Below, piece after piece: positions 1 through 64,000 of a stretch of 64,000 nucleotides of DNA (positions within the stretch are counted from its first letter, which is position 1; each line of letters starts with the position of its first letter). The DNA is from Synechococcus sp. RS9909 (GTDB lineage Bacteria; Cyanobacteriota; Cyanobacteriia; PCC-6307; Cyanobiaceae). The notes beneath the pieces were generated by a model. It saw only the letters and a program-made list of their open reading frames with translations, ran no database searches and was not told the origin of the DNA. The translations under genes and the position numbers were made by a program. Where the stretch lies: NCBI RefSeq assembly GCF_014279595.1, contig NZ_CP047943.1, positions 2,416,422 through 2,480,421 of the forward strand, given 5' to 3'.

Positions 1-696
1 ACAGGCCGGCAGGCGACGCAGGCGCTCCACCAGACGGCGCAGCTGGGCGGAATCCTGCAGCTCCCGCAGGCCGGGAGTGTTGGGGGAGCTGACATTGATC
101 ACGGCATAGTCGGCCAGGGGAGCGAGCAGCTCCAGCGAGGAGGCGTAATCGTCGGGGGCCTGCTCCAGCGATGTGACCTTCGACTTGCCCAGATTGATGC
201 CCAGAACGGCCGGCCGCTGCCCAGGGGGAGGCAGGGCCTGCCGCTCCAGGGTGCGGCGCATCGCCTCAGCACCGTCGTTGTTGAAGCCCATCCGGTTCAG
301 GGCGGCCCGTTCCGCCGCCAGACGGAACAGACGCGGCCGGGGGTTGCCCGGCTGGGCATGCCAGGTGACCGTTCCCACCTCGGCGAAACCGAACCCGAAG
401 CGATCCCACACACCCGCAGCCACACCGTTCTTGTCGAACCCGGCCGCCAGACCCACCGGGTTGGCAAAACGACAACCGAACAGCACCTGCTCCAAACGGA
501 GATCACGACGATTCAGCTCACCGGCAACACCCTGCAGAACCGTCGACACCCCGGGCCACTGGCGCCTGAGGCTGGCCTGCCCCAGAGCCAACAGGGCCGA
601 GCGACTCAACTGCTCCGCATCCAGCCCCTCATCCCGGGCCAGCACCGGACCGAGCCAGCGGCGGTAAAAACTCCCGGTGGAGAACGGCTCGGCCAT
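1..696 (-). CDS. pyrD: Dihydroorotate dehydrogenase (quinone), class 2, 3' end missing
   Basis: This gene encodes the membrane-associated, quinone-linked enzyme that oxidises dihydroorotate to orotate in pyrimidine synthesis. I translated the minus strand from the ATG at 696. The 232 visible codons read on to the window edge, so the C-terminal third is missing. Class 2 hallmarks are visible: an N-terminal helical extension (about residues 1-60), then [41 protein letters not shown] and [11 protein letters not shown], which form the FMN and substrate site. The extension indicates the quinone-dependent rather than the soluble class. It starts 12 bases after the rnhA stop, so the two probably share a transcript. 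Confidence 0.95.
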
Positions 697-708
697 CAGC
701 CCGCCCAG

Positions 709-1197
709 TCAGTGCAACTCTGATCCTGCCGTGCCACGGGAGAAGGCGACAGCGATCTGATCGACGCGATCGTTATCGGGGTCGCCACTATGTCCTTTGA
801 CGTAACGCAAAGGCACATCCGCCAGGCGGGCGCTGTCGAGAGCCTTCCACAGGTCTTGATTGAGCACGGGTTTCCCCGCCGCCGTCTTCCAACCCTTGCG
901 TTTCCAGCCCGCCATCCAGGACCCGAGCCCATCAATCAGGTATTTGCTGTCGGTGCGCAGGGTCAGGTCGGGGTGCCTGGGGAGATCCTTCAGGCGTTCG
1001 AGGGCCGCAAGTGCCGCCTGCAGTTCCATCCGGTTGTTGGTGGTGGCCGGATCGAAGCCGCCGAACTCCTCGACGCTGCCATCCTCAAACCGAATCAGAA
1101 CGCCCCAGCCGCCGGGACCGGGGTTGCCACTGCAGGCCCCATCCGTGGCGACGGCCACGACCCGACCGCGACCCTCAGCAGCGGAGCGCTCAACCAT
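709..1197 (-). CDS. rnhA: Ribonuclease HI
   Basis: RNase HI cuts the RNA strand of RNA-DNA hybrids, for example primers and R-loops. The 162-residue length is usual for bacterial RNase HI. The catalytic acidic set can be read in order: Asp19 in [14 protein letters not shown], Glu58 in NNRMELQAA, Asp83 in [10 protein letters not shown] and Asp146 in DNDRVDQIA, with the loop histidine in KGHSG. It lies just upstream of pyrD on the same strand. The DUF3747 gene starts 61 bases away in the opposite direction, so the space between must hold both promoters. Confidence 0.95.
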
Positions 1198-1258
1198 TGG
1201 TCACCTCGGGGCATGTTCGATACAACACGGCCATATCCCCGCCAAGGAGAACACCGCC

Positions 1259-1954
1259 ATGTCGCGAACCTACCCTGGAAGCCTGGCGGCGGGCCTGCTG
1301 CTGAGCCTCACGGGCTTGCCCCTGCTGGCAGCTGGCCTGTTCGACAGCCAGCCCCTCGACGAGGAGCGCTTTGCTGTGCTGGCCCAGGCCGTGGGGGGCA
1401 ACAGCTGGAAGTTGCTGGTGCTGGAGCAGATCAAAGCGCGACCGCTCTGCTGGGAGGAGCGGGCCGATGGCCTGGTGAAGCCCTCCTTGAACGATTTCGA
1501 CTTCACGGGAATCTGCAGCCGCTACCTCGACAGCAACGGCTATTCCCTGCGCGCCGGTGACGAGGACATGGACCGCAGCTTCCGGCTGCGGCTGCAGCAG
1601 GATCGCGACGACCTCGTGCTGATGGCGATCGATCCGGATCAGGGAGTGCCGATCCCGGTGGCCCGCGCCAGCCGTCCCCGTCGTGATCGACACGCCTTCG
1701 TGAAACTGAACCTGGATCCGGGCTGGAGCCTGGAACGACGGGCCTACAAAGGGCGCACCCTCAGCCATGTGTATTTCGCCCACCAGGACTCCACCCCCCA
1801 ACTCCTCGCCAAGGCGCGGGGTGGGGAACCGCCCCAACGCTTCCGTGGCCTGGGGCGACCGACGGCACCCGGCGCACCGCAACTGGCGTCCCGCGGCAGC
1901 AACCTGCAAGGCAGGGGGCCGATCCGGCTGGAGGTGATCCCCTATCGCCCCTGA
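1259..1954 (+). CDS. DUF3747 family exported protein
   Basis: This is a 231-residue protein of a cyanobacterial family with no established function. The ATG at 1259 has an AAGGAGA ribosome site about 9 bases upstream and is followed by a signal peptide (hydrophobic stretch at about residues 8-25, ending LLAAG). That makes it better than the longer frame that opens upstream. The mature part contains FTGICSRYLDSNGYSLR and a later LDPGWSLERRAYKGR block, which I recognise as typical of DUF3747. The C-terminal 40 residues are rich in Gly, Arg and Pro. It is transcribed away from rnhA. The terminator further downstream at about 2090 belongs more naturally to the sRNA than to this gene. Confidence 0.75.
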   Translation: MSRTYPGSLAAGLLLSLTGLPLLAAGLFDSQPLDEERFAVLAQAVGGNSWKLLVLEQIKARPLCWEERADGLVKPSLNDFDFTGICSRYLDSNGYSLRAGDEDMDRSFRLRLQQDRDDLVLMAIDPDQGVPIPVARASRPRRDRHAFVKLNLDPGWSLERRAYKGRTLSHVYFAHQDSTPQLLAKARGGEPPQRFRGLGRPTAPGAPQLASRGSNLQGRGPIRLEVIPYRP

Positions 1955-2011
1955 GGGCAGGGACAGTTCCAGGAGCGCCCCCGAAGGAGCACATCCACCT
2001 GTTCACGCCCT

Positions 2012-2017
2012 TAATTT
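2012..2017 (+). promoter_or_regulatory. Putative -10 box of the Yfr2-like sRNA
   Basis: TAATTT lies in a short AT-rich island (CCTTAATTTAAATC) within GC-rich sequence, 6-7 bases before the complementary motif at which the RNA probably begins. No good -35 element is visible. Confidence 0.45.
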
Positions 2018-2021
2018 AAAT

Positions 2022-2118
2022 CGTGTGAGGAGTGCCGAGCGCCTCTTCAGGGTCGAAACAAGGACAGACTCCTGCAACGCGTTCCACTCAAGACCTCGCC
2101 TTCGGCGGGGTCTTTTTG
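2022..2118 (+). ncRNA. yfr2: Yfr2-family (Cyano-1 type) small RNA
   Basis: Yfr2 RNAs are abundant cyanobacterial sRNAs whose conserved motif is nearly complementary to that of Yfr1 (ACUCCUCACAC). Here GTGTGAGGAGT at 2023-2033 is the exact complement of that 11-mer, close to the predicted RNA 5' end. A GTCGAAACAAGG segment at 2052-2063 follows. The gene ends in a strong intrinsic terminator at 2090-2117. A TAATTT box at 2012-2017 would place the start near 2023, giving an RNA of about 95 bases, which fits the family. No protein frame here looks real. The assignment rests on the motif, the length and the terminator; the family alignment could not be checked. Confidence 0.65.
2090..2117 (+). terminator. 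Intrinsic terminator of the Yfr2-like sRNA
   Basis: A 10-base-pair stem (2090-2099 with 2105-2114) carries a CTTCG loop at 2100-2104. Its 3' arm runs into a T-tract at 2113-2117. The T-tract is on the plus strand only, so it ends plus-strand transcription. Confidence 0.85.
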
Positions 2119-2161
2119 TTGGACGGGTCACCGCTGCGACAGCGAAGACGTCGGCCCACCC

Positions 2162-2188
2162 AAAAAGGCCGGCCCGTGTGGGCCGGCC
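2162..2188 (-). terminator. Intrinsic terminator of the rplJ-rplL operon
   Basis: A perfect 9-base-pair stem, GGCCGGCCC (2167-2175) with GGGCCGGCC (2180-2188), has a 4-base loop. On the minus strand it is followed by five T residues (AAAAA at 2162-2166 on the plus strand). It lies 38 bases past the rplL stop codon. Confidence 0.9.
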
Positions 2189-2225
2189 CTGTGCGCATAA
2201 CAGCAGGGGCCTCAGCCCCAGGCGA

Positions 2226-2618
2226 TCACTTGAGGGTGACCTTGCCGCCGACCTCTTCAATGGCCTTCTTGAGGGCTTCAGCCTCATCCTTCGACACACC
2301 TTCCTTGATGGCCTTGGGAGCGGCTTCCACCATGGCTTTCGCATCGCCGAGGCCGAGGCCGGTGGCTTCGCGAACAGCCTTGAGGACCTTGATCTTGGCG
2401 GAAGCTTCGAAGCTTTCCAGCACAACATCGAATTCGGTCTTTTCTTCGGCAGCTTCACCACCACCGCCAGCGGCGGCGCCAGGAGCGGCCATCACCACAC
2501 CAGCGGATGCGGCAGCAGACACACCGAAAGCATCCTCGATCTGCTTGACAAGCTCAGAGGCTTCCAGCAGGGAGAGAGATTTCAGTGATTCGAGAATTTC
2601 GTCGGTTTTTGCAGACAT
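2226..2618 (-). CDS. rplL: 50S ribosomal protein L7/L12
   Basis: L7/L12 forms the flexible ribosomal stalk that recruits translation GTPases. The 130 residues show the N-terminal dimerisation region (about 1-35, [21 protein letters not shown]), a hinge rich in Ala and Gly (about 36-58) and the globular C-terminal domain. That domain includes [32 protein letters not shown] and the closing [10 protein letters not shown]. It is the last gene of the ribosomal run, 47 bases after rplJ and just before a strong terminator. Confidence 0.98.
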
Positions 2619-2665
2619 GGTTGGGAATCAGCAACAGATCAAATGAACAGTCGGGTCGAAGACGA

Positions 2666-3193
2666 TCAGCTGTCGCCGGATTCGGCGTGCTGCTTGAGCG
2701 CCCGAGCGAGACCGGAGGGAACCTCGTTGATGCCAACAGCCACCTTGGTGGCCACTGCATTGATGGCACCGGCAATCTGGGCCATGAGCACTTCCTTGGA
2801 GGGAAGGTCACCGATGGCTTTGATCTCGTCCTGAGAAAGGAGCTTGCCTTCGAAAAGGCCGCCCTTGGTCTCGGATTTCTTGGTGTCCTTCTGGAAAGCC
2901 TGAACGGCTTTCACGGCACCACCCACATCGCCCTTCACCAGGACGAAGGCGTTGGTGCCACTCAGCAGGGAGTCGAGATTCGACCAGGCACTGTCACCAT
3001 CAATGGCACGACGCATCAAGGTGTTTTTGGTCACCTTGCACACACCGTTGCTGGCCTGCAGACGCGTCCGCAGATCAGACATCTCTTTGATGGAAAGGCC
3101 CTGATAATCCAGAACCAGTGCCATTTCGGCCTCGCCAAGGAGCTGCTTGAGCTCTTCGACGATCTGTTGCTTGCTCTCCAGCGTGCGGCCCAT
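2666..3193 (-). CDS. rplJ: 50S ribosomal protein L10
   Basis: L10 anchors L7/L12 dimers to the ribosome. I chose the ATG at 3193 ([16 protein letters not shown], 175 residues) because family members start this way. The longer frame upstream reads through what should be the regulatory leader. The RNA-binding N-terminal domain includes [17 protein letters not shown] and KNTLMRRAI, and the C-terminal helix ends [14 protein letters not shown]. It is preceded by a roughly 230-base leader and followed closely by rplL. Confidence 0.97.
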
Positions 3194-3420
3194 AGGAATT
3201 GGATCGGATCGAGGGGAACAAGCTGGGCACACGGCCGATCAACACTCCCGTGAAAGAGCGGAGGCCGCGTGTCGATCCAATCCCGTCAGGGAAAAACCGT
3301 CGCGTCTGCCTCGGCAGGACTTACGGCGTTCAGCTCTTGATTCCAGGAATCAGGAGTGATCGTCACCTGCTGTCTATGGCCGGGCGCGTGCCCGTCTGGC
3401 GAAAGCCAGTCAATCAGCCT
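3194..3420 (-). promoter_or_regulatory. Ribosomal protein L10 leader (autoregulatory mRNA leader)
   Basis: This is the unusually long rplA-rplJ spacer within an otherwise tight operon. Read on the minus strand it contains AGTCCTGCCGAGGCAGACG followed by GACGGTTTTTCCCTGACGGG, resembling the conserved core of the L10(L8) binding leader. A hairpin GATTCCTGGAATC lies upstream. In bacteria this leader lets excess L10-L12 complex repress its own mRNA. The resemblance is by eye; exact boundaries are not known. Confidence 0.6.
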
Positions 3421-3431
3421 ACAGGAGAGCG

Positions 3432-4139
3432 TCAGCCCTCCTGTTTGATGTCCTGCAGAGCAGCCACATCCACTTCCACAGAGGGCCCCATAGTGGAGGT
3501 CACGTAGAGGCTCTTCCAGTAGCGGCCCTTGGCACCACTGGGCTTGTTGCGATCAATCGTTTCCTGAAGCGTCTTCAGATTCTCCAGCAACGCATCCGCC
3601 GCAAAGCTGGCCTTGCCGAAGCGCACATGCACGATGCCGGTGCGATCGGCGCGGAATTCCAGTTTGCCCGCTTTGAATTCCTGGATGGCGCCGGCGAGAT
3701 CGGTGGTGACGGTGCCGGCCTTCGGGTTCGGCATCAGGCCACGGGGGCCGAGCACACGACCCAGTTTCGCCACCTTGGGCATCATGTCGGGGGTGGCGAT
3801 CAGCAGATCGAAGTCCATCTCCCCCTTGGCGATGCTCTCCACCAGGTCGTCATCGCCGGCGAGTTCAGCACCGGCAGCCTTGGCCTCCGCCACCTTTTCA
3901 CCGCGGGTCACCACGGCGATGCGCACGGTCTGACCCGTGCCATTCGGCAACGCCACGGTGGTGCGCAGCTGCTGGTCGGTGTACTTGGGGTCGATGCCGA
4001 GGCGCACATGGGCCTCCATCGTTTCGTCGAACTTGGCGGTGGCGTTGTCTTTAACGAGCTGAATCGCCTCAAGCGGCTCGTAGGCGCGCTCCTCAATCTT
4101 GTTGACGAGGCTGGCCAGACGTTTGGAAAGTTTTGGCAT
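3432..4139 (-). CDS. rplA: 50S ribosomal protein L1
   Basis: L1 binds 23S rRNA at the mobile L1 stalk near the E site and often represses its own mRNA. The 235 residues contain the family landmarks: [71 protein letters not shown], and the C-terminal [18 protein letters not shown]. The length is normal. It follows rplK by 80 bases and precedes the L10 leader. Confidence 0.98.
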
Positions 4140-4219
4140 AGCAGAGATGGGGTGCAGGCGATCGAACGCGATCTCCCCCGAAAAGGAACAGTGAATGAAA
4201 CGGAGTGGACGACCGCTGA

Positions 4220-4645
4220 TCAGTCGTTGATGGCCACGCCCATGTTGCGGGCTGTGCCTTCAATGATGCGCATGGCTGACTCAACGCTGGTGCAGTTGAG
4301 GTCAGGCAGCTTGGTCTTGGCGATCTCCTCGAGCTGGGTGCGGCTGATCGAGCCAACGCTGCCCTTGGCGGATTCACCGGAACCTTTCTCGATTCCAGCG
4401 GCCTTGGTGATCAGCACCGACGCCGGAGGCGTTTTGGTGATGAAGGTGAAACTGCGGTCTTCAAAGACCGAAATCTCCACCGGGATCACAAACCCGGCCT
4501 TGTCCTGGGTGCGGGCGTTGTACTCCTTGCAGAACGCCATGATGTTGACCCCGTGCTGACCGAGGGCAGGACCCACGGGCGGTGCAGGGTTGGCTTTGCC
4601 GGCCTGTAGGGCCAGCTTGATCACAGCTACGACTTTCTTGGCCAT
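4220..4645 (-). CDS. rplK: 50S ribosomal protein L11
   Basis: L11 forms the GTPase-associated centre with 23S rRNA. The 141 residues match the usual length. It begins [20 protein letters not shown] and continues [22 protein letters not shown]; the C-terminal RNA-binding domain includes the [21 protein letters not shown] block. It sits between nusG and rplA in the conserved secE-nusG-rplK-rplA order. Confidence 0.98.
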
Positions 4646-4673
4646 CGGCGAGCGGAGTTGAACATCTGCGGAT

Positions 4674-4745
4674 CACCTGACCCGTGGGCCAGGTGCGGCG
4701 GGATGGCGAAGCATCCCTCAGGCCGTCCTCCGCAGGGAGACGGCC
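4674..4745 (-). other. Two hairpins in the nusG-rplK spacer
   Basis: The 109-base spacer holds two inverted repeats: GGCCGTC (4721-4727) with GACGGCC (4739-4745), and CACCTG (4674-4679) with CAGGTG (4690-4695). Neither is followed by a T-tract, so they are not standard terminators. They may be processing sites or a ribosomal-protein leader structure for rplK-rplA. Confidence 0.4.
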
Positions 4746-4754
4746 GCCGCCCAT

Positions 4755-5417
4755 TCAGTTCTGTTTGCTGACCTGAGAGAACTCAAGCTCCACAGGGGTC
4801 TCCCGACCGAAGATCGAGAGCAGAGCCTTGAGCTTGCTCCGTTCTCCGGACACCTCGATCACCTCACCCTGGAAGTCCTTGAACGGACCTGCCGTGACGA
4901 GGATCTGATCGCCTTCGGTGAGGTCCACCTTCACCACGGTTTTCTTCTCTGCCGCCCGCTTGAAGATGCGATCCACCTCCGAACGACTGAGGGGGCGGGG
5001 TTTGATGTGCCCCCGGGCCTTCCCGGTGGCGCGACGATCCTCGGCACCCACGAAATTGATCACGTTCGGGGTGCTGCGCACCGCCATCATCGTGTCTTCA
5101 TCGAGCACCATCCGCACCAGCACATACCCCGGAAACACCTTTTCCTCGGTCGACTGACGGCTGCCGTCCTTCTTGACCTTCACCGCCGGCGTTTCCGGAA
5201 TCTCAATCTCCAGAATCCGGTTGCTGACGCCGAGGGTGACCGCCCGCTGCTCCAACGTGGCCTTCACCTTCTTCTCGCAACTGGACGCCACCTGCACGGC
5301 ATACCAGCGGGCCACGGATGTGCGGGGCGCCGTCGACGCCGTGCCCTGCTCACCCTCATTCGGTGCGGGAAGATCGAGAACTTCAGGAGTCTCGGTGGTG
5401 AGATCGACGTCAGACAC
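4755..5417 (-). CDS. nusG: Transcription termination/antitermination factor NusG
   Basis: NusG binds RNA polymerase, affecting pausing, Rho action and transcription-translation coupling. The 220 residues begin with an acidic, low-complexity extension (about 1-33). The NGN domain follows (RWYAVQVASSCEKKVKATLEQR through FPGYVLVRMVLDEDTMMAVRSTPNVINFVG). The KOW domain closes the protein (EGDQILVTAGPFKDFQGEVIEV to ETPVELEFSQVSK). It lies 60 bases downstream of secE. Confidence 0.97.
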   Translation of the reverse strand: MSDVDLTTETPEVLDLPAPNEGEQGTASTAPRTSVARWYAVQVASSCEKKVKATLEQRAVTLGVSNRILEIEIPETPAVKVKKDGSRQSTEEKVFPGYVLVRMVLDEDTMMAVRSTPNVINFVGAEDRRATGKARGHIKPRPLSRSEVDRIFKRAAEKKTVVKVDLTEGDQILVTAGPFKDFQGEVIEVSGERSKLKALLSIFGRETPVELEFSQVSKQN

Positions 5418-5477
5418 TGGCGGGGGATGGAGAAATGCGGAAAAGAAAAGCTCGAAGGGAAGGGCCTCGCCCTGGTC

Positions 5478-5750
5478 TCAACGGAACAACTGGGACGCCG
5501 CCCAGCCATAGAACCGACTGAGCGCTGCGATGGCTGCCGCCGACAGACTCACCATCAAGATCACAGCGATGGATTCGCTGAACAGCTGCTGACGGCTGGG
5601 CCAGACCACCAACTTCAGCTCCTCGACCGCGGCTGCCAGAAATCCCCCCTTCCGACCCTCGGCGGAAGGAGCCTGCGGCTTGCTCGCTGCTTTGTCCTCA
5701 GATGTGGGGGTGGTCACGGTTTCGGAGCCGGAATTGCCGTCGGCGTGCAT
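5478..5750 (-). CDS. secE: Preprotein translocase subunit SecE
   Basis: SecE is the clamp subunit of the SecYEG channel. I start it at the ATG at 5750 (90 residues), which is preferable to a TTG 15 bases upstream. The first 40 residues are polar. The amphipathic motif EELKLVVWPSRQQLFSES comes next, and one transmembrane helix (AVILMVSLSAAAIAALSRFYGW) ends the protein, as in short cyanobacterial SecE. It is followed by nusG in the standard order. Confidence 0.93.
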   Translation of the reverse strand: MHADGNSGSETVTTPTSEDKAASKPQAPSAEGRKGGFLAAAVEELKLVVWPSRQQLFSESIAVILMVSLSAAAIAALSRFYGWAASQLFR

Positions 5751-5794
5751 GACACCTGTCGGCAAACAGTCACCTTACCGGATGCCTGACGGGC

Positions 5795-8536
<2,742 letters not shown>

Positions 8537-8554
8537 GCGGTTGCGCCGAAGCGA

Positions 8555-8953
8555 TCAGGACGACGCCCTGGACGCGAGCTGAATCAGCTCCACTTTGTAG
8601 CCATCTGGATCCTCCACGAAGGCGATCACCGTGCTGCCGTGCTTCATCGGCCCCGGTTCCCTCACCACGCGCCCACCCTTGTCGGCAATCGCCGCACAGG
8701 TGGCCTGGATGTCATCCACACCGAGGGCGATGTGGCCGTAGCCATCACCCAGGGCGTAATGGTCGGTGTCCCAGTTGTGGGTCAGCTCCAGCACGGTGTG
8801 GTCGCTCTCCTCGCCGTATCCCACGAAAGCGAGCGTGAACCGACCGGAGGGGTAGTCCTTGCGGCGCAGCAACTGCATCCCCAGCACCTCGGTGTAGAAG
8901 CGCAGCGATCGCTCCAGATCCCCCACGCGCAGCATCGTGTGCAGCATGCGCAT
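8555..8953 (-). CDS. gloA: Lactoylglutathione lyase (glyoxalase I)
   Basis: GloA isomerises the methylglyoxal-glutathione hemithioacetal to S-lactoylglutathione. From the ATG at 8953 it is 132 residues, starting [26 protein letters not shown], the classic start; the longer frame upstream lacks family similarity. Likely metal ligands are His5, the Glu in HTVLELTHN, the His in [10 protein letters not shown] and the Glu in GYKVELIQ. It probably shares a transcript with clpB2 and is divergent from eno, 100 bases away. Confidence 0.94.
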
Positions 8954-9026
8954 TGGCGTCAACTCCCAGCCTCTCTCCCAGCATGGTGCCAAAGCACACC
9001 AAGAAGGGTCAGGGGGAGACCCATAA

Positions 9027-10346
<1,320 letters not shown>

Positions 10347-10359
10347 CCGCCTTCGATCG

Positions 10360-11115
10360 ATGCCCGCGGACTCTGGCGGTCATTGGCTGCTCCCTCAACT
10401 GCTTGACCCCAAGCGGTTGAGCAAAATGCGTGATCAGCTGATTGCACGGGCAAATTCGAAGACGCTGCAATCAGGACGCCAGGCCCTACTCGGAATTCAG
10501 GCCGATGGATCCCACCTGGCAGCATCATCCTTGGATGCGGAACTGTTTGCCCTACTGACAGATCCCGCCCTGATCGCAGCGGTGAAACGGGTGAGCGGAT
10601 ACCCAATGGTGCGTCCTTTCCAATTCGATCTGCTCACGAAGGCGCCCGGAGCACCTGAAACCCCTTGGCATAGAGATCGCGATTTTCTTCCGATTGATCG
10701 GCAGAGTTATACCTGCTGGATTCCCCTCGATCCCATCCCTGAGGCCTGCACCCTGGTGTATGCGGAAGGCACGGCCTCGATGGCACCCACTCGCACAGAT
10801 ATGCCTGACCCCGCAAGCCTCAAGCGGCTGCTCGAAAGCCATGGTGCACCGTTCCGGCGGCTGCCGGAGATGAAGCCTGGCGATGTGGACATCCACGAAG
10901 GACATGTCTGGCACTTCGGCCCAGCCAACAGCACTCCACACTGGCGGCGGGCTCTCGGCGTGGCCTTCGTTGAACATGGGACCTTGCTTTGCACCGATCC
11001 CGAAGGCTTTTCAGGCCCTGCGGGTGCACGGATGCGGCGCGCAACCTTGCAGTCACTCTTCGGCCCGAATGCCGAGGGCCAACCCGTCGAGGGCGAGCGA
11101 CATCCGCTTCTTTGA
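10360..11115 (+). CDS. Phytanoyl-CoA dioxygenase (PhyH)-like Fe(II)/2-oxoglutarate oxygenase
   Basis: This 251-residue protein resembles PhyH-type non-haem iron oxygenases, which hydroxylate small molecules using 2-oxoglutarate. The expected iron triad is visible as His104 and Asp106 in PWHRDRD and His185 in HVWHFGPANS. Arg198 in HWRRALGVAF is placed to hold 2-oxoglutarate, and PGDVDIH precedes the distal histidine as in the family. The substrate is unknown. It starts 13 bases after eno and overlaps the next gene at TGATG, so the two are translationally coupled. Codon use looks less GC-rich than eno, suggesting an accessory insertion. Confidence 0.75.
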   Translation: MPADSGGHWLLPQLLDPKRLSKMRDQLIARANSKTLQSGRQALLGIQADGSHLAASSLDAELFALLTDPALIAAVKRVSGYPMVRPFQFDLLTKAPGAPETPWHRDRDFLPIDRQSYTCWIPLDPIPEACTLVYAEGTASMAPTRTDMPDPASLKRLLESHGAPFRRLPEMKPGDVDIHEGHVWHFGPANSTPHWRRALGVAFVEHGTLLCTDPEGFSGPAGARMRRATLQSLFGPNAEGQPVEGERHPLL

Positions 11116-11897
11116 TGGTGTCATTTGAAGCCTTCATGGCGGAGATCACTCGTGGCAAGCATGACCACCTCCAGCCAGAACACACCTTCGTGCAATGTCT
11201 ACCCAAGATGGGCTCAACGGCGTTGAGTGCATCACTCAACAATGCCATTCACGAGTTCGAGATGGACTCAGCGCCGCAGCTGGCAGCCCAGCGCAATCAG
11301 CCAGGCTTTGCATCAGCCCGCTGGCAGTGGCTTCATCATCGCCGCCTGACGCTTGAGGGAAAAACAGACGTCTGCACCAGCCTTTTTCTACTGACGGCTG
11401 ACCTTCCCACCACCGAGTTGGAAGCCAGGGGATTCCGCCGCCTTTTCTTGAACCGCTCTCTGAGACCCTGGCTTCAAAGTATCGCCAACTGGAGCTTTCA
11501 ACACCGTCAGAACCCTCGACGCGACACATGGCAACAGAGCTATAAGCAGTTCGTCAGCACAAGTGATCCATCCCTGGCAGACACCATGCCTCAATCCTTA
11601 ACAACGCTGAAGGAGATGGCTCGCTTCTGGATCCCCGTTTGGCTGACCTATCAACACTGGATCGCGACCGCCCATCTCGCCATAGCACCCAATTCAAACC
11701 AGCACCAGACTGTGTTGATCAGCGACCATCACTCCATCCCAAAAATCGCCAACCAAAGCACATTTTCCAGTCAGTTCAAAAAAGAGTTCGATCGGCTGAT
11801 CCCTGCCATGCCAGCCCTCAGCGGCAATCCCACCAAAGACAATGCCTTCCACCAGGCAGTTCGGGCGAGACTCCTGAACAACAGATCAACGCTCTGA
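11115..11897 (+). CDS. Sulfotransferase-like protein
   Basis: No family name is certain. The 260-residue product begins at the ATG overlapping the stop of the dioxygenase gene. It has TFVQCLPKMGSTAL near residues 24-37, which resembles the 5'-phosphosulphate-binding loop of PAPS sulfotransferases (PKSGTT). Further on, NRSLRPWLQS fits the 3'-phosphate motif (Arg, seven residues, Ser). A PAPS-type sulfotransferase fold is therefore plausible, acting on a product of its partner, but the rest shows no further recognisable signature. It is AT-richer than its neighbours and its 3' end overlaps the convergent ABC1 kinase gene by 12 bases. Confidence 0.6.
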   Translation: MVSFEAFMAEITRGKHDHLQPEHTFVQCLPKMGSTALSASLNNAIHEFEMDSAPQLAAQRNQPGFASARWQWLHHRRLTLEGKTDVCTSLFLLTADLPTTELEARGFRRLFLNRSLRPWLQSIANWSFQHRQNPRRDTWQQSYKQFVSTSDPSLADTMPQSLTTLKEMARFWIPVWLTYQHWIATAHLAIAPNSNQHQTVLISDHHSIPKIANQSTFSSQFKKEFDRLIPAMPALSGNPTKDNAFHQAVRARLLNNRSTL

Positions 11898-13565
11898 GGA
11901 CGACAACGATTCCAATCGCCCATCGCGACGGAGTTTGAGTTGCAGCTTGAGCCAGCCCGTGCCAACGGGAACTCCTGCTGCCAGAGGCAGCAGGGCCCAC
12001 AAAGGCCTCGGGCCCGCACCGAGCAGGGCGGCCGCCAGCGCCAGAGAACCCAGCAGCACCGACTGACCCACCGCATGCTGGGCCGTCACCATGCGGCGGA
12101 ACTGGCGATCGGATTCACCCATGCGGATCTGCAGTTGCAGATCTCCCTGTTCGAGGCGTTCGAGGCTCTCATCCAGACGCCTGGGAATCCCTGCGGCCCG
12201 ACTGCTGAGCGCCCCCACCTGGCGGCCGAGTTCGTTGAACAGGTCATTGGGGCCGGATCCGCTGGCACTCATCAGGGGAAGCAGGTAGGGCTTGGCGATC
12301 GCCACCAGGCTAAAGCTGGGATCGAGGCTGCGTCCGACCCCTTCAAAGGTGGAGAGAGCCCGCATCACAAAGATCAGCTCCACCGGCAGGCGGAACGGCT
12401 GGCCATACACCAGCTCATAGAGATCTCCCGACAATTTGTCGATCACATTGGCCGTGAATGGAGGCGTGAGCGCTTCCTGCAACATCAGACGCACCAGACG
12501 GCGCACGGGGCCGAGATCGACCTCTCGGGCGATCACCCCGGCGGCCTGCATTTCACTGACCAGAGCCGACGCGTCCCGGGTCGCAGCCGCCCGGACCATG
12601 GCCCCAAGCCGTCGGCGCAGACCATCCGACAGGAGGCCCATCATGCCGAAGTCGTAATAAATCAGGGCGCCATCACTGGCCACCGCCAGATTGCCGGGAT
12701 GGGGGTCGGCGTGGAAGAAGCCATAGCGCACCAATTGCTGCAGATAGCTGGCTGCACCGATCTCCGCCACGGCGGCCGGGTCAATCCCCGCCGCCAGCAG
12801 GGCCTCGCGATCATTCACCTTGATCCCCGGCAGATAATCCAGACAGAGCACCCGCCGGCTGCTCAGTTCCCAGATCACGCCCGGCACACGGATGCGCGGA
12901 TCTTCCAGAAACTGCTGCCGGAAACGGGCGGCGTACTGGGCCTCCACGCGGAAATCGAGTTCCCGCAACAACACCCGGCGGCATTCCTGGGCGATCGCCA
13001 CCCAATCGCGCCCTCGCCCCCAGCTGGGATGGCGTTGCAGCACCGCGGCCACCTGCTGCATCACCTCAAGATCGAGCCGGAACACCCGTTCCAGGCCCGG
13101 GCGCTGAATCTTGAGCACCACCTGCCTTCCACTGCGCAGGCTGGCGCGATGCACCTGCGCCAGCGAAGCCGCACCGAGGGGCTGCTCATCCAGATCGATG
13201 ATTTCGGCGCAACGGGCGCCCAGCTCCTCCTCCAGCACCGCCTGAGCCCGATCGAAGGAGAAGGGGGGCACCCGATCCTGCAGGTCGGCCAACTCAGCAA
13301 CCCAGCCCGCCGGGAGCACATCCGGACGCGCAGAGAGCAACTGACCGAGTTTGATGAAGGCTGAGCCCAGCGCGAGAAGCTCGGCCGTCAGCCAGCGGGC
13401 CCGGCGTTGCTGGCGCGCTTCGCGCCGCTCCGGCGTGCAACCACCGGGGTAGGTCCAGCGGCGACCATCCCACCACAGCAAAACGATCAAGGTGAGCACG
13501 GCGCGCCAGATGCGCAGAGCCCTCAGAGCGCTGGGCACGACGGCACCACCGAGCCAGCCGGCCAT
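11886..13565 (-). CDS. ABC1/UbiB (AarF) family atypical kinase
   Basis: ABC1 proteins are atypical kinases/ATPases linked to quinone and prenyl-lipid metabolism; cyanobacteria carry several. The 559-residue protein shows the family features: the KxGQ motif in SAFIKLGQLLSARPDVLP, the Ala-rich nucleotide loop in QPLGAASLAQVHRASL, the lysine in VVLKIQRPG, HADPHPGNLAV and the metal site YYDFGMMG. The last 60 residues hold two hydrophobic segments (VLLGSLALAAALLG and LWALLPLAAGVPVG). The ATG at 13565 overlaps the preceding stop as TGATG, so it is coupled to the small gene upstream. Confidence 0.92.
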   Translation of the reverse strand: MAGWLGGAVVPSALRALRIWRAVLTLIVLLWWDGRRWTYPGGCTPERREARQQRRARWLTAELLALGSAFIKLGQLLSARPDVLPAGWVAELADLQDRVPPFSFDRAQAVLEEELGARCAEIIDLDEQPLGAASLAQVHRASLRSGRQVVLKIQRPGLERVFRLDLEVMQQVAAVLQRHPSWGRGRDWVAIAQECRRVLLRELDFRVEAQYAARFRQQFLEDPRIRVPGVIWELSSRRVLCLDYLPGIKVNDREALLAAGIDPAAVAEIGAASYLQQLVRYGFFHADPHPGNLAVASDGALIYYDFGMMGLLSDGLRRRLGAMVRAAATRDASALVSEMQAAGVIAREVDLGPVRRLVRLMLQEALTPPFTANVIDKLSGDLYELVYGQPFRLPVELIFVMRALSTFEGVGRSLDPSFSLVAIAKPYLLPLMSASGSGPNDLFNELGRQVGALSSRAAGIPRRLDESLERLEQGDLQLQIRMGESDRQFRRMVTAQHAVGQSVLLGSLALAAALLGAGPRPLWALLPLAAGVPVGTGWLKLQLKLRRDGRLESLSSSER

Positions 13566-13879
13566 CACGGCGACTCCTCGAGGGTCCGACTCAGCTCAGC
13601 CACCTGGGCACGGAGACGATCGATCTGCTGCTGAGGATCGTCTGTAGTGGCCGAAGCGGCCGAAGCCGCCGCAGTCGCCGCCGCTTCTGGCTGGTCCGAA
13701 TCCAGCCGTTCCGCTTCCGCTTTCACTTCCTCCTGAAACAGATCCCATTCGCGCCGCAGACGCTCCGGTGCGTCCTGGGCAAGCACGGCCACTTCAGCGG
13801 CCGCTCCCGCCAGACCATGGCCGAGTCGGGCCGCGAGCCGGTTGACCGTGGCTCTGAGCAGGGCATCGGGGGAGGGCAT
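13565..13879 (-). CDS. Small coiled-coil protein coupled to ABC1 kinase
   Basis: I do not recognise a named family in this 104-residue protein. It has an amphipathic Ala-rich N-terminal half (RATVNRLAARLGHGLAGAAAEV), a charged stretch around REWDLFQEEVKAEAERL, an Ala/Thr low-complexity region at about 68-80, and a C-terminal predicted coiled coil (QQQIDRLRAQVAELSRTLEE). No signal peptide or membrane segment is visible. Its stop overlaps the ABC1 start codon, so it is probably co-expressed with that gene and could be a partner. Confidence 0.7.
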   Translation of the reverse strand: MPSPDALLRATVNRLAARLGHGLAGAAAEVAVLAQDAPERLRREWDLFQEEVKAEAERLDSDQPEAAATAAASAASATTDDPQQQIDRLRAQVAELSRTLEESP

Positions 13880-13948
13880 GGCCTCGACAGAGCTAATGGA
13901 GAAACTGTGGCAGATCCCGAGTGCGGCGCGTGATCAGTCACCCCAGCG

Positions 13949-14518
13949 TCAGGGGTTGGGAGGGGCCAGCGGCGGTGCTGGGAAGGGGGCCGCCACTGGA
14001 GCCGGCTCCGCCAGCACAGGAGCGGGCTCGGCCACCACGGGTTGCGCTTGCGGCTCGGGCTTCGGAAGCACCGGTGCTGGCATCGCCTGCTCCGGCTGTG
14101 TCCAGGCTGGCTCGGGCAGCACGGGTTCCGGCGCCACCGCCGGCAGCAGCGTCTGTTGCTCAGCGCGACGCTTGGCTTCAGCGGCGATGCGCTCCGCCTC
14201 TTGCCGCGACTGTTCGGCCTCCCGTTCCCGGGCCAGCTCCGCCTCCTTGGCAGCCACATCAGCCGTGAGATCACGCGAAAACTCGCCATGGCGACGGCGC
14301 AAGGCCTCCAGGCTCTCGCCCGGAAACGCCTGGCTGGCAAAGGCTTCGCGTCGCGGCTCCTGCGGGGCTCCCTGCATCACGATGATCCGCTGGGTGATGC
14401 CGTAACCGAGCGCAAAACAGCCGCCCGCCACCAAGGGGCCCACCCAGAAACGTGGACGCTTGGCTTGCTCTCCCTCGCGTGCAGACCCCGATGCCTTAGC
14501 CACAGCTTCGCATTCCAC
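13949..14518 (-). CDS. Membrane-anchored coiled-coil protein with Pro/Ala-rich tail
   Basis: The function is unknown. The product is up to 189 residues, with a single N-terminal membrane segment (RFWVGPLVAGGCFALGYGI, about residues 23-41). A charged helical stretch rich in Glu, Arg and Ala follows (about 70-122), then a Pro/Ala/Glu-rich tail with repeated AEPAPV-like units (about 125-189). This layout suggests an envelope-spanning or anchoring protein. The start is uncertain: GTG at 14518 or GTG at 14503. It lies between argJ and the ABC1 pair on the same strand. Low-complexity composition makes homology hard to judge. Confidence 0.6.
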   Translation of the reverse strand: MECEAVAKASGSAREGEQAKRPRFWVGPLVAGGCFALGYGITQRIIVMQGAPQEPRREAFASQAFPGESLEALRRRHGEFSRDLTADVAAKEAELAREREAEQSRQEAERIAAEAKRRAEQQTLLPAVAPEPVLPEPAWTQPEQAMPAPVLPKPEPQAQPVVAEPAPVLAEPAPVAAPFPAPPLAPPNP

Positions 14519-14555
14519 GCATCACATCGAGGATTCTGACAGGGCCGATCAGCGC

Positions 14556-15806
14556 CTACGTCGTGTAATCGGCGTTGATGCGGATGTATTGATCCGAGAG
14601 GTCACAACCCCAGGCCTGGCCCTGGCCGGGGCCATCACCCACCCGTAAACGGATTCGCACGCAATCGTCCTGGAGGTAGGCCCCTGCCGCGCGCTCGCGC
14701 AGATACCGGGACGCGGCAGGGCGGTCAAAAACCAGGGGCTGTCCAGCGGCCATTAATTGATGCTCGCCAAGCCAGAGCGCCACGGTCTCGGGATCAAAGT
14801 GCACCCCGGCGCGGCCAGCGGCGGCAATGATCCGGCCCCAGTTGGGATCGCGACCATGGATGGCGGTTTTCACCAACGACGACCCACACACGGTGCGAGC
14901 GATCCGCTGCGCCTCCGCTTCCGACGCCGCACCGTCCACCCGCACCTCAATCAGACAGGTGGCCCCTTCACCATCCCGGGCAATGGCACGGGCCAGATGC
15001 TGAGCTACCAGGGTCACACCCTCTTCCAGGGCCGCCAGCTGATCCGGCGGCAAGGGAGCTCCGGCGGCAAACGCCAGAAACGCATCATTGGTGCTCGTGT
15101 CACCGTCCACAGTGATCGCATTGAACGATCGCTGCACCGCCCGCTGCACCAGCGCCTGCCACTGCTCCGCGGGCACTGCAGCATCACAGGTGAGAGTGCC
15201 GAGCATCGTGGCCATATCGGGATGAATCATTCCCGACCCCTTGGCCATACCACCGATGCGCACACGCCGGCCGCCGAGATTGGCCTCCAGGGCGATCTGC
15301 TTGTCGATCAGATCGGTGGTGAGAATTGCCGTGGCAGCTGCCGCGCCACCGTCGCGGCTCAGGGCCGACACCAGAGGGTCGATCCCCGCCAACAACGTGT
15401 CCATCGGGATCGGAACACCAATCACACCGGTGGAGCAGATCAGCACCTCCTCTGCCGTCAGCCCCAGACGATCCGCCAGCGCCTGGGTGGCCCGCTGGCT
15501 ATCAATCAGGCCACGGTCACCGGTGCAGGCATTCGCCTGACCGGAATTGGTGAGCACCGCCCGCACCTGGCCACCACGGCGCTGCAACCGTTCGATGCAG
15601 AGGTCCACGCAGGCCGCCCGCACCAGCGAGGTGGTGAAGGTGCCGGCACACACCGCTCCCTCCGGTGCCAACAGCAGGGAGAGATCAGGTTTCCCGGAAG
15701 CCTTCAGGCCGGCGGTGATGCCTGAGGCCTGAAACCCATCCGGAGCCGTGAGACCTCCCGATACGGCAACCCAAGTGGGCGAGAGAGATCCGCTGTTGGC
15801 CGCCAT
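14556..15806 (-). CDS. argJ: Bifunctional glutamate N-acetyltransferase / amino-acid acetyltransferase
   Basis: ArgJ moves the acetyl group from N-acetylornithine to glutamate in the cyclic arginine pathway. It is made as a precursor that cleaves itself into two subunits. The cleavage site can be seen in GSGMIHPDMATML, between Ala and Thr, where Thr becomes the nucleophile. Other family blocks are LTNSGQANACTG, STGVIGVPI, DGDTSTNDAF, GRDPNWGRI and a C-terminal INADYTT. I take the ATG at 15806 (416 residues). An ATG at 15851 would overlap the divergent coaE start. It may also make acetylglutamate from acetyl-CoA. Confidence 0.95.
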   Translation of the reverse strand: MAANSGSLSPTWVAVSGGLTAPDGFQASGITAGLKASGKPDLSLLLAPEGAVCAGTFTTSLVRAACVDLCIERLQRRGGQVRAVLTNSGQANACTGDRGLIDSQRATQALADRLGLTAEEVLICSTGVIGVPIPMDTLLAGIDPLVSALSRDGGAAAATAILTTDLIDKQIALEANLGGRRVRIGGMAKGSGMIHPDMATMLGTLTCDAAVPAEQWQALVQRAVQRSFNAITVDGDTSTNDAFLAFAAGAPLPPDQLAALEEGVTLVAQHLARAIARDGEGATCLIEVRVDGAASEAEAQRIARTVCGSSLVKTAIHGRDPNWGRIIAAAGRAGVHFDPETVALWLGEHQLMAAGQPLVFDRPAASRYLRERAAGAYLQDDCVRIRLRVGDGPGQGQAWGCDLSDQYIRINADYTT

Positions 15807-15849
15807 CACGCCTGCAGGGGAGACACTGGATCCATCCTCACCCCGCGCC

Positions 15850-16446
15850 ATGCCCAGCCAACGCCGGATTGGCCTCACCGGAGGGATTGCCAGCGGCAAG
15901 AGCAGCGTCGGTCGCTGGCTGGCGCAACGGGGCATTCCCGTGCTCGATGCCGATCAGGTCGCGCGGGAGGTTCTGGCAGCAGGCAGCGAAGCCACTCGGC
16001 AAGTGATCGCCCATTTCGGCGATCGGGTGCGCGCCAAGGGCGCCACAGGGGAGGAGGCTTGTCTCGATCGCGCAGCCCTGGGCCGGATCGTGTTCAACGA
16101 CCCGAACGAACGACGCTGGCTCGAGCAGCTGGTGCACCCTCGCGTGCGTGATCACTTCGATGCGGAACTGCTCCGGCTCCAGCGGGAGCCGATCGTGGTG
16201 CTGATGATTCCGCTGCTGTTTGAAGCAGGCCTCGAACACCTCTGCACAGAAATCTGGGTTGTGACCTGCTCAGAGCAGCAGCAACAGGAACGACTCATCG
16301 CCCGAGACGGCCTGACGGTCGAGGACGCCCGGCTCAGGATCGCCGCCCAGATGCCCCTCGCCAGCAAAGGCGCCAGAGCAGACCTGGTGATTGACAACGC
16401 TGAACGGCCGGAAGCGTGGACTGTGCTGGTCGAATCACAGCTCTGA
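15850..16446 (+). CDS. coaE: Dephospho-CoA kinase
   Basis: CoaE performs the last step of coenzyme A synthesis, phosphorylating the 3'-hydroxyl of dephospho-CoA. The ATG at 15850 gives 198 residues starting MPSQRRIGLTGGIASGKSSV, with the P-loop GGIASGKS at about residues 11-18. DADQVAREVL, HPRVRDHF and VVLMIPLLFEAGLE follow, as in the family. The longer upstream frame overlaps argJ and has no family similarity. It is divergent from argJ. Confidence 0.96.
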   Translation: MPSQRRIGLTGGIASGKSSVGRWLAQRGIPVLDADQVAREVLAAGSEATRQVIAHFGDRVRAKGATGEEACLDRAALGRIVFNDPNERRWLEQLVHPRVRDHFDAELLRLQREPIVVLMIPLLFEAGLEHLCTEIWVVTCSEQQQQERLIARDGLTVEDARLRIAAQMPLASKGARADLVIDNAERPEAWTVLVESQL

Positions 16447-16609
16447 GATCCGGTTCTGATCAGAAGAAGCAAGGAAAGATCGCCTGTGATCAAGCTCACA
16501 GGCCAGCGAGACAAGCATCAACAAGCGGCACCGCAATCGCAGAGATCTTGGCTTCATCGGCAGCAGATGGCTCTGCGTCACCGCTCCTCACTCCCAACCA
16601 CACACTCCC

Positions 16610-16846
16610 ATGCTCCGCTCCCTCTCCCTTCTCTCTGCCCTCGCTCTCGGCTCCACCGCACTGGTGATGATCGAGATCGGCGCAGGCGAGGTGGATTTCA
16701 CGGGCGATGGATCTGTTGAACCAGGTTTCAGCGATCCAGACGTAACCCCTGCACCCGAGATGAGCAGCGGCGATCAACTCGGCTCTGCCGTTGGCCAACA
16801 CCTCGGCAAATTGCTTGGGCAAGGCATCGCCGATCTTTTCCGCTGA
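16610..16846 (+). CDS. Small exported hypothetical protein
   Basis: A 78-residue frame opens with a plausible signal peptide (MLRSLSLLSALALGSTALVM). A short acidic linker and an amphipathic C-terminal helix (QLGSAVGQHLGKLLGQGIADLF) follow. No family is recognised and no strong ribosome site is visible, so it may or may not be expressed. It precedes a larger exported protein on the same strand. A minus-strand frame across the same bases looks less convincing because it lacks any such organisation. Confidence 0.4.
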   Translation: MLRSLSLLSALALGSTALVMIEIGAGEVDFTGDGSVEPGFSDPDVTPAPEMSSGDQLGSAVGQHLGKLLGQGIADLFR

Positions 16847-16858
16847 GCCCAACGTCAC

Positions 16859-16881
16859 TTGACAACAAACATTTTTGTCAA
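16859..16881 (+). promoter_or_regulatory. TTGACAA/TTGTCAA inverted repeat, possible operator or promoter element
   Basis: TTGACAA (16859-16865) and TTGTCAA (16875-16881) form a perfect 7-base inverted repeat with a 9-base spacer, in an AT-rich stretch 59 bases upstream of the start at 16940. TTGACA also matches a consensus -35 box, though no convincing -10 lies at the right distance. A second GTCAAA copy follows at 16889-16894. Confidence 0.35.
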
Positions 16882-16939
16882 ACACCGGTCAAAACGAACT
16901 CACTCACTAGCTTCCAAAAACCAACGAAAAGCAAACGCC

Positions 16940-18655
16940 ATGTCTCTGCTCAACCAGGCCCGTACAGCAACCAGCGCTATCACGGCCACCGCACTGATTG
17001 CCGCCGCCAGCCTGCAAGCCCCCTCAGCCTCCGCCAACAACGGAGTGAACTGCGAAAACGGACGCTCCCTCGGCCAGTTTTTGATCAAGTCAAAGCTGAA
17101 TGACCGCTATGTGAGCGGCGGCCATCACAACAATGCCCTGAAAGCCAAACTCCTTGACCAACCAGCCCCAGGAAGTGAAGGCGTCTTCGAACTCTTTGAT
17201 GTCAGCGACCTTCCTGGCGCCGCCAGAAACACGTTTGCCCTGCGCAGCGTAAAAAAACCCAATGAGTGGTGGCGCGTAAAGAACAACAATGAAACCGTGC
17301 TGCTCGACTCCTACCAATGCAAGTCAAACCGGGAAAGTACCACTTTCATCGCAACGGGACTAGGCGGGCAGATGGCACTGCAATCCCGCAAAAATAACAA
17401 GTGGCTCAAGGTCAACAATGATGACAGGCTGAAAGCCTCCGTCGACAATCCTAACGGACGCGATAAAAGCATCTTTTTATTCAGCCAACTCAATCAACCT
17501 GCGCCACCCAACCCTCAGCCACAACCTGACCCCCAACCCGAGCAGCCTGTCGACCTCAACGGCTGGTGGCGCGGCAATGACAACAGGCTCTTTAACATCA
17601 GCGTTAATGGCAGCAATGTCACCATCAAGGGCTTCCAAAGCTCAGGACAACCGCTGAACATCTCCACTGGGATTGTGAATGATGCCCTGATCAGTGGAAA
17701 CTGGAACAACTACTGTTATGGAGCACGGGGTTCGTTTGCATTCAGCCTCCGCAACGGAGCACTTGTCAAAGTCGGTGGCAACCTGTCAACCCAAACCCTG
17801 ATTCGCATCAACACCCCCGCCAACGTCAATCTCTCAGCCCAACCGAGCTGCGGCACACCCCAACCACCTCAAGACCAGGCACCCCCGAACCTGAATGGCT
17901 GGTGGAAAGGCAATAACAGTGGTTATTACAACATCCTCCAAACCCAGGAAATCCCAGGACAGAACAACTTCCGAATGCGCGGCTACACGAATTCCGGACA
18001 ACTTCTGAACACCTTGATTGGACGGACCAGGGGCAACAGAATCACCGGCCGGTGGACCAACGCCTGTGATCAGCGAACCGGCAACATCACACTGGAAGTC
18101 CGCAATGGGGAGTTGGTGAAGGTCAGCGGATCAGCCACCGCGAACACGCGCTGGTCAACCACTAACAACCCGCCCCGCACCCTTCGCAACAACTGCCCTC
18201 AGGGCAATCCTGAACCAAGCACTCAGGCGAGCAAACAGGTACTCAGCCTCACGAAAACGGTTTACATTGTTGATCACGATAGCCTCTCAAGAAACGAAAC
18301 CGGACAACGCAAGTTGTCTAAAACGCTGCAACTTGAGCGGCCGGAAAGAAACGGCACACGCTTCAGCGCTTTCTTCCCATCCTCCAACAAAACCCGCTTT
18401 TGTGTTGATAATGAGGTGAGATCCGACGACTGGGACAAGGTTTGGATTGACAGCAATGGCAATGCCAACCTTGGTGTCGAAGTGAAGCTCTACGAGGGAA
18501 CCAGCTGCAGAGGTCGATTGATCGGCACTTATGTGTACCGCAAGATCCTGACCGTTGCCCCGGGGCAGACCGATCGGTATGAAGTTCCCCTCCCCACCAA
18601 TGAAGGCAGCTCGGTGCGGGTGACCTACACCCTCTCCAACCGCACCGCACGCTGA
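16940..18655 (+). CDS. Exported multidomain protein with two copies of an unrecognised domain
   Basis: No family could be named for this 571-residue protein. A signal peptide covers about residues 1-33 (ending APSASA). Residues 41-183 look like a beta-trefoil-type fold (FLIKSKLNDRYVSG, ALRSVKKPNEWWRVKN and MALQSRKNNKWLKVNN are repeated strands). A Pro-rich linker (186-204) leads to two homologous units. Unit 1 (205-305) opens DLNGWWRGNDNRLFNI and ends RNGALVKVGG; unit 2 (318-420) opens NLNGWWKGNNSGYYNI and ends RNGELVKVSG. A distinct C-terminal domain follows (435-571). Paired cysteines in each unit suit an exported protein. Rich in Asn and AT-richer than neighbours, it may be transferred. 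A role in surface or carbohydrate binding is only a guess. Confidence 0.8.
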   Translation: MSLLNQARTATSAITATALIAAASLQAPSASANNGVNCENGRSLGQFLIKSKLNDRYVSGGHHNNALKAKLLDQPAPGSEGVFELFDVSDLPGAARNTFALRSVKKPNEWWRVKNNNETVLLDSYQCKSNRESTTFIATGLGGQMALQSRKNNKWLKVNNDDRLKASVDNPNGRDKSIFLFSQLNQPAPPNPQPQPDPQPEQPVDLNGWWRGNDNRLFNISVNGSNVTIKGFQSSGQPLNISTGIVNDALISGNWNNYCYGARGSFAFSLRNGALVKVGGNLSTQTLIRINTPANVNLSAQPSCGTPQPPQDQAPPNLNGWWKGNNSGYYNILQTQEIPGQNNFRMRGYTNSGQLLNTLIGRTRGNRITGRWTNACDQRTGNITLEVRNGELVKVSGSATANTRWSTTNNPPRTLRNNCPQGNPEPSTQASKQVLSLTKTVYIVDHDSLSRNETGQRKLSKTLQLERPERNGTRFSAFFPSSNKTRFCVDNEVRSDDWDKVWIDSNGNANLGVEVKLYEGTSCRGRLIGTYVYRKILTVAPGQTDRYEVPLPTNEGSSVRVTYTLSNRTAR

Positions 18656-18670
18656 CAACAACGGCCACCG

Positions 18671-18710
18671 AATCTGTGCCCCGCTGCATGCGGGGCATCA
18701 TCGACAGATT
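18671..18710. other. Two-step hairpin between exported-protein genes
   Basis: TGCCCCGC (18677-18684) pairs with GCGGGGCA (18690-18697) around a 5-base loop. An outer AATCTGT (18671-18677) pairs with ACAGATT (18704-18710). No T-tract follows on either strand, so this is at best a non-canonical terminator or an mRNA-stability element for the gene ending at 18655. Confidence 0.4.
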
Positions 18711-18734
18711 GGCTTCGTCCTCCAGAATTCAGGC

Positions 18735-19265
18735 ATGAACCACCTGCTCCACCTGAGCGCCGTCGGCTTGAGCGCCTTCAGCCTGGCCGCCGCCAGCATC
18801 AGCTTCGGCAACGCTGCCCAAGCACAGGCGATCACGTTCCGCTGTTATGACCGTGCCTCGGGAGCCCTTGTTGCTGTCAGCGCAATCGACCTGAGCTCAT
18901 CACAAGTGAGCTGCACGCCGGGCGAAGCTCCGGCACCGGGCAACGCATCAGTCCCTGACAGCAGCCCGAATGATCCCCTCGCCGCACGACGCAGCATCAA
19001 CCTGGCTCGCGGCACGGCGGTCAAGTTGAACGGAGGCTTGAACGCCTATCGACCGGCGAGCTGCATGTTTGCTGGAGCAACGGACAATCCATGCCTCACG
19101 ATTGAGGATGGAGCCTTTCTGTTCAACATCCCCGGAGGCCCTCCCGGCTGGGAACAGACTGGTGACCCGCCCAGTGTGCAGACGATCTTGAAAATCGCCG
19201 CTGATGGACGCTCAGTGCTTGATGAGGTCTACAACGGCCCGCCGCGAGCGGCAGGGCCACGTTGA
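18735..19265 (+). CDS. Exported hypothetical protein
   Basis: This 176-residue product starts with a clear signal peptide (hydrophobic to about residue 27, ending NAAQAQA). Four cysteines in the mature part (FRCYDR, QVSCTPG, ASCMFAG, NPCLTIEDG) could form two disulphides. The rest is rich in Ala, Pro, Gly and Asn with no domain I recognise. It follows the 571-residue exported protein after 79 bases on the same strand, and the pair may have arrived together. It converges on gatB. Confidence 0.65.
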   Translation: MNHLLHLSAVGLSAFSLAAASISFGNAAQAQAITFRCYDRASGALVAVSAIDLSSSQVSCTPGEAPAPGNASVPDSSPNDPLAARRSINLARGTAVKLNGGLNAYRPASCMFAGATDNPCLTIEDGAFLFNIPGGPPGWEQTGDPPSVQTILKIAADGRSVLDEVYNGPPRAAGPR

Positions 19266-19285
19266 GCTGAAACCCGAGGGGCAGA

Positions 19286-20773
19286 TCAGCCCCCCTTCAG
19301 CTTCTGACTGAGGATCTGATTGGCCAGCTTTGGATCGGCCTTACCGCCAGTCTGCTTCATCAGCTGACCGACGAAGAAGCCCTGGAGCTTGGTCTTGCCG
19401 CCCCGGAAGGCTTCCACCTCCTCAGGGTGAGCAGCCAGGAGCTCATCAACGATCGCGGTGATCGCAGCAGGGTCGCTGATCATGCCCAGGCCACGCTCAT
19501 CGACGATCTGGGACGGGGAGCCACCCTTCTCGAGCAACTCAGGCAGGATGTCCTTGGCGATCTTGCCGCTGATCTTGCCGCTATCGATCAGCTTCACCAT
19601 CTCCGCCAGCTGTTCGGGGCGGAAGGGCAGCGAGGCGTAATTGAGGCGGTTGCTGTTCACATAAGCGGCGATATCGCCGGTGATCCAGTTCGCCGCCAAC
19701 TTGGCATCAGCGCCGGCTGCCACCACCGCTTCGAAATACTCAGCCATCGGCCGCTCGTCGGTGAGCACCCGGGCGTCGTACTGCGACAGCCCCAGGGTGT
19801 CTGCGTAGCGATGACGCTTGGCCGCAGGAAGCTCCGGCAACTCGGCACGCCAGGCTTCGCGCTGCTCGACACTCACCTCAATCGGACCGAGATCGGGATC
19901 GGGGAAATAGCGGTAGTCGCTGGCCCCCTCCTTGCTGCGCATGCTCTTGGTGAGCTGCTTGCCCTCATCCCAGAGGCGGGTTTCCTGAACGATCGGTTCG
20001 CCGCTCTCGTAGGCCTTGATCTGACGCTGGATCTCGTAGTCGCAAGCCTTCTGGATCGCCGAGAAGGAGTTCATGTTCTTGATCTCCACCTTCGTGCCGA
20101 AGGGCGCATCAGGCCCGCGGCGCACGGAGATGTTCACGTCGCAACGCAGGGATCCCTCCTGCATGTTGCCGTCGCTCACGCCCAGATAACGCATGATCCG
20201 GCGGATCTCCGAGGCGTATTCCGCTGCCTCCCGGCCGGTGCGCAGATCGGGCTTGCTCACGATCTCAGCCAGAGCCACGCCGGCGCGGTTGTAATCCACC
20301 AGCGAGTGGGTGGAGCCCGCCAGGCGATCGCTGCCGGCGTGCACCAACTTGCCGGCATCTTCCTCCATGTGCAGACGTTCGATACCGATGCGCTTGAGAT
20401 AGGTGTCCTTGCCTTTTTCGGCCACCTCAACCTCGATCCAGCCGTCTTCGGCAATCGGTTCGTCGTATTGGGAGATCTGGTAGTTCTTGGGCAGATCGGG
20501 ATAGAAATACTGCTTGCGGTCGAATTTGCTGTGCTCGGCGATGTTGAGGTTGAGCGCCATCGCCGCCTTCACCGCATACTCGAGCACCTTCTGATTCAGC
20601 ACCGGCAGCGTGCCTGGCAAGCCGCACACCACCGGATCGATGTGGGTGTTGGGGTCGTCACCAAAGGCCGTGGAGGCACCCGTGAAGATCTTGCTCTCGG
20701 TGCCCAGCTGCACGTGGGTCTCCAGACCGATCACGGCTTCCCATGCGCCCGTTCCAGCCCCGTTGACAGCCAT
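19286..20773 (-). CDS. gatB: Aspartyl/glutamyl-tRNA amidotransferase subunit B
   Basis: GatB is the kinase/amidation subunit of GatCAB, which converts Glu-tRNA(Gln) and Asp-tRNA(Asn) to the amidated forms. The 495 residues begin with WEAVIGLETHVQLGTESKIF and contain DPVVCGLPGTLPVLN, YFYPDLPKNYQISQYD, the HMEEDAGKLVH site and DYNRAGVALAEIVS. SDGNMQEGSLRCDVNIS and KNMNSFSAIQKA follow, as does a C-terminal YqeY-like tRNA-binding region. Neither gatA nor gatC is in the window, as is usual for scattered cyanobacterial gat genes. Confidence 0.98.
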   Translation of the reverse strand: MAVNGAGTGAWEAVIGLETHVQLGTESKIFTGASTAFGDDPNTHIDPVVCGLPGTLPVLNQKVLEYAVKAAMALNLNIAEHSKFDRKQYFYPDLPKNYQISQYDEPIAEDGWIEVEVAEKGKDTYLKRIGIERLHMEEDAGKLVHAGSDRLAGSTHSLVDYNRAGVALAEIVSKPDLRTGREAAEYASEIRRIMRYLGVSDGNMQEGSLRCDVNISVRRGPDAPFGTKVEIKNMNSFSAIQKACDYEIQRQIKAYESGEPIVQETRLWDEGKQLTKSMRSKEGASDYRYFPDPDLGPIEVSVEQREAWRAELPELPAAKRHRYADTLGLSQYDARVLTDERPMAEYFEAVVAAGADAKLAANWITGDIAAYVNSNRLNYASLPFRPEQLAEMVKLIDSGKISGKIAKDILPELLEKGGSPSQIVDERGLGMISDPAAITAIVDELLAAHPEEVEAFRGGKTKLQGFFVGQLMKQTGGKADPKLANQILSQKLKGG

Positions 20774-20848
20774 CCACCCAGAGTCTCGCTAGCCGGTCAA
20801 TCCTATGGAATGGTGCCGGTAGGGTCAGGGGTGTGATCCACAGCAGCG

Positions 20849-21988
20849 ATGGCCGGCGAACCCGTTGTGATCCTCGGCGGCGGCCTGATCGGCCTGGCGG
20901 TGGCCCACCAGCTGGCCCGTCGCGGCCGGGCTGTGACCGTGCTGAGCCGCCGCCGTAGCGAAGCGGCTGGATTCGTGGCCGCCGGCATGCTGGCACCCCA
21001 TGCCGAGGGGCTCGTTGGCGATCAACTGACCTTGGGTCAACGCAGTCTGGACCGCATTCCCCGCTGGGTCGCCCAGATCGAAGCCGACAGCGGCCTCCCC
21101 TGCGGCTGGCGCTCCAGCGGCATCATCGTGCCCTTCCAGAGCGCAGCAGAGCGAGATCGCTATCCCACCGTCGCCTGCGGCCAGGCCCTCAACCGTGAAC
21201 AGCTGGAGCAGGAGCTGCCGGGGCTGGCGCCAGCCTGGAGCGCGGGCCTGCTGTTTGAGCAGGACGGCCAGATCGACAACCGCCGCCAATTGATGCGGGC
21301 CTTGGAGAGCGCCTGCGTCGACCGGGGCGTGCGCTTCCTCGAAGGCGTCGAGGTGCTGGCCCTCGAGCAGAGCGGCGGCGGCCTGCAGGGCGCTCGGGTC
21401 CGTGATGCGGAGGGCCATGAGCTGAGCCTGGAGTGCGCCGCGGCCGTGCTCTGCTGCGGTGCCTGGAGCGCCCAGCTGCTGCCGGAACTGCCGGTGTTCC
21501 CAGTGAAAGGACAGATGCTGTCGCTACAGGCCCCTCGGGGCGCCCTCAAGCGGGTGATCTTCGGCCCGGGGACCTACCTGGTCCCCAGGGAGGACGGACT
21601 TCTGGTGGTGGGGGCCACCTCTGAGCCGGAGGCCGGCTTCGCAGAAGGCCTCACTCCCCAAGGGCAGCGCACCCTGCAGCAGGGCATCGCTTCCCTACTG
21701 CCAGAAGCAACGCACTGGCCGCCGATGGAGCGCTGGTGGGGATTCCGGCCCTGCACCCCCGACGAGGGTCCGTTGCTCGGCCCCAGCCCGATCGAGGGGT
21801 TGTGGCTGGCCTGCGGCCATCACCGCAATGGGGTGCTGATGGCGGGCCTGACCGCAGAGCTGTTGGCCGGCGTCATCACCGGCCAACCACTGGACGCCGA
21901 CACCAAGGATTTGCTGCAGGCCTTTCGCTGGGATCGCTTTGCGTCAGTGCAGCCGCAAACCGATCAGCCCTCGGTGCGCCAACCCTGA
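20849..21988 (+). CDS. thiO: Glycine oxidase ThiO (FAD-dependent)
   Basis: ThiO oxidises glycine to the imine used in thiazole (thiamine) synthesis. The 379-residue protein begins with the FAD Rossmann motif [21 protein letters not shown] and the [11 protein letters not shown] segment typical of ThiO. It ends with the DAO-family block [16 protein letters not shown] and [14 protein letters not shown] fused ThiG domain, seen in some cyanobacteria, is absent here. It is divergent from gatB, and its end overlaps the convergent ndk by 25 bases. Confidence 0.88.
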
Positions 21989-22419
21989 TCCGACGGGCTC
22001 CAGTCGCTCAGCTCGGAGGGCTGGAACCACAGGCCGATCTCGAACAGGGCGGTTTCGGGAGCATCGGAGCCGTGGATCACATTGCGGCCGATGTTGATCG
22101 CCAGGTCACCGCGGATCGTGCCGGGCTCGGCCTCGAGGGGCTTGGTGGCACCGATCAGCTTGCGGGCACTGGCGATGACGCCATCGCCCTCCCACACCAT
22201 CGCCACCACAGGGCCGGAGGTGATGAAGTCGACCAAACCGGCAAAGAAAGGACGTTCCTTGTGCACGCCGTAGTGCTGCTCTGCCAGCTCCCGGCTGGGG
22301 GTGAGCTGCTTCAGACCCACCAACTTGAATCCCTTGCGCTCGAAGCGACCGAGGATTTCGCCCACGAGACCCCGCTGGACGCCATCGGGCTTGATGGCGA
22401 TGAAGGTGCGTTCGGCCAT
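21964..22419 (-). CDS. ndk: Nucleoside diphosphate kinase
   Basis: Ndk balances nucleoside triphosphate pools through a phosphohistidine intermediate. The 151 residues carry the standard opening ([21 protein letters not shown]), [21 protein letters not shown] and the active-site histidine in [13 protein letters not shown], followed by a normal C-terminus. It is convergent with thiO and divergent from the toxin-antitoxin pair. Confidence 0.98.
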
Positions 22420-22505
22420 GGAAGGAAAGCGTCAGATCCGAGCCATCGTCCGTGGCGGGGCTGCCGCTTGGCAAGCACAGGCCAGCCAACCACCCCGGAC
22501 AAGCC

Positions 22506-22531
22506 TGACTAGAGTCACATGACCAGGGTCA
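22506..22531 (+). promoter_or_regulatory. Twin palindromic operator of the Phd/PIN toxin-antitoxin operon
   Basis: Two 12-base palindromes sit side by side: TGACTAGAGTCA (22506-22517) and TGACCAGGGTCA (22520-22531). They differ at two positions and their centres are 14 bases apart. They end nine bases before the antitoxin ATG at 22541, the usual place for autorepression by Phd/YefM antitoxins. Confidence 0.65.
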
Positions 22532-22540
22532 GCAAGAACC

Positions 22541-22792
22541 ATGGCTACCAGCCCCCGCGAGGTCTCCAAATCGCAGTTCAAGGCCCAGGCGCTGGCCCTG
22601 TTCCGCGAGATCGAAGCCAGTGGTGAAACCGTGGTGATCACCGATCACGGCCGGCCTGCGCTGGAAGTTCGGCCCTATCGGCACCTGCAGAACGATGCAG
22701 CCGATCCACTGGAGGCACTGCGCGGGTCGGTCACGCACTTCGACCAACCGCTTGAACCCGTTGCTGAGGCTGACTGGGAGGCCCTGGCATGA
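22541..22792 (+). CDS. Type II antitoxin, Phd/YefM family
   Basis: The 83-residue protein has the Phd/YefM DNA-binding N-terminus: REVSKSQFKAQALALFREIEASGETVVITDHGRPALEVRPY. An acidic tail probably wraps the toxin. It overlaps the downstream PIN toxin by four bases (ATGA, 22789-22792), the coupling usual for such pairs. It is likely autorepressed at the adjacent palindromes. Confidence 0.88.
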   Translation: MATSPREVSKSQFKAQALALFREIEASGETVVITDHGRPALEVRPYRHLQNDAADPLEALRGSVTHFDQPLEPVAEADWEALA

Positions 22793-23181
22793 TCCTGCTC
22801 GACACCCACGTGCTGATCTGGTGGGCCAACGGTGAGCACGACAGACTCTCCGCTGCAGCGATCGCGGCGATCGAAGCGGAGGAACAGCAACGCCTGGTGT
22901 CGGCCATCAGCTGCTGGGAAGTGGCCATGCTGGTGGAACGAGGGCGACTCGGCCTGAACGTCGACATGGAACGCTGGCTCAACCTGGTGGCATCGGTACC
23001 CAGGCTGAAGCTGCTGCCCCTGAGCCCGGCAGTCGCCGTGGCCTCCACCCGACTCCCCCGGACCTTCCATGCCGACCCCGCCGATCGGTTCCTCGTGGCC
23101 CAGGCCCGCCATCTGAACATCGCCTTGGTGACGGCAGACTCCAAAATCAGGGCCTACCCGCACGTCCGCAGTCTGTGGTGA
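22789..23181 (+). CDS. PIN-domain toxin (VapC-like ribonuclease)
   Basis: PIN toxins are metal-dependent ribonucleases. This 130-residue protein keeps the acidic residues expected of an active site: Asp5 in LLDTHVLIWW, Glu44 in SCWEVAML, Asp96 and Asp99 in FHADPADRFLVAQA, and Asp117 in VTADSKI. It pairs with the Phd/YefM antitoxin upstream through a four-base overlap. Its 3' end overlaps the GTG start of speA by seven bases. Confidence 0.9.
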   Translation: MILLDTHVLIWWANGEHDRLSAAAIAAIEAEEQQRLVSAISCWEVAMLVERGRLGLNVDMERWLNLVASVPRLKLLPLSPAVAVASTRLPRTFHADPADRFLVAQARHLNIALVTADSKIRAYPHVRSLW

Positions 23182-25127
23182 TCGCCCCCTCCGCCAGCGC
23201 AGGCCAGCACCAGGGCTGGACCCCAGCCGACAGTGCCGAGCTCTATGGCTTGGAGCGCTGGGGCGAGCCCTACTTTTCGATCAATCCCCGCGGCCATGTG
23301 AGCGTGCAGCCACGCGGTGATCGCGGTGGCAGCCTCGATCTGATCGACCTGGTGGCGGGCCTGCAGGACCGCAACCTGGGCCTGCCGCTGCTAATCCGCT
23401 TCGACGACATCCTCGAAGACCGGCTGGAACGGCTGCATGGTGCTTTCGAGCGGGCGATCACCCGCTATGGCTACGCCGGGCGCTACCAGGGCGTCTTCCC
23501 GGTGAAATGCAACCAGCAGCGCCACGTGGTGGAGGAGCTGGTGAGCTGCGGCAAACGCTGGCATTTCGGACTGGAAGCCGGCAGCAAAGCCGAGCTGCTG
23601 ATCGCCCTCTCCTTGATCGACGACCCGGACGCCCTGCTGATCTGCAACGGCTACAAGGATCAGCGCTACATCGAAACGGCGATCCTGGCCCGGCGGCTCG
23701 GACGCCGTCCGGTGGTGGTGATCGAGCAGGCCGATGAGGTGCAGCGCATCATCGCGGCAAGCGAAGCGCTGGGGGCGGCACCGCTGATCGGCATCCGGGC
23801 CCGGCTCTCCAGTCGCAGCACCGGCCGCTGGGGCAGCTCCGTGGGCGAAAAAGCGAAATTCGGCCTGCCGGTGCCTGAGATTCTTGCCACCGTTGAAGCC
23901 CTGCGAGAGGCCAACCTCCTGGAGGAACTGCGGCTGCTGCATTTCCACGTAGGCAGTCAGATCAATGACATCGCCGTGGTGAAAGACGCTCTGCAGGAGG
24001 CCTCCAGGATTTATGTGGAACTGCATGCCCTCGGCGCACCGATGGGCTACATGGACGTGGGCGGTGGCCTGGGGATCGACTACGACGGCAGCCGTACGGC
24101 CACGGCGGCCTCCACCAACTACTCGCTGCAGAACTACGCCAATGATGTGGTGGCAACGGTGCAGGAAGGCTGCGCCCCCCACGGGGTGGCGGTGCCGACG
24201 CTGGTGAGCGAAAGCGGGCGGGCGATCGCGAGCCATTTCTCCGTGCTCGTGTTCGATGTGCTCGGCAGTGGCGGCCTGCAGCAGAGCGCTCCCCCCGAGG
24301 CAGGGGAAGAACCGCTGATTGTGCGCAACCTGCGCGACACCCTGGCGGGCATCCACACCCTCCCCGCCGATGCAACTGCCGATGTCTCCCGGCTCCAGGA
24401 GGCCTGGAACGATGCACTCAAATTCAAGGCTGACGCCCTGGCCGCCTTCCGGCTCGGCTATCTGAGCCTGCAGGACCGCAGCCTGGCGGAACAACTCACC
24501 TGGGCCTGTGCCCGTGCCCTGTTGGATCGGTTACCGGAAGGCGGCACTCTTCCAGAGGATCTCAAGGAACTGCCCGCCGTTCTGGCGGAGACCTACTACG
24601 CCAACCTCTCGATTTTTCGTTCCGCTCCAGACACCTGGGCGATCCAGCAGCTCTTCCCTGTGATGCCACTGCATCGCCTCGATGAGAAGCCAACGCGCCT
24701 CGGCCATTTCGCAGATCTCACCTGCGATTCCGATGGACGGTTGAGCCGTTTCATCAGCGATGGCCGCAGCAAACCGCTGCTCGAGCTCCACCCCCTGGTG
24801 GCTGACCAGCCCTATTTGATCGGCCTGTTTCTCGGCGGCGCCTATCAGGAGGTGATGGGCAATCTGCACAATCTGTTCGGCAGCACCGATGCGGTGCACA
24901 TCCGCCTCGCACCCGGCGGCGACTACCAGGTGGACCATGTGGTGCGCGGCGACACCAACGCGGATGTGCTCCAGGCGATGGAGCATGTGCCGGATCTGTT
25001 GCTCGAACGGCTGCGCATCGCCAGCGAGCAAGCGATCAGCCGCGGCGCTCTCCGCATCAGCGACGCCCGCCTGCTGATGGACCATCTGGAAAGCAGCTTG
25101 CGCCAGAGCACTTACCTGAAGAATTGA
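23175..25127 (+). CDS. speA: Biosynthetic arginine decarboxylase
   Basis: SpeA converts arginine to agmatine, the first step of polyamine synthesis, using PLP. The 650-residue protein has the PLP lysine in YQGVFPVKCNQQ, LLHFHVGSQIND, the phosphate-binding GGGLGIDYDGS, and VSESGRAIASHFSVLVFD. Long C-terminal helices match the alanine-racemase-fold SpeA family in length. The start is one of two adjacent GTG codons (23175 or 23178) that overlap the toxin stop. It may partly depend on the toxin-antitoxin transcript. Confidence 0.95.
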   Translation: MVIAPSASAGQHQGWTPADSAELYGLERWGEPYFSINPRGHVSVQPRGDRGGSLDLIDLVAGLQDRNLGLPLLIRFDDILEDRLERLHGAFERAITRYGYAGRYQGVFPVKCNQQRHVVEELVSCGKRWHFGLEAGSKAELLIALSLIDDPDALLICNGYKDQRYIETAILARRLGRRPVVVIEQADEVQRIIAASEALGAAPLIGIRARLSSRSTGRWGSSVGEKAKFGLPVPEILATVEALREANLLEELRLLHFHVGSQINDIAVVKDALQEASRIYVELHALGAPMGYMDVGGGLGIDYDGSRTATAASTNYSLQNYANDVVATVQEGCAPHGVAVPTLVSESGRAIASHFSVLVFDVLGSGGLQQSAPPEAGEEPLIVRNLRDTLAGIHTLPADATADVSRLQEAWNDALKFKADALAAFRLGYLSLQDRSLAEQLTWACARALLDRLPEGGTLPEDLKELPAVLAETYYANLSIFRSAPDTWAIQQLFPVMPLHRLDEKPTRLGHFADLTCDSDGRLSRFISDGRSKPLLELHPLVADQPYLIGLFLGGAYQEVMGNLHNLFGSTDAVHIRLAPGGDYQVDHVVRGDTNADVLQAMEHVPDLLLERLRIASEQAISRGALRISDARLLMDHLESSLRQSTYLKN

Positions 25128-25132
25128 TCGCG

Positions 25133-26602
25133 ATGGCCCTTCTGCTCAGCCTTTTTGCCATCGGATCTCTCCTTGGCCTTCAACGCGTGTGCCGGACTCG
25201 AAATCTCACACCGCCGCCGCTGCGTTTGCCATTGATTGCGGCCATTGCGATTCCGGTGCTCACGTTGATGGTGGCAATTCTGGAGCAGAGCAGGCTCGCT
25301 CTGCTGACCCAGAGCCTGAAAACCGCCATCAGTTTATTGTGGATTTACAGCATCATTCGGTTGCTCAGCTGGGGCTCACTGCAACTGCCGTCCGAGCTGG
25401 GCTGGTGGAAACCCACCGCCAAAATTCTCCGGGATCTTCTCACCCTGGCGATCGCCACTTCAATCACCCTGATCGTGATTCACCGTGACTTCCAGGTGAA
25501 CCTGGTGGGCCTGGCCGCCACCTCAGCCGTGCTCACGGCCGTGATTGGTCTGGCCGCCCAGGAAACCCTGAAAAACCTTTTTGCCGGCATTTCTCTACAG
25601 GTGGATTCTCCTTTTGAAGAAGGCGACTGGATTGATCTTGGTTTCACCCGAGGGGTGGTGACCTCGCTTCGCTTGATGACCACACGCATCCATACCCTGG
25701 AGGGTTCCTTGACCGTGATCCCCAACAGCCGCATCGCCGTGGAGAGTCTGCGGCGCTTTAAACCAGGCGATCCAGTGGGTCAGATTGTGGAGGTCGGTCT
25801 TGACTACAGCCTGCCTCCCAGGCAAGCGATCAATCTTCTTCAGACCATCGTTCAACGCAATCGCAAAGTTCTCAAGGAACCGACTCCCAAAGTGTGGCTC
25901 GACGCCTTTGCCGACAGCTCAATCAACTATCGCCTGCTCACCTGGCAGAACTCGGCGCTGGAGCAACTTCAGCTGAAAAGTGATCTTCTCGAGCAGATCT
26001 GGTACGCCCTGCAACGCATCGGCCAATCGATTCCTTTCCCGATCCGAGACATTCGCTCAGAACCTTCCCCGGCCCTACTGCCATCAGACACTGTCAGCGA
26101 GGAAGCGAAACAACAACTTCTGGCCAGCCTGGAGATCTTCTCCCATCTCACTGCCGATCAACTGCAACGACTGGCCGCGCAAGGCCGCTGCCAAAGTTTT
26201 GCTCCAGGAGAAGTGGTGGTGAGGGAAGGCGAACGAGGTCACAGCCTGTTTGTGATCGTGAGTGGAAGCCTGGATGTGCTGCAGGGGGAAGGTGAAGGCC
26301 AGGCCCACCGAATTGCGAGCCTCACAACAAGCGACGTCTTTGGAGAGATGGCTCTCTGCACAGGCGAACCTCGCGCGGCCACGGTGATCTGCAACGACGA
26401 GTGCGTTCTCCTGGAAATCGAACGACGCCATCTCATCCCCCTGATGGAGGAGCATCCAGAAATCCTTGAAACGATCGGCACCTTGATGGCGACGCGGCGC
26501 AAGGAACTGCGCACCCTCTCCCAGCGACGATCGGAAACCCGTCGTCGGGCCCTGATTGGTCGCATGCAGCGATTGTTCAATCTCGCCAGCGACACCCCAT
26601 GA
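25133..26602 (+). CDS. MscS-family channel with C-terminal cyclic-nucleotide-binding domain
   Basis: The 489-residue membrane protein has four or five hydrophobic helices in the first 150 residues (for example PLIAAIAIPVLTLMVAIL and DLLTLAIATSITLIVI). A pore helix with the MscS-like VLTAVIGLAAQETLKNLFAG and the beta domain (SPFEEGDWIDLG, TVIPNSRI) follow. Residues about 335-450 form a cyclic-nucleotide-binding domain. Its phosphate cassette FGEMALCTGEPRAATV (403-418) closely matches that of protein kinase A, with the conserved Gly-Glu and Arg. This is a bacterial cyclic-nucleotide-gated channel layout. It overlaps the adenylate cyclase gene at ATGA, so the signal is probably made by its neighbour. 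Ion specificity is unknown. Confidence 0.9.
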   Translation: MALLLSLFAIGSLLGLQRVCRTRNLTPPPLRLPLIAAIAIPVLTLMVAILEQSRLALLTQSLKTAISLLWIYSIIRLLSWGSLQLPSELGWWKPTAKILRDLLTLAIATSITLIVIHRDFQVNLVGLAATSAVLTAVIGLAAQETLKNLFAGISLQVDSPFEEGDWIDLGFTRGVVTSLRLMTTRIHTLEGSLTVIPNSRIAVESLRRFKPGDPVGQIVEVGLDYSLPPRQAINLLQTIVQRNRKVLKEPTPKVWLDAFADSSINYRLLTWQNSALEQLQLKSDLLEQIWYALQRIGQSIPFPIRDIRSEPSPALLPSDTVSEEAKQQLLASLEIFSHLTADQLQRLAAQGRCQSFAPGEVVVREGERGHSLFVIVSGSLDVLQGEGEGQAHRIASLTTSDVFGEMALCTGEPRAATVICNDECVLLEIERRHLIPLMEEHPEILETIGTLMATRRKELRTLSQRRSETRRRALIGRMQRLFNLASDTP

Positions 26603-28494
26603 GCTGGAAGCGCTGGCTTCTGCCTTACGTCGCGGCCAGCGCACTGCTGGTGGGTTTCCAGGCATCACCAGCTGCAGAAACGCTCAATCTGCTGCTCTAC
26701 GACCTGGTCGCCAGCCTGCGAGAAACGCAGCACTCCCCTGACGATGGTGCCATCACCGTGGTGGGAATCGACGAAGCCGATCTCAAGGCCTTCAAGTGGC
26801 CCATCCCCGATCGCCACCTCTGCGGCGCCATCCAACGGCTTGAGACCCTTGGCGCCAGCGCAATCGGGCTCGACCTCTACCGCGATCCAATCGGAACCGA
26901 CTCCGCGACCTGCCTGAGCACACTCATTCAGACCAACCCGCGGCTCATCTCCATCCACAACATGGCCGATGCGATTCCTGCGATTCCCGGCACGCCACCG
27001 CGCCAGCAGGCTTTCAATGATCTGGTGGTGGACAGCGATCGCGTCGTGCGACGCGATCTCGTGCATGTGGGCGGACAGAGCGAAGCGGTCCGCTCCCTTC
27101 CCCTGAGGTTGCTGGAAACCGCCAGGGGCAATCCCAACCTCCATCGGCAGCTGGAGGCCTTACCCGCTGAGATCTGGTTGCAACCCCAGTCCGGCGGTTA
27201 CCAACGGCTCGATGCCTCGGGCTATCAAACGATGCTGCCCGTGCACCCTCCCGGCCGCTTCCCGATCGTCTCACTCCGAGCTTTGCTGTCCGGTCGCGTT
27301 GACGCCTCCAGCATCCAGGACCGGATCGTTCTGATCGGCAGCACCGCTCCCTCCCTCAAGGATCAGTTCGAGATTCCCCAGAGTCGCCTGGATCAGGGCG
27401 AACGTTTTCTCGCGTTACCGGGTGTGGAGCTGCATGCGCAGCGCCTCGCCTCTCTCCAGGCCCTGCTTCGGGATGGTCAGGCTCCGATCCGCACTGCCTC
27501 TGCCCTGCAGCGTCACCTCCTTCTGGCGGTCATGCTTCTGCTGGGAATCGCCATTGCCGAACGACCACACCGGATCCGTCGCAGCAGCCTCCTGCTCGGC
27601 CTGAGTGCACTGGCTCTGTTCGGCACGAGCGTTCTCTTGCTGTTGGAGGGCGTCTGGATCGGCATTGCCCTGCCCCTCAGTGGGCTGATCCTCTTCGGCA
27701 GCACCGGCATTCTGCGGCGAGGGGCGATCAGCCAGCGGCATCAACAGGAGATGGCTCGCCTGCTCGGGCAGGCCACATCGCCAGCTGTGGCCCAACAGCT
27801 CTGGGAGCAACGGGCTGACCTGATTCAGGACGGCCGCTTCGCCGGTCGTGAACAACCGGTGACGATCCTGTTCACCGACACCTGCCATTTCACCCGGGTT
27901 TCGGAGCAACTCAGCCCAGCCGCGTTGATGGACTGGCTCAATGCGGGAATGGCCATCAGCGTGGACGCCGTCACCAGCCGCGGGGGCATGGTCAACAAAT
28001 TCACAGGTGATGGCATGCTGGCCGTGTTTGGCGCACCGATCTCTGCCGGCCTGGAACGCGATGCCTCCCAGGCCCTGGAGGCCGCCAGGGCCATTCAGAC
28101 GGGGATCGCCAGGCTGAATCGGGATCTGCAAGCCCGTGGGGCCTGGCCGTTAAAGCTACGCATCGGCATCCATTCGGGACTGGTTCTCACCGGGTCCCTG
28201 GGCAGCCGCTCACGCCTGGAGTATGCCGTGATCGGCGACACCGTGAACTGCGCCTCACGCCTGGAAAGCCTGGACAAGGATCGCCATCAGGGATGGGTGC
28301 GCGTTCTGATATCCGCCGAAAGCCTCAGCCTGGCAGGAGTGAATCCGAAGGATGACGCTGTCATCGACTGGGGTGAGGTCCACGTGAAAGGCCGCACAGA
28401 ACCACTGAGGGTTTTCGAGTGGCGGGATCAGGTGAACGTGGAAACCGCCATCAACGACACACCACAGGGATCATCTCCGGCCACTGAGAACTGA
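26599..28494 (+). CDS. CHASE2-domain class III adenylate cyclase
   Basis: The 631-residue membrane cyclase has an N-terminal hydrophobic anchor, an extracytoplasmic CHASE2 sensor (about 25-295, with VVGIDEADL, GASAIGLDLY and DRIVLIGSTAPSLKD), and three transmembrane helices (about 306-320, 330-349, 351-368). The class III catalytic domain (about 418-600) follows. Metal aspartates are Asp427 in FTDTCHF and Asp471 in NKFTGDG. Lys467 and Asp547 fit the adenine-selecting pair; Asn550 and Arg554 in GDTVNCASR stabilise the transition state. All catalytic positions are kept, so an active cAMP-forming enzyme is expected. It is translationally coupled to the channel gene upstream. Confidence 0.94.
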   Translation: MSWKRWLLPYVAASALLVGFQASPAAETLNLLLYDLVASLRETQHSPDDGAITVVGIDEADLKAFKWPIPDRHLCGAIQRLETLGASAIGLDLYRDPIGTDSATCLSTLIQTNPRLISIHNMADAIPAIPGTPPRQQAFNDLVVDSDRVVRRDLVHVGGQSEAVRSLPLRLLETARGNPNLHRQLEALPAEIWLQPQSGGYQRLDASGYQTMLPVHPPGRFPIVSLRALLSGRVDASSIQDRIVLIGSTAPSLKDQFEIPQSRLDQGERFLALPGVELHAQRLASLQALLRDGQAPIRTASALQRHLLLAVMLLLGIAIAERPHRIRRSSLLLGLSALALFGTSVLLLLEGVWIGIALPLSGLILFGSTGILRRGAISQRHQQEMARLLGQATSPAVAQQLWEQRADLIQDGRFAGREQPVTILFTDTCHFTRVSEQLSPAALMDWLNAGMAISVDAVTSRGGMVNKFTGDGMLAVFGAPISAGLERDASQALEAARAIQTGIARLNRDLQARGAWPLKLRIGIHSGLVLTGSLGSRSRLEYAVIGDTVNCASRLESLDKDRHQGWVRVLISAESLSLAGVNPKDDAVIDWGEVHVKGRTEPLRVFEWRDQVNVETAINDTPQGSSPATEN

Positions 28495-29071
28495 TCAGAT
28501 CCTCGAGCCCGAATGCAGCGGCAAGGGGCTGCAAAGGAATGGAGCTGCCACAGTTGGCCTGGAGAGCCTCCAGCTGCGGGCTCAGCATGGCTTCACCAGA
28601 AACCGACTCTTTGAGCAACAGACTTTTAGCCGGGGGCGCCTCGACCCCAAGAAAGCCGAATTCATCGGCCGCGGGTGCATCAGCGCATTGATACGACGAT
28701 TCCCACACCAAGGGAAAGGCAACTGTGGCTGGAACGGAGAAAAGAACAAGTCTGGGACCTCCTCCCGTTTCCATTGTGCGGCTGAAAACCGCCGCATCCT
28801 GCTGGCGCAACGTCAGCTGCAGAGGCCTGGGGTCGCTCGTGGGCCCCTCCAACCAGGCGATCAATCGTGTCGCTCCGGGGGTGTACACACTCGATTCGGG
28901 AACCAGATGGATGATCTGGCGGGCAGCACATTCCCCTCGTGTGCCGCCACCGATCCGTCGACCGGGAAAAGCATTGCGCGACTGCGCCTGCACTGAAACG
29001 GCAGCCAAGGCTGTCAACAGCCATGCCAGGGCGAGCATGCCCAACACACTGGGGCGATGAGAACGGATCAC
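28451..29071 (-). CDS. DUF928-like exported protein
   Basis: This is a 206-residue exported protein if the GTG at 29071 is used, giving a positively charged n-region (IRSHRPSVLG) before the hydrophobic LALAWLLTALAAVSVQA; an ATG at 29038 is the alternative. After the signal peptide come GRRIGGGTRGECAARQIIHLVPES and a beta-rich region, which fit DUF928, a cyanobacterial family often near CHAT and CHASE2 genes. Cysteines in GECAAR, YQCADA, ANCGSS and VVCR could pair. It follows the CHAT exoprotein on the same strand and overlaps the convergent cyclase end by 44 bases. Its role is unknown. Confidence 0.65.
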   Translation of the reverse strand: MIRSHRPSVLGMLALAWLLTALAAVSVQAQSRNAFPGRRIGGGTRGECAARQIIHLVPESSVYTPGATRLIAWLEGPTSDPRPLQLTLRQQDAAVFSRTMETGGGPRLVLFSVPATVAFPLVWESSYQCADAPAADEFGFLGVEAPPAKSLLLKESVSGEAMLSPQLEALQANCGSSIPLQPLAAAFGLEDLISSQWPEMIPVVCR

Positions 29072-29195
29072 AACCGGGCAGCAAACAACGACTGCAGGGT
29101 GGCGCCCTTCCACACCCACCTGCATTGATCCCGGTCACACCCTCGTGTGCGTTGCGTCAATCGCTGAACAGCCATGGTCAGAGCCCTCATCAGCG

Positions 29196-32100
29196 TCACC
29201 AGGGGGAACCGATCAGCTCGATGCCAGCCCAGAAAAAGGGATTCTCCATGCCCCCGGCAACGCGACGTCGCTGCGCCGCGTCCAGATCACGCAGCAAGGG
29301 TTCGCCCATCGCGCCGATCACCCGATCACCCTGCAGTTGAACCTGCCCTTGCGCAAACAATTGCCGGGTGCGCTGAAGCGCCTCGGCCTTGGGAACTCCC
29401 TGCTCCAGGAAGCGATAAAACTGCACGAAAAATGCCGATGTCACCACATCATCGACATACCAGAGCGTACCGACGGCACTGCGGGCTCCGGCCTGAAGCG
29501 CCAGACCGGCAAAACCCAGTTCGCTGTCTGGATCTCCGAGCAACGTGCGACACGCACTGAGCACCACCAGATCCAGAGGGGCCTCGCTGCGCTGGCGACG
29601 CAGACGCGCGAATGCTGCCATCGACATCGGCCCGGCCCCGGTGTGCAAAACGGAGCGGGATGGCCCACCCGGGCGGAAGTCGGCATGCGTGGCCACGTGC
29701 ACCCGGCCGTAACGCGGATCGCTGGCCAGCGCGATCAGCGTTGAGGGAGTGAAGGCGCTGTTGAGGTAACGATCCGTGCTGACCGCATCCTGAATGTTGC
29801 TGAGTTCCTGAGGCACCAGGGGCAACGGTGCAAGGCCCTCGAATTCGGAAGCCCCCATGGCCAGAAGACCGCTGGAGCGTGTTGCAGCATTGAGATCCGT
29901 GAGTGCCAGAGAAGGGGTCAGACCGAAGGCATAACGCGTACCGAAATAGGTTGCTCCATCGCTGAGAGCCGCGAAGGGCACGGCCTGGAGTCCCTGGTCC
30001 GCAGCGATAAGCAGGGTGGTGATGCCCTGATCGCGCAATCCCTGCTGGATGGGCTCGATCAACAGCTGATGCAGTTGTCGGGATGCCGAACGGGGATCGC
30101 TGACCTCGAGTGACTCCTGACGGGACAGCTGGCGATACAACGCCTTCAACAGCGCAGCAAACCGTTCACGCGACACCGCGACGCGGCGAGAGACCACCTC
30201 CCCTGAAGCGGGGACCAGGGTGAGATCGAGAAAGCTTTCGTTCTGGGCTGTGAAACGGACCTGGAGCACGGCTGGCTTCACACCATCTCTCGCCTGTGCC
30301 TGCTGCTGAACCTGCTGAAGCGTCGTCTGGATCTGGGTAAGAGAAGGGGTTTCAGGCACGGTTCCAGCGAGCCCGTCCGAAAGGCCCAGGGCAGCCACAG
30401 TGCGCTGGGTCGCCTCCTGGTCAGCCCCACGCAATTGATCCACCGCCTCATCGGCAGAGAGCGCCACCACCGTCGGAGCCTCCGATGACGGAACGCGTGA
30501 AGCCTCTGCCGCATCCGAACCCCCCTGACCCAGGTCAACAACGAGTGCCGTGGTTTGTGGAGCGGTCTGCGAGGCCAAGGAAGCTGCTCCCAACGAACTC
30601 TCGGGATCGAGAGCATCCTGCGTCGCTGCCAGCTGCAGTGCAGGCTGGAGCGGCGGCGCCTCAGCCACCGCATCAAGAGCGACAACGGCCTCACGATCCT
30701 CCGCATCAGTGCTGGTGGCCCTTGGAATGGGTATCGGTTCGGGTGTCGGCTCCGGATCAGGTGTGGGCTCAGGGCCCGGATCAGGCTCCGTGCAGAGGTT
30801 GGAGGTGCCAGAACCCGAACATGTGGCCGAGGTGGGTGAAGAGGAGAGCACATCGAGTACTCCGGCTTCAACCAAAGTCTGGCCGCTGTAGATGATGGCC
30901 GCTGATGAAGCAAAACGCAGGGTGCCATCCCCCTGTTTGATGAAATCGCCACGGCCACTGATCGGCGCATCCCAGATCAGCGTGGCAGCTGCATCGTTGA
31001 CACTGATCCCGCCGCCACCGCTGCCGAGTTCCAACGCAACACCTGTCACCGTTTCACTCGCATCGCGGCGCAACAATGAGCCGCCAGAGAGAGCAATCGT
31101 GATCGGATTGCCGCCATCGATCACCACACTGCCAACAGGCTGATCCAGCCAGAGAGTGCCACCACCAGTGGCAGCCAAACGCCTGAGGAACAGGGTGTCT
31201 TGGAATCGGATGTCACCACTTCCGCTCTGCGTGAAGTCGCCGTAGCCAGTTGGCGTCTGGCCATCACCCAGATTGATCGCAGCGGAACTGGTTAGAGCAC
31301 CATCACCGGTCGCATTGAGATTGGACGCGAAAGCACTGGCAGCGGGATCCACCGTCACGGCATTCCCACTAATAGGGCTCAGGATCAGGCGATCCTGTCG
31401 CAGATCCAGTGAGGATGTTCCGTTCAATGTGAGCGTGCTTGAGAGCGTGTTCACGCCAGACCAATTCCTCAGAGTTCCGCCCTTGAGCATGATCGGCTCC
31501 CCCACATTCAGCCCGCCACTGAGTTCGAGAGCAGCACCGGATTCAACAGTGGTGGAGGCAGCAGCAGATCCCAGGGCATTGGCATCCAGCAGCCGCAGCG
31601 CTCCTGCCTCCACGGTGGCAGCTCCGGTCCAGCCACTGTTATTTCCAGAAAGAATCAAACGACCGTTCCCGACCTTAAAGAGATCACCGTTACCGCTGAG
31701 CGTGGCGGCGAAGGCAGGCGCTGATGCCCCAGGGGTGCCGATGGTGCTATCACCTGTTGAGATTTTCAGGGGCCCGTTCAAGGCAAGCGTTGCTGCCGCA
31801 GCTCCTTCAACAAAACCCGCACCGGCATTCAATGTCAGCCCGCCACTGCCGGTGGTGATGTTGGAATTCAACTTGATGTAGCCGGAAGCGTCGAGCACGA
31901 GGCGGCCAGTCGACGACGAATAATCCAGAGGCGCTCCCGCCTGCCACGTGATGTTGCCCCCTTCAGAGGTGGTGCCTGGCCCTGTTGCAATCCGCACATT
32001 TGTTGAAGTCCCCAACGCCGTGTCGAGATCATCAACATCGATCAGTGATGGTGACGACGTGGACTCAAAAAGACGCCCGTTCGGATCAACTGGATCTGTG

Positions 32101-33200
32101 ACGTCAAACGTATTTCCTGTGGTCGTGCTGATGGTGATGTTGTAGGGATCCAATAGCCACTCACCCACAACACCGCCAACGGCGCCCACATCCAGCCGCT
32201 CCGGTTTCGCCAGCAGAAATGCTCCAGAGGTCTCCACCCGACCACCGTTGCCACCCAAGGGTCCACCCCGTGCCAGCAGGGTTCCTTCGACCACCGTTCC
32301 GCCGGAGCTGTTGTTCAGATCACTCCAGATCACCACGGTGCCCCCATCGCCCTGGCCGGTGGAAGACGCATCCACGAGCGAACCTGGCTGGACCCAGGTC
32401 TGCGCGGCCTGACGCACGGTCGGGTCACTGTTCTGCCAACTACCACCCACCTGCACCAGGCCGCCGTCGCGACTGCCGGTGGCCAAAAGGGCCGAACCGG
32501 CCCCAACGCGCACCTGATCTGCGGTGAGCGTGAGCGTGCCACCGTCGCCGCTGGAATTGCTCGCAGATAGCCGACTGGACTCGACATCAATCCGGCCCCC
32601 GGGAGCATCCACAAGCAACGACTCCTCCACATCAATGCTGATGCCTTCCATGCGGATCCAAGGCCGGCGATCCTCATCGAGGACGCCACGGAGCCCCAGC
32701 TGTCCCGGCAGGGGGTCACCATGCAACGCCGTAAGGGCAGAGGCCGGGGAACGCAACACATCAAACACTCCGCCAGGAAAGTGGAGTTGGCTGGCCGTGC
32801 TCAGGGTGAGCTGGGGGACCTGCAGGAAGCCTGCGCCGGGCATCAACTGGATCCCCCCCGGCGAGAGCAGAAACAGATGGGCTGGCGAGGTGAGCGCCAC
32901 CGCTTTATCGATGAAGCTTCCCTCCGACGCCGTGACACCCAGCACGAGATTGCGAATGCCATCGCTCTGAATCTCCACCGACTGGATCGCTCCGCGGGTA
33001 TCAAACTGACGCAGGCGATGAAACCGATTCGTGCCGGCATCCTGGCCGCCACCGATCCTGCAGATACCGCTGTTGCAGCTGCCTCCCAGGGCACCATTGA
33101 CGCGACTGCCCAGGGAGGGATCAGCCGTGACCTGCGCACGCACAGCAGAACCCAGCCCCGAAACAACGAGCAGAAGCGACAGAACAGACGAGGCTTTCAT
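29196..33200 (-). CDS. Two-partner-secretion exoprotein (TpsA) with C-terminal CHAT domain
   Basis: This 1334-residue protein has a signal peptide (1-22) and a haemagglutination-type TPS secretion domain (about 25-280, with NLVLGVTASEG and LFLLSPGGIQLMPGAGF in place of the usual NPNGI). A beta-helical stalk with autotransporter-type repeats follows (GDLFKVGNGRLILSGNNSGW, GDFIKQGDGTLRF). Then come a Pro/Glu/Asp linker (TEPDPGPEPTPDPEPTPEP) and a C-terminal CHAT domain. The caspase-like dyad is kept: His1172 in VHVATHADF and Cys1217 in VVLSACRT. CHAT domains are clan CD peptidases, so a surface or secreted protease is plausible. The divergent TpsB gene is next door. The ATG at 33200 follows a weaker in-frame TTG. 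Confidence 0.92.
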   Translation of the reverse strand: MKASSVLSLLLVVSGLGSAVRAQVTADPSLGSRVNGALGGSCNSGICRIGGGQDAGTNRFHRLRQFDTRGAIQSVEIQSDGIRNLVLGVTASEGSFIDKAVALTSPAHLFLLSPGGIQLMPGAGFLQVPQLTLSTASQLHFPGGVFDVLRSPASALTALHGDPLPGQLGLRGVLDEDRRPWIRMEGISIDVEESLLVDAPGGRIDVESSRLSASNSSGDGGTLTLTADQVRVGAGSALLATGSRDGGLVQVGGSWQNSDPTVRQAAQTWVQPGSLVDASSTGQGDGGTVVIWSDLNNSSGGTVVEGTLLARGGPLGGNGGRVETSGAFLLAKPERLDVGAVGGVVGEWLLDPYNITISTTTGNTFDVTDPVDPNGRLFESTSSPSLIDVDDLDTALGTSTNVRIATGPGTTSEGGNITWQAGAPLDYSSSTGRLVLDASGYIKLNSNITTGSGGLTLNAGAGFVEGAAAATLALNGPLKISTGDSTIGTPGASAPAFAATLSGNGDLFKVGNGRLILSGNNSGWTGAATVEAGALRLLDANALGSAAASTTVESGAALELSGGLNVGEPIMLKGGTLRNWSGVNTLSSTLTLNGTSSLDLRQDRLILSPISGNAVTVDPAASAFASNLNATGDGALTSSAAINLGDGQTPTGYGDFTQSGSGDIRFQDTLFLRRLAATGGGTLWLDQPVGSVVIDGGNPITIALSGGSLLRRDASETVTGVALELGSGGGGISVNDAAATLIWDAPISGRGDFIKQGDGTLRFASSAAIIYSGQTLVEAGVLDVLSSSPTSATCSGSGTSNLCTEPDPGPEPTPDPEPTPEPIPIPRATSTDAEDREAVVALDAVAEAPPLQPALQLAATQDALDPESSLGAASLASQTAPQTTALVVDLGQGGSDAAEASRVPSSEAPTVVALSADEAVDQLRGADQEATQRTVAALGLSDGLAGTVPETPSLTQIQTTLQQVQQQAQARDGVKPAVLQVRFTAQNESFLDLTLVPASGEVVSRRVAVSRERFAALLKALYRQLSRQESLEVSDPRSASRQLHQLLIEPIQQGLRDQGITTLLIAADQGLQAVPFAALSDGATYFGTRYAFGLTPSLALTDLNAATRSSGLLAMGASEFEGLAPLPLVPQELSNIQDAVSTDRYLNSAFTPSTLIALASDPRYGRVHVATHADFRPGGPSRSVLHTGAGPMSMAAFARLRRQRSEAPLDLVVLSACRTLLGDPDSELGFAGLALQAGARSAVGTLWYVDDVVTSAFFVQFYRFLEQGVPKAEALQRTRQLFAQGQVQLQGDRVIGAMGEPLLRDLDAAQRRRVAGGMENPFFWAGIELIGSPW

Positions 33201-33311
33201 CAAGGCTGGGCGCCGACCATCGAGAAACTCAGACAGCCAAGAGGCACATCAATTTAGGCAGGATTCGCATCGATCTCTAAGGTTCGGCGGCGCCAGGCCA
33301 AACCCATCGCG
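33201..33311. promoter_or_regulatory. Divergent promoter region between tpsA-CHAT and tpsB
   Basis: The 111-base spacer must drive both genes. A near-symmetric pair TTTAGG (33253-33258) and CTCTAAGG (33275-33282) lies in its middle. It could supply a weak -35/-10 pair in each direction or an operator. No strong consensus promoter is visible. Confidence 0.35.
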
Positions 33312-34988
33312 ATGCTGTTCCTGCTGGCGCAACTGGTGTCTCCGCCGCTGCAACCCGGCCCAGCCCGCATTCCTGCACCCGCAACCGTCGAACAGGAACC
33401 GCAACAAGACACGGATCCGTTGCAGCTCTCTCCGGAGAGCGCGCCCTCGCCACGTCAACCGGATCGATTGCCGCGCCCCAAGCAGTCACAGCCACCCTGG
33501 ACTCCCGCTGTTGAGGGAGCAACGCCTTACACCGCCGAGGAACTCAGCGCGATTCTCAGTAGCTGTGATCACATCAACCCCGAACGCAGCCTGCAGTTGT
33601 GCTCCGAAGCGCTCACAGCTCGGCTGCAACAAGACGGGTATGTGAACTCCAGGGTGTTTGTGGAGCGGGATCCACCTCCCGGACGACTGGTGGTGGTGCT
33701 GGGGCGCCTGGTGGAGATCCGTGTGGATGCCGAGACACCCGGTCTGGGCCAACGGGTGCGACAGGCGCTCCGCAACCTTCTGGGAGAACCCCTGCAGCTG
33801 CCTGTCCTCCAGACCAGACTGCGTCAGCTGCGCCAGCGCCAGATTGTTGGCAGCGTGTCTGGGAGCCTGGGAAAGCTGGGCAGCGATCCCACCCAGGCCG
33901 TGCTTCAACTCTCGGTCACGGCGCCACGCCATCCCTGGAGGGGCGACATCAGCCTGCGCAATGACGGCAATGCCGGCAGCGGCGAATGGCGCGCCCTTGC
34001 CGTTCTGCAGAAACGCGAGCTACTGCTCGAGGGTGATGTGCTTCAGCTTTACGGAGAAGGGAATACCGACAGCGATCCGGAATTCGGCACCGGAATCGGC
34101 TCGCTCAGCTACACCCTGCCTCTCGGCGCCAAAGTCAGCCTGACCGGCTCATTCGGAGCAAGCCGACGTAACTTTGTAGAAGCCAGCGGAATTGCCCATG
34201 GCCTCAGCTTTCGTCAGTACCAGGGCTTGGGGCAACTCCAATGGACCTTCTCCGAGAGCGACAGCCAGAGCTGGTATGCCTTCGCCGGCCTGAGTGCCAA
34301 TCACAACAACAGCTACCTGAATGATGCGTCCTTTCCCCTGATTATTGGCGGCGGCCTGGATGGCGACCTAACCACAGGGTATCTCCGCTTCGGGATCGGC
34401 AGCAGCGGCCAAAGTGGCTCCTGGGCCTGGTCAGGGCAGCTCTATGGCCTGCAGGGAATCGCGGGGTTCAGCTCCCAGCAAGAGTTACAGAATCTTGGCT
34501 TCTTCGGCATCGACCCCGGCGAATCGAGGGCACTGGGGGGGATCATCAGCAACAGCTGGGCCTTGTCACCCAACCTGCAATGGTCGCTGCGTGCCGCTGG
34601 CCAGGTTGCATTCCATGAGCTCACCAACGACATGGGGTTCTCCTTAGGCAGTGACACGGGACTCCGTGGCCTTCCTGGCACCCTGATCAGCGGTGACAGC
34701 GGCTGGCTGGGCAGCACAGAACTGGCCTGGACCTTCTGGCAGCAACAGCAGAACGCCTTGCAGCTGGTGCCTTTCCTCGGAATGGGTGGAATCAGCACTC
34801 AACGCGATGCGATCACGTTCTCCGACACCATTGGTTCAGGTGGCCTGCTGCTGCGCTGGCTCAACGGTCGTCACTGGAGCGTGGAGCTGGGATGGATCGA
34901 TCAGTTCCAGGACGATGACAACACTGGCTTCTGGAATGACTGGCTCCTCGGCAGCGGCCTCTACGGGAAACTCCGTTACCGCTTTTGA
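33312..34988 (+). CDS. TpsB outer-membrane transporter (ShlB/FhaC/HecB family)
   Basis: The 558-residue protein is the Omp85-type pore of a two-partner secretion system. A short hydrophobic N-terminus and a Pro-rich segment (about 15-65) precede POTRA-like domains (TAEELSAILSSCDHINPERS, QDGYVNSRVFVERDPPPGRLVVVLG). A 16-strand barrel-type region follows, with the loop-6 motif GLRGLPG at 450-456 and a terminal Phe, both typical. Its substrate is almost certainly the divergent CHAT exoprotein. Codon use matches its neighbours. Confidence 0.93.
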   Translation: MLFLLAQLVSPPLQPGPARIPAPATVEQEPQQDTDPLQLSPESAPSPRQPDRLPRPKQSQPPWTPAVEGATPYTAEELSAILSSCDHINPERSLQLCSEALTARLQQDGYVNSRVFVERDPPPGRLVVVLGRLVEIRVDAETPGLGQRVRQALRNLLGEPLQLPVLQTRLRQLRQRQIVGSVSGSLGKLGSDPTQAVLQLSVTAPRHPWRGDISLRNDGNAGSGEWRALAVLQKRELLLEGDVLQLYGEGNTDSDPEFGTGIGSLSYTLPLGAKVSLTGSFGASRRNFVEASGIAHGLSFRQYQGLGQLQWTFSESDSQSWYAFAGLSANHNNSYLNDASFPLIIGGGLDGDLTTGYLRFGIGSSGQSGSWAWSGQLYGLQGIAGFSSQQELQNLGFFGIDPGESRALGGIISNSWALSPNLQWSLRAAGQVAFHELTNDMGFSLGSDTGLRGLPGTLISGDSGWLGSTELAWTFWQQQQNALQLVPFLGMGGISTQRDAITFSDTIGSGGLLLRWLNGRHWSVELGWIDQFQDDDNTGFWNDWLLGSGLYGKLRYRF

Positions 34989-35019
34989 ACAACTGCTCGC
35001 CCCAACCGGCATCCCGCTC

Positions 35020-35706
35020 TCACAGCAGCAGACCACGCTTACGCAGCGGTGCGAGGTCACTGAGTTGCAGGCCGCCGTTCGCCTCGCTCACCACACCCCT
35101 GCTGCGTAACTTGCTGAGCGTGCGCGAGGCCGTTTCCCTGGCCAGGCCAGCCAGAAGGGCAATCTCCTTCTGGGCCAGAGGCGGGATCGGCGCTTCCACA
35201 TCAGCCTGGCCGGAACTCTTCCGTGCCAGGTAGGCGAGGGCATCGAGCAGGCGGGTGGTGGCGTCGGCGCTCTGCAGGGCAAAGCGTTGATTCAGATCAC
35301 GCAGGCGTCCCGCCTCGAGGCGGGCCAGGGCCAGGGCGAAGGCGGGCTGCTGCTGCAACAGCGCAGCGAAGGGAGCCGAGCGCAGCTTCACCAGACGCAG
35401 GGGAGTCAGAGCCACCACATCCGCCGAACGCGATGCGCCATCCAGAGCCGCCATCTCACCGAACACATCTCCCGGACCCAGGAGCGACATGATCACCTCA
35501 TCACCGTCGGCGGTGGTGGTGCGCACCTTGGCCAGACCGTCGCGAATCAGAAACAGCGACTCGCCCCAGTCCTGTTCCATCACAATCACCTGATCGATCT
35601 GGTGATCGCTCTGGCGATGACGATCGAGCAAGCGATCGAGATCGTCGCCGTTGAGATCTGCAAAGAGGGTGATCGCCGCGAGGGCCTCACGCGTGAGGGC
35701 AGACAT
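35020..35706 (-). CDS. Crp/Fnr-family regulator, probably cAMP-responsive
   Basis: This 228-residue regulator has an N-terminal cyclic-nucleotide-binding fold (about 10-125), a dimerisation helix (about 125-155) and a winged helix at about 170-215 (LAQKEIALLAGLARETASRTLSKLRSRGVV). The binding pocket keeps Gly-Glu (83-84) and Arg-Ser-Ala (93-95) in FGEMAALDGASRSADV, matching the residues that hold the cAMP phosphate in E. coli Crp. No Fe-S or NtcA-type features are seen. It converges on tpsB, 31 bases away, and lies 6.5 kb from the adenylate cyclase gene. Its targets cannot be deduced from the window. Confidence 0.85.
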   Translation of the reverse strand: MSALTREALAAITLFADLNGDDLDRLLDRHRQSDHQIDQVIVMEQDWGESLFLIRDGLAKVRTTTADGDEVIMSLLGPGDVFGEMAALDGASRSADVVALTPLRLVKLRSAPFAALLQQQPAFALALARLEAGRLRDLNQRFALQSADATTRLLDALAYLARKSSGQADVEAPIPPLAQKEIALLAGLARETASRTLSKLRSRGVVSEANGGLQLSDLAPLRKRGLLL

Positions 35707-35710
35707 GAAC

Positions 35711-36034
35711 TCAGAAGCGAACGATCAGACCCACCCAGATCAGCTTGCAGAGCAAATGCAGGGCCTGATCAAGGCCAAGCGAAAAGCGCAAACGGCCCTT
35801 CAGCCAATCAATGATCGCGTGAGCGACCGTTTCGGCCACACCAAGGAGCGGAATCGACGTGATCAGCGCCACAGCAAGGCCATGGGTCGCCGCATGGGCA
35901 ATCAACCACCAGCGCCAATGGAGCGTGGCATCGGCCCCCGGCAACTTCTCCTGCGCCATCCGATCGCTCTGGAGAACGAAATCGCACACGAAGTGAGCGC
36001 CCACCAGAAGGATCAGCAGATTGAGTGCGTTGAT
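35711..36034 (-). CDS. DUF3307 family membrane protein (start uncertain)
   Basis: The coding core is about 107 residues with three or four hydrophobic helices. It contains HFVCDFVLQSDRMAQEK and AHAATHG, the His- and Asp-bearing signature I associate with DUF3307, and ends DQALHLLCKLIWVGLIVRF. Function is unknown. The family-like sequence begins at an ATC codon (36034). No ATG, GTG or TTG lies close upstream in frame: the next are GTG at 36136 and ATG at 36148, and the extra residues they add look non-coding. An alternative initiation codon or a sequence error is possible. It ends five bases from the Crp gene start, probably one transcript. Confidence 0.6.
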   Translation of the reverse strand: MNALNLLILLVGAHFVCDFVLQSDRMAQEKLPGADATLHWRWWLIAHAATHGLAVALITSIPLLGVAETVAHAIIDWLKGRLRFSLGLDQALHLLCKLIWVGLIVRF

Positions 36035-36152
36035 GGTGCCGGAGGTCGAACGTCGAGGCGACGTTAGGGGACACGTCCCGTCTCGATCTGGATCCTGGCC
36101 CCGATCAGTCGCCTTGGCCAGACTACGAACACCCACAGGCCTCCCCATCGCC

Positions 36153-36821
36153 GTGAAGCTCAATCTCAAAGAACGGCTCCAGAGCCTGAAGATGGTGGCG
36201 GGCCTGGCCACCTTCCTCAAGAACCCCGGCTCCCTTGAGAGCGTCTTTGCCGTTGCCGGAAGTCTCAAAGACAGCCCGCTCGGCGAACAGATGGTGCAAC
36301 ATCTGCTGGCCGACAGCCATTTCAAGGCCCTGGTCGACGAGGGTTGGCGACCACAACCGATCGATCTCCAACAACTGCAGACCCTGCCGGAGGGGAGTCT
36401 CGGTCGCTGTTATGCCGATCAGCTGGTCAGCCAAAACATCACACCCGACACCCTGATCGACCCATCTCCGGTGACCAACCCCCAGGAGTACGTGGTGCAC
36501 CGGCTGAAGGAAACCCATGACATCGCGCACGTGCTCACCGGCTTCGGCATCGACGCTGCCAGCGAACTGGGCTTGCAGGGCTTCAACCTGGCCCAGAACC
36601 GCTCACCCCTAGCCGTCATGCTGATCTTCGGCGGCATGTTGAGTGCCCTGCAGAACGGCGAATCGCTGGAGCCGATGCTCAAAGCGCTCGCTCGAGGCTT
36701 TCAGATGGGCCTGGATGCGGAGCTGGTGATCGCCCGCAAACTCGAAGACGGCTGGGAGCGCCCCCTGCAGGAGTGGCGCCAGGAGCTGAAGTTGCCGAGA
36801 TCCAACGAGCCGCTCAGCTGA
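36153..36821 (+). CDS. Coq4-family protein
   Basis: Coq4 is needed for ubiquinone synthesis in mitochondria and proteobacteria. This 222-residue relative keeps the metal motif HDxxH-x11-E exactly: His122, Asp123, His126 and Glu138 in [40 protein letters not shown] follows, matching the family. The start is GTG at 36153 ([17 protein letters not shown]); the open frame upstream reads through the DUF3307 start region. Cyanobacteria make plastoquinone rather than ubiquinone, so its substrate here is unclear. It overlaps the convergent alaS end by eight bases. Confidence 0.85.
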
Positions 36822-39492
36822 GTGCGGCGCTGAGCTCCTCCCGCGCCGCGGCCAGGGCCCTGTCGAGGGCAGCGCCATCGCGGCCACCGGCCTGGGCCAG
36901 GTTGGGGCGGCCGCCACCGCCGCCACCGCAGACCTTGGCGATTCCACCAATGAACTTGCCGGCCTGCTGCCCCCTGGAGATCACCGCCTTGCCGAAGGCC
37001 GCCACCAGGATCACCTTGCCCAGATCGCCGGGGTCGGGCAGACCGCCCAGAACCACAGCCGCGCCGTCGCCGAGCTGATCCACCAGGCCCTGAGCCGCGC
37101 TCTGCAAACCGCCACCCTCGACACCATCGAGGCGCGCCACCAGCAGCTGGTGCGCACCCACCGCCACCGCCTGCCCCGCCAGCGCCGCTGATTTCGCCAG
37201 GGCGAGTTCTTCACGGGCGGCAACCAGAGCCTTCTGGCTGGCCTTGAGCTCATCCGCCAGCTGCACGACGCGATCCACGATCTCGGCGGGCTGGGCCTTG
37301 AAACGCTCGCCCAGTTGCTTCACCACCGCGTCGCGCTCGTTGAGATAAGCCAGCACAGCCGGGCCGGCCACCGCTTCGATGCGGCGGATGCCGGCGGCCA
37401 CGCCGCTCTCGCTCACGATCTTGAACAGACCGATCTCAGCGGTGTTGGCCACGTGGGTGCCGCCGCAGAGCTCCATCGACACGCCGGGCACATCCACCAC
37501 CCGCACCACATCGGCGTATTTCTCACCGAACATCGCCACGGCACCGGCGGCCTTGGCTGTCTCGATCGCCATCTCCTGAACCTCGAGGCTGTGGGCCTCG
37601 CTGATCCAGCCGTTGATCAGCGCTTCGATCTGCTCGAGCTCGGCGGCGGTGACGGCACGGGGGCAGTGGAAATCGAAGCGGAGGCGATCGAAATCCACCA
37701 GCGAACCAGCCTGGCCGATGCCCGGATCCACCACCTGCTTCAGGGCCGCCTGCAGCAGGTGCGTGGCGGTGTGGTTCGCCTGGGCGCGGCGGCGGCAGGC
37801 CCGGTCCACCTGGCCATGCACCACATCCCCGAGGCTGAGCACGCCGCGCTCGATGCGGCCGCTGTGCACAAACACACTGCGGTTGCGCGACACCGCCTCG
37901 ATCGCCACGATCAGGCCATGGCCATCCGGCCCGTCGCCGCTGAGCACGCCGCGATCCCCCACCTGGCCGCCGCCTTCGCCATAGAAGGGGGTGGTGTCGA
38001 GCACCACCTGCACGCTGTCTCCTGCCACGGCCCGCTGCGCCGGCTCGCCGTTCACCACCAGCGCCACCACGCAGCTGCTCTGCTCCAGCAGCTCGTAGCC
38101 GCGGAAGGCCGTGGCCTCCAGATCAGCCGCCACCTGATCGATCGCTTCCTGGAGGGTGAGATCAATGCTCACCGCCGCGGCCTTGGCCCGCTGACGCTGG
38201 GCCTCCATCGCCGCCTCAAATCCATCGAGATCCACCGTGAGACCGTGCTCCTCAGCGATCTCCTCGGTGAGCTCCAAAGGGAAGCCGTAGGTGTCGTAGA
38301 GCTCGAAGGCCTGCGCGCCGGAGATCTGCTTGGGCTTGGCCGCCAGCACATCGGCCAACAACTTCTCTCCCCGCTCCAGGGTTTCCAGGAAGCGGGCTTC
38401 TTCACGCTGGAGCTCCGCCAGGATCACCTCGCGGCGCTCCAGCAGCTGCGGGTAAGCGCTCTGCATCAGCGCGATCGAGGCTTCGCCCATCGCCGTGAGG
38501 AAGGGCTTGTCGATGCCAAGCAGGCGGCCATGGCGCACCACGCGGCGCAGCAACCGGCGCAGGATGTAGCCGCGGCCGAGATTGCTGGCCGTCACGCCAT
38601 CGCCAATCAGCTGGGTGATGGCACGGGAGTGGTCGCCGATCACCTTGAGGCTGGTTTTGCCCTTCCCATCGAGGGCGGGATAGGCCACGCCCGCCAGTTG
38701 TGCCGCCGTTTCGATCAGCGGATAGATGAGATCGGTTTCGTAGTTATTGGGAACGGCCTGCAGGATCTGGGCCATCCGCTCCAGGCCCATGCCGGTGTCG
38801 ATGTTGCGGTTCTCCAGCGGCGTGAGCGTGCCCTCGGCGTCGCGGTTGTACTGCATGAACACCAAGTTGTAGAACTCGATGAAGCGGGAATCGTCCTCGA
38901 GGTCGATGCCGTCGTCGCCGAGTTCGGGCTTGAAGTCGTAATAGATCTCCGAGCAGGGGCCGCAGGGGCCGGTGGGGCCGGAGGCCCAGAAGTTGTCGGC
39001 CTCATCCATGCGGATGATCCGCTTAGGGTTCACTCCCACCCGATCGCGCCAGATCGCCTCGCCTTCGTCGTCCTCGCGGAACACGCTCACGACGAGATTC
39101 TTCGGCGAAAGGCCGAACACCTCGGTGCTCAGCTCCCAGGCCCACTGAATCGCCTGCTCCTTGAAGTAGTCGCCGAAGGAGAAGTTGCCGAGCATCTCGA
39201 AAAACGTGTGATGCCGCGCCGTGCGGCCCACGTTTTCGATGTCGTTGGTGCGGATGCACTTCTGGGAACTGGTGGCGCGGGGCGCTGGCCGCTGCTGCTG
39301 CCCCAGAAACACCGGCTTGAAGGGGAGCATGCCGGCGATGGTGAGCAGCACCGTGGGGTCCTCCGGAACCAGGGAGGCGCTGGCGATGCGCTGGTGGCCG
39401 CGCTGCTCATAAAAGGCCAGAAAGGCCTCGCGAATCTGCTCACCACTGCGGGGACGTGCCTCCTGCGGACGCGACGATCGTGCAACAGCCAT
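36814..39492 (-). CDS. alaS: Alanyl-tRNA synthetase
   Basis: AlaRS charges tRNA(Ala) and edits mischarged Ser and Gly. From the ATG at 39492 it is 892 residues, the normal size; the open frame continues far upstream but overlaps other genes. The catalytic domain shows [43 protein letters not shown] and [10 protein letters not shown]. The editing domain has [11 protein letters not shown] and [15 protein letters not shown]-Ala domain ends with [13 protein letters not shown]. It is divergent from the membrane protein gene at 39528. Confidence 0.98.
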
Positions 39493-39527
39493 GGCGAATT
39501 CGGGCGTGGGAGGCAGGTCCAGCAGCC

Positions 39528-39929
39528 ATGATCGCCCCTGAGCCGCCATCGACGTTTGCCGTGGACAGTCGCGCCAGCCTGCGCCTGCGCTCCATTGGCT
39601 GGGCCCTGCTAGCTGGCACCTGCGCCGGGTTGATGAGCCTGCCTCTCGGTCCCGAAATGGCGGTGCGCTCCACCGGCTGCGGACTCTTCTATGGCTTGCT
39701 GGCCTTCCATCTCGAGCGGGTCGATCCGGAGGATTCCCATCTGCGGGCCGGCCTTGTGGGGGCGGTGTGCGGGATCCGCAGCCTGGGGATGCCCCTGCCC
39801 TCACCCTGGGGGGGGCCTGACGCCCTGGCATCATTGGTGCAGGACCTCCTCTTGGCGTGGTTGCCGTTGATCGGCAGCGCACTCCTGCTTCACGGAACCC
39901 ACCGCATGTTGTCTGCGTCGCGGCCATGA
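39528..39929 (+). CDS. Small predicted membrane protein
   Basis: I do not recognise a family. From the ATG at 39528 it is 133 residues with hydrophobic segments around [35 protein letters not shown] and [16 protein letters not shown] Gly/Pro-rich loop ([14 protein letters not shown]) precedes the last one. It overlaps the SNF2 gene by four bases (ATGA at 39926-39929), which supports its being translated and co-expressed. It is divergent from alaS by 35 bases. Confidence 0.65.
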
Positions 39930-42900
39930 GCCTGCTGCACGCCACCTGGCTCCCGGCCATCCGTACACCCACCAGTTCCGGGCGTGCCGCCCTGCTGGTG
40001 TGGGCGGACACCTGGCGTGTGGCGGAGCCGGCGGGCCCCGGCGTGACCCCGGCCACCCATCCCTTCACCCTCAGCGCCGATGACCTGCGCGCCTGGCTGA
40101 GCGAACGGGAGCTGCTGCCCGACGGCATCATCGATGCCACCGCCTGCCTCACCCTGCCCAGCCGCACGGTGAAACCGAAGCGGAAGCGTGGCGAGACCGC
40201 CCCTGTGGATGAGGGCTGGACGGGTCTGCCCCTGCAGGCGGGAGAACCGATTCCGAAGCAGACCGAATGGTGGCCCTGGCAGGTACAGGGCCTGGCGGTC
40301 GAACCCGGTGCAGCCACCGCCTGGCTGGCCCGCTTGCCCCTCTCCGGCCGCCACCCCGACCTCGCCGATGAGCTGCGCTGGTGGAGCCACATGCAGCGCT
40401 GGGCCCTCAGCCTGATTGCTCGCAGTCGCTGGATTCCCCAGGTGGAGCTGAGCAAAGGGGAGGGCTACCCCCACCGCGCCCGTTGGGTGCCTCTGCTCAA
40501 TCGCGAAGACGATCGCCGCCGCCTGGAAGACATGGCGGCCCGCCTGCCGCTGGTGGCCACCTGCGCTCTCCCCTGGCGCGAACCCACCGGGAAGCGCAGC
40601 AACCGCACCACCCGGCTGCGGCCTGAGGCGATGCGGGCGGCCAATCCGGTGGCCTGTTGTCGTCCCCGCAGCGGCCGACTGCGCGTCGCCACCCTGCTCG
40701 AAGACCTGGTGGATGCCCAGCTGCGCACGGGTTTCACAGCCCAGACGGACGGGCTCGATCCCCTGCTTGCCGCCTGGGAGGAGGCCCTCGGCAGCGACAC
40801 CGGCGTGATCCACCTGGGCGATGAAGACGCAGAGCGTCTGGCCACCGCCAGCCATCACTGGCGCGAAGGGGTGGCCGGCACTGTGGCGGCGGCGCGGGCC
40901 TGCCTGGAACTGGAGACCCCCGACGACGGCGATGACCTCTGGACCCTGCGGTTCGCACTGCAGGCCGAAGCGGATCCCACGCTCAAGGTGCCGGCCGCCC
41001 TCGCCTGGGCGGCCGGTCCGAAGGGACTCCAGCTCGGCGAAATCGCCGTGGAGCATCCGGGCGAACTGCTGCTGGAAGGCATGGGCCGGGCGCTCACGGT
41101 GTTTCCACCGATCGAACGCGGTCTCGACAGCGCCACGCCGGAAGGGATGCAACTCACCCCCGCCGAAGCCTTCGTGCTGGTGCGCACCGCAGCCCGCGAA
41201 CTCCGCGATGTGGGGGTGGGCGTGGAGCTTCCAGCCAGCCTCTCGGGTGGCCTGGCGAGCAGGCTCGGCCTGGCGATTCAGGCGGAACTACCGGAGAAAT
41301 CCCGCGGTTTCACGCTGGGCGAAACCCTCGACTGGAGCTGGGAGCTGATGATCGGCGGCGTCACCCTGACGCTGCGGGAACTGGAGCGCCTGGCGGGCAA
41401 GCGCAGCCCCCTGGTGCGGCACAAGGGCACCTGGATCGAGCTGCGCCCCAACGATCTCAAGAATGCGGAGCGGTTTTTCGCCGCGAAGCCCGATCTCAGC
41501 CTCGACGATGCCCTGCGCCTCACCGCCAGCGAAGGCGACACGCTGATGCGCATGCCGGTGCACCGCCTGGAAGCGGGCCCACGGCTGCAGGCGGTGCTCG
41601 AGCAGTATCACCAACAGAAAGCTCCCGATCCCCTGCCGGCGCCGGAGGGCTTCTGCGGCCAGCTGCGGCCTTACCAGGAGCGGGGCCTCGGCTGGCTGGC
41701 CTTTCTGCACCGCTTTGATCAAGGCGCCTGCCTGGCCGACGACATGGGTCTGGGCAAGACCATCCAGCTGCTCGCCTTTCTGCAGCACCTGAAGGCCGAG
41801 CAGGAGCTGAAGAGGCCGGTGTTGCTCGTGGCGCCCACCTCGGTGCTCACCAACTGGAAGCGGGAGGCCGCCGCCTTCACGCCGGAGCTCGAGGTGAAGG
41901 AGCACTACGGGCCCAGGCGCCCTGCCACCCCTGCAGCACTCAAGAAGAGCCTCAAGGATGTGGATCTGGTGCTCACCAGCTACGGCCTGCTCCAACGCGA
42001 CAGCGAACTGCTCGAAAGTCTCGATTGGCAGGGGGTGGTGATCGACGAAGCGCAGGCAATCAAGAATCCGAGCGCCAAACAGAGCATGGCGGCCCGAGAC
42101 CTGGCCCGCGCAGGACGCAGCAGCCGTTTCCGCATTGCCCTCACCGGCACGCCGGTGGAGAACCGGGTGAGCGAGCTCTGGGCCTTGATGGATTTCCTCA
42201 ACCCGCGGGTGCTCGGCGAAGAGGACTTCTTCCGCCAGCGCTACCGCATGCCGATTGAGCGCTATGGCGACATGTCGTCGCTGCGGGATCTGAAATCCCG
42301 CGTGGGACCTTTCATTCTTCGCCGGCTCAAAACCGACAAAGCGATCATTTCCGACCTGCCCGAAAAGGTGGAACTGAGCGAATGGGTGGGATTGAGCAGG
42401 GAGCAGAAAGCGCTCTATGCCAAAACCGTCGAGGACACCCTCGATGCGATTGCCCGGGCGCCCCGCGGACAACGGCATGGCCAGGTGCTGGGGTTGCTCA
42501 CCAAGCTGAAGCAGATCTGTAACCATCCCGCCCTGGCCCTGAAAGAGGAGGCGGCCGGCGACGAGTTCCTGCAGCGCTCCATGAAACTGCAGCGCCTGGA
42601 GGAAATCCTCGAGGAGGTGATCGACGCCGGCGACCGCGCCCTGCTCTTCACCCAGTTCGCCGAATGGGGCCATCTGCTGCAGGGTTACCTGCAACGGCGC
42701 TGGCGCAGCGAAGTGCCGTTCCTGAACGGCAGCACCAGCAAGAGCGAACGCCAGGCGATGGTCGATCGCTTCCAGGAAGACCCGCGGGGGCCTCAGCTGT
42801 TCCTGCTGTCACTGAAAGCCGGTGGTGTGGGCCTCAACCTCACCCGCGCCAGCCATGTGTTTCACATCGATCGCTGGTGGAATCCGGCGGTGGAAAACCA

Positions 42901-43123
42901 GGCCACCGACCGCGCCTACCGGATCGGCCAGACGAACCGGGTGATGGTGCACAAGTTCATCACCAGTGGATCGGTCGAAGAAAAAATCGACCGGATGATC
43001 CGCGAGAAATCACGCCTCGCCGAAGACATCATCGGCTCAGGCGAAGATTGGCTCGGCGGGCTCGACATGGGCCAGCTGAAGGAACTGGTGAGCCTCGACG
43101 ACAACGGATCACTTTCAGCATGA
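39926..43123 (+). CDS. SNF2/Rad54-like helicase-family ATPase
   Basis: This 1065-residue bacterial SNF2-family DNA translocase has a roughly 570-residue N-terminal region, including an SNF2-associated domain (about 440-570). The RecA-like core contains [16 protein letters not shown], the Walker A motif DDMGLGKT (605-612), [59 protein letters not shown] and DRAYRIGQ. Such proteins remodel protein-DNA or polymerase-DNA complexes. It is followed, with a four-base overlap, by a SWIM-finger protein, a known association for bacterial SNF2 enzymes. Confidence 0.93.
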
Positions 43124-44016
43124 CCCTCACCCCTCCCGGCAACGGCATCAACACCTCCCTCGGCGACGAGGGCCTGGGGCAGCAGCCCTGGTGGGTGGAG
43201 CAGTGGATGGAGCTGATCAACTCCTACCGCTTCAAAAAACGGTTGGAGCGCGCCTGGGCCTATGCCCGCGAAGGGCATGTGACCTCGATCCGCTTCGAAG
43301 GGCGGCGGGTGCACGCCCGCGTGCAGGGCACCGGCGAAGACCCCTACAAGGTGAAGCTCTGGCTCGATGTGCTCAGCGACGAAGACTGGGGCTATGTGCT
43401 CGAAGCCCTGACCCAGAAGGCGCGCTGGTCGGCGCAGTTGCTGGCGGGAATCATGCCGGCGGACATCGAACGGGCCTTCGCGGCCAGCGGCCGACGTCTC
43501 TTTCCCTTCAAGCTCCAGGAGGTGCGCAGCGAATGCAGTTGTCCCGATAAAGCCAACCCCTGCAAACACATCAGTGCCGTGTATTTCCTGATGGGGGAGC
43601 GGTTCAGCGAAGACCCCTTCGTGCTCTTCCAATTGCGCGGTCGCACCCGCGCCAAGCTGCTGGAGGATCTGGCTGAACACCGCCGGCAAGCCCTGGAGGC
43701 GCTCGCTGAGTCGTCGGAAGCGGATCAGAACGACGGCCAAGGTGCGGACGACAGCCCGGCAACCCTGGCGCCACCCCATCCCGCCGTGCTCGATCCCACC
43801 CTCTGGTGGCGCTACGACGCCGCCCTCGACGGCGATCTGGTGGTGATCACCCCGGCCATGGACGGCGACACGGGCCTGGATGCGGCCGGTGAGCTGCCCC
43901 TGGCGGAGGAACCACGCTTCCCCGAGGCCAAACAGCACTTCCTGACGCACCTGCGCGAGCAAGGCCAAACGCTGGCCCAGCAAGCGATGCTCGCCGCGAT
44001 GGCCGCCGGTGGCTGA
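43120..44016 (+). CDS. SWIM zinc-finger protein
   Basis: The 298-residue protein carries a SWIM finger, CxCx(n)CxH, visible as CSCPDKANPCKH (about residues 142-153), a predicted nucleic-acid or protein-binding motif. Upstream lies WVEQWMELINSYRFKKRLERAW, common to SNF2-linked SWIM proteins. Its start (ATG 43120) overlaps the helicase stop, and its end overlaps the MEKHLA gene start, so the three are coupled. It probably works with the SNF2 enzyme as a targeting subunit. Confidence 0.88.
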   Translation: MTLTPPGNGINTSLGDEGLGQQPWWVEQWMELINSYRFKKRLERAWAYAREGHVTSIRFEGRRVHARVQGTGEDPYKVKLWLDVLSDEDWGYVLEALTQKARWSAQLLAGIMPADIERAFAASGRRLFPFKLQEVRSECSCPDKANPCKHISAVYFLMGERFSEDPFVLFQLRGRTRAKLLEDLAEHRRQALEALAESSEADQNDGQGADDSPATLAPPHPAVLDPTLWWRYDAALDGDLVVITPAMDGDTGLDAAGELPLAEEPRFPEAKQHFLTHLREQGQTLAQQAMLAAMAAGG

Positions 44017-44500
44017 AGCGCCCTGGCTGAGCTTGGCAACACAGGGCCTGGTGACGCTCCTGCTGCACTCCCACCAGCGCGCCTTCGGCCAACCCCTGCT
44101 GGCCTGCGACCGGAGCGGCAACGCAGGCCGATTGATCTGTCAGGAACTCTTCGCTGCCGACATGGCCGTGCTCGCCCACGACGGCGCCGCTCTCGACGCA
44201 GGCGAAGGCCCCCGACTCACCTATGCCAACGCCACCGCCCTGCGGTTGTGGCAACGGCCCTGGTCCGCCATGGTGGGCATGCCCTCCCGACGCACGGCAC
44301 CGGAGAGCGAGCGACGGGACCGGGCGCAGGCCCTCAGCACCGCACAACAACGCGATGCCTTTCGCGGCTATCGGGGCATCCGCATCGACCGGAATGGGCG
44401 CCGTTTCGTGATCAACAACGCCCGCATCTGGACCCTCCGGGATGGGGACGGTCGCGCCTGTGGTCAGGCGGCCGCCTTTGCCGACTGGTGGCTGCTCTGA
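44009..44500 (+). CDS. MEKHLA-domain protein
   Basis: MEKHLA is a PAS-like domain found in plant HD-ZIP III proteins and in short cyanobacterial and bacterial proteins. Most of this 163-residue product is that domain: RLTYANATALRLWQRPWSAMVG, then GYRGIRIDRNGRRFVINNAR and IWTLRDGDGRACGQAAAF. The start is GTG at 44009, inside the end of the SWIM gene. A sensory or ligand-binding role is likely from the PAS resemblance but no ligand is known. Confidence 0.82.
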   Translation: MAEAPWLSLATQGLVTLLLHSHQRAFGQPLLACDRSGNAGRLICQELFAADMAVLAHDGAALDAGEGPRLTYANATALRLWQRPWSAMVGMPSRRTAPESERRDRAQALSTAQQRDAFRGYRGIRIDRNGRRFVINNARIWTLRDGDGRACGQAAAFADWWLL

Positions 44501-44679
44501 AGACAAACGGCTCTGAGGGGCGGTTGTCACGACACGGCAGTGGTGGCAACCGAAGCAGGTGGTCGAGACCGAACCTGAACGGCCGGTTCTCCGGCTGTTG
44601 GTGCCCAAGCACAGGGCGCAGATTGGCGGTGCGGGTGACAACCAACACCCCCAACTTCCACCTTCTGGAGGACACCACC

Positions 44680-45075
44680 ATGATCACCCTTCGCCAATCT
44701 CCCTTCGATCTGTTTGAGCGCCTGGACCAGCAACTGTCCCAGGCCGAGCGGGTTCCTGCAGCGGAAATCCACGACACGGCCGAGGCCTATGTGATCAGCC
44801 TTGAGCTGCCCGGTGTCGACAAGAGCACGATCGACGTGCAGGCCACCGATCGCAGCATCAGCGTGACCGCAGAACGTCGTCGCCCCGACAACGCCGAGGA
44901 CGAAGACACCGCCCTGCTCAGTGAGTTCCGCTACGGCAGCTGGAGCCGCAGTTTCCGCTTTCCCCAGGGACTGAACCGTGAGCAACTCCAAGCCAGTTAT
45001 CGCGATGGTGTGCTCACCATCCGTGCCGGAAAAGTGAACAGCCACACCGCCGTTGCGGTGCAGGTGGAGAGCTGA
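44680..45075 (+). CDS. Small heat-shock protein Hsp20 (alpha-crystallin family)
   Basis: This 131-residue holdase is typical of cyanobacterial HspA-like proteins. The ATG at 44680 has a TCTGGAGG ribosome site; upstream in-frame codons lack family similarity. The alpha-crystallin domain runs from AEIHDTAEAYVISLELPGVDK to LQASYRDGVLTIRAGK. The terminal Ile-x-Ile-like tail is replaced by AVAVQVES. The 179-base gap before it contains no other gene and may carry a stress promoter, but I could not identify one. Confidence 0.92.
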   Translation: MITLRQSPFDLFERLDQQLSQAERVPAAEIHDTAEAYVISLELPGVDKSTIDVQATDRSISVTAERRRPDNAEDEDTALLSEFRYGSWSRSFRFPQGLNREQLQASYRDGVLTIRAGKVNSHTAVAVQVES

Positions 45076-45102
45076 GCAGCAACCAGCAGCCCACGCTGAT
45101 GT

Positions 45103-46416
45103 TCAGCGGCCAACACCGAGCAGGTCGTGGCCAATGAACACCAGCGTGAACAGCACAAAGAACACCAGCCCCAGCCAGCACAATCCCCGCATCCAGGGTC
45201 CGTAACGGTGCTCCAGCGGCACCAGGGCACTGTTCATCGTGTCCATCGCCATCCAGGCGAACAGCGGGGCGGTGACAAAGCTGCCGGTCATCGCTCCGAA
45301 CACAAAATCCGTGACCCCCACACCACCGCTTGATGCCAGCAACAGGGCCAGCACGGAGGCGAGGAAGTGGAGCACCACCCAGAGCGCCAGGCGGCGCCGC
45401 TGAGGACCCGGCGCCGCATCGCCCCGATCCTTGCCCTGGAGCAGGCCCTGAATCGCCGAAATGCTGCGCGGATAGGCATCCAGACAGGTGAGGGTGGTGC
45501 TGAACATGGCCGAGAACGCGGCCGGAATGATCACCCAGGCGGCCCAGCCGCCCATCGCTTCGGTGTAAAGCCGGATCAGCTTCTGCGCGAACGACACACC
45601 ACTGGCGGAGAGCATCCCGTCACCGGTGCCATACATGGTGTAAGCACCAAGAATCACGAAGAACAGGGCCGTCGCCACCGTGACGGCGTAGCCCAGATTG
45701 AAGTCAAATTCAGCCTCCTGACGACTGGCGGTGTGATGACTGTCGCGGGCGCGCGAGAACATCCACAGCGATGGCCACACACACATCTCCACCGGCCCCG
45801 GCATCCACCCCATCAGAGGGATCAGAAAACCGAGGTTGGCCCAGGTCCAGGGACTGGGATCGGCCGCGGACCAGCTGGTGGCCACATCCGCCACGGGCCC
45901 GCGGATCAGCAAGGTGAAGGCCGCGACGCCGGTGAGCAGGGTGAGCAGCGCCACCAACACTTTCGAGATCCGGTCGAGGGCGCGGTAATGGCCAAGAAGG
46001 AGCAGCAGCGCACTGACCAGCAATACGGCAATCGCCAGGCCGTAGGGATCGAAGCCGGCAAGCACCGGCACAGTCGTGAGCAGGAGCCCGGCCACGAAAC
46101 TCACCGCGGCGATGGTGAGGGTGCCCGTCACCAGGCTCACGATCAGATACAGGGGCAGATAGGCGCGGCTGCGGGCCTGAAATCCCTCCAGGAGCGACTG
46201 CCCGGTGGCCGCCGTGAAGCGACTGCCCACCAGCAGGAACGGGTACTTGAGCAGGTTGGTGAGCAGGATCAGACCCACCAGGGCAAAACCGAAACGGGCA
46301 CCGGCGGTGGTGGACGACATCAGATGGGAGCCGCCGATGCAGGCCCCTGCCAACAGGATTCCCGGCCCCAGGCTCTGACGCAGTCCGCGCCAGCCCCGGT
46401 CAACGGTTGTGGTCAT
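45103..46416 (-). CDS. NRAMP-like membrane transporter with altered metal motifs
   Basis: The 437-residue protein has about eleven hydrophobic helices in an NRAMP/LeuT-like arrangement. Helix 1 reads LGPGILLAGACIGGSHLMSS, where classical NRAMP has DPGN, and helix 6 reads GWMPGPVEMCVWPSLW where MPHN would be. Both substrate-binding motifs are thus replaced, as in NRAMP-related proteins with other substrates, so Mn or Fe transport should not be assumed. I use the ATG at 46416; ATG 46458 and GTG 46461 are alternatives. It is divergent from flv3 and convergent with hsp20. Confidence 0.75.
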   Translation of the reverse strand: MTTTVDRGWRGLRQSLGPGILLAGACIGGSHLMSSTTAGARFGFALVGLILLTNLLKYPFLLVGSRFTAATGQSLLEGFQARSRAYLPLYLIVSLVTGTLTIAAVSFVAGLLLTTVPVLAGFDPYGLAIAVLLVSALLLLLGHYRALDRISKVLVALLTLLTGVAAFTLLIRGPVADVATSWSAADPSPWTWANLGFLIPLMGWMPGPVEMCVWPSLWMFSRARDSHHTASRQEAEFDFNLGYAVTVATALFFVILGAYTMYGTGDGMLSASGVSFAQKLIRLYTEAMGGWAAWVIIPAAFSAMFSTTLTCLDAYPRSISAIQGLLQGKDRGDAAPGPQRRRLALWVVLHFLASVLALLLASSGGVGVTDFVFGAMTGSFVTAPLFAWMAMDTMNSALVPLEHRYGPWMRGLCWLGLVFFVLFTLVFIGHDLLGVGR

Positions 46417-46524
46417 GATCGCCAGCGCACGGACGGCCATCCTCCGCTGCCGCCCCATCACGGGCCCTCAGGCCGCCTGGGCGGCGATGTAACGCACGAG
46501 CGTCGGCCAGGTCTGAAAACGAAC

Positions 46525-46538
46525 ACTGTTTCTACAGT
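46525..46538 (+). promoter_or_regulatory. ACTGT-TTCT-ACAGT palindrome upstream of flv3
   Basis: ACTGT (46525-46529) and ACAGT (46534-46538) form a 5-4-5 palindrome 23 bases before the flv3 ATG. TACAGT at 46533-46538 may also act as a -10 box. It is a candidate operator, supported only by symmetry and position. Confidence 0.3.
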
Positions 46539-46561
46539 CGAGGTTCGCCGCACGCAATGGG

Positions 46562-48304
46562 ATGGCAGCTGCCACCGGCCGACTCAGCCTGCAGTGCGAG
46601 GTGATCGGGGCCGACACCACCACGATCCGCTCGCTCGACTGGGACCGCAGTCGCTTCGACATCGAATTCGGCCTGCGCAACGGCACCACCTACAACAGCT
46701 TTCTGGTGCGGGGTGAGCGCACCGCCCTGATCGACAGCAGCCACCTCAAGTTCAAGAGCACCTGGCTGCCGCTGCTGCAGGAGCAGATCGATCCGAAAGC
46801 GATCGATCACCTGATCGTGAGCCACACCGAGCCCGATCATTCGGGGCTGATCGGACATCTGATCGACCTCAACCCCGAAATCGAGATCGTGGCCTCGAAG
46901 GTGGCGATCCAGTTCCTGGAGAACCAGGTGCACCGCCCCTTCAGGAGCCGGGCGGTGAAGAGCGGCGAGGAGCTCGATCTGGGCACCAACCCAGCCAGCG
47001 GCGTGCAGCACCGCTTCGAGTTTCTGAGTGCCCCCAACCTGCACTGGCCCGACACGATCTTCTCCTTCGATCACGGCACCGGCATCCTCTTCACCTGCGA
47101 TGCCTTCGGTCTGCACTACTGCTCAGACGAAGTCTTTGATCTGGACCCGGGCGCGATCGCACCGGACTTCCGCTTTTATTACGACTGCCTGATGGGCCCC
47201 AACGCCCGCAGCGTGTTGCAGGCGCTCAAGCGCATGGATGGCCTGCCGGAAATCCACACCATCGCCGTGGGCCATGGCCCGCTGCTGCGCCACCACCTCA
47301 GCCACTGGATCAGCGATTACCGCGAATGGAGCAGTGTGCGCAGCCAGGGGGAGAGCTACGCCGCCGTTTGCTATCTCAGCCAATACGGCTTCTGCGACCG
47401 GCTCAGCCAGGCGATCGCCCACGGCATCGGCAAGGCCGAAGCCCAGGTGCAGCTGGTGGACCTGCGCGCCACCGATGCCCAGGAACTCACGGCCCTGATC
47501 GGTGATGCCAAAGCGGTGGTGGTGCCCACCTGGCCGGCGGAAGCCGACAGCGACTTCCAGGCCTCCATCGGCACCCTGCTGGCGGCGTTGCATCCCAAAC
47601 AGCTGGTGGGCGTGTATGACGCCTTCGGCGGCAATGACGAACCGATTGATGCCGTGGCCAGCCAACTGCGCAGCCAGGGCCAGAAGGAAGCGTTTGCGCC
47701 TTTGCGGATCCGCCAGCTTCCCGATGGAGAGGATTACCAGCGCTGCGAAGAAGCCGGCACCGACCTGGGGCAGCTGCTGACGCGAGACAAGGCGATCGCA
47801 GCGATGAAAAGCCTGGATGGTGATCTCGACAAAGCCCTGGGACGCCTCAGTGGTGGCCTCTACGTGGTGACGGCGAGCCAGGGCGAAAACGGCAGCCGCC
47901 GCCGCAGCGCCATGGTGGCCAGCTGGGTGAGCCAGGCCAGCTTCTCGCCTCCGGGCCTCACGATTGCGGTCGCCAAAGACCGGGCGATCGAAACCCTGAT
48001 GCAGGTGGGTGATCGCTTTGTGCTGAATGTGCTCCGCGACGACAACCACCAACCGCTGCTGCGTCACTTTCTCAAGCGCTTCCCACCGGGTGCCGATCGC
48101 TTCGCCGGCATCAACACCCTGGAAGGCGTGGCCGCCGGCGGCCCGGTGCTCGGCGATGCGCTCGCCTACCTGAGCTGCCGTGTTGACCAACGCATGGAGG
48201 GGCCTGACCACTGGATCATCTACGCCGTGGTGGAGCAGGGCAACGTGGCGGATGCCGATGCCCGCACCGCCGTCCACCACCGCAAAGTGGGGAACCACTA
48301 CTGA
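46562..48304 (+). CDS. flv3: Flavodiiron protein Flv3
   Basis: Flv3, with Flv1, reduces O2 to water using photosynthetic electrons and protects photosystem I in fluctuating light. The 580 residues hold the beta-lactamase-like diiron domain (about 30-260) with a complete ligand set: SHTEPDHSG, the His in LHWPDTIF, the Asp in FTCDAFG and the His in VGHGPLL. A flavodoxin domain (about 265-405) and the C-terminal flavin-reductase extension seen in cyanobacteria (about 425-575, SAMVASWVSQASFSPPG) follow. Intact ligands indicate Flv3 rather than Flv1. Its stop overlaps the flv1 start (TGATG). Confidence 0.95.
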   Translation: MAAATGRLSLQCEVIGADTTTIRSLDWDRSRFDIEFGLRNGTTYNSFLVRGERTALIDSSHLKFKSTWLPLLQEQIDPKAIDHLIVSHTEPDHSGLIGHLIDLNPEIEIVASKVAIQFLENQVHRPFRSRAVKSGEELDLGTNPASGVQHRFEFLSAPNLHWPDTIFSFDHGTGILFTCDAFGLHYCSDEVFDLDPGAIAPDFRFYYDCLMGPNARSVLQALKRMDGLPEIHTIAVGHGPLLRHHLSHWISDYREWSSVRSQGESYAAVCYLSQYGFCDRLSQAIAHGIGKAEAQVQLVDLRATDAQELTALIGDAKAVVVPTWPAEADSDFQASIGTLLAALHPKQLVGVYDAFGGNDEPIDAVASQLRSQGQKEAFAPLRIRQLPDGEDYQRCEEAGTDLGQLLTRDKAIAAMKSLDGDLDKALGRLSGGLYVVTASQGENGSRRRSAMVASWVSQASFSPPGLTIAVAKDRAIETLMQVGDRFVLNVLRDDNHQPLLRHFLKRFPPGADRFAGINTLEGVAAGGPVLGDALAYLSCRVDQRMEGPDHWIIYAVVEQGNVADADARTAVHHRKVGNHY

Positions 48305-50160
48305 TGCCCACTGCCAGCGCCAGCCTTCAGGACAGCTCCGGCAGGGAAGTCATTGACCTGCCGCTCGACCGGGGCCTGATCACCCTGAGGGGGTTGAGCC
48401 CCCAGCGCCTGCGCTTCGAGCTCGAATATTCCCTTGAGCGCGGCAGCACCGCCAACAGCTTTCTGTATGCCGCCGGCACAGACGCCGATGGGCAGCCCTG
48501 CCCCGCCGTTCTGGTGCATCCACCCGGTGTCGCCTACGCCGAGGTGTTCCTGCCCGCCCTCGCCCGCCACCTCTCCACGACCACAACCCCAGGGGAGGCC
48601 CAGGCGCTGCAGGTGGTGGTGGGCCATGTGAACCCCAACCGGGTGGCCCTGCTGCACAAGCTGGCGGAGCACTACCCCGGCCTGGAACTGATCAGTTCCA
48701 ACCCCGGCGCCAAGCTGCTGGAGGAGCTCTGGCATCAACGCAAACCCCTGCCTCCAGGGGAGGACGACCACCGCCCCCCACTGCCGGCACTACCCACGCT
48801 GCGGGTGATCCGTCAGGAGACGACCCTGCCCCTGGCGGAGGGTCGTCGGCTGCTGCTGCTTCCCGCTCCCACCCCGCGCTGGCCGGGCGGCCTCCTGGCC
48901 TTCGAGGAATCGGACGGCCTGCTGATGAGCGACAAGTTCTTCGCCGCCCACCTCTGCACCAGCACCTGGGCCGAAGCCAGCCGCAACGACACCGAAGAGG
49001 AACGGCGCCACTTCTACGACTGCCTGATGGCCTCGATGGCCACCCAGGTGGACAGCGTGGTGGAACGGCTCGAGGAACTCGACATCCGCACGATCGCGCC
49101 CGGCCACGGACCGGCGATCGAAGCCAGCTGGCGCAGCCTGCTCAGCGACTACCGCCGCTGGGGTGAACGCCAGCACAAGGCAGCGCTCACGGTGGTACTG
49201 CTCTTCGCCAGCGCCTACGGCAACACTGCAGCGATCGCCGATGCCCTCGCCCGCGGCATCGGACGCACGGGTGTGCGCGTCAGCAGCCTCAACTGCGAAT
49301 TCACGCCCGCCGACGATCTGGTGCAGGCGATCCGCAAAGCCGACGCGATTCTGATCGGCTCACCAACCCTGGGGGGCCATGCGCCGACCCCGATCGTCTC
49401 CGCCCTGGGCACCGTGCTAGCGGAGGGGGATCGCAGCAAACCGGTGGGCGTGTTCGGCAGCTTCGGCTGGAGTGGCGAAGCCCTCGATCTGCTCGAGAGC
49501 AAGCTGCGCGATGGCGGCTTCAGCTTCGGCTTCGAACCGATCCGGATCAAATTCAGCCCCGATGCCGGCACCGTGCGCACCCTGGAGGAGACGGGCACAC
49601 GCTTCGCCAGACAACTGCAACAGGAACGCCGCAAGCAACAGCGCCGCTCGGCCGGAGGCCTGAGCGAAAGCCGCAGCGACCCGGCTGTGCTGGCCCTGGG
49701 CCGGGTGGTGGGGTCGCTCTGTGTGCTCACTGCCCGCAAGGGGACGGCAGAAAGCAGCCAGACCGGTGCCATGGTGGCCAGCTGGGTGAGCCAGGCGAGC
49801 TTTACGCCACCGGGCATCACCGTGGCCGTGGCCAAAGATCGGGCCGTGGAAGCACTGCTGCACAAGGGCGATCGCTTCGCCCTCAACGTGCTGGCGGAGG
49901 GCCGCGAAAGCGGGCCAATGAAGCAGTTCCTACGACCGTTTGCGCCCGGAGACGATCGCTTCGCAGGCCTGGAGGTATCGCGCAGTCCGGCGGACCAGCC
50001 CCTGCTGCCGGACGCCCTGGCCTGGCTCGAAGCAGAGGTGAAACAACGCATGGAATGCGGCGACCACTGGCTGATCTATGCCGAAGTCCGAGAGGGCGGC
50101 GTGCTCGACAGCGATGGACAAACCGCCGTGCACCATCGTCGCAGTGGCGCCAACTACTGA
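48304..50160 (+). CDS. flv1: Flavodiiron protein Flv1
   Basis: The 618-residue partner of Flv3 has the same three domains but an altered diiron site. VVVGHVNPNRVALLHKL replaces the HxExDH motif, and PTPRWPGGLLAF has Arg where His is expected, while the Asp in LLMSDKFF and the GHGP histidine remain. Loss of canonical ligands is the known hallmark of Flv1, which functions in the Flv1/Flv3 heterodimer. The flavodoxin part includes LLFASAYGNTAAIADALARG, and the C-terminal flavin reductase SAMVASWVSQ-type block is present (GAMVASWVSQASFTPPG). It is co-translated with flv3. Confidence 0.95.
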   Translation: MPTASASLQDSSGREVIDLPLDRGLITLRGLSPQRLRFELEYSLERGSTANSFLYAAGTDADGQPCPAVLVHPPGVAYAEVFLPALARHLSTTTTPGEAQALQVVVGHVNPNRVALLHKLAEHYPGLELISSNPGAKLLEELWHQRKPLPPGEDDHRPPLPALPTLRVIRQETTLPLAEGRRLLLLPAPTPRWPGGLLAFEESDGLLMSDKFFAAHLCTSTWAEASRNDTEEERRHFYDCLMASMATQVDSVVERLEELDIRTIAPGHGPAIEASWRSLLSDYRRWGERQHKAALTVVLLFASAYGNTAAIADALARGIGRTGVRVSSLNCEFTPADDLVQAIRKADAILIGSPTLGGHAPTPIVSALGTVLAEGDRSKPVGVFGSFGWSGEALDLLESKLRDGGFSFGFEPIRIKFSPDAGTVRTLEETGTRFARQLQQERRKQQRRSAGGLSESRSDPAVLALGRVVGSLCVLTARKGTAESSQTGAMVASWVSQASFTPPGITVAVAKDRAVEALLHKGDRFALNVLAEGRESGPMKQFLRPFAPGDDRFAGLEVSRSPADQPLLPDALAWLEAEVKQRMECGDHWLIYAEVREGGVLDSDGQTAVHHRRSGANY

Positions 50161-50190
50161 GCCGAGGTCCGGCTTGAACCACAATCCGAA

Positions 50191-50246
50191 CATCAGCATC
50201 TGAAGACCAACTCATACTCGTTATGAGTTCGGCTAAGCTGCTGATG
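50191..50246 (+). promoter_or_regulatory. Nested palindromes upstream of rubrerythrin, possible redox or metal operator
   Basis: The inner AACTCATA (50209-50216) and TATGAGTT (50222-50229) are a perfect 8-base inverted repeat with a 5-base spacer. The outer CATCAGCA (50191-50198) and TGCTGATG (50239-50246) are another perfect 8-base repeat centred on the same point. The block ends 17 bases before the rubrerythrin ATG. The inner AT-rich palindrome has the size of Fur/PerR-type sites but does not match either consensus. Confidence 0.55.
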
Positions 50247-50263
50247 TTGCTTCCCACCCAGCC

Positions 50264-50977
50264 ATGGACCTGAACAACGCGGCCACCCACGCCAACCTCG
50301 AAGCCGCCTTCGGCGGCGAGAGCATGGCCAACCGCAAATATCTCTTCTTCGCCGATGTGGCCAAGAAGCTCGGCAACACCGAACTGGCCAAACTCTTCCG
50401 CGACACCGCCGCCCAGGAAACCGAGCACGCCTTCGCCCACTTCCGCCTGCTCCACCCCGAGCTGGTGATCGACGATCCGGCCAGCCTGAGCGACGAAGCC
50501 AAGCAGGCGATGCTGGCCCGCTGCCTGGAACTGGCCATCGAAGGTGAAACCTACGAGTACACCACCATGTACCCCGAGTTCGCCGCCCAGGCCCGCAGCG
50601 ATCGCGATGGCGGTGCCGAAGCTGAATTCAACGACCAGATCGACGAATCCAAGGAACACGCCGGCATGTTCCGCACCGCCGCCAAGAATTTCGGCCTGCT
50701 CGCACCGGTCGAGCAGCATCATGCTGAGCGCTACGGCGTCGCCCTCGAAGCGCTGCAAGGCAAAGGGGAGGCCGGTGAGGCCGATGAGCCGGTCGCCGGC
50801 CTCTGGATCTGCAAGGTGTGCTCGATGATCTACGACCCCGCCCAGGGCGACCCCGACTCCGGCATTACTCCAGGCACGCCGTTTGAAGCGATTCCAGACG
50901 ACTGGACCTGCCCGATCTGCGGCGCCCGCAAAGCCAGCTTTGTGCCCTACCGGGAAGCGGAACTGAAAGCCGCCTGA
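50264..50977 (+). CDS. Rubrerythrin
   Basis: Rubrerythrin reduces hydrogen peroxide using a non-haem diiron centre. The 237 residues contain a ferritin-like domain (about 1-165) with [42 protein letters not shown] and [11 protein letters not shown] giving the carboxylate and His ligands. A C-terminal rubredoxin domain has [12 protein letters not shown] and [15 protein letters not shown] supplying four cysteines. It follows flv1 by 103 bases, through a palindromic region, and fits an oxygen-defence cluster. Confidence 0.95.
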
Positions 50978-51026
50978 GCCCGCGCTGCCGCTCGACCTAG
51001 TTTCAGCCCCAGCACCTCTTCACGCC

Positions 51027-51551
51027 ATGTCTGCCACCAGCCCCGATCTCCTGGTGATCACCGCCAGCAATGGTGAAAACCTCAAACTGGCGCAGCGCTT
51101 CGTGGAACAGGCCGAACAGCTGGGGCAACAGGCCGAGCTGCTCGATCTCACCAGCCTCGATCTGCCCCTCTACACCCCCCGGGCCCAGGAGAAGGGCACG
51201 CCGGCAGCCGTCGCTCCCCTGCAGGAGCAACTGATGGCGACGCCACGCTGGGTGATCTGCGCCCCTGAATACAACGGATCCATCCCCCCCTCTCTCACCA
51301 GCGCCATCGCCTGGTTGTCGGTGCAGGGGGATGACTTCCGCAGCCTGTTCAACGGTCGGCCGATCGCCATGGCCACCTTCTCCGGAGGCGGGGGCATGGC
51401 CCTGCTCCATGCCCTGCGCATCCAGCTCACCCATCTCGGCGCCGAAGTGGTGGGCCGCCAATTGCTGAGCAACTACGCCAAGCCAGCAAAGGACGACAGC
51501 CTCCAGGATCTGCTCCAACGCCTGATTCAGAAACAGCCTCTCCAGGTTTGA
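51027..51551 (+). CDS. NADPH-dependent FMN reductase family protein
   Basis: This 174-residue flavodoxin-like oxidoreductase reads LLVITASNGENLKLAQRFVEQ at the flavin phosphate loop. ICAPEYNGSIPPSLTSAIAWLS (the EYNGS motif of the family) and AMATFSGGGGMALLHALR follow. These proteins reduce flavins or quinones with NAD(P)H. It is 49 bases downstream of rubrerythrin and just before pirin, so a redox-stress role is plausible. The exact substrate is unknown. Confidence 0.88.
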   Translation: MSATSPDLLVITASNGENLKLAQRFVEQAEQLGQQAELLDLTSLDLPLYTPRAQEKGTPAAVAPLQEQLMATPRWVICAPEYNGSIPPSLTSAIAWLSVQGDDFRSLFNGRPIAMATFSGGGGMALLHALRIQLTHLGAEVVGRQLLSNYAKPAKDDSLQDLLQRLIQKQPLQV

Positions 51552-51573
51552 GCCCCTCACCCTCAACCCAGCC

Positions 51574-52308
51574 ATGGTGTCTGCGCTGCCCCCTCCACAA
51601 CCGCTGTTCCGCCCCGCCGACGAGCGCTTCCACAGCGCCCTCGCGTGGCTGGACTCCTGGCACAGCTTTTCCTTCGCGGGCCACCACCACCCCGACTGGA
51701 TAGGCTATGGCCCCCTGCGCGTGATCAACGACGACACCATCGCCGCCGGTCGGGGCTTCGGCATGCATCCCCACCGTGACATGGAGATCATCACCGTGAT
51801 GGTGGAGGGGGAACTGACCCACACCGACTCCATGGGTCACAACGCCGTGCTGCGGGCGGGGGAAGTGCAGCGCATGAGTGCCGGCACCGGCATCGTGCAC
51901 AGCGAAATCAACCAGAGCCCCGATCCCTGCAGGCTGCTGCAGATCTGGATTGAGCCGACCCAGACCGGGCTCAGCCCCGCCTATGAGCAACAGCCGATGC
52001 CACTGGGGTCGGGCTGGACCCGCCTGCTGGACCCGGATCGCAAGGATGGAGCTCTGGCGATCGCTCGCCCGGTGCGCCTGTGGCGCGCTCAGATCAAAGC
52101 GGGTGCCAGCCTCGATTGGCCCACCGACCTGACAGGCTCAAGTTGGCTTCAGGTCATCGACGGTCAGCTCGGGCTGAATGCAGCCGCAGAACCGCTGCCA
52201 GCCCAGCTGCGTCGCGGTGATGGCCTCGGCCTCCCGAACGATTCGATTCCCGGAAACGGCCTGGAGGCTGTGGAGGCCAGCGATCTGCTGCTGTTTGCAC
52301 TGGCCTGA
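51574..52308 (+). CDS. Pirin family protein (YhhW-type bicupin)
   Basis: The 244-residue protein matches bacterial pirins such as E. coli YhhW, a metal-binding bicupin with quercetinase activity in vitro. Metal ligands are placed as expected: His65 and His67 in GMHPHRDME, His109 and Glu111 in AGTGIVHSEIN. The shorter second cupin covers about 140-240. It starts 22 bases after the FMN reductase gene, so the two are probably co-transcribed. The physiological substrate is unknown. Confidence 0.9.
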   Translation: MVSALPPPQPLFRPADERFHSALAWLDSWHSFSFAGHHHPDWIGYGPLRVINDDTIAAGRGFGMHPHRDMEIITVMVEGELTHTDSMGHNAVLRAGEVQRMSAGTGIVHSEINQSPDPCRLLQIWIEPTQTGLSPAYEQQPMPLGSGWTRLLDPDRKDGALAIARPVRLWRAQIKAGASLDWPTDLTGSSWLQVIDGQLGLNAAAEPLPAQLRRGDGLGLPNDSIPGNGLEAVEASDLLLFALA

Positions 52309-52364
52309 AGCCAAGGGAACGCAACACCGCGTGAAGGCGATCCCGAAGATTCTCGAAAGTTCAG

Positions 52365-52383
52365 CACCACACCAGATGTGGTG
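52365..52383 (+). terminator. Hairpin downstream of pirin, weak terminator candidate
   Basis: CACCACA (52365-52371) pairs with TGTGGTG (52377-52383) around a 5-base loop, 56 bases after the pirin stop. Only a short TTGAAAT follows, so termination would be weak. Confidence 0.3.
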
Positions 52384-52420
52384 GGTTGAAATAGCTTTGA
52401 CTTGATGCTGTCCCGCTGCG

Positions 52421-52627
52421 ATGGGAACCGCCACAGAGCCTCGACCCCCTGTGCGTTATCGGGGCTTTCTTTTGCTGACCCAGGCCAATGGCACCTGGCT
52501 GGTGAGGCCCGAACGCAGTCCGATGACGCTGCTGCCCTTTCGCACGCCCACCTGCTCGCTGGAGGATGTGAAAGCGCTGATCGACTGGCGTCTGTCTGAA
52601 AGCACCAGCCTGATCAGGTCGGCCTGA
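52421..52627 (+). CDS. Small conserved-looking hypothetical protein
   Basis: The 68-residue product has a compact, protein-like core: RYRGFLLLTQANGTWLVRPERS, then LLPFRTPTCSLEDVKALIDWRL. Residues such as Trp, Pro and Cys are spaced as in a small folded domain rather than a chance frame, and I believe similar short proteins occur in marine Synechococcus. No signal peptide or membrane segment is seen. Function is unknown. It lies alone between pirin and a convergent small gene. Confidence 0.6.
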   Translation: MGTATEPRPPVRYRGFLLLTQANGTWLVRPERSPMTLLPFRTPTCSLEDVKALIDWRLSESTSLIRSA

Positions 52628-52655
52628 TCCGAACGCGCCAGCGCAACGCGCTGGC

Positions 52656-52898
52656 TCAGGCGGCTTGCGGCGGCGGTGTGGGCGAGCCGAGGGGCTGGAA
52701 TGGCAGCACCAGGGTGGCCCAACGCTGCGGACGACCGGGCCGCTCACGGCGCGCCTGACGCACACCAAAAGGCACGCGCACAACGTTGGTGCCCTCCACA
52801 TGCAGGGTGTGACCCCGCTGGAGAGCCGCTTCAAGACAATCCGGAAGCTCCGGAACTTTGGTAATGGGAGTGGTGGCTGGAGTGTGCTTGCTGGCCAT
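52656..52898 (-). CDS. Small basic hypothetical protein
   Basis: The 80-residue product from the ATG at 52898 has an N-terminal TPITKVPELPDCLEAALQRG, a central strand-rich VEGTNVVRVPFGVRQARR, a basic stretch and a Pro-rich tail. No family is recognised. It is read in the same direction as gcvP, which ends 95 bases upstream, and converges on the small gene at 52421. Confidence 0.5.
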   Translation of the reverse strand: MASKHTPATTPITKVPELPDCLEAALQRGHTLHVEGTNVVRVPFGVRQARRERPGRPQRWATLVLPFQPLGSPTPPPQAA

Positions 52899-52993
52899 GT
52901 CCCCTCGACAAGGTTGCTGATGCCGCACAGTGTGGTGATGCACAAACACCGGGGCTGAAATCGGCAATGATTATTTCCGATTTCGGTAAAAAT

Positions 52994-55957
52994 TTACCCT
53001 GCCGGTTGGGCTGCCGCCAGCTCCTCAACAGACGGACAGGTGCAGATCAGGTTGCGATCACCGAAAGCATTGTCGATCCGGGCCACATGGGGCCAGAACT
53101 TGGCCTCCCGTTGATCAGCCATCGGGTACGCCGCTTCACGGCGCGAATAAGGACGATCCCAGTGGTCAGCTGTGACCGCAGCCAGGGTGTGGGGCGCACG
53201 CTTGAGGGGGTTGTTCTGGCGATCCACATCGCCGGATTCGATCGCAGCCGCCTCGGCACGGATCGCGATCATGGCGTCGCAGAAGCGATCCAGTTCCGGC
53301 AAGCTTTCACTCTCTGTGGGTTCCACCATCACCGTTCCCGCCACCGGCCAGCTCACCGTGGGCGCATGGAAGCCGTAATCCATCAAGCGCTTGGCGATGT
53401 CATCCACATCCAGGCCGGCGGAACGCTTGAGGTCGCGCAGATCCAGGATGCACTCATGGGCGACGAGGCCTGCGTCACCGCGGAACAGCACCGGGTAGTG
53501 ATCGCCGAGCCGATGGGCGAGGTAATTGGCGGCCAACAGCGCCACAGCTGACGCCCGCCGCAGACCGCGCGGCCCCATCAAACGCAGATACATCCAGCTG
53601 ATCGGCAGGATGCCCGCACTTCCCCAGGGTGCAGCAGACACGGGCGTGATTCCCTGGTCGCCGCCGCAGGCCACCAGGGGGTGGCCGGGCAGGAACGGTT
53701 GGAGGTGCGCCGCCACGCCGATCGGACCAACCCCGGGGCCACCACCACCGTGGGGAATGCAGAAGGTTTTGTGCAGATTCAGATGGCAAACATCAGCCCC
53801 GTAGGCACCGGGCCGGCAAAGACCCACCTGGGCGTTGAGGTTGGCACCATCGAGATACACCTGACCACCGTGCTGATGCACGAGATCGCAGATCTCGCGG
53901 ATCCGGGTTTCAAACACCCCATGGGTTGAGGGATAGGTGACCATCAGGGCCGCCAGGGAGGCACTGTGCTGCTCCGCCTTGGCCCGCAGATCCTCCACAT
54001 CCACATTGCCCTGCGCATCACAGGCCACCGGCACAACGCGCAGGCCGGCCATCACCGCACTGGCGGGATTGGTGCCATGGGCGCTGGTGGGAATCAGACA
54101 GACATCGCGATGGGCGTCCTGGCGGGAGCGGTGCCAGGCCCGGATCACCAGCAGACCGGCATATTCACCCTGGGAACCGGCATTGGGCTGCAATGACACC
54201 GCCGCAAAACCGGTAAGAGCCGCCAGCCAACCTTCCAGATCGTGCACCAGGTGCTGCAGGCCCCGGCACTGCTCCGCTGGCGCAAAGGGATGGAGGGCGG
54301 AGAACGAGCGCCAGCTCACCGGCACCAGTTCAGCCGCCGCGTTGAGCTTCATGGTGCAGCTCCCCAGGGGGATCATGCTGTGCACCAGCGAAAGATCCCG
54401 GCTCACCAGCCGCTGGATGTAGCGCAGCAGCTCGGTTTCGCTGCGGTAGCGCTGGAACACCGGCTGTTGGAGCCAGCGGCCGCGGCGCAGAGGAAGCGCG
54501 GGAAGAGCCTGCTCCAGATCGACCGTCTCCGCTGCCATCGCCAGGGGATCCAGGACGGGAACGGGCTGATCGACCACCTCCGCCAGCACGGTCAACAGCG
54601 CCTGCAGCTCGCCTGGATCGCTGAGCTCATCAAGGCTGAGTCCAAAGCCCTCCGCCTGCTCCACAGGAGCCCCATCGGGCAGCACGCGCAGATTGAAACC
54701 GCACTCGCTTGCGCGTTGATGCACAGCGGGGGCCAGGGGAGTGACCACATCGAAGCCATCGAAGCGGGGGGCCTGAGGCAACGGATAGCCAAGGGCCACC
54801 AGACCCCGCTCCAGGGCGATGCGCTGCCCCACCAGGCGCCGGGCAATCACCGCGAGGCCATCCGGACCGTGATGAATCGCGTAAAACGACGCCATCACCG
54901 CCAGCAGCACCTGGGCGGTGCAGATGTTGCTGGTGGCTTTGTCGCGGCGGATGTGTTGCTCCCGGGTCTGCAGAGCCAGGCGCAATGCCGGGCGGCCTTC
55001 CGCATCCACCGACTGACCGACGATCCGGCCGGGCACCTGACGCTTGTAGATCTCACGGGTGGCAAAAAAGGCGGCATGGGGACCGCCGCCGGCCATGGGC
55101 ACACCGAAGCGCTGAGCGCTGCCCACAGCGATATCAGCTCCGAGTGACCCGACGGGAGCGAGCAGCACCTGGGCCAGGGGATCAATCGCCACGGTGGCCA
55201 GAGCACCGTGCGCATGGGCCGCAGCGATCAGCGCCGATGGATCCCAGAGATGGCCGTTGCGACCGGGAAGTTGGAGCAACACCCCGAACACGTCCTCGTC
55301 CCAGCGGAAGGCATCAGGCTCGCCCACCTCCAGGCTGACCCCCAGCGGCGTGGCCCGGGTCTCGAGAACCGCCAACGTCTGGGGCAGCACGGCCGCATCC
55401 ACCAGAAAGCGACACGCCTGCGGGCGCTTACACACAGCCAGACTGAGGCTCATCGCTTCAGCGCAGGCCGTGCTCTCATCGAGCAAAGACGCATTGGCGA
55501 TCGGCAGCCCGGTGAGCTCGCTGATCAGGGTCTGGAAATTGAGCAGAGCCTCCAACCGCCCCTGGGCAATCTCAGCCTGATACGGGGTGTAGGCCGTGTA
55601 CCAGGCCGGATTCTCCAGCACGTGGCGCTGAATCAGGGCCGGCGTCGCCGTGTCGTGATACCCGAGACCGATCAGGGAACGATGCAGACGGTTCGCCGCA
55701 GCGATCTTGCGCAGCTCCGCAAGAGCCTGTGCTTCAGCCACACCCTCGGGCATGGCCTCCAGTGGCGGCTCGGCATCGAGGATGTCGGCGGGCACCACCG
55801 CCCGCACAAAGTCTTCCAACGACGCGAACCCGAGAGCCTGGAGCATGCACTGCTGCTGCTCCGGATCAGGTCCGAGATGCCGCTCCACAAAAGGCGACAG
55901 CCTGTGTTGCTCAATGGCTTCTGCAGAGGCGACGCAGCGCTGTTCCAGAAGGGTCAC
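52994..55957 (-). CDS. gcvP: Glycine dehydrogenase (decarboxylating), P-protein
   Basis: The P-protein decarboxylates glycine with PLP and passes aminomethyl to the lipoyl H-protein, central to photorespiratory glycine use. I take the GTG at 55957 (VTLLEQRCV, 987 residues); the open frame extends further but without similarity. Blocks include [66 protein letters not shown] and the PLP-lysine region [19 protein letters not shown]. It follows gcvH by 55 bases, a probable two-gene operon. gcvT is not in the window. Confidence 0.97.
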
Positions 55958-56012
55958 GGCCTTTGAGCAGCAGGCGCGACTGTAGGGAACGAAACCGCAG
56001 ACCGTCTGCCGT

Positions 56013-56402
56013 TCAGGAAGCGGCGATCTTGGTGGCGTAGGTGGCCGCATCCATCAATTCAGCCAGCTGCGACGCGTCAGCAGGGCGGATCACCAGCAAC
56101 CACCCCTCCCCATGGGGGTCGTTCTGCAGTTCCTCCGGGCTGGCCAGCACCGCTTCATTGCGCTGCACCACTTCGCCGCTGAGGGGGGCATACATGTCTT
56201 CCACCGCCTTCACCGACTCCACCGATCCGAAACCGGTGCCGCGATTCAGGCTGGCACCCACATCGGGGAGATCGACAAACACGATGTCGCCGAGCTGATC
56301 CACCGCAAAGGCACTGAGGCCCACCCGCACCAGATCGCCATCGCGATGGGCATATTCATGGCTGTCGGCGAAGCGGAACTGGTCAGGAAAATCGAAGGCC
56401 AT
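56013..56402 (-). CDS. gcvH: Glycine cleavage system H protein
   Basis: The H-protein carries intermediates of glycine cleavage on lipoate. From the ATG at 56402 it is 129 residues, starting [19 protein letters not shown], as in the family. The lipoylated lysine lies in [20 protein letters not shown], with [15 protein letters not shown] following. It precedes gcvP, and the PLP lyase gene ends 23 bases upstream, so all three may be one transcript. Confidence 0.97.
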
Positions 56403-56425
56403 CGGGCCGGAAGCGGGCAGACACC

Positions 56426-57724
56426 TCACCCAGTGTGGGGTAGATCCACCAGTCGTGCCTCCTCGAGCGCCACCAGCGCTCGGATCAGAGCCAGTTCGAG
56501 ATGGCTGCGATGGGTGCCGCCCTGCACATAGAGGTTGAAAGGCTCCCGCAGGGGAGCATCGGCGGAAAACTCACTGGTGCTGCCGTCGATGAAGGTGCCG
56601 CCGGCCATCACCAGATCACTGGCATAGCCGGGCATGGCCGCAGGCACCGGATCGAGATAGGCGCCCACTGGAGAGCAGGCCTGAAACGCTCGGCACACCA
56701 CCTTGAGGGCTTCGGGATCGCCGAGCTGCACCGCCTGAATCAGGTCGCTCCGGTGCGCACCCGGAGACGGTTGCACCGGATAGCCCAGGGCGGCGAACGT
56801 GCCAGCCACCAGTTCGGCGCCGATGAGCGCTTCCGCCACCATCTGGGGGGCGAGAAACAGCCCCTGCAGGATCAGTCGGTGCAGATCAAATCCGGTGCCG
56901 CCCTCACTGCCGATCCCAGGGGCGGTGAGCCGACAGCAGGCCCGTTCCACCAGCTCAGCGCGACCGGCCACATAACCACCGGTGGGCGCCAGGGTGCCGC
57001 CCAGATTCTTGATCAGGGAGCCGGCGATCAGATCGGCACCCACAGCAGGCGGCTCCCGCTCTTCGACCAGCTCGCCATAACAGTTGTCAACGAAGCAGAC
57101 GCACTCCGGCTGGCGGGCATGAATGCGCTGGCACACCGCTTCGATCTGCGCGATCGAAACAGACGGCCGCCAGCTGTAGCCGCAGCTGCGCTGAATCAGG
57201 ATCAGGCGGATGGGCTGGTCCAGGGCCTGATCCAGCGCCTGTAGATCCAGCGAACCATCGGGGTTCAGATCGCATTCGGCGTAGTCGACGCCGAAGTCGA
57301 CCAGGGACCCCTGACCCTCTCCGCGCAGGCCGATCACCTCCTCCAGGGTGTCGTAAGGCCGACCAGTGATCGACAGCATCCGATCGCCGGGGCGCAGCAC
57401 ACCGAACAAGGCGGCGGCGATGGCATGGGTGCCACTGACGAACTGCAGGCGCACCGCTGCTTGTTCCGCCCCCAACACCCGCGCGAAGACCCGATCGAGC
57501 ACCTCACGCCCCTGATCGCCATGGCCATACCCCGTCAGGGAGGCGAAATGCTGGGTGCCGACCCGCTCCGCCGCGAAGGCCGCCAGGATCCGCTCCAGGC
57601 GCAAGCCCACCCCAGCCGTGCGGGCGGCGGCAACGGGCGCCTGTTGCGCCGCCACACGCTGCACCAGAGCGCGGGCCCGCACCTCGGGCGAGGCGGAAGG
57701 CGAAGCATCGGAACTCAAAAGCAT
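56426..57724 (-). CDS. Methionine gamma-lyase-like PLP enzyme ("aluminium resistance" family)
   Basis: The 432-residue fold-type I PLP enzyme belongs to the family labelled aluminium resistance or methionine gamma-lyase-like. Typical blocks are GYGHGDQGREVLDRVFARVLGAE, RLQFVSGTHAIAAALFG, the PLP aspartate region VCFVDNCYGELVEEREP and the lysine in AGSLIKNLGGTLAPTGGYVAG. A C-terminal VQGGTHRSHLELAL is present. Its true reaction is not well established. The start is ATG 57724; a TTG three bases upstream is less likely. It lies upstream of gcvHP and is divergent from a desaturase. Confidence 0.87.
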   Translation of the reverse strand: MLLSSDASPSASPEVRARALVQRVAAQQAPVAAARTAGVGLRLERILAAFAAERVGTQHFASLTGYGHGDQGREVLDRVFARVLGAEQAAVRLQFVSGTHAIAAALFGVLRPGDRMLSITGRPYDTLEEVIGLRGEGQGSLVDFGVDYAECDLNPDGSLDLQALDQALDQPIRLILIQRSCGYSWRPSVSIAQIEAVCQRIHARQPECVCFVDNCYGELVEEREPPAVGADLIAGSLIKNLGGTLAPTGGYVAGRAELVERACCRLTAPGIGSEGGTGFDLHRLILQGLFLAPQMVAEALIGAELVAGTFAALGYPVQPSPGAHRSDLIQAVQLGDPEALKVVCRAFQACSPVGAYLDPVPAAMPGYASDLVMAGGTFIDGSTSEFSADAPLREPFNLYVQGGTHRSHLELALIRALVALEEARLVDLPHTG

Positions 57725-57829
57725 CAATCGCGGCGTCTCGCTGCTGCATCCGTTGCTCTTCTACATTCTCAGCTCCAACCCAACGCCTGTTCGCCGCGGC
57801 CCTCACCGCAGCGACCGACGATTCGGTTC

Positions 57830-58765
57830 GTGGAGTCTTCCTTGGTCACAACCCCTCTGGCGTCTGCCGCCACCGATCGCGAGCTGCGCATGCGTGCGGC
57901 GGTGATGGCTCCCCGGGGCCCCTTGCCCCGCCGGCAGCGACGGATCAAATGGGGCACCACCAGTTTCATGCTCATCCTGCATGTGCTGGCCACCGTCGCC
58001 CTCCTGCCCCGGTTCTGGAGCTGGCAGGGCGTTGTCGCTCTGGCGGTGCTCTATTGGATGACCGTGCTGGGCGTGACCCTCGGCCTGCACCGCCTGGTCG
58101 CCCACCGCAGCCTCAGCGTGCCCCGCTGGCTGGAGCGCACCCTGGTGATCATGGGAACCCTGGCCTGCCAGAGCGGACCGATCGAATGGGTGGGCCTGCA
58201 CCGCCATCACCACCGCTTCTCCGACCAAGCCAACGACCACCACGACGCCGCCCGCGGCCTCTGGTGGAGTCACAGCGAGTGGATGCTGCACGCAATCCCC
58301 GCTCTGGAGCACATCGACCGCTATGCGGGGGACCTCCAGGCCGATCCCTTCTATCGCTGGCTTGATCGCTGGTTCCTGCTCCTGCAGATTCCCCTGGGCC
58401 TGGCCCTCTACGCCTACGGCCAGATGGCTGACGTGCATGGCGGCGGCCTGGGGTTGGTGCTCTGGGCGATTCCGCTGCGCCTGGTGATCGTGTATCACGT
58501 CACCTGGCTGGTGAATTCGGCCACCCACGCCTGTGGCTACCGCAATTTCGATTGCCCCGACCTCTCCCGCAATTGCTGGTGGGTGGCCCTGCTCTCGTTC
58601 GGCGAGGGCTGGCATAACAACCATCACGCCCATCCGGCCAGTGCCCGCCATGGTCTGCGCTGGTTTGAGCTCGACATCACCTGGCTGCACATCCGCCTGC
58701 TGCGCCGACTGCGTCTGGCCCACCGCATCCGCCAGGCCCGTTATGCGCCCTCAGGACTGCCCTGA
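57830..58765 (+). CDS. Acyl-lipid desaturase, DesC-type paralogue
   Basis: This membrane-bound fatty-acid desaturase (311 residues from GTG 57830; TTG 57842 or ATG 57890 are alternatives) uses a diiron centre held by three His boxes: HRLVAH, HRHHH and HNNHH, with a fourth group around NSATHACGY. Two pairs of membrane helices are present (for example SFMLILHVLATVALL). It is about as long as, and clearly related to, the desaturase at 59555, but with many substitutions, so the two may differ in position or temperature response. Its end overlaps the convergent HTH gene by 25 bases. Confidence 0.9.
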   Translation: MESSLVTTPLASAATDRELRMRAAVMAPRGPLPRRQRRIKWGTTSFMLILHVLATVALLPRFWSWQGVVALAVLYWMTVLGVTLGLHRLVAHRSLSVPRWLERTLVIMGTLACQSGPIEWVGLHRHHHRFSDQANDHHDAARGLWWSHSEWMLHAIPALEHIDRYAGDLQADPFYRWLDRWFLLLQIPLGLALYAYGQMADVHGGGLGLVLWAIPLRLVIVYHVTWLVNSATHACGYRNFDCPDLSRNCWWVALLSFGEGWHNNHHAHPASARHGLRWFELDITWLHIRLLRRLRLAHRIRQARYAPSGLP

Positions 58766-59502
58766 GCGTTGGCGTCCATCGCGGCAGCTCGCTGCCGCAG
58801 CTGGGCCAGAAACCCTTCGGCACCACGCTGACTGGATCCACCCAGCCCTTCATAGGTGGCATGCAGATCGAGGAGTTCCCCATCGAGCTCCTCAGCGGAG
58901 TAATCGCGCAACCCGGCCATCACGGCCGCGAAACGCTCGCGCCGCTGCGGCTTGCTGGGGGGGTAGGCCTGCATCACCTGATCGCGGCACTGACGCCAGG
59001 ACTGCCCACTGCAGAGCAGATCGGCGAGGGCCGCACTGAGGGCCACGCCCTCCCGGGCATCGATCCGCCAGTCGAACCCAGGAGGCAACGGCGCCAGCCC
59101 TACGAAGATCTCCAGCAAATCGCCGGCACCAAGCGCCTGGCCAGCGCTGTTGCGCATCGGTTCCCGCCCGGCTTCCAACACCTGCAGCAATTCCGGATGC
59201 ACCTCCTGCAGATGCTCCCGAAGCGGCTCCAGACCGCCCTCGAGCACCGCATTGGCCTGCCCGAGGGCGAGGAAGACCTCCGGCCCCGGAGATGCGAGCT
59301 TGCCGTTGCGGAGATTGGAGATCTGGGAGTTGTGCACCCGACCGAGGTCGAGCGTTTCGGCCAGAGCCGGCAACACCTTGTGCGACCAACCATTGCGTTC
59401 ATGCCAGACATGCACGAGGTGCGCCATCGCCCGGCGCCCCTGCGCCAAACGCTCACGGTAACCGCTGGTCACAGAGTCAGAATAAAGATCGGCCTCAATC
59501 AC
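58741..59502 (-). CDS. HTH-containing protein between two desaturase genes
   Basis: The 253-residue protein is not from a family I can name. An XRE-like helix-turn-helix is visible in ALAETLDLGRVHNSQISNLRNGK (about residues 46-68). Long helical segments rich in Leu, Glu and Ala follow. The start is probably the GTG at 59502, placed at the edge of an inverted repeat shared with the divergent desaturase promoter; ATG at 59427 is a shorter alternative. Its place between two desaturases suggests it may regulate them, but that is inference from position. Confidence 0.65.
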   Translation of the reverse strand: MIEADLYSDSVTSGYRERLAQGRRAMAHLVHVWHERNGWSHKVLPALAETLDLGRVHNSQISNLRNGKLASPGPEVFLALGQANAVLEGGLEPLREHLQEVHPELLQVLEAGREPMRNSAGQALGAGDLLEIFVGLAPLPPGFDWRIDAREGVALSAALADLLCSGQSWRQCRDQVMQAYPPSKPQRRERFAAVMAGLRDYSAEELDGELLDLHATYEGLGGSSQRGAEGFLAQLRQRAAAMDANAQGSPEGA

Positions 59503-59544
59503 TTGATACGGATACTGATCACATGTAGTTTATCGGTAGTCAAG
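59502..59544 (+). promoter_or_regulatory. desC promoter with imperfect inverted repeat
   Basis: TTGATA (59503-59508) and TAGTTT (59525-59530) make a reasonable sigma-70 pair with a 16-base spacer, 25 bases before the desC start. The flanks CTTGATACGGATA (59502-59514) and TATCGGTAGTCAAG (59531-59544) are near-perfect inverted copies, allowing one gap and one mismatch. A dimeric regulator could bind here and affect both divergent genes. Confidence 0.45.
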
Positions 59545-59554
59545 GGAACAAGTC

Positions 59555-60487
59555 ATGGCCTCCAGCGTGATCACGGCGCCATCGCCGCCGAGTCGACCAG
59601 CCGCACCGGACGTTGCCCTCAAGAAGGCGGCTGCCCTGCACCAACCTCGCAAAGGCGAAGCACCCGTGAGTGTTGATCAGGGCAAGCGTTGGGGGACCAT
59701 CGGCTTCATGATCGGGATCCACGTGCTCGCCATCGTCGCCCTTCTGCCCGGATTCTGGAGCTGGCAAGCGGTCACCACCCTGCTGGTTCTCTACTGGGTC
59801 ACCGCCTGCCTGGGGGTGACGATCGGCTATCACCGCCTGCTCTCCCACCGCTCCTTCCGCGTTCCTCACTGGCTGGAGCGCTTCTTCGCCACCTGTGGCG
59901 CCCTGAGCTGCCAGCACGGCCCGATCGACTGGGTGGGACTGCACCGTCACCATCACAAGTTTTCGGATACGGATGCGGATCACCACAACAGCCATCGCGG
60001 CTTCTGGTGGAGCCACATGGGTTGGATGTTTGAACCCATCCCGGCCATGCAGGCCGTGCCACGGATGAGCGGTGATCTGGTCAGCGACCCCTACTACCGC
60101 TGGCTCAACAACAATTTCCTGTTGCTGCAACTGCCCCTGGCCGGTCTGCTTTTCTGGATCGGCACGGTCACCGGTGCCGGCGGCTGGGCCCTGGTGCTGT
60201 GGGGCATCCCCCTGCGCCTGGTGCTGGTGTATCACATCACCTGGCTGGTGAACTCCGCCACCCACTGCTGGGGTGAGGTGGTGTACGAGAGCGGCGACGC
60301 CTCCCGCAACAACAAGTGGGTGGCCGCGCTCACCTTTGGCGAGGGCTGGCATAACAACCACCACGCCTTCCCCCACTCCGCCCGTCACGGTCTCCAACCC
60401 GGACAGATCGACCTCACCTGGCAGCACATTCGCTTGATGCGAGCCATCGGCCTGGCCAGCAAAATCCGCCTGCCGGTCGCGTCCTAA
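59555..60487 (+). CDS. desC: Acyl-lipid delta-9-type desaturase
   Basis: DesC introduces the first double bond into membrane-lipid acyl chains. The 310 residues contain an N-terminal polar extension rich in Pro and Ala (about 1-40) and two helical hairpins. Three His boxes follow: YHRLLSHRSF, GLHRHHHKFSD and GEGWHNNHHAFPHSARHG, plus NSATHCWG. It is closely related to the desaturase at 57830. The ATG at 59555 follows a short leader with a recognisable promoter. Confidence 0.93.
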   Translation: MASSVITAPSPPSRPAAPDVALKKAAALHQPRKGEAPVSVDQGKRWGTIGFMIGIHVLAIVALLPGFWSWQAVTTLLVLYWVTACLGVTIGYHRLLSHRSFRVPHWLERFFATCGALSCQHGPIDWVGLHRHHHKFSDTDADHHNSHRGFWWSHMGWMFEPIPAMQAVPRMSGDLVSDPYYRWLNNNFLLLQLPLAGLLFWIGTVTGAGGWALVLWGIPLRLVLVYHITWLVNSATHCWGEVVYESGDASRNNKWVAALTFGEGWHNNHHAFPHSARHGLQPGQIDLTWQHIRLMRAIGLASKIRLPVAS

Positions 60488-60529
60488 GCTGATCGATCGC
60501 CCATCTGTCCCCGTCCGCAACCGATAGCC

Positions 60530-60988
60530 ATGGCCAAGCGCGTTCAAGTCGTTCTGAATGAGGACGTTCTCAGCCTCGGTCGGGATGGGGATCTGGTGGA
60601 AGTGGCCCCCGGCTACGCCCGCAACTTCCTGCTCCCCTTCGGCAAAGCGGTTCCCGTGACGCCGGCCGTGATGAAACAGGTGGAGCACCGCCGCGCCAAG
60701 GAAGCGGAACGTCAGGCCGCCCTCAAGCAGGAGGCCCTGGCGTTCCGCACAGCGCTCGACACCATCGGTCGTTTCACCGTGAAGAAGCAAACCGGTGGCG
60801 ACGAAGTGCTGTTCGGCACCGTCACCAATGGCGATGTGGCCGAAGCGATCGAAGCCGCCACCAAGAAAGAAGTGGATCGTCGCGACATCACCGTGCCCGA
60901 CATCCACCGCACCGGCTCTTACAAGGTGAAGGTGAAGCTTCACAGCGACGTCACCGCTGAAATCAACCTGGAAGTGGTCAGCTACTGA
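60530..60988 (+). CDS. rplI: 50S ribosomal protein L9
   Basis: L9 spans the large subunit near the L1 stalk. The 152 residues show the N-terminal domain ([37 protein letters not shown]), the long connecting helix ([21 protein letters not shown]) and the C-terminal RNA-binding domain ([26 protein letters not shown]). It is followed by dnaB, a conserved pairing. Confidence 0.97.
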
Positions 60989-61035
60989 TCAGAGGGTGCG
61001 CCAGAGTGGGTATTCGTTTGTGAGCCCACAACGCC

Positions 61036-62454
61036 ATGGTGAGCGTTCCCCTCAATGAACCAGGCGGCGAGTCCGCCGGAGGGGGGCGCCGTGGCTTCAG
61101 CCAGGGGCGCCGGAGGGATGAACCCCATTTCGAAGCGCTGCCCGACTCGATTCCGCCCCAGAACCTGGAGGCGGAAGAGGCGGTTCTGGGCGGCATCCTG
61201 CTCGACCCCGATGCCATCGGTCGTGTGGCTGATGTGTTGCAGCCGGAAGCCTTTTATCTCGGTGCCCATCGGGAGATCTACCGCACAGCGGTGATGCTCC
61301 ACAGCCAGGGCAAACCCACGGATCTCACCGCCATGACCGCCTGGCTCGCGGATACCGGCGCTCTGGAGAAAGTGGGCGGCAGCGGCCGGCTGGTGGAGTT
61401 GGTGGAACGAGTGGCCACCACGGCATCGATCGAGCAGGTGGCCCGCCTGGTGATGGACAAGTTCCTGCGCCGCCAGCTGATCCGATCAGGCAATGAAGTG
61501 ATCCAGCTCGGCTTCGACCAGAGCCTGCCGATGGACCAGGTGCTTGACCAGGCAGAACAGACGATCTTTGCGATCAGCCAGGAAAAACCATCCAAGGGGC
61601 TGACGCCCACGGCCGAGATCCTCACCAGCACGTTCAACGAGATCGAGAGCCGCTCCCTCGGCACCTCGGTGGCGGGCATCCCGGTGAACTTCTACGACCT
61701 GGATGCCATGACCCAGGGCCTGCAGCGCAGTGATCTGATCATCGTGGCGGGACGGCCGGCCATGGGCAAAACCTCGATCGTGCTCAACCTGGCCAAGAAC
61801 GTGGCGCAGCTCCACAACCTGCCGGTGTGCGTGTTCTCCCTGGAGATGAGCAAAGAGCAGCTCACCTACCGGTTGCTCTCAATGGAAGTGGGCATCGAAT
61901 CCGGGCGCCTCCGCACCGGTCGTCTGCAACAGGATGAGTGGCCACTGCTGGGCCAGGGCATCAACACCCTCGGCCAGCTGCCGATCTACATCGACGACAA
62001 GCCCAACTCGGGCGTGCTCGAGATGCGATCGCTCTGCCGCCGACTCATGGCAGAACAGGGCAGGGATCTGGGGCTGGTGGTGATTGATTACCTGCAGCTG
62101 ATGGAGGGTTCCACCCCCGACAACCGGGTGCAGGAGCTCTCGCGGATCACCCGGGGGCTGAAGGGGATGGCCCGGGAACTGAACGTGCCGGTGATCGCCC
62201 TCTCCCAGCTCAGCCGGGGCGTGGAGTCGCGCACCAACAAACGGCCGATGCTCAGCGACCTGCGCGAATCAGGCTCGATCGAACAGGACGCCGACCTGGT
62301 GTTGATGATCTACCGCGATGAGTACTACAACCCGGAAACCCCCGACCGGGGCATCACCGAAGTGATCGTGACCAAGCACCGCAACGGCCCAGTCGGCACG
62401 GTGAAACTGCTGTTCGAGCCCCAGTTCACCCGCTTCCGCAACCTGGCGGCGTAG
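61036..62454 (+). CDS. dnaB: Replicative DNA helicase DnaB
   Basis: DnaB unwinds DNA at the fork as a hexamer. The 472 residues have the N-terminal DnaG-binding domain (PPQNLEAEEAVLGGILLDPDAIG), a linker helix and the RecA-like domain. That domain has Walker A in AGRPAMGKTSIVLNLAKN, CVFSLEMSKEQL, Walker B in DLGLVVIDYLQLM and SDLRESGSIEQDADLVLM. Some cyanobacterial dnaB genes carry an intein, but none is present here. The first 35 residues are a Gly/Arg-rich tail. It lies 47 bases downstream of rplI. Confidence 0.97.
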   Translation: MVSVPLNEPGGESAGGGRRGFSQGRRRDEPHFEALPDSIPPQNLEAEEAVLGGILLDPDAIGRVADVLQPEAFYLGAHREIYRTAVMLHSQGKPTDLTAMTAWLADTGALEKVGGSGRLVELVERVATTASIEQVARLVMDKFLRRQLIRSGNEVIQLGFDQSLPMDQVLDQAEQTIFAISQEKPSKGLTPTAEILTSTFNEIESRSLGTSVAGIPVNFYDLDAMTQGLQRSDLIIVAGRPAMGKTSIVLNLAKNVAQLHNLPVCVFSLEMSKEQLTYRLLSMEVGIESGRLRTGRLQQDEWPLLGQGINTLGQLPIYIDDKPNSGVLEMRSLCRRLMAEQGRDLGLVVIDYLQLMEGSTPDNRVQELSRITRGLKGMARELNVPVIALSQLSRGVESRTNKRPMLSDLRESGSIEQDADLVLMIYRDEYYNPETPDRGITEVIVTKHRNGPVGTVKLLFEPQFTRFRNLAA

Positions 62455-62582
62455 CAAGCCGAGGCTCACACGCATAACGTTTCGCTGCCGCGTATCAGCG
62501 AGCGAGGACTGACGCAGAGCACCCGAGCCGACCAGTCGTATTACTATGATGGAAATCCGTAACACGCTCACCTTTTCGAGCC

Positions 62583-62843
62583 ATGGCGCTCACGGTCCGG
62601 CTTGATCCCGAAACTCAGCACTGCCTGGATGAGTTAGTGGCCGGCACGGGCCAGGACAAAAGTGCACTGGTGCGCGAACTGATCCGCCAACGCTGGCAGC
62701 AGCTCCAGAGCGCTCCCTCGATCACCGAACGGATCGGCGGCCACCCCAGCCACTTCCTCAACACCCTGCCCAAGGGCGGAGCCGAGCGGCCGATGCGGCG
62801 CCAGTTACTGATGGAACGCCTCGCCAGGAAACAGCGGCCATGA
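62583..62843 (+). CDS. Ribbon-helix-helix antitoxin
   Basis: The 86-residue protein begins with a ribbon-helix-helix DNA-binding domain: MALTVRLDPETQHCLDELV, then TGQDKSALVRELIRQRW. A basic C-terminal tail probably binds the toxin. It overlaps the PIN gene by four bases (62840-62843). The AT-rich stretch just upstream (CGTATTACTATGATGG) probably holds the promoter; no clear palindrome is visible. Confidence 0.82.
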   Translation: MALTVRLDPETQHCLDELVAGTGQDKSALVRELIRQRWQQLQSAPSITERIGGHPSHFLNTLPKGGAERPMRRQLLMERLARKQRP

Positions 62844-63268
62844 GGCGAATCCTGGTGGATTCCGGGGTGCTGTTGAGCTATTACCAGGAGCGCGAGCCCC
62901 TGCATCAGGCGGTGGTGGCGTTCTTCGACCAGACCTGCGCTCAGCTGATCACCTCGCCGATCTGCGTGGCCGAAGTGCTCTGGCTACTGGGCGACCCCGG
63001 CGATACCAGGGTTCTGGCCGCCCAGAACCACTTGCTGCGTGCTGTGAGCCGCGGCGGCATCGAATCGAGCCCGCTGCTGCCTGAGGACTATGCCCGGGTG
63101 GCGGACCTCAACGAGCGCTACGCCGACCTGCCCGGTGATTTTGCTGATCTCACGTTGATCTGCCTGTCCGAGCGGTTGGACATCGCTGAGATCCTCACGC
63201 TCGCCAGCGACTTCGAGATCTATCGGCGCTTCCGCCGCGAACCCTTCCAGCCCGTCGCGCTCAACTGA
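62840..63268 (+). CDS. PIN-domain toxin (VapC-like)
   Basis: The 142-residue PIN protein keeps the acidic positions of an active nuclease: Asp7 in [11 protein letters not shown], Glu45 in VAEVLW, Asp100 and Asp103 in [12 protein letters not shown], and Asp124 in LASDFEIY. It is coupled by a four-base overlap to the ribbon-helix-helix antitoxin. It is unrelated in antitoxin type to the pair at 22.5 kb. mnmG begins 26 bases downstream on the same strand. Confidence 0.88.
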
Positions 63269-63294
63269 ACCCCACGAACATTGAGAATGACCCA

Positions 63295-64000
63295 ATGCCG
63301 TTGTCAACGCCGCCAACTGAAGTCTTCGACCTGATCGTCGTGGGGGGTGGCCATGCCGGCTGCGAAGCCGCGATCACCGCCGCTCGGCTGGGCTTGAACA
63401 CGGCCCTGTTCAGTCTCAACCTCGACCGCATCGCCTGGCAGCCCTGCAATCCGGCCGTGGGCGGCCCGGCCAAGAGCCAGCTGGTGCACGAAGTGGATGC
63501 CCTCGGTGGCGTCATCGGTCGTTTGGCCGATGCAACGGCGATTCAGAAACGCATCCTCAATGCCAGTCGCGGCCCGGCCGTCTGGGCCCTACGCGCCCAG
63601 ACCGACAAGCGCCAGTATTCCCGTCAGATGCTGCGACTGCTGCAGCACACCCCCAATCTGGCCCTGCGCGAAGCGATGGTGACGGGCCTGGAGATCGAAG
63701 GCGATCCCACAGGTGGCGGCGACGACTGGGATCCGCGGCAAGGAGCGGCCGCACGCATCACCGGCGTGCGCACCTATTTCGGCAGCGTTTACGGCGCCAG
63801 GGCCGTGGTGCTCACCGCCGGCACCTTCCTAGGGGGCCGCATCTGGGTGGGCCATCAATCGATGGCGGCTGGCCGCGCCGGTGAGCAGGCCGCCGAAGGT
63901 CTCACCGAAGCGCTCCAGCAACTCGGCTTCCACACCGACCGCCTCAAGACCGGCACCCCCGCCCGCGTCGACCGGCGCAGCATCGCTCTCGATCAACTTG
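63295..64000 (+). CDS. mnmG: tRNA uridine-5-carboxymethylaminomethyl modification enzyme MnmG, 3' end missing
   Basis: MnmG, with MnmE, modifies the wobble uridine of several tRNAs using FAD. The 235 visible residues start at the ATG at 63295 and read off the window edge. They contain the FAD loop [23 protein letters not shown], then [53 protein letters not shown] and [11 protein letters not shown]. The C-terminal half, including the tRNA- and MnmE-binding regions, is outside the window. Confidence 0.97.

What the first reader, a model, noticed from the sequence alone, without database searches (positions are those of the whole stretch)
16940..18655. Exported protein with a duplicated domain of unknown family
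Two units of about 100 residues, opening LNGWW(R/K)GN and closing RNG(A/E)LVKV(G/S)G, share spacing, a central SGQ.LN and paired cysteines. They stand between a trefoil-like N-terminal region and an unrelated C-terminal domain. The design resembles multi-module surface or carbohydrate-binding proteins, but I can place none of the modules firmly. Asn-rich, AT-richer composition hints at transfer.
Basis: partly seen in the sequence, partly recalled or inferred. Interest (0 to 1): 0.55.

Follow-up and report, generated by a model that had tools for sequence, protein, structure and literature searches.

The report
Exported Synechococcus protein with swappable modules
A cyanobacterial gene encodes an exported protein built from a trefoil-like domain, two small beta-barrels and an orphan domain; one barrel has been swapped wholesale relative to its closest relative, and the gene sits in a chromosome slot where related strains carry different exported proteins.

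Summary
Window 16940-18655 (+) encodes 571 aa: signal peptide, a fascin/ricin-like trefoil candidate, Pro-rich linkers, two homologous ~100-residue units, and an orphan C-terminal domain. Each of the four modules has exactly two cysteines.

The units match no Pfam, NCBIfam or PHROG family, but are not isolated. They are divergent copies of a small cyanobacterial domain (GxW...NDGG type). AlphaFold2 predicts an eight-stranded meander barrel (pLDDT 82.5), closest in solved structures to avidin/streptavidin and designed barrels (Z about 9). There is no sequence-level link to avidins, so this is fold likeness, not membership.

New here: against the G181 ortholog, trefoil, unit 2 and C-terminus are 85-92% identical, but unit 1 is only 36% (nt 52%, dS 1.1 against 0.18-0.30). 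Unit 1 was replaced as a module. The gene lies between coaE and gatB, an interval that varies from 28 to 7477 bp in 28 genomes and usually holds exported or signalling genes. Unit-bearing genes are rare (10 of 400 family genomes); 9 of those 10 sit in this slot or between its degraded copies.

Binding at the cell surface is inferred, not shown. Recent foreign transfer of the whole gene is not supported.

The parts
16940..18655 (+). whole gene, 571 aa exported four-module protein
   Evidence: 80% identical full-length ortholog in G181
16940..17035 (+). Sec-type signal peptide, residues 1-32 (ASA|NNG)
   Evidence: sequence reading; ortholog keeps the same motif
17039..17497 (+). trefoil-like domain, residues 34-186, Cys 38/127
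   Evidence: Pfam Fascin E 6e-4, below its gathering score; 5 of 10 relatives match Fascin at E <= 1, best 6e-5; fascin chains E 0.005 by profile; AF2 confidence low here
17498..17551 (+). proline-rich linker
   Evidence: sequence reading
17552..17851 (+). unit 1, predicted eight-stranded barrel, Cys 259/304; swapped relative to G181
17891..18196 (+). unit 2, predicted eight-stranded barrel, Cys 376/419
18212..18652 (+). orphan C-terminal domain, Cys 488/523
   Evidence: found only in G000 and G181: 2 of 31 genus genomes; 1 of 292 phylum genomes, G000 itself
18735..19265 (+). P2, neighbouring small exported protein of a family recurrent in this slot
16610..16846 (+). P3, probably an internally deleted relative of the 139-aa G181 exported protein
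15748..16446 (+). coaE, left boundary of the variable slot (ORF as listed; true start probably further in)
   Evidence: gene name by recognition of the sequence, not from a library search
19286..20773 (-). gatB, right boundary of the variable slot
   Evidence: gene name by recognition of the sequence, not from a library search

Best explanation
This is an exported, probably disulfide-stabilised, multi-module binding protein of a Synechococcus-type picocyanobacterium. The trefoil-like domain and the two calycin/avidin-type barrels most likely act as separate binding heads joined by Pro-rich linkers, on or outside the cell envelope. The gene is one of many alternative occupants of a flexible slot between the housekeeping genes coaE and gatB. 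It changes by exchange of whole modules: unit 1 has been replaced while trefoil, unit 2 and C-terminus stayed. Shown here: export signal (by sequence), module homology, slot variability, the unit-1 discontinuity, and a direct-repeat insertion in a relative. Predicted: the barrel and trefoil folds. Inferred: disulfides, ligand binding, surface location, and homologous recombination through conserved flanks and linkers as the means of exchange.
For: Unit repeat far above shuffles, recovered by leave-one-out profile. Units predicted as eight-stranded barrels matching streptavidin/avidin chains at Z 8.2-9.7, rmsd 2.3-3.1 over 83-94 residues among the best rows. Two Cys in each of four modules. Window against G181: trefoil 0.92 aa, unit 1 0.36, unit 2 0.85, C-terminus 0.90; dS 0.25, 1.12, 0.30, 0.18; blocks 181-210 and 331-360 are 0.93, blocks 211-300 are 0.27-0.40. 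G181 unit 1 is closest to the unit of G009, a different genus (66%). The coaE-gatB interval runs from 28 to 7477 bp in 28 intervals measured. In G253 a 475-bp direct repeat (88.6%) of P2/gatB ends brackets an extra unit-bearing gene. In G289 and G271 the cassette sits away from the true locus with broken coaE and gatB pieces. Of the 10 of 400 family genomes with units, 7 have them in the slot, 2 between remnants of it, 1 elsewhere.
Against: No ligand, location or expression has been tested. The full-length model is poor (mean pLDDT 50.7); only the units are usable. Foldseek gave no match at E <= 0.001 for either model, and the tool notes that Z 7-8 is typical noise, so Z about 9 is modest. Few sequences were in the alignments (2 and 3 rows). 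I did not measure a set of control intergenic intervals, so 'unusually variable' rests on the range itself. The donor of either unit 1 was not found.
Confidence: 0.55

Rival explanations
1. Unit 1 diverged in place under strong diversifying selection (for example from phage or grazer pressure), not by replacement.
For: Exported binding modules are common targets of such selection (general knowledge); the change is confined to one module.
Against: Synonymous divergence of unit 1 (dS 1.12) is four to six times that of the adjoining modules (0.18-0.30), and G181 unit 1 is nearer to G009's unit (66%) than to the window's (36%).
Confidence: 0.12
2. The whole gene is a recent foreign acquisition.
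For: GC 0.55 against 0.64; Asn-rich; patchy occurrence (10 of 300 family genomes); the C-terminal domain is an orphan.
Against: Orthologous place in G181; GC3 and codon index at the edge of the native range; no match in phage, plasmid or viral collections.
Confidence: 0.15
3. The units are true avidin relatives that bind biotin or a similar small vitamin.
For: Best structural matches include streptavidin, avidin, bradavidin, hoefavidin and agroavidin; the G-x-W opening resembles avidins (compare).
Against: Pfam Avidin does not match in G000; profile comparison with three avidins gives probability 1.4%; avidins fill the list partly because so many are solved.
Confidence: 0.06
4. It is a modular secreted effector or toxin-like protein: conserved trefoil head, variable C-terminal part, used against neighbours or grazers.
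For: Trefoil head joined to different C-terminal parts in different strains; orphan C-terminal domain.
Against: No catalytic family detected; PADLOC gave nothing for it; no obvious immunity gene identified.
Confidence: 0.1

Closest known systems
Avidin/streptavidin fold (calycin-type meander barrel)
   Same: Predicted eight-stranded up-and-down barrel, similar size, G-x-W opening
   Different: No sequence similarity by Pfam PF01382 or profile comparison; window units carry one Cys pair each; biotin residues not assessed
Fascin-like / ricin-B-like beta-trefoil
   Same: N-terminal region gives sub-threshold Fascin and RicinB_lectin_2 matches and three similar motifs of the type LxLxS..N..W (my reading)
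   Different: Below the Pfam gathering score for the window protein; low model confidence; exported bacterial protein
GxW-NDGG small exported proteins of filamentous cyanobacteria (L026-L030, unnamed family; 'filamentous' is partly recalled, plasmid hits are Calothrix and Nostoc)
   Same: Profile of these proteins finds both window units and the search with the units finds them
   Different: Single-domain proteins in open frames of 145-173 aa; they lack the conserved Cys pair of the window units
Synechococcus genomic island module Syn_GI122 (Dore et al. 2020, PMC7522525; passages read)
   Same: Described as holding uncharacterised cell surface proteins and cAMP cyclase genes across almost all lineages, which fits the alternative occupants seen here

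Membership tests
Avidin family (PF01382) | Sequence match to the Avidin profile | tested here: not met
   No match in G000 at E <= 0.001; Pfam scans of the units list no Avidin; hhalign with three avidins probability 1.4%
Avidin family (PF01382) | Eight-stranded antiparallel meander barrel | tested here: met
   Predicted only: eight strands, pLDDT 82.5; Z 8.2-9.0 to avidins/streptavidins
Avidin family (PF01382) | Biotin-binding residues and biotin binding | not tested
   No residue-level structural alignment was available; needs an assay
Fascin / ricin-B beta-trefoil | Profile match above the curated cut-off | tested here: not met
   Window: Fascin 20.3 bits against 23.1; RicinB_lectin_2 13.9 against 25.6
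Fascin / ricin-B beta-trefoil | Threefold beta-trefoil fold | tested here: inconclusive
   Three repeat-like motifs in A9, but AF2 gives mostly pLDDT under 50 there
Cyanobacterial GxW-NDGG domain (unnamed) | Homology of the units by profile | tested here: met
   Profile of L026-L030 finds all 11 units searched, W_u2 at 19.2 and W_u1 at 13.8 bits; the A1 search finds those proteins in 5 genomes outside the family

The most novel reading that the evidence does not exclude
coaE-gatB is a cassette exchange site in Synechococcus: homologous ends of the two housekeeping genes let strains swap exported-protein genes, and within those genes single barrel modules are exchanged as units, giving strains a changing set of extracellular binding heads.
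Probability: 0.35. Interest if true: 0.6.

Novelty: new variant of a known kind. Interest (0 to 1): 0.45.

Why it matters
Modular surface proteins and variable islands are known, but here a module swap is visible at domain resolution between two otherwise near-identical genes, in a slot with simple housekeeping borders and no tRNA in the eight pieces examined. That makes a mechanism of surface-protein diversification in an abundant marine photosynthesiser directly testable. It also puts a predicted fold on a barrel domain that the curated family libraries searched here do not name.

Tried and rejected
Family and structure searches of the whole protein gave nothing secure. PDB profile search with the units gave only E >= 0.15. 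The C-terminal domain gave a sub-threshold AMPK1_CBM match (E 0.003, 18.2 bits against 26.8) and weak PDB hits; I do not use it. Foldseek on the full model returned mostly beta-propeller enzymes with TM about 0.08, meaningless. The BFVD search had no E <= 0.001, and neither did Foldseek on the unit model (nitrobindin, fatty-acid-binding proteins and designed barrels on top, E >= 0.1). Viral, phage and plasmid searches found no relative of the protein. No tRNA in the eight examined pieces. The first genome-contig scan found nothing and the second found one locus, L036. One of the 10 phylum genomes (G483, E 1e-4, a Gly-rich protein) I treat as a false match. Paper searches listed nothing that by title or abstract start describes this protein or a coaE-gatB island; only listings were seen, except passages of PMC7522525.

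Full report
CHECK. The ORF is as described. It encodes 571 aa with a Sec-like signal peptide, a 153-residue region, a Pro-rich linker, unit 1, a short linker, unit 2, and a 147-residue C-terminal domain. The units are truly homologous: Smith-Waterman 163 against a shuffled mean of 33 and maximum of 67 in 1000, and a profile built without unit 1 recovers it at 67.3 bits. All four modules have exactly two cysteines.

RELATIVES. With the full protein, 10 of 300 family genomes match; with the unit profile, 10 of 400; with a profile of the trefoil-type relatives, 12 of 400, one of them (G156) with stops inside. All three counts include the window's own genome. One relative, in G181, is full length at 80%. 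Others combine the trefoil with one or two units, with a GxW-type barrel, or with unrelated parts; G009 has a unit without the trefoil. In the phylum, 10 of 386 genomes match the unit profile. Five of these lie outside the family and are short exported-looking proteins; one more (G483) I judge false. The curated libraries do not name the unit (Pfam; NCBIfam; PHROGs). The organism is a Synechococcus-type picocyanobacterium by inference: L036, from a record titled uncultured Synechococcus, has the contig length of G635:C13, a genome of the window's genus.

FOLD. AlphaFold2 on the whole protein is poor overall (mean pLDDT 50.7) but gives eight strands in each unit, with block means mostly 59-82. 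Unit 2 alone, with unit 1 and L036 as alignment, gives pLDDT 82.5, pTM 0.74 and eight strands. VIA-align ranks de novo barrels (Z up to 9.3) and avidins/streptavidins (Z 8.2-9.0, rmsd 2.3-3.1) highest for the unit model, and streptavidin at Z 9.7 for unit 1 in the full model. Foldseek has no significant hit, and Z 7-8 is described as common, so the fold claim is moderate. There is no sequence link to avidins. The trefoil assignment rests on sub-threshold profile matches and is not confirmed by the model.

MODULE SWAP. Comparing the window with G181 along the gene: trefoil 141 of 153 identical, unit 1 36 of 99, unit 2 88 of 103, C-terminus 133 of 147. Nucleotide identities are 0.93, 0.52, 0.88 and 0.92; dS is 0.25, 1.12, 0.30 and 0.18. 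The step is sharp at both edges. G181's unit 1 is closest to the G009 unit (66%); the window's unit 1 has no relative above 37% among the 11 units compared. High synonymous divergence confined to one module points to replacement, not selection on point changes. In G271 two tandem unit copies are identical over 249 of 249 bases, but the second runs into a contig end, so an assembly effect is possible.

THE SLOT. gatB was found in 28 of 31 genus genomes. I measured the coaE-gatB interval in 28 genomes: 26 of the genus plus G009 and G044 of the family. G169 and G632 were left out because a contig end cuts them; of the three genus genomes without a gatB match none was measured; G283, whose gatB is cut by a contig end, was measured to its gatB stub. 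The range is 28 to 7477 bp. Near empty (at most 207 bp): 4 (G629, G239, G193, G283). P2-type protein only: 6 (G260, G204, G034, G231, G075, G213). FecR-like protein plus CHASE2-cyclase: 5 (G635, G277, G289, G271, G265), named from Pfam on G635 and by likeness for the rest. Trefoil and/or unit proteins: 8 (G000, G181, G253, G246, G222, G141, G009, G044). Other content: 5 (G101, G633, G156, G123, G295). Of the 10 unit-bearing family genomes, 7 have the units here, 2 (G289, G271) have them elsewhere between broken coaE and gatB pieces (in G271 spread over two contigs), and 1 (G635) elsewhere with no such pieces seen. In G253 a 475-bp direct repeat made of P2 and gatB ends (88.6%) brackets an additional unit-bearing gene, as single-crossover integration or duplication would leave. 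These traces fit movement by homology with the flanking genes, but do not prove it. No control intervals were measured.

LITERATURE. PMC7522525 (Dore et al. 2020; passages read) describes a Synechococcus island module, Syn_GI122, with uncharacterised cell surface proteins and cAMP cyclases in almost all lineages. It may include this slot; coaE and gatB do not occur in its main text and its tables could not be opened. So the existence of a variable island may already be on record; I found no print describing the protein, the barrel fold or the module swap in the searches listed.

VERDICT. Function is inferred to be extracellular binding; ligand and role are unknown.

Noticed in passing
16610-16846: The 78-aa P3 ORF looks like an internally deleted version of the 139-aa G181 protein (L013 8249-8665): signal start joined to the C-terminal tail.
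   Followed up: partly
L105 9024-13181 (G123): Five tandem, evenly spaced (870 bp) copies of a 226-aa Q/P-rich exported-looking protein in the same coaE-gatB slot, next to an RTX-repeat protein.
   Followed up: no
L088 10014-12640 and equivalent places: A FecR-like protein plus CHASE2-adenylate/guanylate cyclase pair occupies the slot in several relatives; in G101 a CHASE2 cyclase sits beside a Crp-type regulator.
   Followed up: partly
L108 9887-10139 (G231 C1): A gatB fragment (residues 12-95, 70-87% identical) lies on another contig, away from the full gatB.
   Followed up: no
L104 7509-7625 (G101): A second small coaE fragment (residues 19-57 of the marker used, 51%) inside the 7.5-kb slot.
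   Followed up: no
L092 12858-13790 (G633): A low-GC slot (0.415) with a 311-aa protein of no clear Pfam family, sulfotransferase-like by eye only.
   Followed up: no

Follow-up and report, generated by a model that had tools for sequence, protein, structure and literature searches.

A CHASE2 class III cyclase and a CNBD-MscS channel encoded by overlapping genes in Synechococcus sp. RS9909, and related gene pairs in other cyanobacteria

RESULTS

Channel and cyclase genes overlap downstream of speA

The window (i.e., the whole 64,000-nucleotide stretch of the Synechococcus sp. RS9909 genome that we analyzed) carries on its forward strand the arginine decarboxylase gene speA (23175..25127), whose product has the Pfam domain Orn_Arg_deC_N and two further arginine decarboxylase domains. 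Directly downstream, with 5 bases between the end of speA and its ATG, lies a gene for a CNBD-MscS channel of the bCNG type (25133..26602, forward strand, 489 amino acids). An alternative in-frame TTG start at 25124 would run this gene into speA. The channel gene is followed by that of a CHASE2 class III adenylate-type cyclase (26599..28494, forward strand, 631 amino acids). The preliminary description of this DNA had claimed a four-base overlap between the two genes, and the overlap is real: the bases ATGA belong both to the 3' end of the channel gene and to the start of the cyclase gene. A scan for promoters and terminators returned 0 promoter-like sites versus 0.5 expected and 3 terminator-like sites versus 3.5 expected. 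Read from its sequence, this marine-type cyanobacterium has, in overlapping genes, a membrane cyclase apparently built for cAMP and a channel apparently built to bind it.

The channel has an MscS body and a C-terminal CNBD

Three Pfam domains were found in the channel (MS_channel_2nd, residues 145-202; MS_channel_3rd, residues 219-295; cNMP_binding, residues 354-441), all above their curated cut-offs. Specifically, the MscS beta and C-terminal domains are present (PF00924, E 7.9e-15; PF21082, E 9.9e-14), as is the C-terminal CNBD (PF00027, E 4.8e-21) with both of its cassette residues. These lie in the phosphate-binding cassette FGEMALCTGEPRAATV (26339..26386, forward strand, residues 403-418), in which Glu405 is the ribose residue and Arg414 the phosphate residue, and the cassette Glu and Arg are retained in 27 of 27 typed Cyanobiaceae channels. 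The description of this cassette as almost that of protein kinase A did not hold up: it is an ordinary cyclic-nucleotide cassette with no special likeness to protein kinase A, and the channel has matches to 207 distinct PDB entries' sequences at E <= 0.001.

The AlphaFold2 model of the channel (mean pLDDT 74.4, pTM 0.35) has five N-terminal helices, the MscS body, and the CNBD, and structure alignment of the modelled CNBD with solved cAMP/cGMP-binding domains gives Z about 16-18. For both protein models, the VIA-align rows span the CNBD and the cyclase domain only, with the CHASE2 part and the pore hardly covered. The order of an MscS body followed by a CNBD is that of the bCNG channels, reportedly the subject of Caldwell et al. 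2010 and Malcolm et al. 2012. The RS9909 channel differs from these in its co-encoded CHASE2 cyclase and its five predicted N-terminal helices, and its gating is putative.

The cyclase keeps its class III site, with Ala543 at the second base-selecting position

Two Pfam domains make up the cyclase set, both above their curated cut-offs: CHASE2 (26641..27549, forward strand, residues 15-317; PF05226, E 5.6e-45, 154.4 bits versus a cut-off of 26.3) and the class III catalytic domain (27847..28401, forward strand, residues 417-601; PF00211, Guanylate_cyc, E 2.3e-19). In the AlphaFold2 model (mean pLDDT 74.7, pTM 0.51), the cyclase domain has CyaC 1wc1 as its best solved match (Z 27.1, rmsd 1.7 over 189 residues), and both the fold and the D, K, D, N, R set are common to this protein and to CyaC-type/CHASE2 class III cyclases.

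The claim that all catalytic residues are kept stands for most of the residues named. The metal residues D427 and D471, the adenine residue K467, and the transition-state residues N550 and R554 are at the numbers given and are retained in 41 of 41 cyclase sequences in our table, so that the class III residue set is complete. D547 is present as well, but it is the Asp of the motif VIGDTVN and does not occupy the second base-selecting position. Alignment to CyaC of S. platensis (1wc0) and CyaB of P. aeruginosa (3r5g), both of which have Thr there, puts Ala543 at that position, seven residues before N550; across the 41 cyclases the residue is Ala in 39, Thr in 1, and Ser in 1. In class IIIa and IIIb enzymes, the second adenine-selecting residue is Asp, Thr, or Ser, a strict rule for class III adenylyl cyclases from which Ala543 departs. 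The residue is unusual, and the substrate is putative. The guanylyl cyclase Cya2 (2w01), whose catalytic domain is 33% identical over 190 residues (Z 24.6), also has a small residue at this position. Since Lys467 stands where Cya2 has Glu, adenine rather than guanine would be expected for the RS9909 enzyme. Genome-wide, this is the only class III cyclase that we found, and a search of the genome for the class I cyclase family PF01295 gave no match; the genome has 9 PF00027 (CNBD) matches in total.

Cyclase-channel linkage recurs within the Cyanobiaceae

A CNBD-MscS gene lies within 3 kb of 48 of the 75 Cyanobiaceae cyclase matches, compared with a chance expectation of ~0.3, and 48 of the 71 cyclase-bearing genomes of the family show the link at this distance. 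Within 15 kb, the gene order is channel-first in 28 cases, cyclase-first in 12, and convergent in 13; 22 of the 75 cyclase matches have no channel match in this range, a number that includes any hidden by contig ends or the E cut-off. Loci L025-L028, which matched in the MscS part only, were left out. In the channel tree, two separate channel subfamilies are linked to cyclases, and in all five same-genus loci fetched (L089-L093) the channel gene overlaps the cyclase gene. Conservation of the gene pair in relatives, the absence of which had been named beforehand as telling against it, is thus found in two subfamilies and three gene orders, and this recurrent linkage suggests a functional pairing of cyclase and channel.

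Alternatively, channel and cyclase could merely both sit in a variable island downstream of speA and share no function. Indeed, in many loci speA is next to one of the two genes irrespective of the presence of the other, and a sentence in Doré et al. 2020 (PMC7522525) treats the region as a genomic island module. Because speA occurs in 20 of the 40 cyclase loci described below and beside many unlinked channels (i.e., a shared hotspot), the linkage may be partly positional. However, the genes are co-directional and overlapping, the convergent pairs use a different channel subfamily, and direct pairs are found in other cyanobacterial families, with no speA among the neighbours scanned in 20 loci. 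We therefore consider adjacency without shared function improbable.

The island also encodes an exported-type protein, a CHAT/TpsB pair, and a CRP-type regulator

Tail to tail with the cyclase gene, and overlapping it, is a reverse-strand gene (28451..29125) for an exported-type protein with no Pfam family; in the alignment, this protein shows the motif FPGRRxGGGTRGEC and four invariant Cys, and its export was judged by eye from a hydrophobic N-terminus. A DUF928 identity, first drawn from the motif, was rejected for this Pfam-less protein, and the genome search with PF06051 (DUF928) returned a single match below the cut-off (E 0.31), which is another protein. Beyond it lie genes for a secreted-type CHAT protein with a passenger repeat (29196..33203, reverse strand; Pfam CHAT E 5.3e-52, PATR E 2.1e-9), a TpsB/ShlB-type outer-membrane transporter (33312..34988, forward strand; Pfam ShlB E 1.5e-17), and a CRP/FNR-type regulator (35020..35706, reverse strand; Pfam cNMP_binding, HTH_Crp_2, and Crp), which is a second possible cAMP reader. 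The preliminary description mentioned neither the exported protein nor the CHAT, TpsB, and CRP-type genes of the island.

In a sample of 40 cyclase loci, 25 of which had been picked beforehand as channel-linked, the exported-type protein is present in 39 (within 200 bp of the cyclase in 34), CHAT in 30, TpsB in 29, the channel in 26, and a gene like the window's CRP-type regulator (CRP35020) in 7. The exported-type gene overlaps the cyclase gene tail to tail in most loci; in 3 (L123, L124, L127) it immediately precedes the cyclase gene, in the same orientation. The exported-type protein is a more constant companion of the cyclase than the channel is.

For marine picocyanobacteria, Doré et al. 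2020 (PMC7522525) describe the genomic island module Syn_GI122, in which adenylate cyclases have a CRP or an MscS channel regulated by cAMP close by and secreted CHAT proteins also occur; it is very probably the same kind of island as the RS9909 locus. That account is one sentence; it lists CRP and channel as alternatives beside the cyclases and gives no gene orders, residues, exported protein, or pairs in other cyanobacteria.

These results would also be compatible with a cyclase that acts primarily in a cell-surface system made up of the exported protein, CHAT, and TpsB, has transcription through the CRP-type regulator as its main output, and has the channel as an optional reader or passenger. 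All three surface components are found at more of the 40 loci than the channel, a CRP-type gene lies inside the window, and another CNBD gene is within about 2.5 kb of the channel-unlinked cyclase in five genomes (G062, G082, G047, G056, G127); the pairing of CRP and channel as alternatives in the Syn_GI122 sentence points the same way. On the other hand, the same-genus loci fetched all have the channel overlapping the cyclase, separate channel clades became linked to cyclases, and the CRP35020-like gene is confined to the few loci counted above. We regard this explanation as possible, though on the doubtful side.

Far less credible is a Pycsar-like anti-phage pair, in which infection would raise a cyclic nucleotide and the CNBD membrane protein would damage the membrane. 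PADLOC does match the cyclase with PycC PDLC00734 (84.1 bits) and the channel CNBD with PycTIR (56.9 bits), and the island location reported in that sentence (Doré et al. 2020, PMC7522525) would fit. However, these matches are confined to the shared cyclase and CNBD domains, CHASE2 faces outward, the neighbours are secretion genes and speA, and the cyclase retains the adenine Lys. Pycsar membership takes PycC with a TIR or small TM effector and a cCMP or cUMP product; Pfam found no TIR here, the cyclase carries CHASE2, and K467 points, by analogy only, to adenine.

A proposed two-protein signalling unit

We favor the reading that cyclase and channel together form a two-protein membrane signalling unit, which we judge fairly probable. 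Its basis is the genes, their domains, the overlap, the retained key residues, and the recurrent linkage. In the proposed sequence of events, CHASE2, outside the inner membrane, would respond to an outside cue and change how active the cytoplasmic class III domain is in making cAMP from ATP. In the channel made together with the cyclase, cAMP would bind the CNBD below the MscS-type pore and shift the channel's opening in one direction or the other, such that the outside cue alters ion or osmolyte flux. On the input side, the partners of the cyclase would probably include the exported protein, with the secreted CHAT/TpsB pair as a less certain addition, and the CRP-type regulator is a probable second reader of cAMP in the same island. 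The actual readers of cAMP could instead be other CNBD proteins among the genome's PF00027 matches. In bacteria, cAMP serves mainly as a signal for transcription; if a sensor cyclase is produced together with its own channel, the two would make up a cAMP circuit that is fast, local to the membrane, and open to a simple genetic test.

CHASE2 and dCache pairs differ in other cyanobacteria

Of 105 cyanobacterial CNBD-MscS genes outside the Cyanobiaceae, 66 are preceded by a class III cyclase ORF at a distance of 300 bp or less, and in 19 of these the two genes overlap. The statement that a dedicated cyclase seldom accompanies such channels is therefore wrong for cyanobacteria, in which cyclase-channel pairs are common. 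A search based on the coordinates of the best candidates per genome had given no channel within 15 kb of a CHASE2 cyclase outside the Cyanobiaceae; this was an artefact, overturned by the DNA around all 105 channels, which revealed six CHASE2-cyclase/channel neighbours (L146, L148, L196, L197, L200, L220; CHASE2 by Pfam in all except L200, which was assigned from its likeness to L146). All six retain the cassette Arg and every cyclase site residue.

Most pairs outside the Cyanobiaceae are instead of the dCache type, with a broken cyclase site and a channel that lacks the phosphate-binding Arg, whereas in CHASE2 pairs both are intact. Cyclase site and cassette Arg are jointly lost in 58 of the 63 readable pairs, with 0 discordant; one typed pair (L187) ends before the cassette Arg and falls outside the 63, and two loci with short cyclase ORFs (L174, L178) were left untyped. 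On the channel tree, in which the placement of long rows is unsure, just 2 changes are enough to account for the cassette-Arg state and every broken pair falls in one region, so the joint loss amounts to nearly a single event rather than 58.

One tentative explanation is that a sensor cyclase and a CNBD-MscS channel form a recurrent two-gene receptor in cyanobacteria, with living and dead forms: CHASE2 pairs may signal by cyclic nucleotide, and the widespread dCache pairs may do without cAMP and work by contact or via a different purine ligand. Since the dCache pairs lost the catalytic site and the cassette Arg together, their cyclase-like receptor would reach the channel by a cAMP-independent route, and such a pair would amount to a ligand-gated ion channel split between two proteins. 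A broken cyclase site might still be made complete through heterodimerization. Because CHASE2 pairs retain both sites and dCache pairs have lost both, comparing the two kinds offers a direct way to ask if gating needs the partner's product.

We also considered whether the residue that follows the cassette Arg (Ala/Ser or Thr) covaries with the cyclase Lys/Glu as a matching of cAMP and cGMP. This is unsupported, since Thr occurs in the partners of both Glu-type and Lys-type CHASE2 cyclases outside the Cyanobiaceae. Locus L166, which lies outside the 300 bp rule, is an exception to the joint loss: upstream of its Arg-less channel, at 1,484 bp, is a cyclase ORF in which the D, K, D, A, N, R set is complete. 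In addition, the cassette Arg is lost in channels with no cyclase nearby, being replaced among 39 unlinked channels by Cys in 10, Ser in 8, Tyr in 2, and Phe in 1.

Layout and residues of the cyclase-channel pair

The RS9909 genome is a single contig of 2.60 Mb, of which the window covers 2416422-2480421. Here, speA (23175-25127, +) is followed by the CNBD-MscS channel gene (CNBD, cyclic-nucleotide-binding domain; 25133-26602, +; an alternative TTG start at 25124, inside speA, is possible) and by the CHASE2 cyclase gene (26599-28494, +), which overlaps the channel gene at ATGA. An exported-type protein (28451-29125, -) lies tail to tail with the cyclase and overlaps its 3′ end, and beyond it stand a CHAT protein (29196-33203, -), a ShlB/TpsB-type transporter (33312-34988, +), and a CRP-type regulator (35020-35706, -). 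Upstream of speA, two small overlapping ORFs (22541-22792 and 22789-23181, +) look toxin-antitoxin-like in translation.

The genes, overlap, and domains are as the preliminary description gave them, except for one residue. Of the catalytic residues that it listed as kept, the metal-binding Asp427 and Asp471 together with Lys467, Asn550, and Arg554 are all present, but Asp547 does not occupy the second position for base selection, which alignment with CyaC and CyaB assigns to Ala543. Since Ala occupies this position in 39 of 41 orthologues, it is a family feature and not decay. The solved guanylyl cyclase Cya2 (2w01) has Glu at the Lys467 position and Gly at the Ala543 position; by this analogy, Lys467 points to adenine as the base selected by the cyclase. 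The phosphate-binding cassette of the channel retains Glu405 and Arg414. In structural comparisons, for which model confidence was modest (pTM 0.35 for the channel and 0.51 for the cyclase), the cyclase matched CyaC (1wc1; Z 27.1, rmsd 1.7 over 189 residues), and the channel CNBD matched cAMP and cGMP domains (Z about 16-18). Its matches include the T. brucei PKA regulatory subunit 6h4g, cAMP-independent according to its depositors and a precedent for a CNBD's having moved away from cAMP.

Within the classes covered (PF00211 and PF01295), the CHASE2 cyclase is the only PF00211 match in the genome, and the Pfam search found no PF01295 class I cyclase. PF00027 has nine matches, including the window channel and the CRP-type gene. 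Synthesis of cAMP, its binding, and channel gating are predicted functions of the pair.

Linkage and neighbors within the family

Adjacency of the two genes recurs across Cyanobiaceae. Among 300 family genomes (matches at E <= 1e-40), 95 have a channel match, 71 a cyclase match, and 62 both. A channel match lies within 3 kb of 48 of the 75 cyclase matches, as against about 0.3 expected by chance (for 2.9 Mb genomes with the genes placed independently), and within 15 kb of 53. Within 15 kb, the channel precedes the cyclase on one strand in 28 cases, the cyclase comes first in 12, and the two genes converge in 13. With one exception, convergent pairs carry a distinct channel subfamily (26-30% identity to the window channel), and the eight placed in the channel tree form one clade. 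On this tree, the linkage label changes nine times, eight of them forced by well supported branches.

Among fetched loci, L011-L016, L018, and L019 share the window's speA-channel-cyclase order; L017 is truncated within the channel gene. In L020 and L023, the cyclase comes first and the exported protein separates it from the channel. No cyclase was seen in L021 and L022 as fetched, and the sole cyclase match of L024 is weaker and lies on the opposite strand. L018 and L019 are labelled as Crocinitomicaceae MAGs, yet they carry the cyanobacterial order through to the exported protein and are probably mis-binned.

Of 40 cyclase loci that were fetched (25 had been picked for their linked channel), 39 contain the exported protein, which is convergent in 36 and within 200 bp in 34; CHAT occurs in 30, TpsB in 29, the channel in 26, speA in 20, and a gene like the CRP-type regulator in 7. 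The channel is probably one of several cyclase partners. In L123, L124, and L127, the exported protein immediately precedes the cyclase, both lying on one strand. A Pfam search assigned this protein to no family, and its four Cys are invariant in an alignment of 12 sequences; we infer that, as a candidate partner of CHASE2 in the periplasm, it ranks first. Locus L103 contains three tandem copies.

Taken in outline, cyclase-channel signaling is a likely interpretation, for which the comparative support is stronger than sequence alone could give.

Pairs beyond the family and joint loss

The pairing is not rare, and what is very probably this kind of island has already been reported: Doré et al. 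2020 (PMC7522525) describe module Syn_GI122 of marine picocyanobacteria, where adenylate cyclases accompany either a CRP or an MscS channel regulated by cAMP, and secreted CHAT proteins occur as well. In 291 genomes of the class (E <= 1e-30), 102 have a channel match; outside the family there are 105 matches in 92 genomes. The preliminary description held that such bacterial channels seldom come with an obvious dedicated cyclase, but all 105 loci were read and 66 carry a class III cyclase ORF within 300 bp upstream on the same strand, 19 overlapping the channel gene, 7 by exactly four bases. Pfam checks of nine of these cyclases and that of L148 gave two architectures, CHASE2-Guanylate_cyc and dCache_1-(HAMP)-Guanylate_cyc, the latter once with a globin: in L217 (2040-4640, +), a dCache-HAMP-cyclase beside a CNBD-MscS channel has a C-terminal globin domain.

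The cyclase site was typed in 64 pairs and the cassette was readable in 63, a site being counted as broken if it lacks any of Asp, Lys/Glu, Asp, Asn, and Arg. A broken site goes with absence of the cassette Arg in 58 of 63 pairs, both are intact in 5, and none is mixed. The intact pairs are Glu..Gly, guanylate type (L146, L200, L220), or Lys..Thr (L196, L197), with CHASE2 by Pfam in L146, L220, L196, and L197. Beyond 300 bp, L148 has a CHASE2 cyclase at 867 bp and the cassette Arg, and L166, with a cyclase at 1,484 bp, would count as mixed. All broken pairs fall in one region of the channel tree, and the loss therefore amounts to nearly a single evolutionary event; their cyclases are broken in differing ways, which suggests relaxed selection afterwards.

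A literature search covering few subscription papers found no study of cyclase-channel operons in cyanobacteria at large and no description of the joint loss of cyclase site and cassette Arg, which is weak evidence that either is new.

Among L129-L233, dCache cyclase/CNBD-MscS operons occur in many cyanobacterial families (e.g., L129:4970-8721, L140:5147-8708), with the cyclase site broken and the cassette Arg mostly replaced by Ser. In the channels of L147, L205, L208, L210, L212, L213, L218, L221, L228, and L230, which have no cyclase found nearby, the cassette Arg is replaced by Cys.

What the first reader, a model, noticed from the sequence alone, without database searches (positions are those of the whole stretch)
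28451..34988. Two-partner secretion system exporting a caspase-like CHAT protein, with a DUF928 companion
One protein joins a TPS secretion domain, autotransporter-type beta repeats, a Pro-rich linker and a CHAT domain with an intact His1172/Cys1217 pair. Its TpsB is divergent and adjacent, and a DUF928 exported protein follows it. CHAT peptidases are best known inside cells, for example in CRISPR-linked craspase and gasdermin activation. A surface-displayed version in a free-living picocyanobacterium has no defined target and could act in cell-cell contact, defence or self-processing.
Basis: partly seen in the sequence, partly recalled or inferred. Interest (0 to 1): 0.75.

Follow-up and report, generated by a model that had tools for sequence, protein, structure and literature searches.

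The report
Exported caspase-like protein in cAMP-signalling cassette
A marine-type picocyanobacterium carries a removable five-gene block whose central product is a protein built for export through the outer membrane with a separase/caspase-like protease domain at its end, next to a cAMP-making sensor; such proteins are common in cyanobacteria and the block matches one briefly reported in 2020, but what it cuts, if anything, is unknown.

Summary
TpsA-CHAT (29196-33200, -) has a signal peptide, a weak TPS domain, autotransporter (PATR) repeats, a variable linker and a C-terminal CHAT domain with H1172/C1217 (ATG numbering). TpsB is divergent and adjacent. The next gene is a distant DUF928 relative that fails Pfam's DUF928 model. 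The predicted CHAT structure (pLDDT 93) matches Csx29 (Z 28.7), separase (24.3), gingipain (19.5) and caspases (12.8); His and Cys are invariant in 61 relatives. A close relative lacks exactly window 25130-35009. DUF928-like, CHASE2-cyclase and CHAT co-occur almost perfectly in 151 family genomes. TPS-CHAT fusions are widespread in cyanobacteria, and DUF928 genes sit beside CHASE2 genes about 30 times more often than chance. Doré et al. 2020 (PMC7522525) describe a matching Synechococcus module (Syn_GI122). Best reading: a surface-displayed, normally latent cysteine protease in an accessory envelope-sensing/cAMP cassette. Export, activity and target are inferred, not shown. New member of a known kind; moderate interest.

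The parts
25130..35009 (.). Cassette segment absent as one clean block from close relative G028 (speA joined straight to the crp-type gene)
   Evidence: blastn: G028 matches window up to 25129 and again from 35010 with adjacent coordinates 7028/7029 in L152
25124..26602 (+). MscS mechanosensitive channel with C-terminal cyclic-nucleotide-binding domain
   Evidence: Pfam MS_channel_2nd/3rd and cNMP_binding over cut-off; retained without the other four genes in G001 and G011
26599..28494 (+). CHASE2 extracytoplasmic sensor fused to a class III nucleotide cyclase
   Evidence: CHASE2 E 6e-45, Guanylate_cyc E 2e-19; motifs FTDTCHFT, VNKFTGDG and GDTVNCASRLE keep the metal-binding Asp pair, the Lys and the Asn/Arg expected of a catalytic class III cyclase (residue roles from general knowledge)
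28451..29125 (-). Exported DUF928-like protein; convergent, overlaps the 3' end of the CHASE2-cyclase gene by 44 bases
   Evidence: N-terminal hydrophobic helix and beta-rich core in the model; no Pfam match; hhalign to true DUF928 proteins 94.8%, E 5e-8
29196..33200 (-). TpsA-CHAT, 1334 aa from the ATG at 33200 (1335 from TTG 33203)
33132..33200 (-). Signal peptide of TpsA-CHAT (MKASSVLSLLLVVSGLGSAVRAQ)
   Evidence: read directly from the sequence; no signal-peptide program was available
32094..33134 (-). TPS secretion domain, about ORF residues 24-370
   Evidence: PF05860 26.5 bits (cut-off 33.5); 21 of 30 members match, best 1.8e-46; 71% mean identity to orthologues
30804..32093 (-). Beta-helix-type passenger with PATR repeats, ORF residues 371-800, ending in a conserved Cys pair (795, 804)
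   Evidence: PATR E 2e-9, TIGR02601 E 7e-11; 55% mean identity
30492..30803 (-). Pro/Glu-rich, length-variable linker, ORF residues 801-904
   Evidence: 25-30% mean identity among orthologues
29199..30491 (-). CHAT module, ORF residues 905-1335 (N-terminal half plus protease half)
   Evidence: PF12770 E 5e-52; model pLDDT 93, pTM 0.93; Csx29 Z 28.7, separase 24.3, gingipain 19.5; 75% mean identity in the protease half
29685..29687 (-). Codon of catalytic-type His1172 (ORF 1173)
   Evidence: invariant in 39 and 61 aligned relatives
29550..29552 (-). Codon of catalytic-type Cys1217 (ORF 1218)
   Evidence: invariant in 39 and 61 aligned relatives
33204..33311 (.). 108-base divergent promoter region between tpsA and tpsB; no CRP-type palindrome
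33312..34988 (+). TpsB outer-membrane transporter (ShlB/FhaC type)
   Evidence: ShlB E 1.5e-17; next to TpsA-CHAT in the genus orthologues and aligned with distant TpsBs
35020..35706 (-). Crp-type regulator; flanking gene, also present where the cassette is absent
   Evidence: cNMP_binding and HTH_Crp_2 over cut-off; present in 21 of 60 relatives including G028 without the cassette

Best explanation
The locus is an accessory envelope-sensing cassette. TpsB exports TpsA-CHAT across the outer membrane; the beta-helix passenger and the flexible linker hold a separase/gingipain-like cysteine protease domain at or outside the cell surface. By analogy with Csx29 and separase, the protease is probably latent until a partner or substrate engages it. 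The DUF928-like protein stays in the periplasm and most likely serves the CHASE2 sensor as ligand or co-receptor (DUF928 genes sit by CHASE2 genes much more often than by CHAT genes). The CHASE2-cyclase turns the envelope state into cAMP, read by the cNMP-gated MscS channel and perhaps by the neighbouring Crp-type regulator. Shown here: gene content, domains, predicted fold, conserved dyad, co-inheritance, gain/loss as a block. Inferred: export, protease activity, latency, the DUF928-CHASE2 link, cAMP as the signal, any substrate.
For: CHAT, PATR, ShlB and sub-threshold TPS matches. CHAT model pLDDT 93; Csx29 Z 28.7 over 334 residues, separase 24.3, the secreted protease gingipain 19.5. His/Cys invariant in 61 relatives; the protease half is the most conserved region (75% against 25-30% in the linker). 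Clean 9,880-base presence/absence block. Among 151 family genomes DUF928-like occurs in 32, CHASE2-cyclase in the same 32 plus one weak match, CHAT of this type in 30 of those and one other; Fisher p below 1e-26, uncorrected for relatedness. In distant cyanobacteria DUF928 lies within 5 kb of CHASE2 in 71 of 139 cases against 2.3 expected, and of listed CHAT genes in 16 of 139 against 2.1.
Against: No experiment shows export or proteolysis. The TPS match of this protein alone is below Pfam's cut-off. TpsB shows no clear signal peptide from its ATG (MLFLLAQLVSPPLQ). No CRP-type site lies between tpsA and tpsB. MscS-cNMP and the crp-type gene persist in genomes without the other genes, so their link is looser. 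In distant cyanobacteria CHASE2 and CHAT genes are only weakly linked to each other (6 against 2.1 within 5 kb).
Confidence: 0.4

Rival explanations
1. Self-processing: the CHAT domain cuts its own linker or passenger after export, releasing the protease or the passenger, as other secreted proteins do with built-in proteases.
For: Protease at the C-terminus behind a Pro-rich, length-variable linker and a conserved Cys pair closing the passenger.
Against: No conserved cleavage-like motif: the linker is the least conserved part, 25-30% identity. A passenger can exist without CHAT (paralogue in L024), so CHAT is not needed to mature it.
Confidence: 0.2
2. Non-proteolytic CHAT: the fold is kept as a protein-binding or signalling head on an adhesin-like stalk.
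For: Clan CD folds with lost activity exist; no substrate gene stands out in the cassette.
Against: His and Cys are invariant in all 61 members aligned and the protease half is the best conserved part.
Confidence: 0.15
3. Anti-phage or cell-death cassette: cyclase plus cNMP-gated channel as a Pycsar-like pair, CHAT as a death protease.
For: PADLOC: the cyclase matches PycC at E 3e-24 and the channel's cNMP domain matches Pycsar TIR effectors at E 5e-16; the block is patchy and lost as a unit.
Against: Those matches cover only the general class III cyclase and cNMP-binding domains; the cyclase carries a CHASE2 sensor; CHAT is on an export protein; the best BovA (caspase-like) match is only E 5e-4; no phage record holds the CHAT domain.
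Confidence: 0.1
4. Surface protease acting on other cells or on proteinaceous food (competition, grazer deterrence or nutrient release) with cAMP genes as mere regulators.
For: Secreted architecture; gingipain-like fold match.
Against: No toxin-immunity pair; tight tie to DUF928 and CHASE2 rather than to effector or immunity genes.
Confidence: 0.15

Closest known systems
Marine Synechococcus genomic-island module Syn_GI122 (Doré et al. 2020, PMC7522525)
   Same: [quoted passage not shown] every item is present here.
   Different: The paper's gene lists were not readable here, so identity rests on the description. It does not mention TpsB, the TPS domain, CHASE2 or DUF928 in the main text.
Cyanobacterial TPS-CHAT proteins (filamentous haemagglutinin N-terminus + CHAT)
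   Same: Same order: TPS at the N-terminus, repeats, CHAT at the C-terminus, in Nostoc, Oscillatoria, Moorena, Okeania, Calothrix and others.
   Different: In filamentous forms TpsB is usually not adjacent, copies are many per genome, and the companion is a true Pfam DUF928.
Csx29/TPR-CHAT of Craspase
   Same: Closest solved fold, Z 28.7 over 334 residues, 3.2 A; His/Cys dyad (H585/C627 in Csx29, PMC9729208).
   Different: Intracellular, has TPR repeats and binds Cas7-11; here there is no TPR, an export signal, and 15% identity.
Separase and gingipain R/K (clan CD)
   Same: Two-lobed caspase-like fold, Z 24.3 and 19.5; gingipains are secreted proteases of this clan.
   Different: Different export route and domain make-up; no sequence match in the PDB.
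HetF of Anabaena (PMC8406250)
   Same: Cyanobacterial CHAT-domain protein.
   Different: CHAT at residues 1-555 with TM and TPR, located at the septum; no TPS export.

Membership tests
CHAT domain (PF12770) | Match above Pfam's curated cut-off | tested here: met
   177.5 bits against a cut-off of 24
CHAT domain (PF12770) | Clan CD His and Cys present and conserved | tested here: met
   H1172 and C1217 invariant in 39 and 61 relatives
CHAT domain (PF12770) | His and Cys placed as a dyad in space; proteolysis | not testable with these tools
   Model coordinates are not released; the fold matches active relatives
Two-partner secretion TpsA | N-terminal TPS domain after a signal peptide | tested here: inconclusive
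   PF05860 E 7e-6 but under cut-off (26.5 against 33.5); 21 of 30 members match, best 1.8e-46
Two-partner secretion TpsB | ShlB/FhaC barrel above cut-off, with POTRA | tested here: met
   ShlB 64.5 bits against 22.7; POTRA_2 17.1 against 24, so only the barrel passes
DUF928 (PF06051) | Match above Pfam's curated cut-off | tested here: not met
   No match for the window protein or its 14 orthologues; remote relation by hhalign 94.8%, E 5e-8
Craspase Csx29 | N-terminal TPR region with the CHAT domain | tested here: not met
   Only CHAT, PATR and TPS-type matches in the whole protein
Pycsar | PycC cyclase paired with a cNMP-binding effector of the known types | tested here: inconclusive
   PycC E 2.6e-24 and PycTIR E 5e-16 match only the shared catalytic and cNMP-binding domains
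Syn_GI122 module | Secreted CHAT + adenylate cyclase + CRP and/or cAMP-regulated MscS in one variable island | tested here: met
   All four gene types adjacent; variable block shown by G028; the paper's own gene list was not checked

The most novel reading that the evidence does not exclude
A surface-to-cytoplasm proteolytic circuit: the exported CHAT protease cuts or frees an envelope partner (the DUF928-like protein or a surface ligand), the CHASE2-cyclase reads that event, and cAMP opens the MscS channel, so the cell answers contact or envelope damage through a caspase-like protease outside the cell.
Probability: 0.12. Interest if true: 0.8.

Novelty: new member of a known kind. Interest (0 to 1): 0.42.

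Why it matters
CHAT proteases are studied mainly as intracellular enzymes (Craspase, gasdermin-linked systems, HetF). A separase-like protease exported by two-partner secretion and tied to a CHASE2-cAMP sensor would extend this clan to the surface biology of some of the most abundant photosynthetic cells. The natural presence/absence pair (window genome against G028, otherwise nearly identical around the site) makes the function directly testable. The strong DUF928-CHASE2 gene linkage also gives a first working hypothesis for DUF928, a family without a known role. Against this, the cassette type is already in the literature in one sentence, and nothing here shows activity.

Tried and rejected
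DUF928 membership: rejected at Pfam level for the window protein and 14 orthologues, kept as remote homology. Structure of the DUF928-like protein: pLDDT 72.8 and no PDB match below E 0.1, so no fold is claimed. Sequence search of the PDB with the CHAT profile found no relative; only fold comparison did. CRP-box search: no site at the tpsA/tpsB promoter and no excess in the window at 2 mismatches (16 found, 21 expected). Phage records: no CHAT match; plasmids: only distant CHAT proteins, below 60% identity; one annotated plasmid neighbour, Nostoc NIES-3756, had no CHASE2 or DUF928 beside it. A first linkage count for CHAT used a hand-picked CHAT list and is discarded; searches use the full printed list, itself truncated. 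The first DUF928 profile held three sequences read on the wrong strand; the alignment used for the comparison (A4) was corrected. Three literature searches for TPS-CHAT or CHASE2-TPS found nothing; a broader one found Doré et al.. Crp as part of the cassette: rejected, it stays when the cassette is absent.
Full report
What was checked. The long protein carries CHAT (PF12770, E 5e-52) at its C-terminus and PATR repeats (E 2e-9) in the middle, with an autotransporter repeat match from NCBIfam (E 7e-11) and a weak FHA N-terminal match (E 0.015). The N-terminal piece alone reaches only 26.5 bits for the TPS domain against a cut-off of 33.5, but 21 of the 30 family members scanned match it, the best at 1.8e-46. 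The divergent neighbour is a ShlB-type TpsB (E 1.5e-17).

The 'DUF928' protein. It has no Pfam match, nor do its 14 orthologues. A profile of these against true DUF928 proteins gives probability 94.8% and E 5e-8 over 111 columns; shared features are the N-terminal GGGTRGEC...LVP stretch and a W...C region. It is therefore a remote relative and not a Pfam member. Its predicted structure is beta-rich but of moderate confidence (pLDDT 72.8), without a PDB match.

The CHAT domain. An alignment of 61 relatives gave a confident model of ORF residues 905-1335 (pLDDT 93, pTM 0.93). The best solved matches are Csx29/TPR-CHAT (Foldseek E 4e-13; Z 28.7, 334 residues, 3.2 A), separase (Z 24.3), gingipain (Z 19.5) and caspases (Z about 12.8). 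A shared fold does not show function. His and Cys are invariant in two alignments of 39 and 61 sequences. Among close orthologues the protease half is the most conserved region (75%), the TPS domain 71%, the passenger 55% and the linker 25-30%. This argues for a kept catalytic role but does not prove it. The distance between His and Cys could not be measured because coordinates are not released. In Csx29 the dyad is about 7 A apart when latent and about 3 A when active (PMC9729208), so even a measured static distance would need care.

The surroundings. Directly upstream lie an MscS channel with a cNMP-binding domain and a CHASE2 sensor fused to a class III cyclase that keeps its catalytic motifs. 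In at least nine genomes of the genus the order speA - MscS-cNMP - CHASE2-cyclase - DUF928-like - TpsA-CHAT - TpsB - crp-type gene, or the part covered by the contig, is conserved. G028, whose SpeA is 99.4% identical, lacks exactly window 25130-35009: its sequence runs from the base matching 25129 straight to the base matching 35010. G026 and G007 also have speA next to the crp-type gene; G001 and G011 keep only the MscS gene between them. G030 carries a decayed copy with a split CHASE2 gene and stops in CHAT. The shared site in many species suggests repeated loss of an old block, though gain by recombination in the flanks is not excluded; no tree was made.

Co-inheritance. In 151 genomes of the family, DUF928-like is found in 32, the CHASE2-cyclase in the same 32 and one weak extra, and CHAT of this type in 30 of those plus one. 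The three discordant genomes on the CHAT side are 73-78% complete. Fisher p values are below 1e-26, not corrected for relatedness.

Wider family. TPS-CHAT fusions are common in filamentous cyanobacteria, with many copies per genome. In 20 such genomes, 71 of 139 DUF928 genes lie within 5 kb of a CHASE2 gene (2.3 expected) and 16 within 5 kb of a listed CHAT gene (2.1 expected). CHASE2 and CHAT are only weakly linked directly (6 against 2.1). DUF928 thus looks first of all like a CHASE2 partner. A WD40 survey had noticed a CHASE2-DUF928 cluster in one Nostoc (PMC5587647).

Literature. Doré et al. [quoted passage not shown] By description this is the same kind of block. I could not read their gene table. 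No paper in the library was found that describes TPS-linked CHAT export or tests its activity.

Mechanism. I commit to a surface-displayed, normally latent cysteine protease within an envelope-sensing cAMP cassette (0.4). Export rests on domain content and the linked TpsB; protease activity on fold and dyad; the DUF928-CHASE2 link on gene linkage; cAMP rests on cyclase motifs. Each is an inference. Self-processing, a non-catalytic head, a defence role and an outward-directed protease are rivals in falling or similar order (0.2, 0.15, 0.1, 0.15).

Verdict. It is a new member of a known kind with a useful natural knockout pair; interest 0.42.

Noticed in passing
own genome G000:C1:905000-924900 (L040), outside the window: A match to TpsA residues 118-576 lies in an open frame reported as 20,437 aa, with a ShlB-type TpsB gene close by (L040:18698-19858, E 9.5e-20): a giant two-partner-secretion protein.
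   Followed up: partly
window 16485-16500: Perfect CRP-type palindrome TGTGATCAAGCTCACA (0.03 expected for the specific pattern), upstream of an exported 598-aa ORF without Pfam match at 16859-18655.
   Followed up: partly
L024:7-3897 (G008) and window TpsA residues 795/804: Tandem TpsA paralogue without CHAT that keeps the same passenger end, including the conserved Cys pair before the linker; CHAT looks like an exchangeable C-terminal domain.
   Followed up: partly
L033 (G030): Decayed cassette: CHASE2 gene split, CHAT with stops or frameshift, DUF928-like gene still open.
   Followed up: partly
L075 (Synechococcus AG-670-F04): TpsA-like ORF and CHAT domain are separate ORFs, the CHAT ORF with its own hydrophobic N-terminus, plus another secreted-looking CHAT protein on the other strand.
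   Followed up: no
window 33312-33360: TpsB orthologues all begin MLxLLAQLVxPP with a very short hydrophobic start and no upstream ATG/GTG/TTG start in frame here; the true start or signal peptide of TpsB is unclear.
   Followed up: partly
window 28451-28494: Convergent CHASE2-cyclase and DUF928-like genes overlap at their 3' ends by 44 bases, and short overlaps recur in relatives.
   Followed up: no
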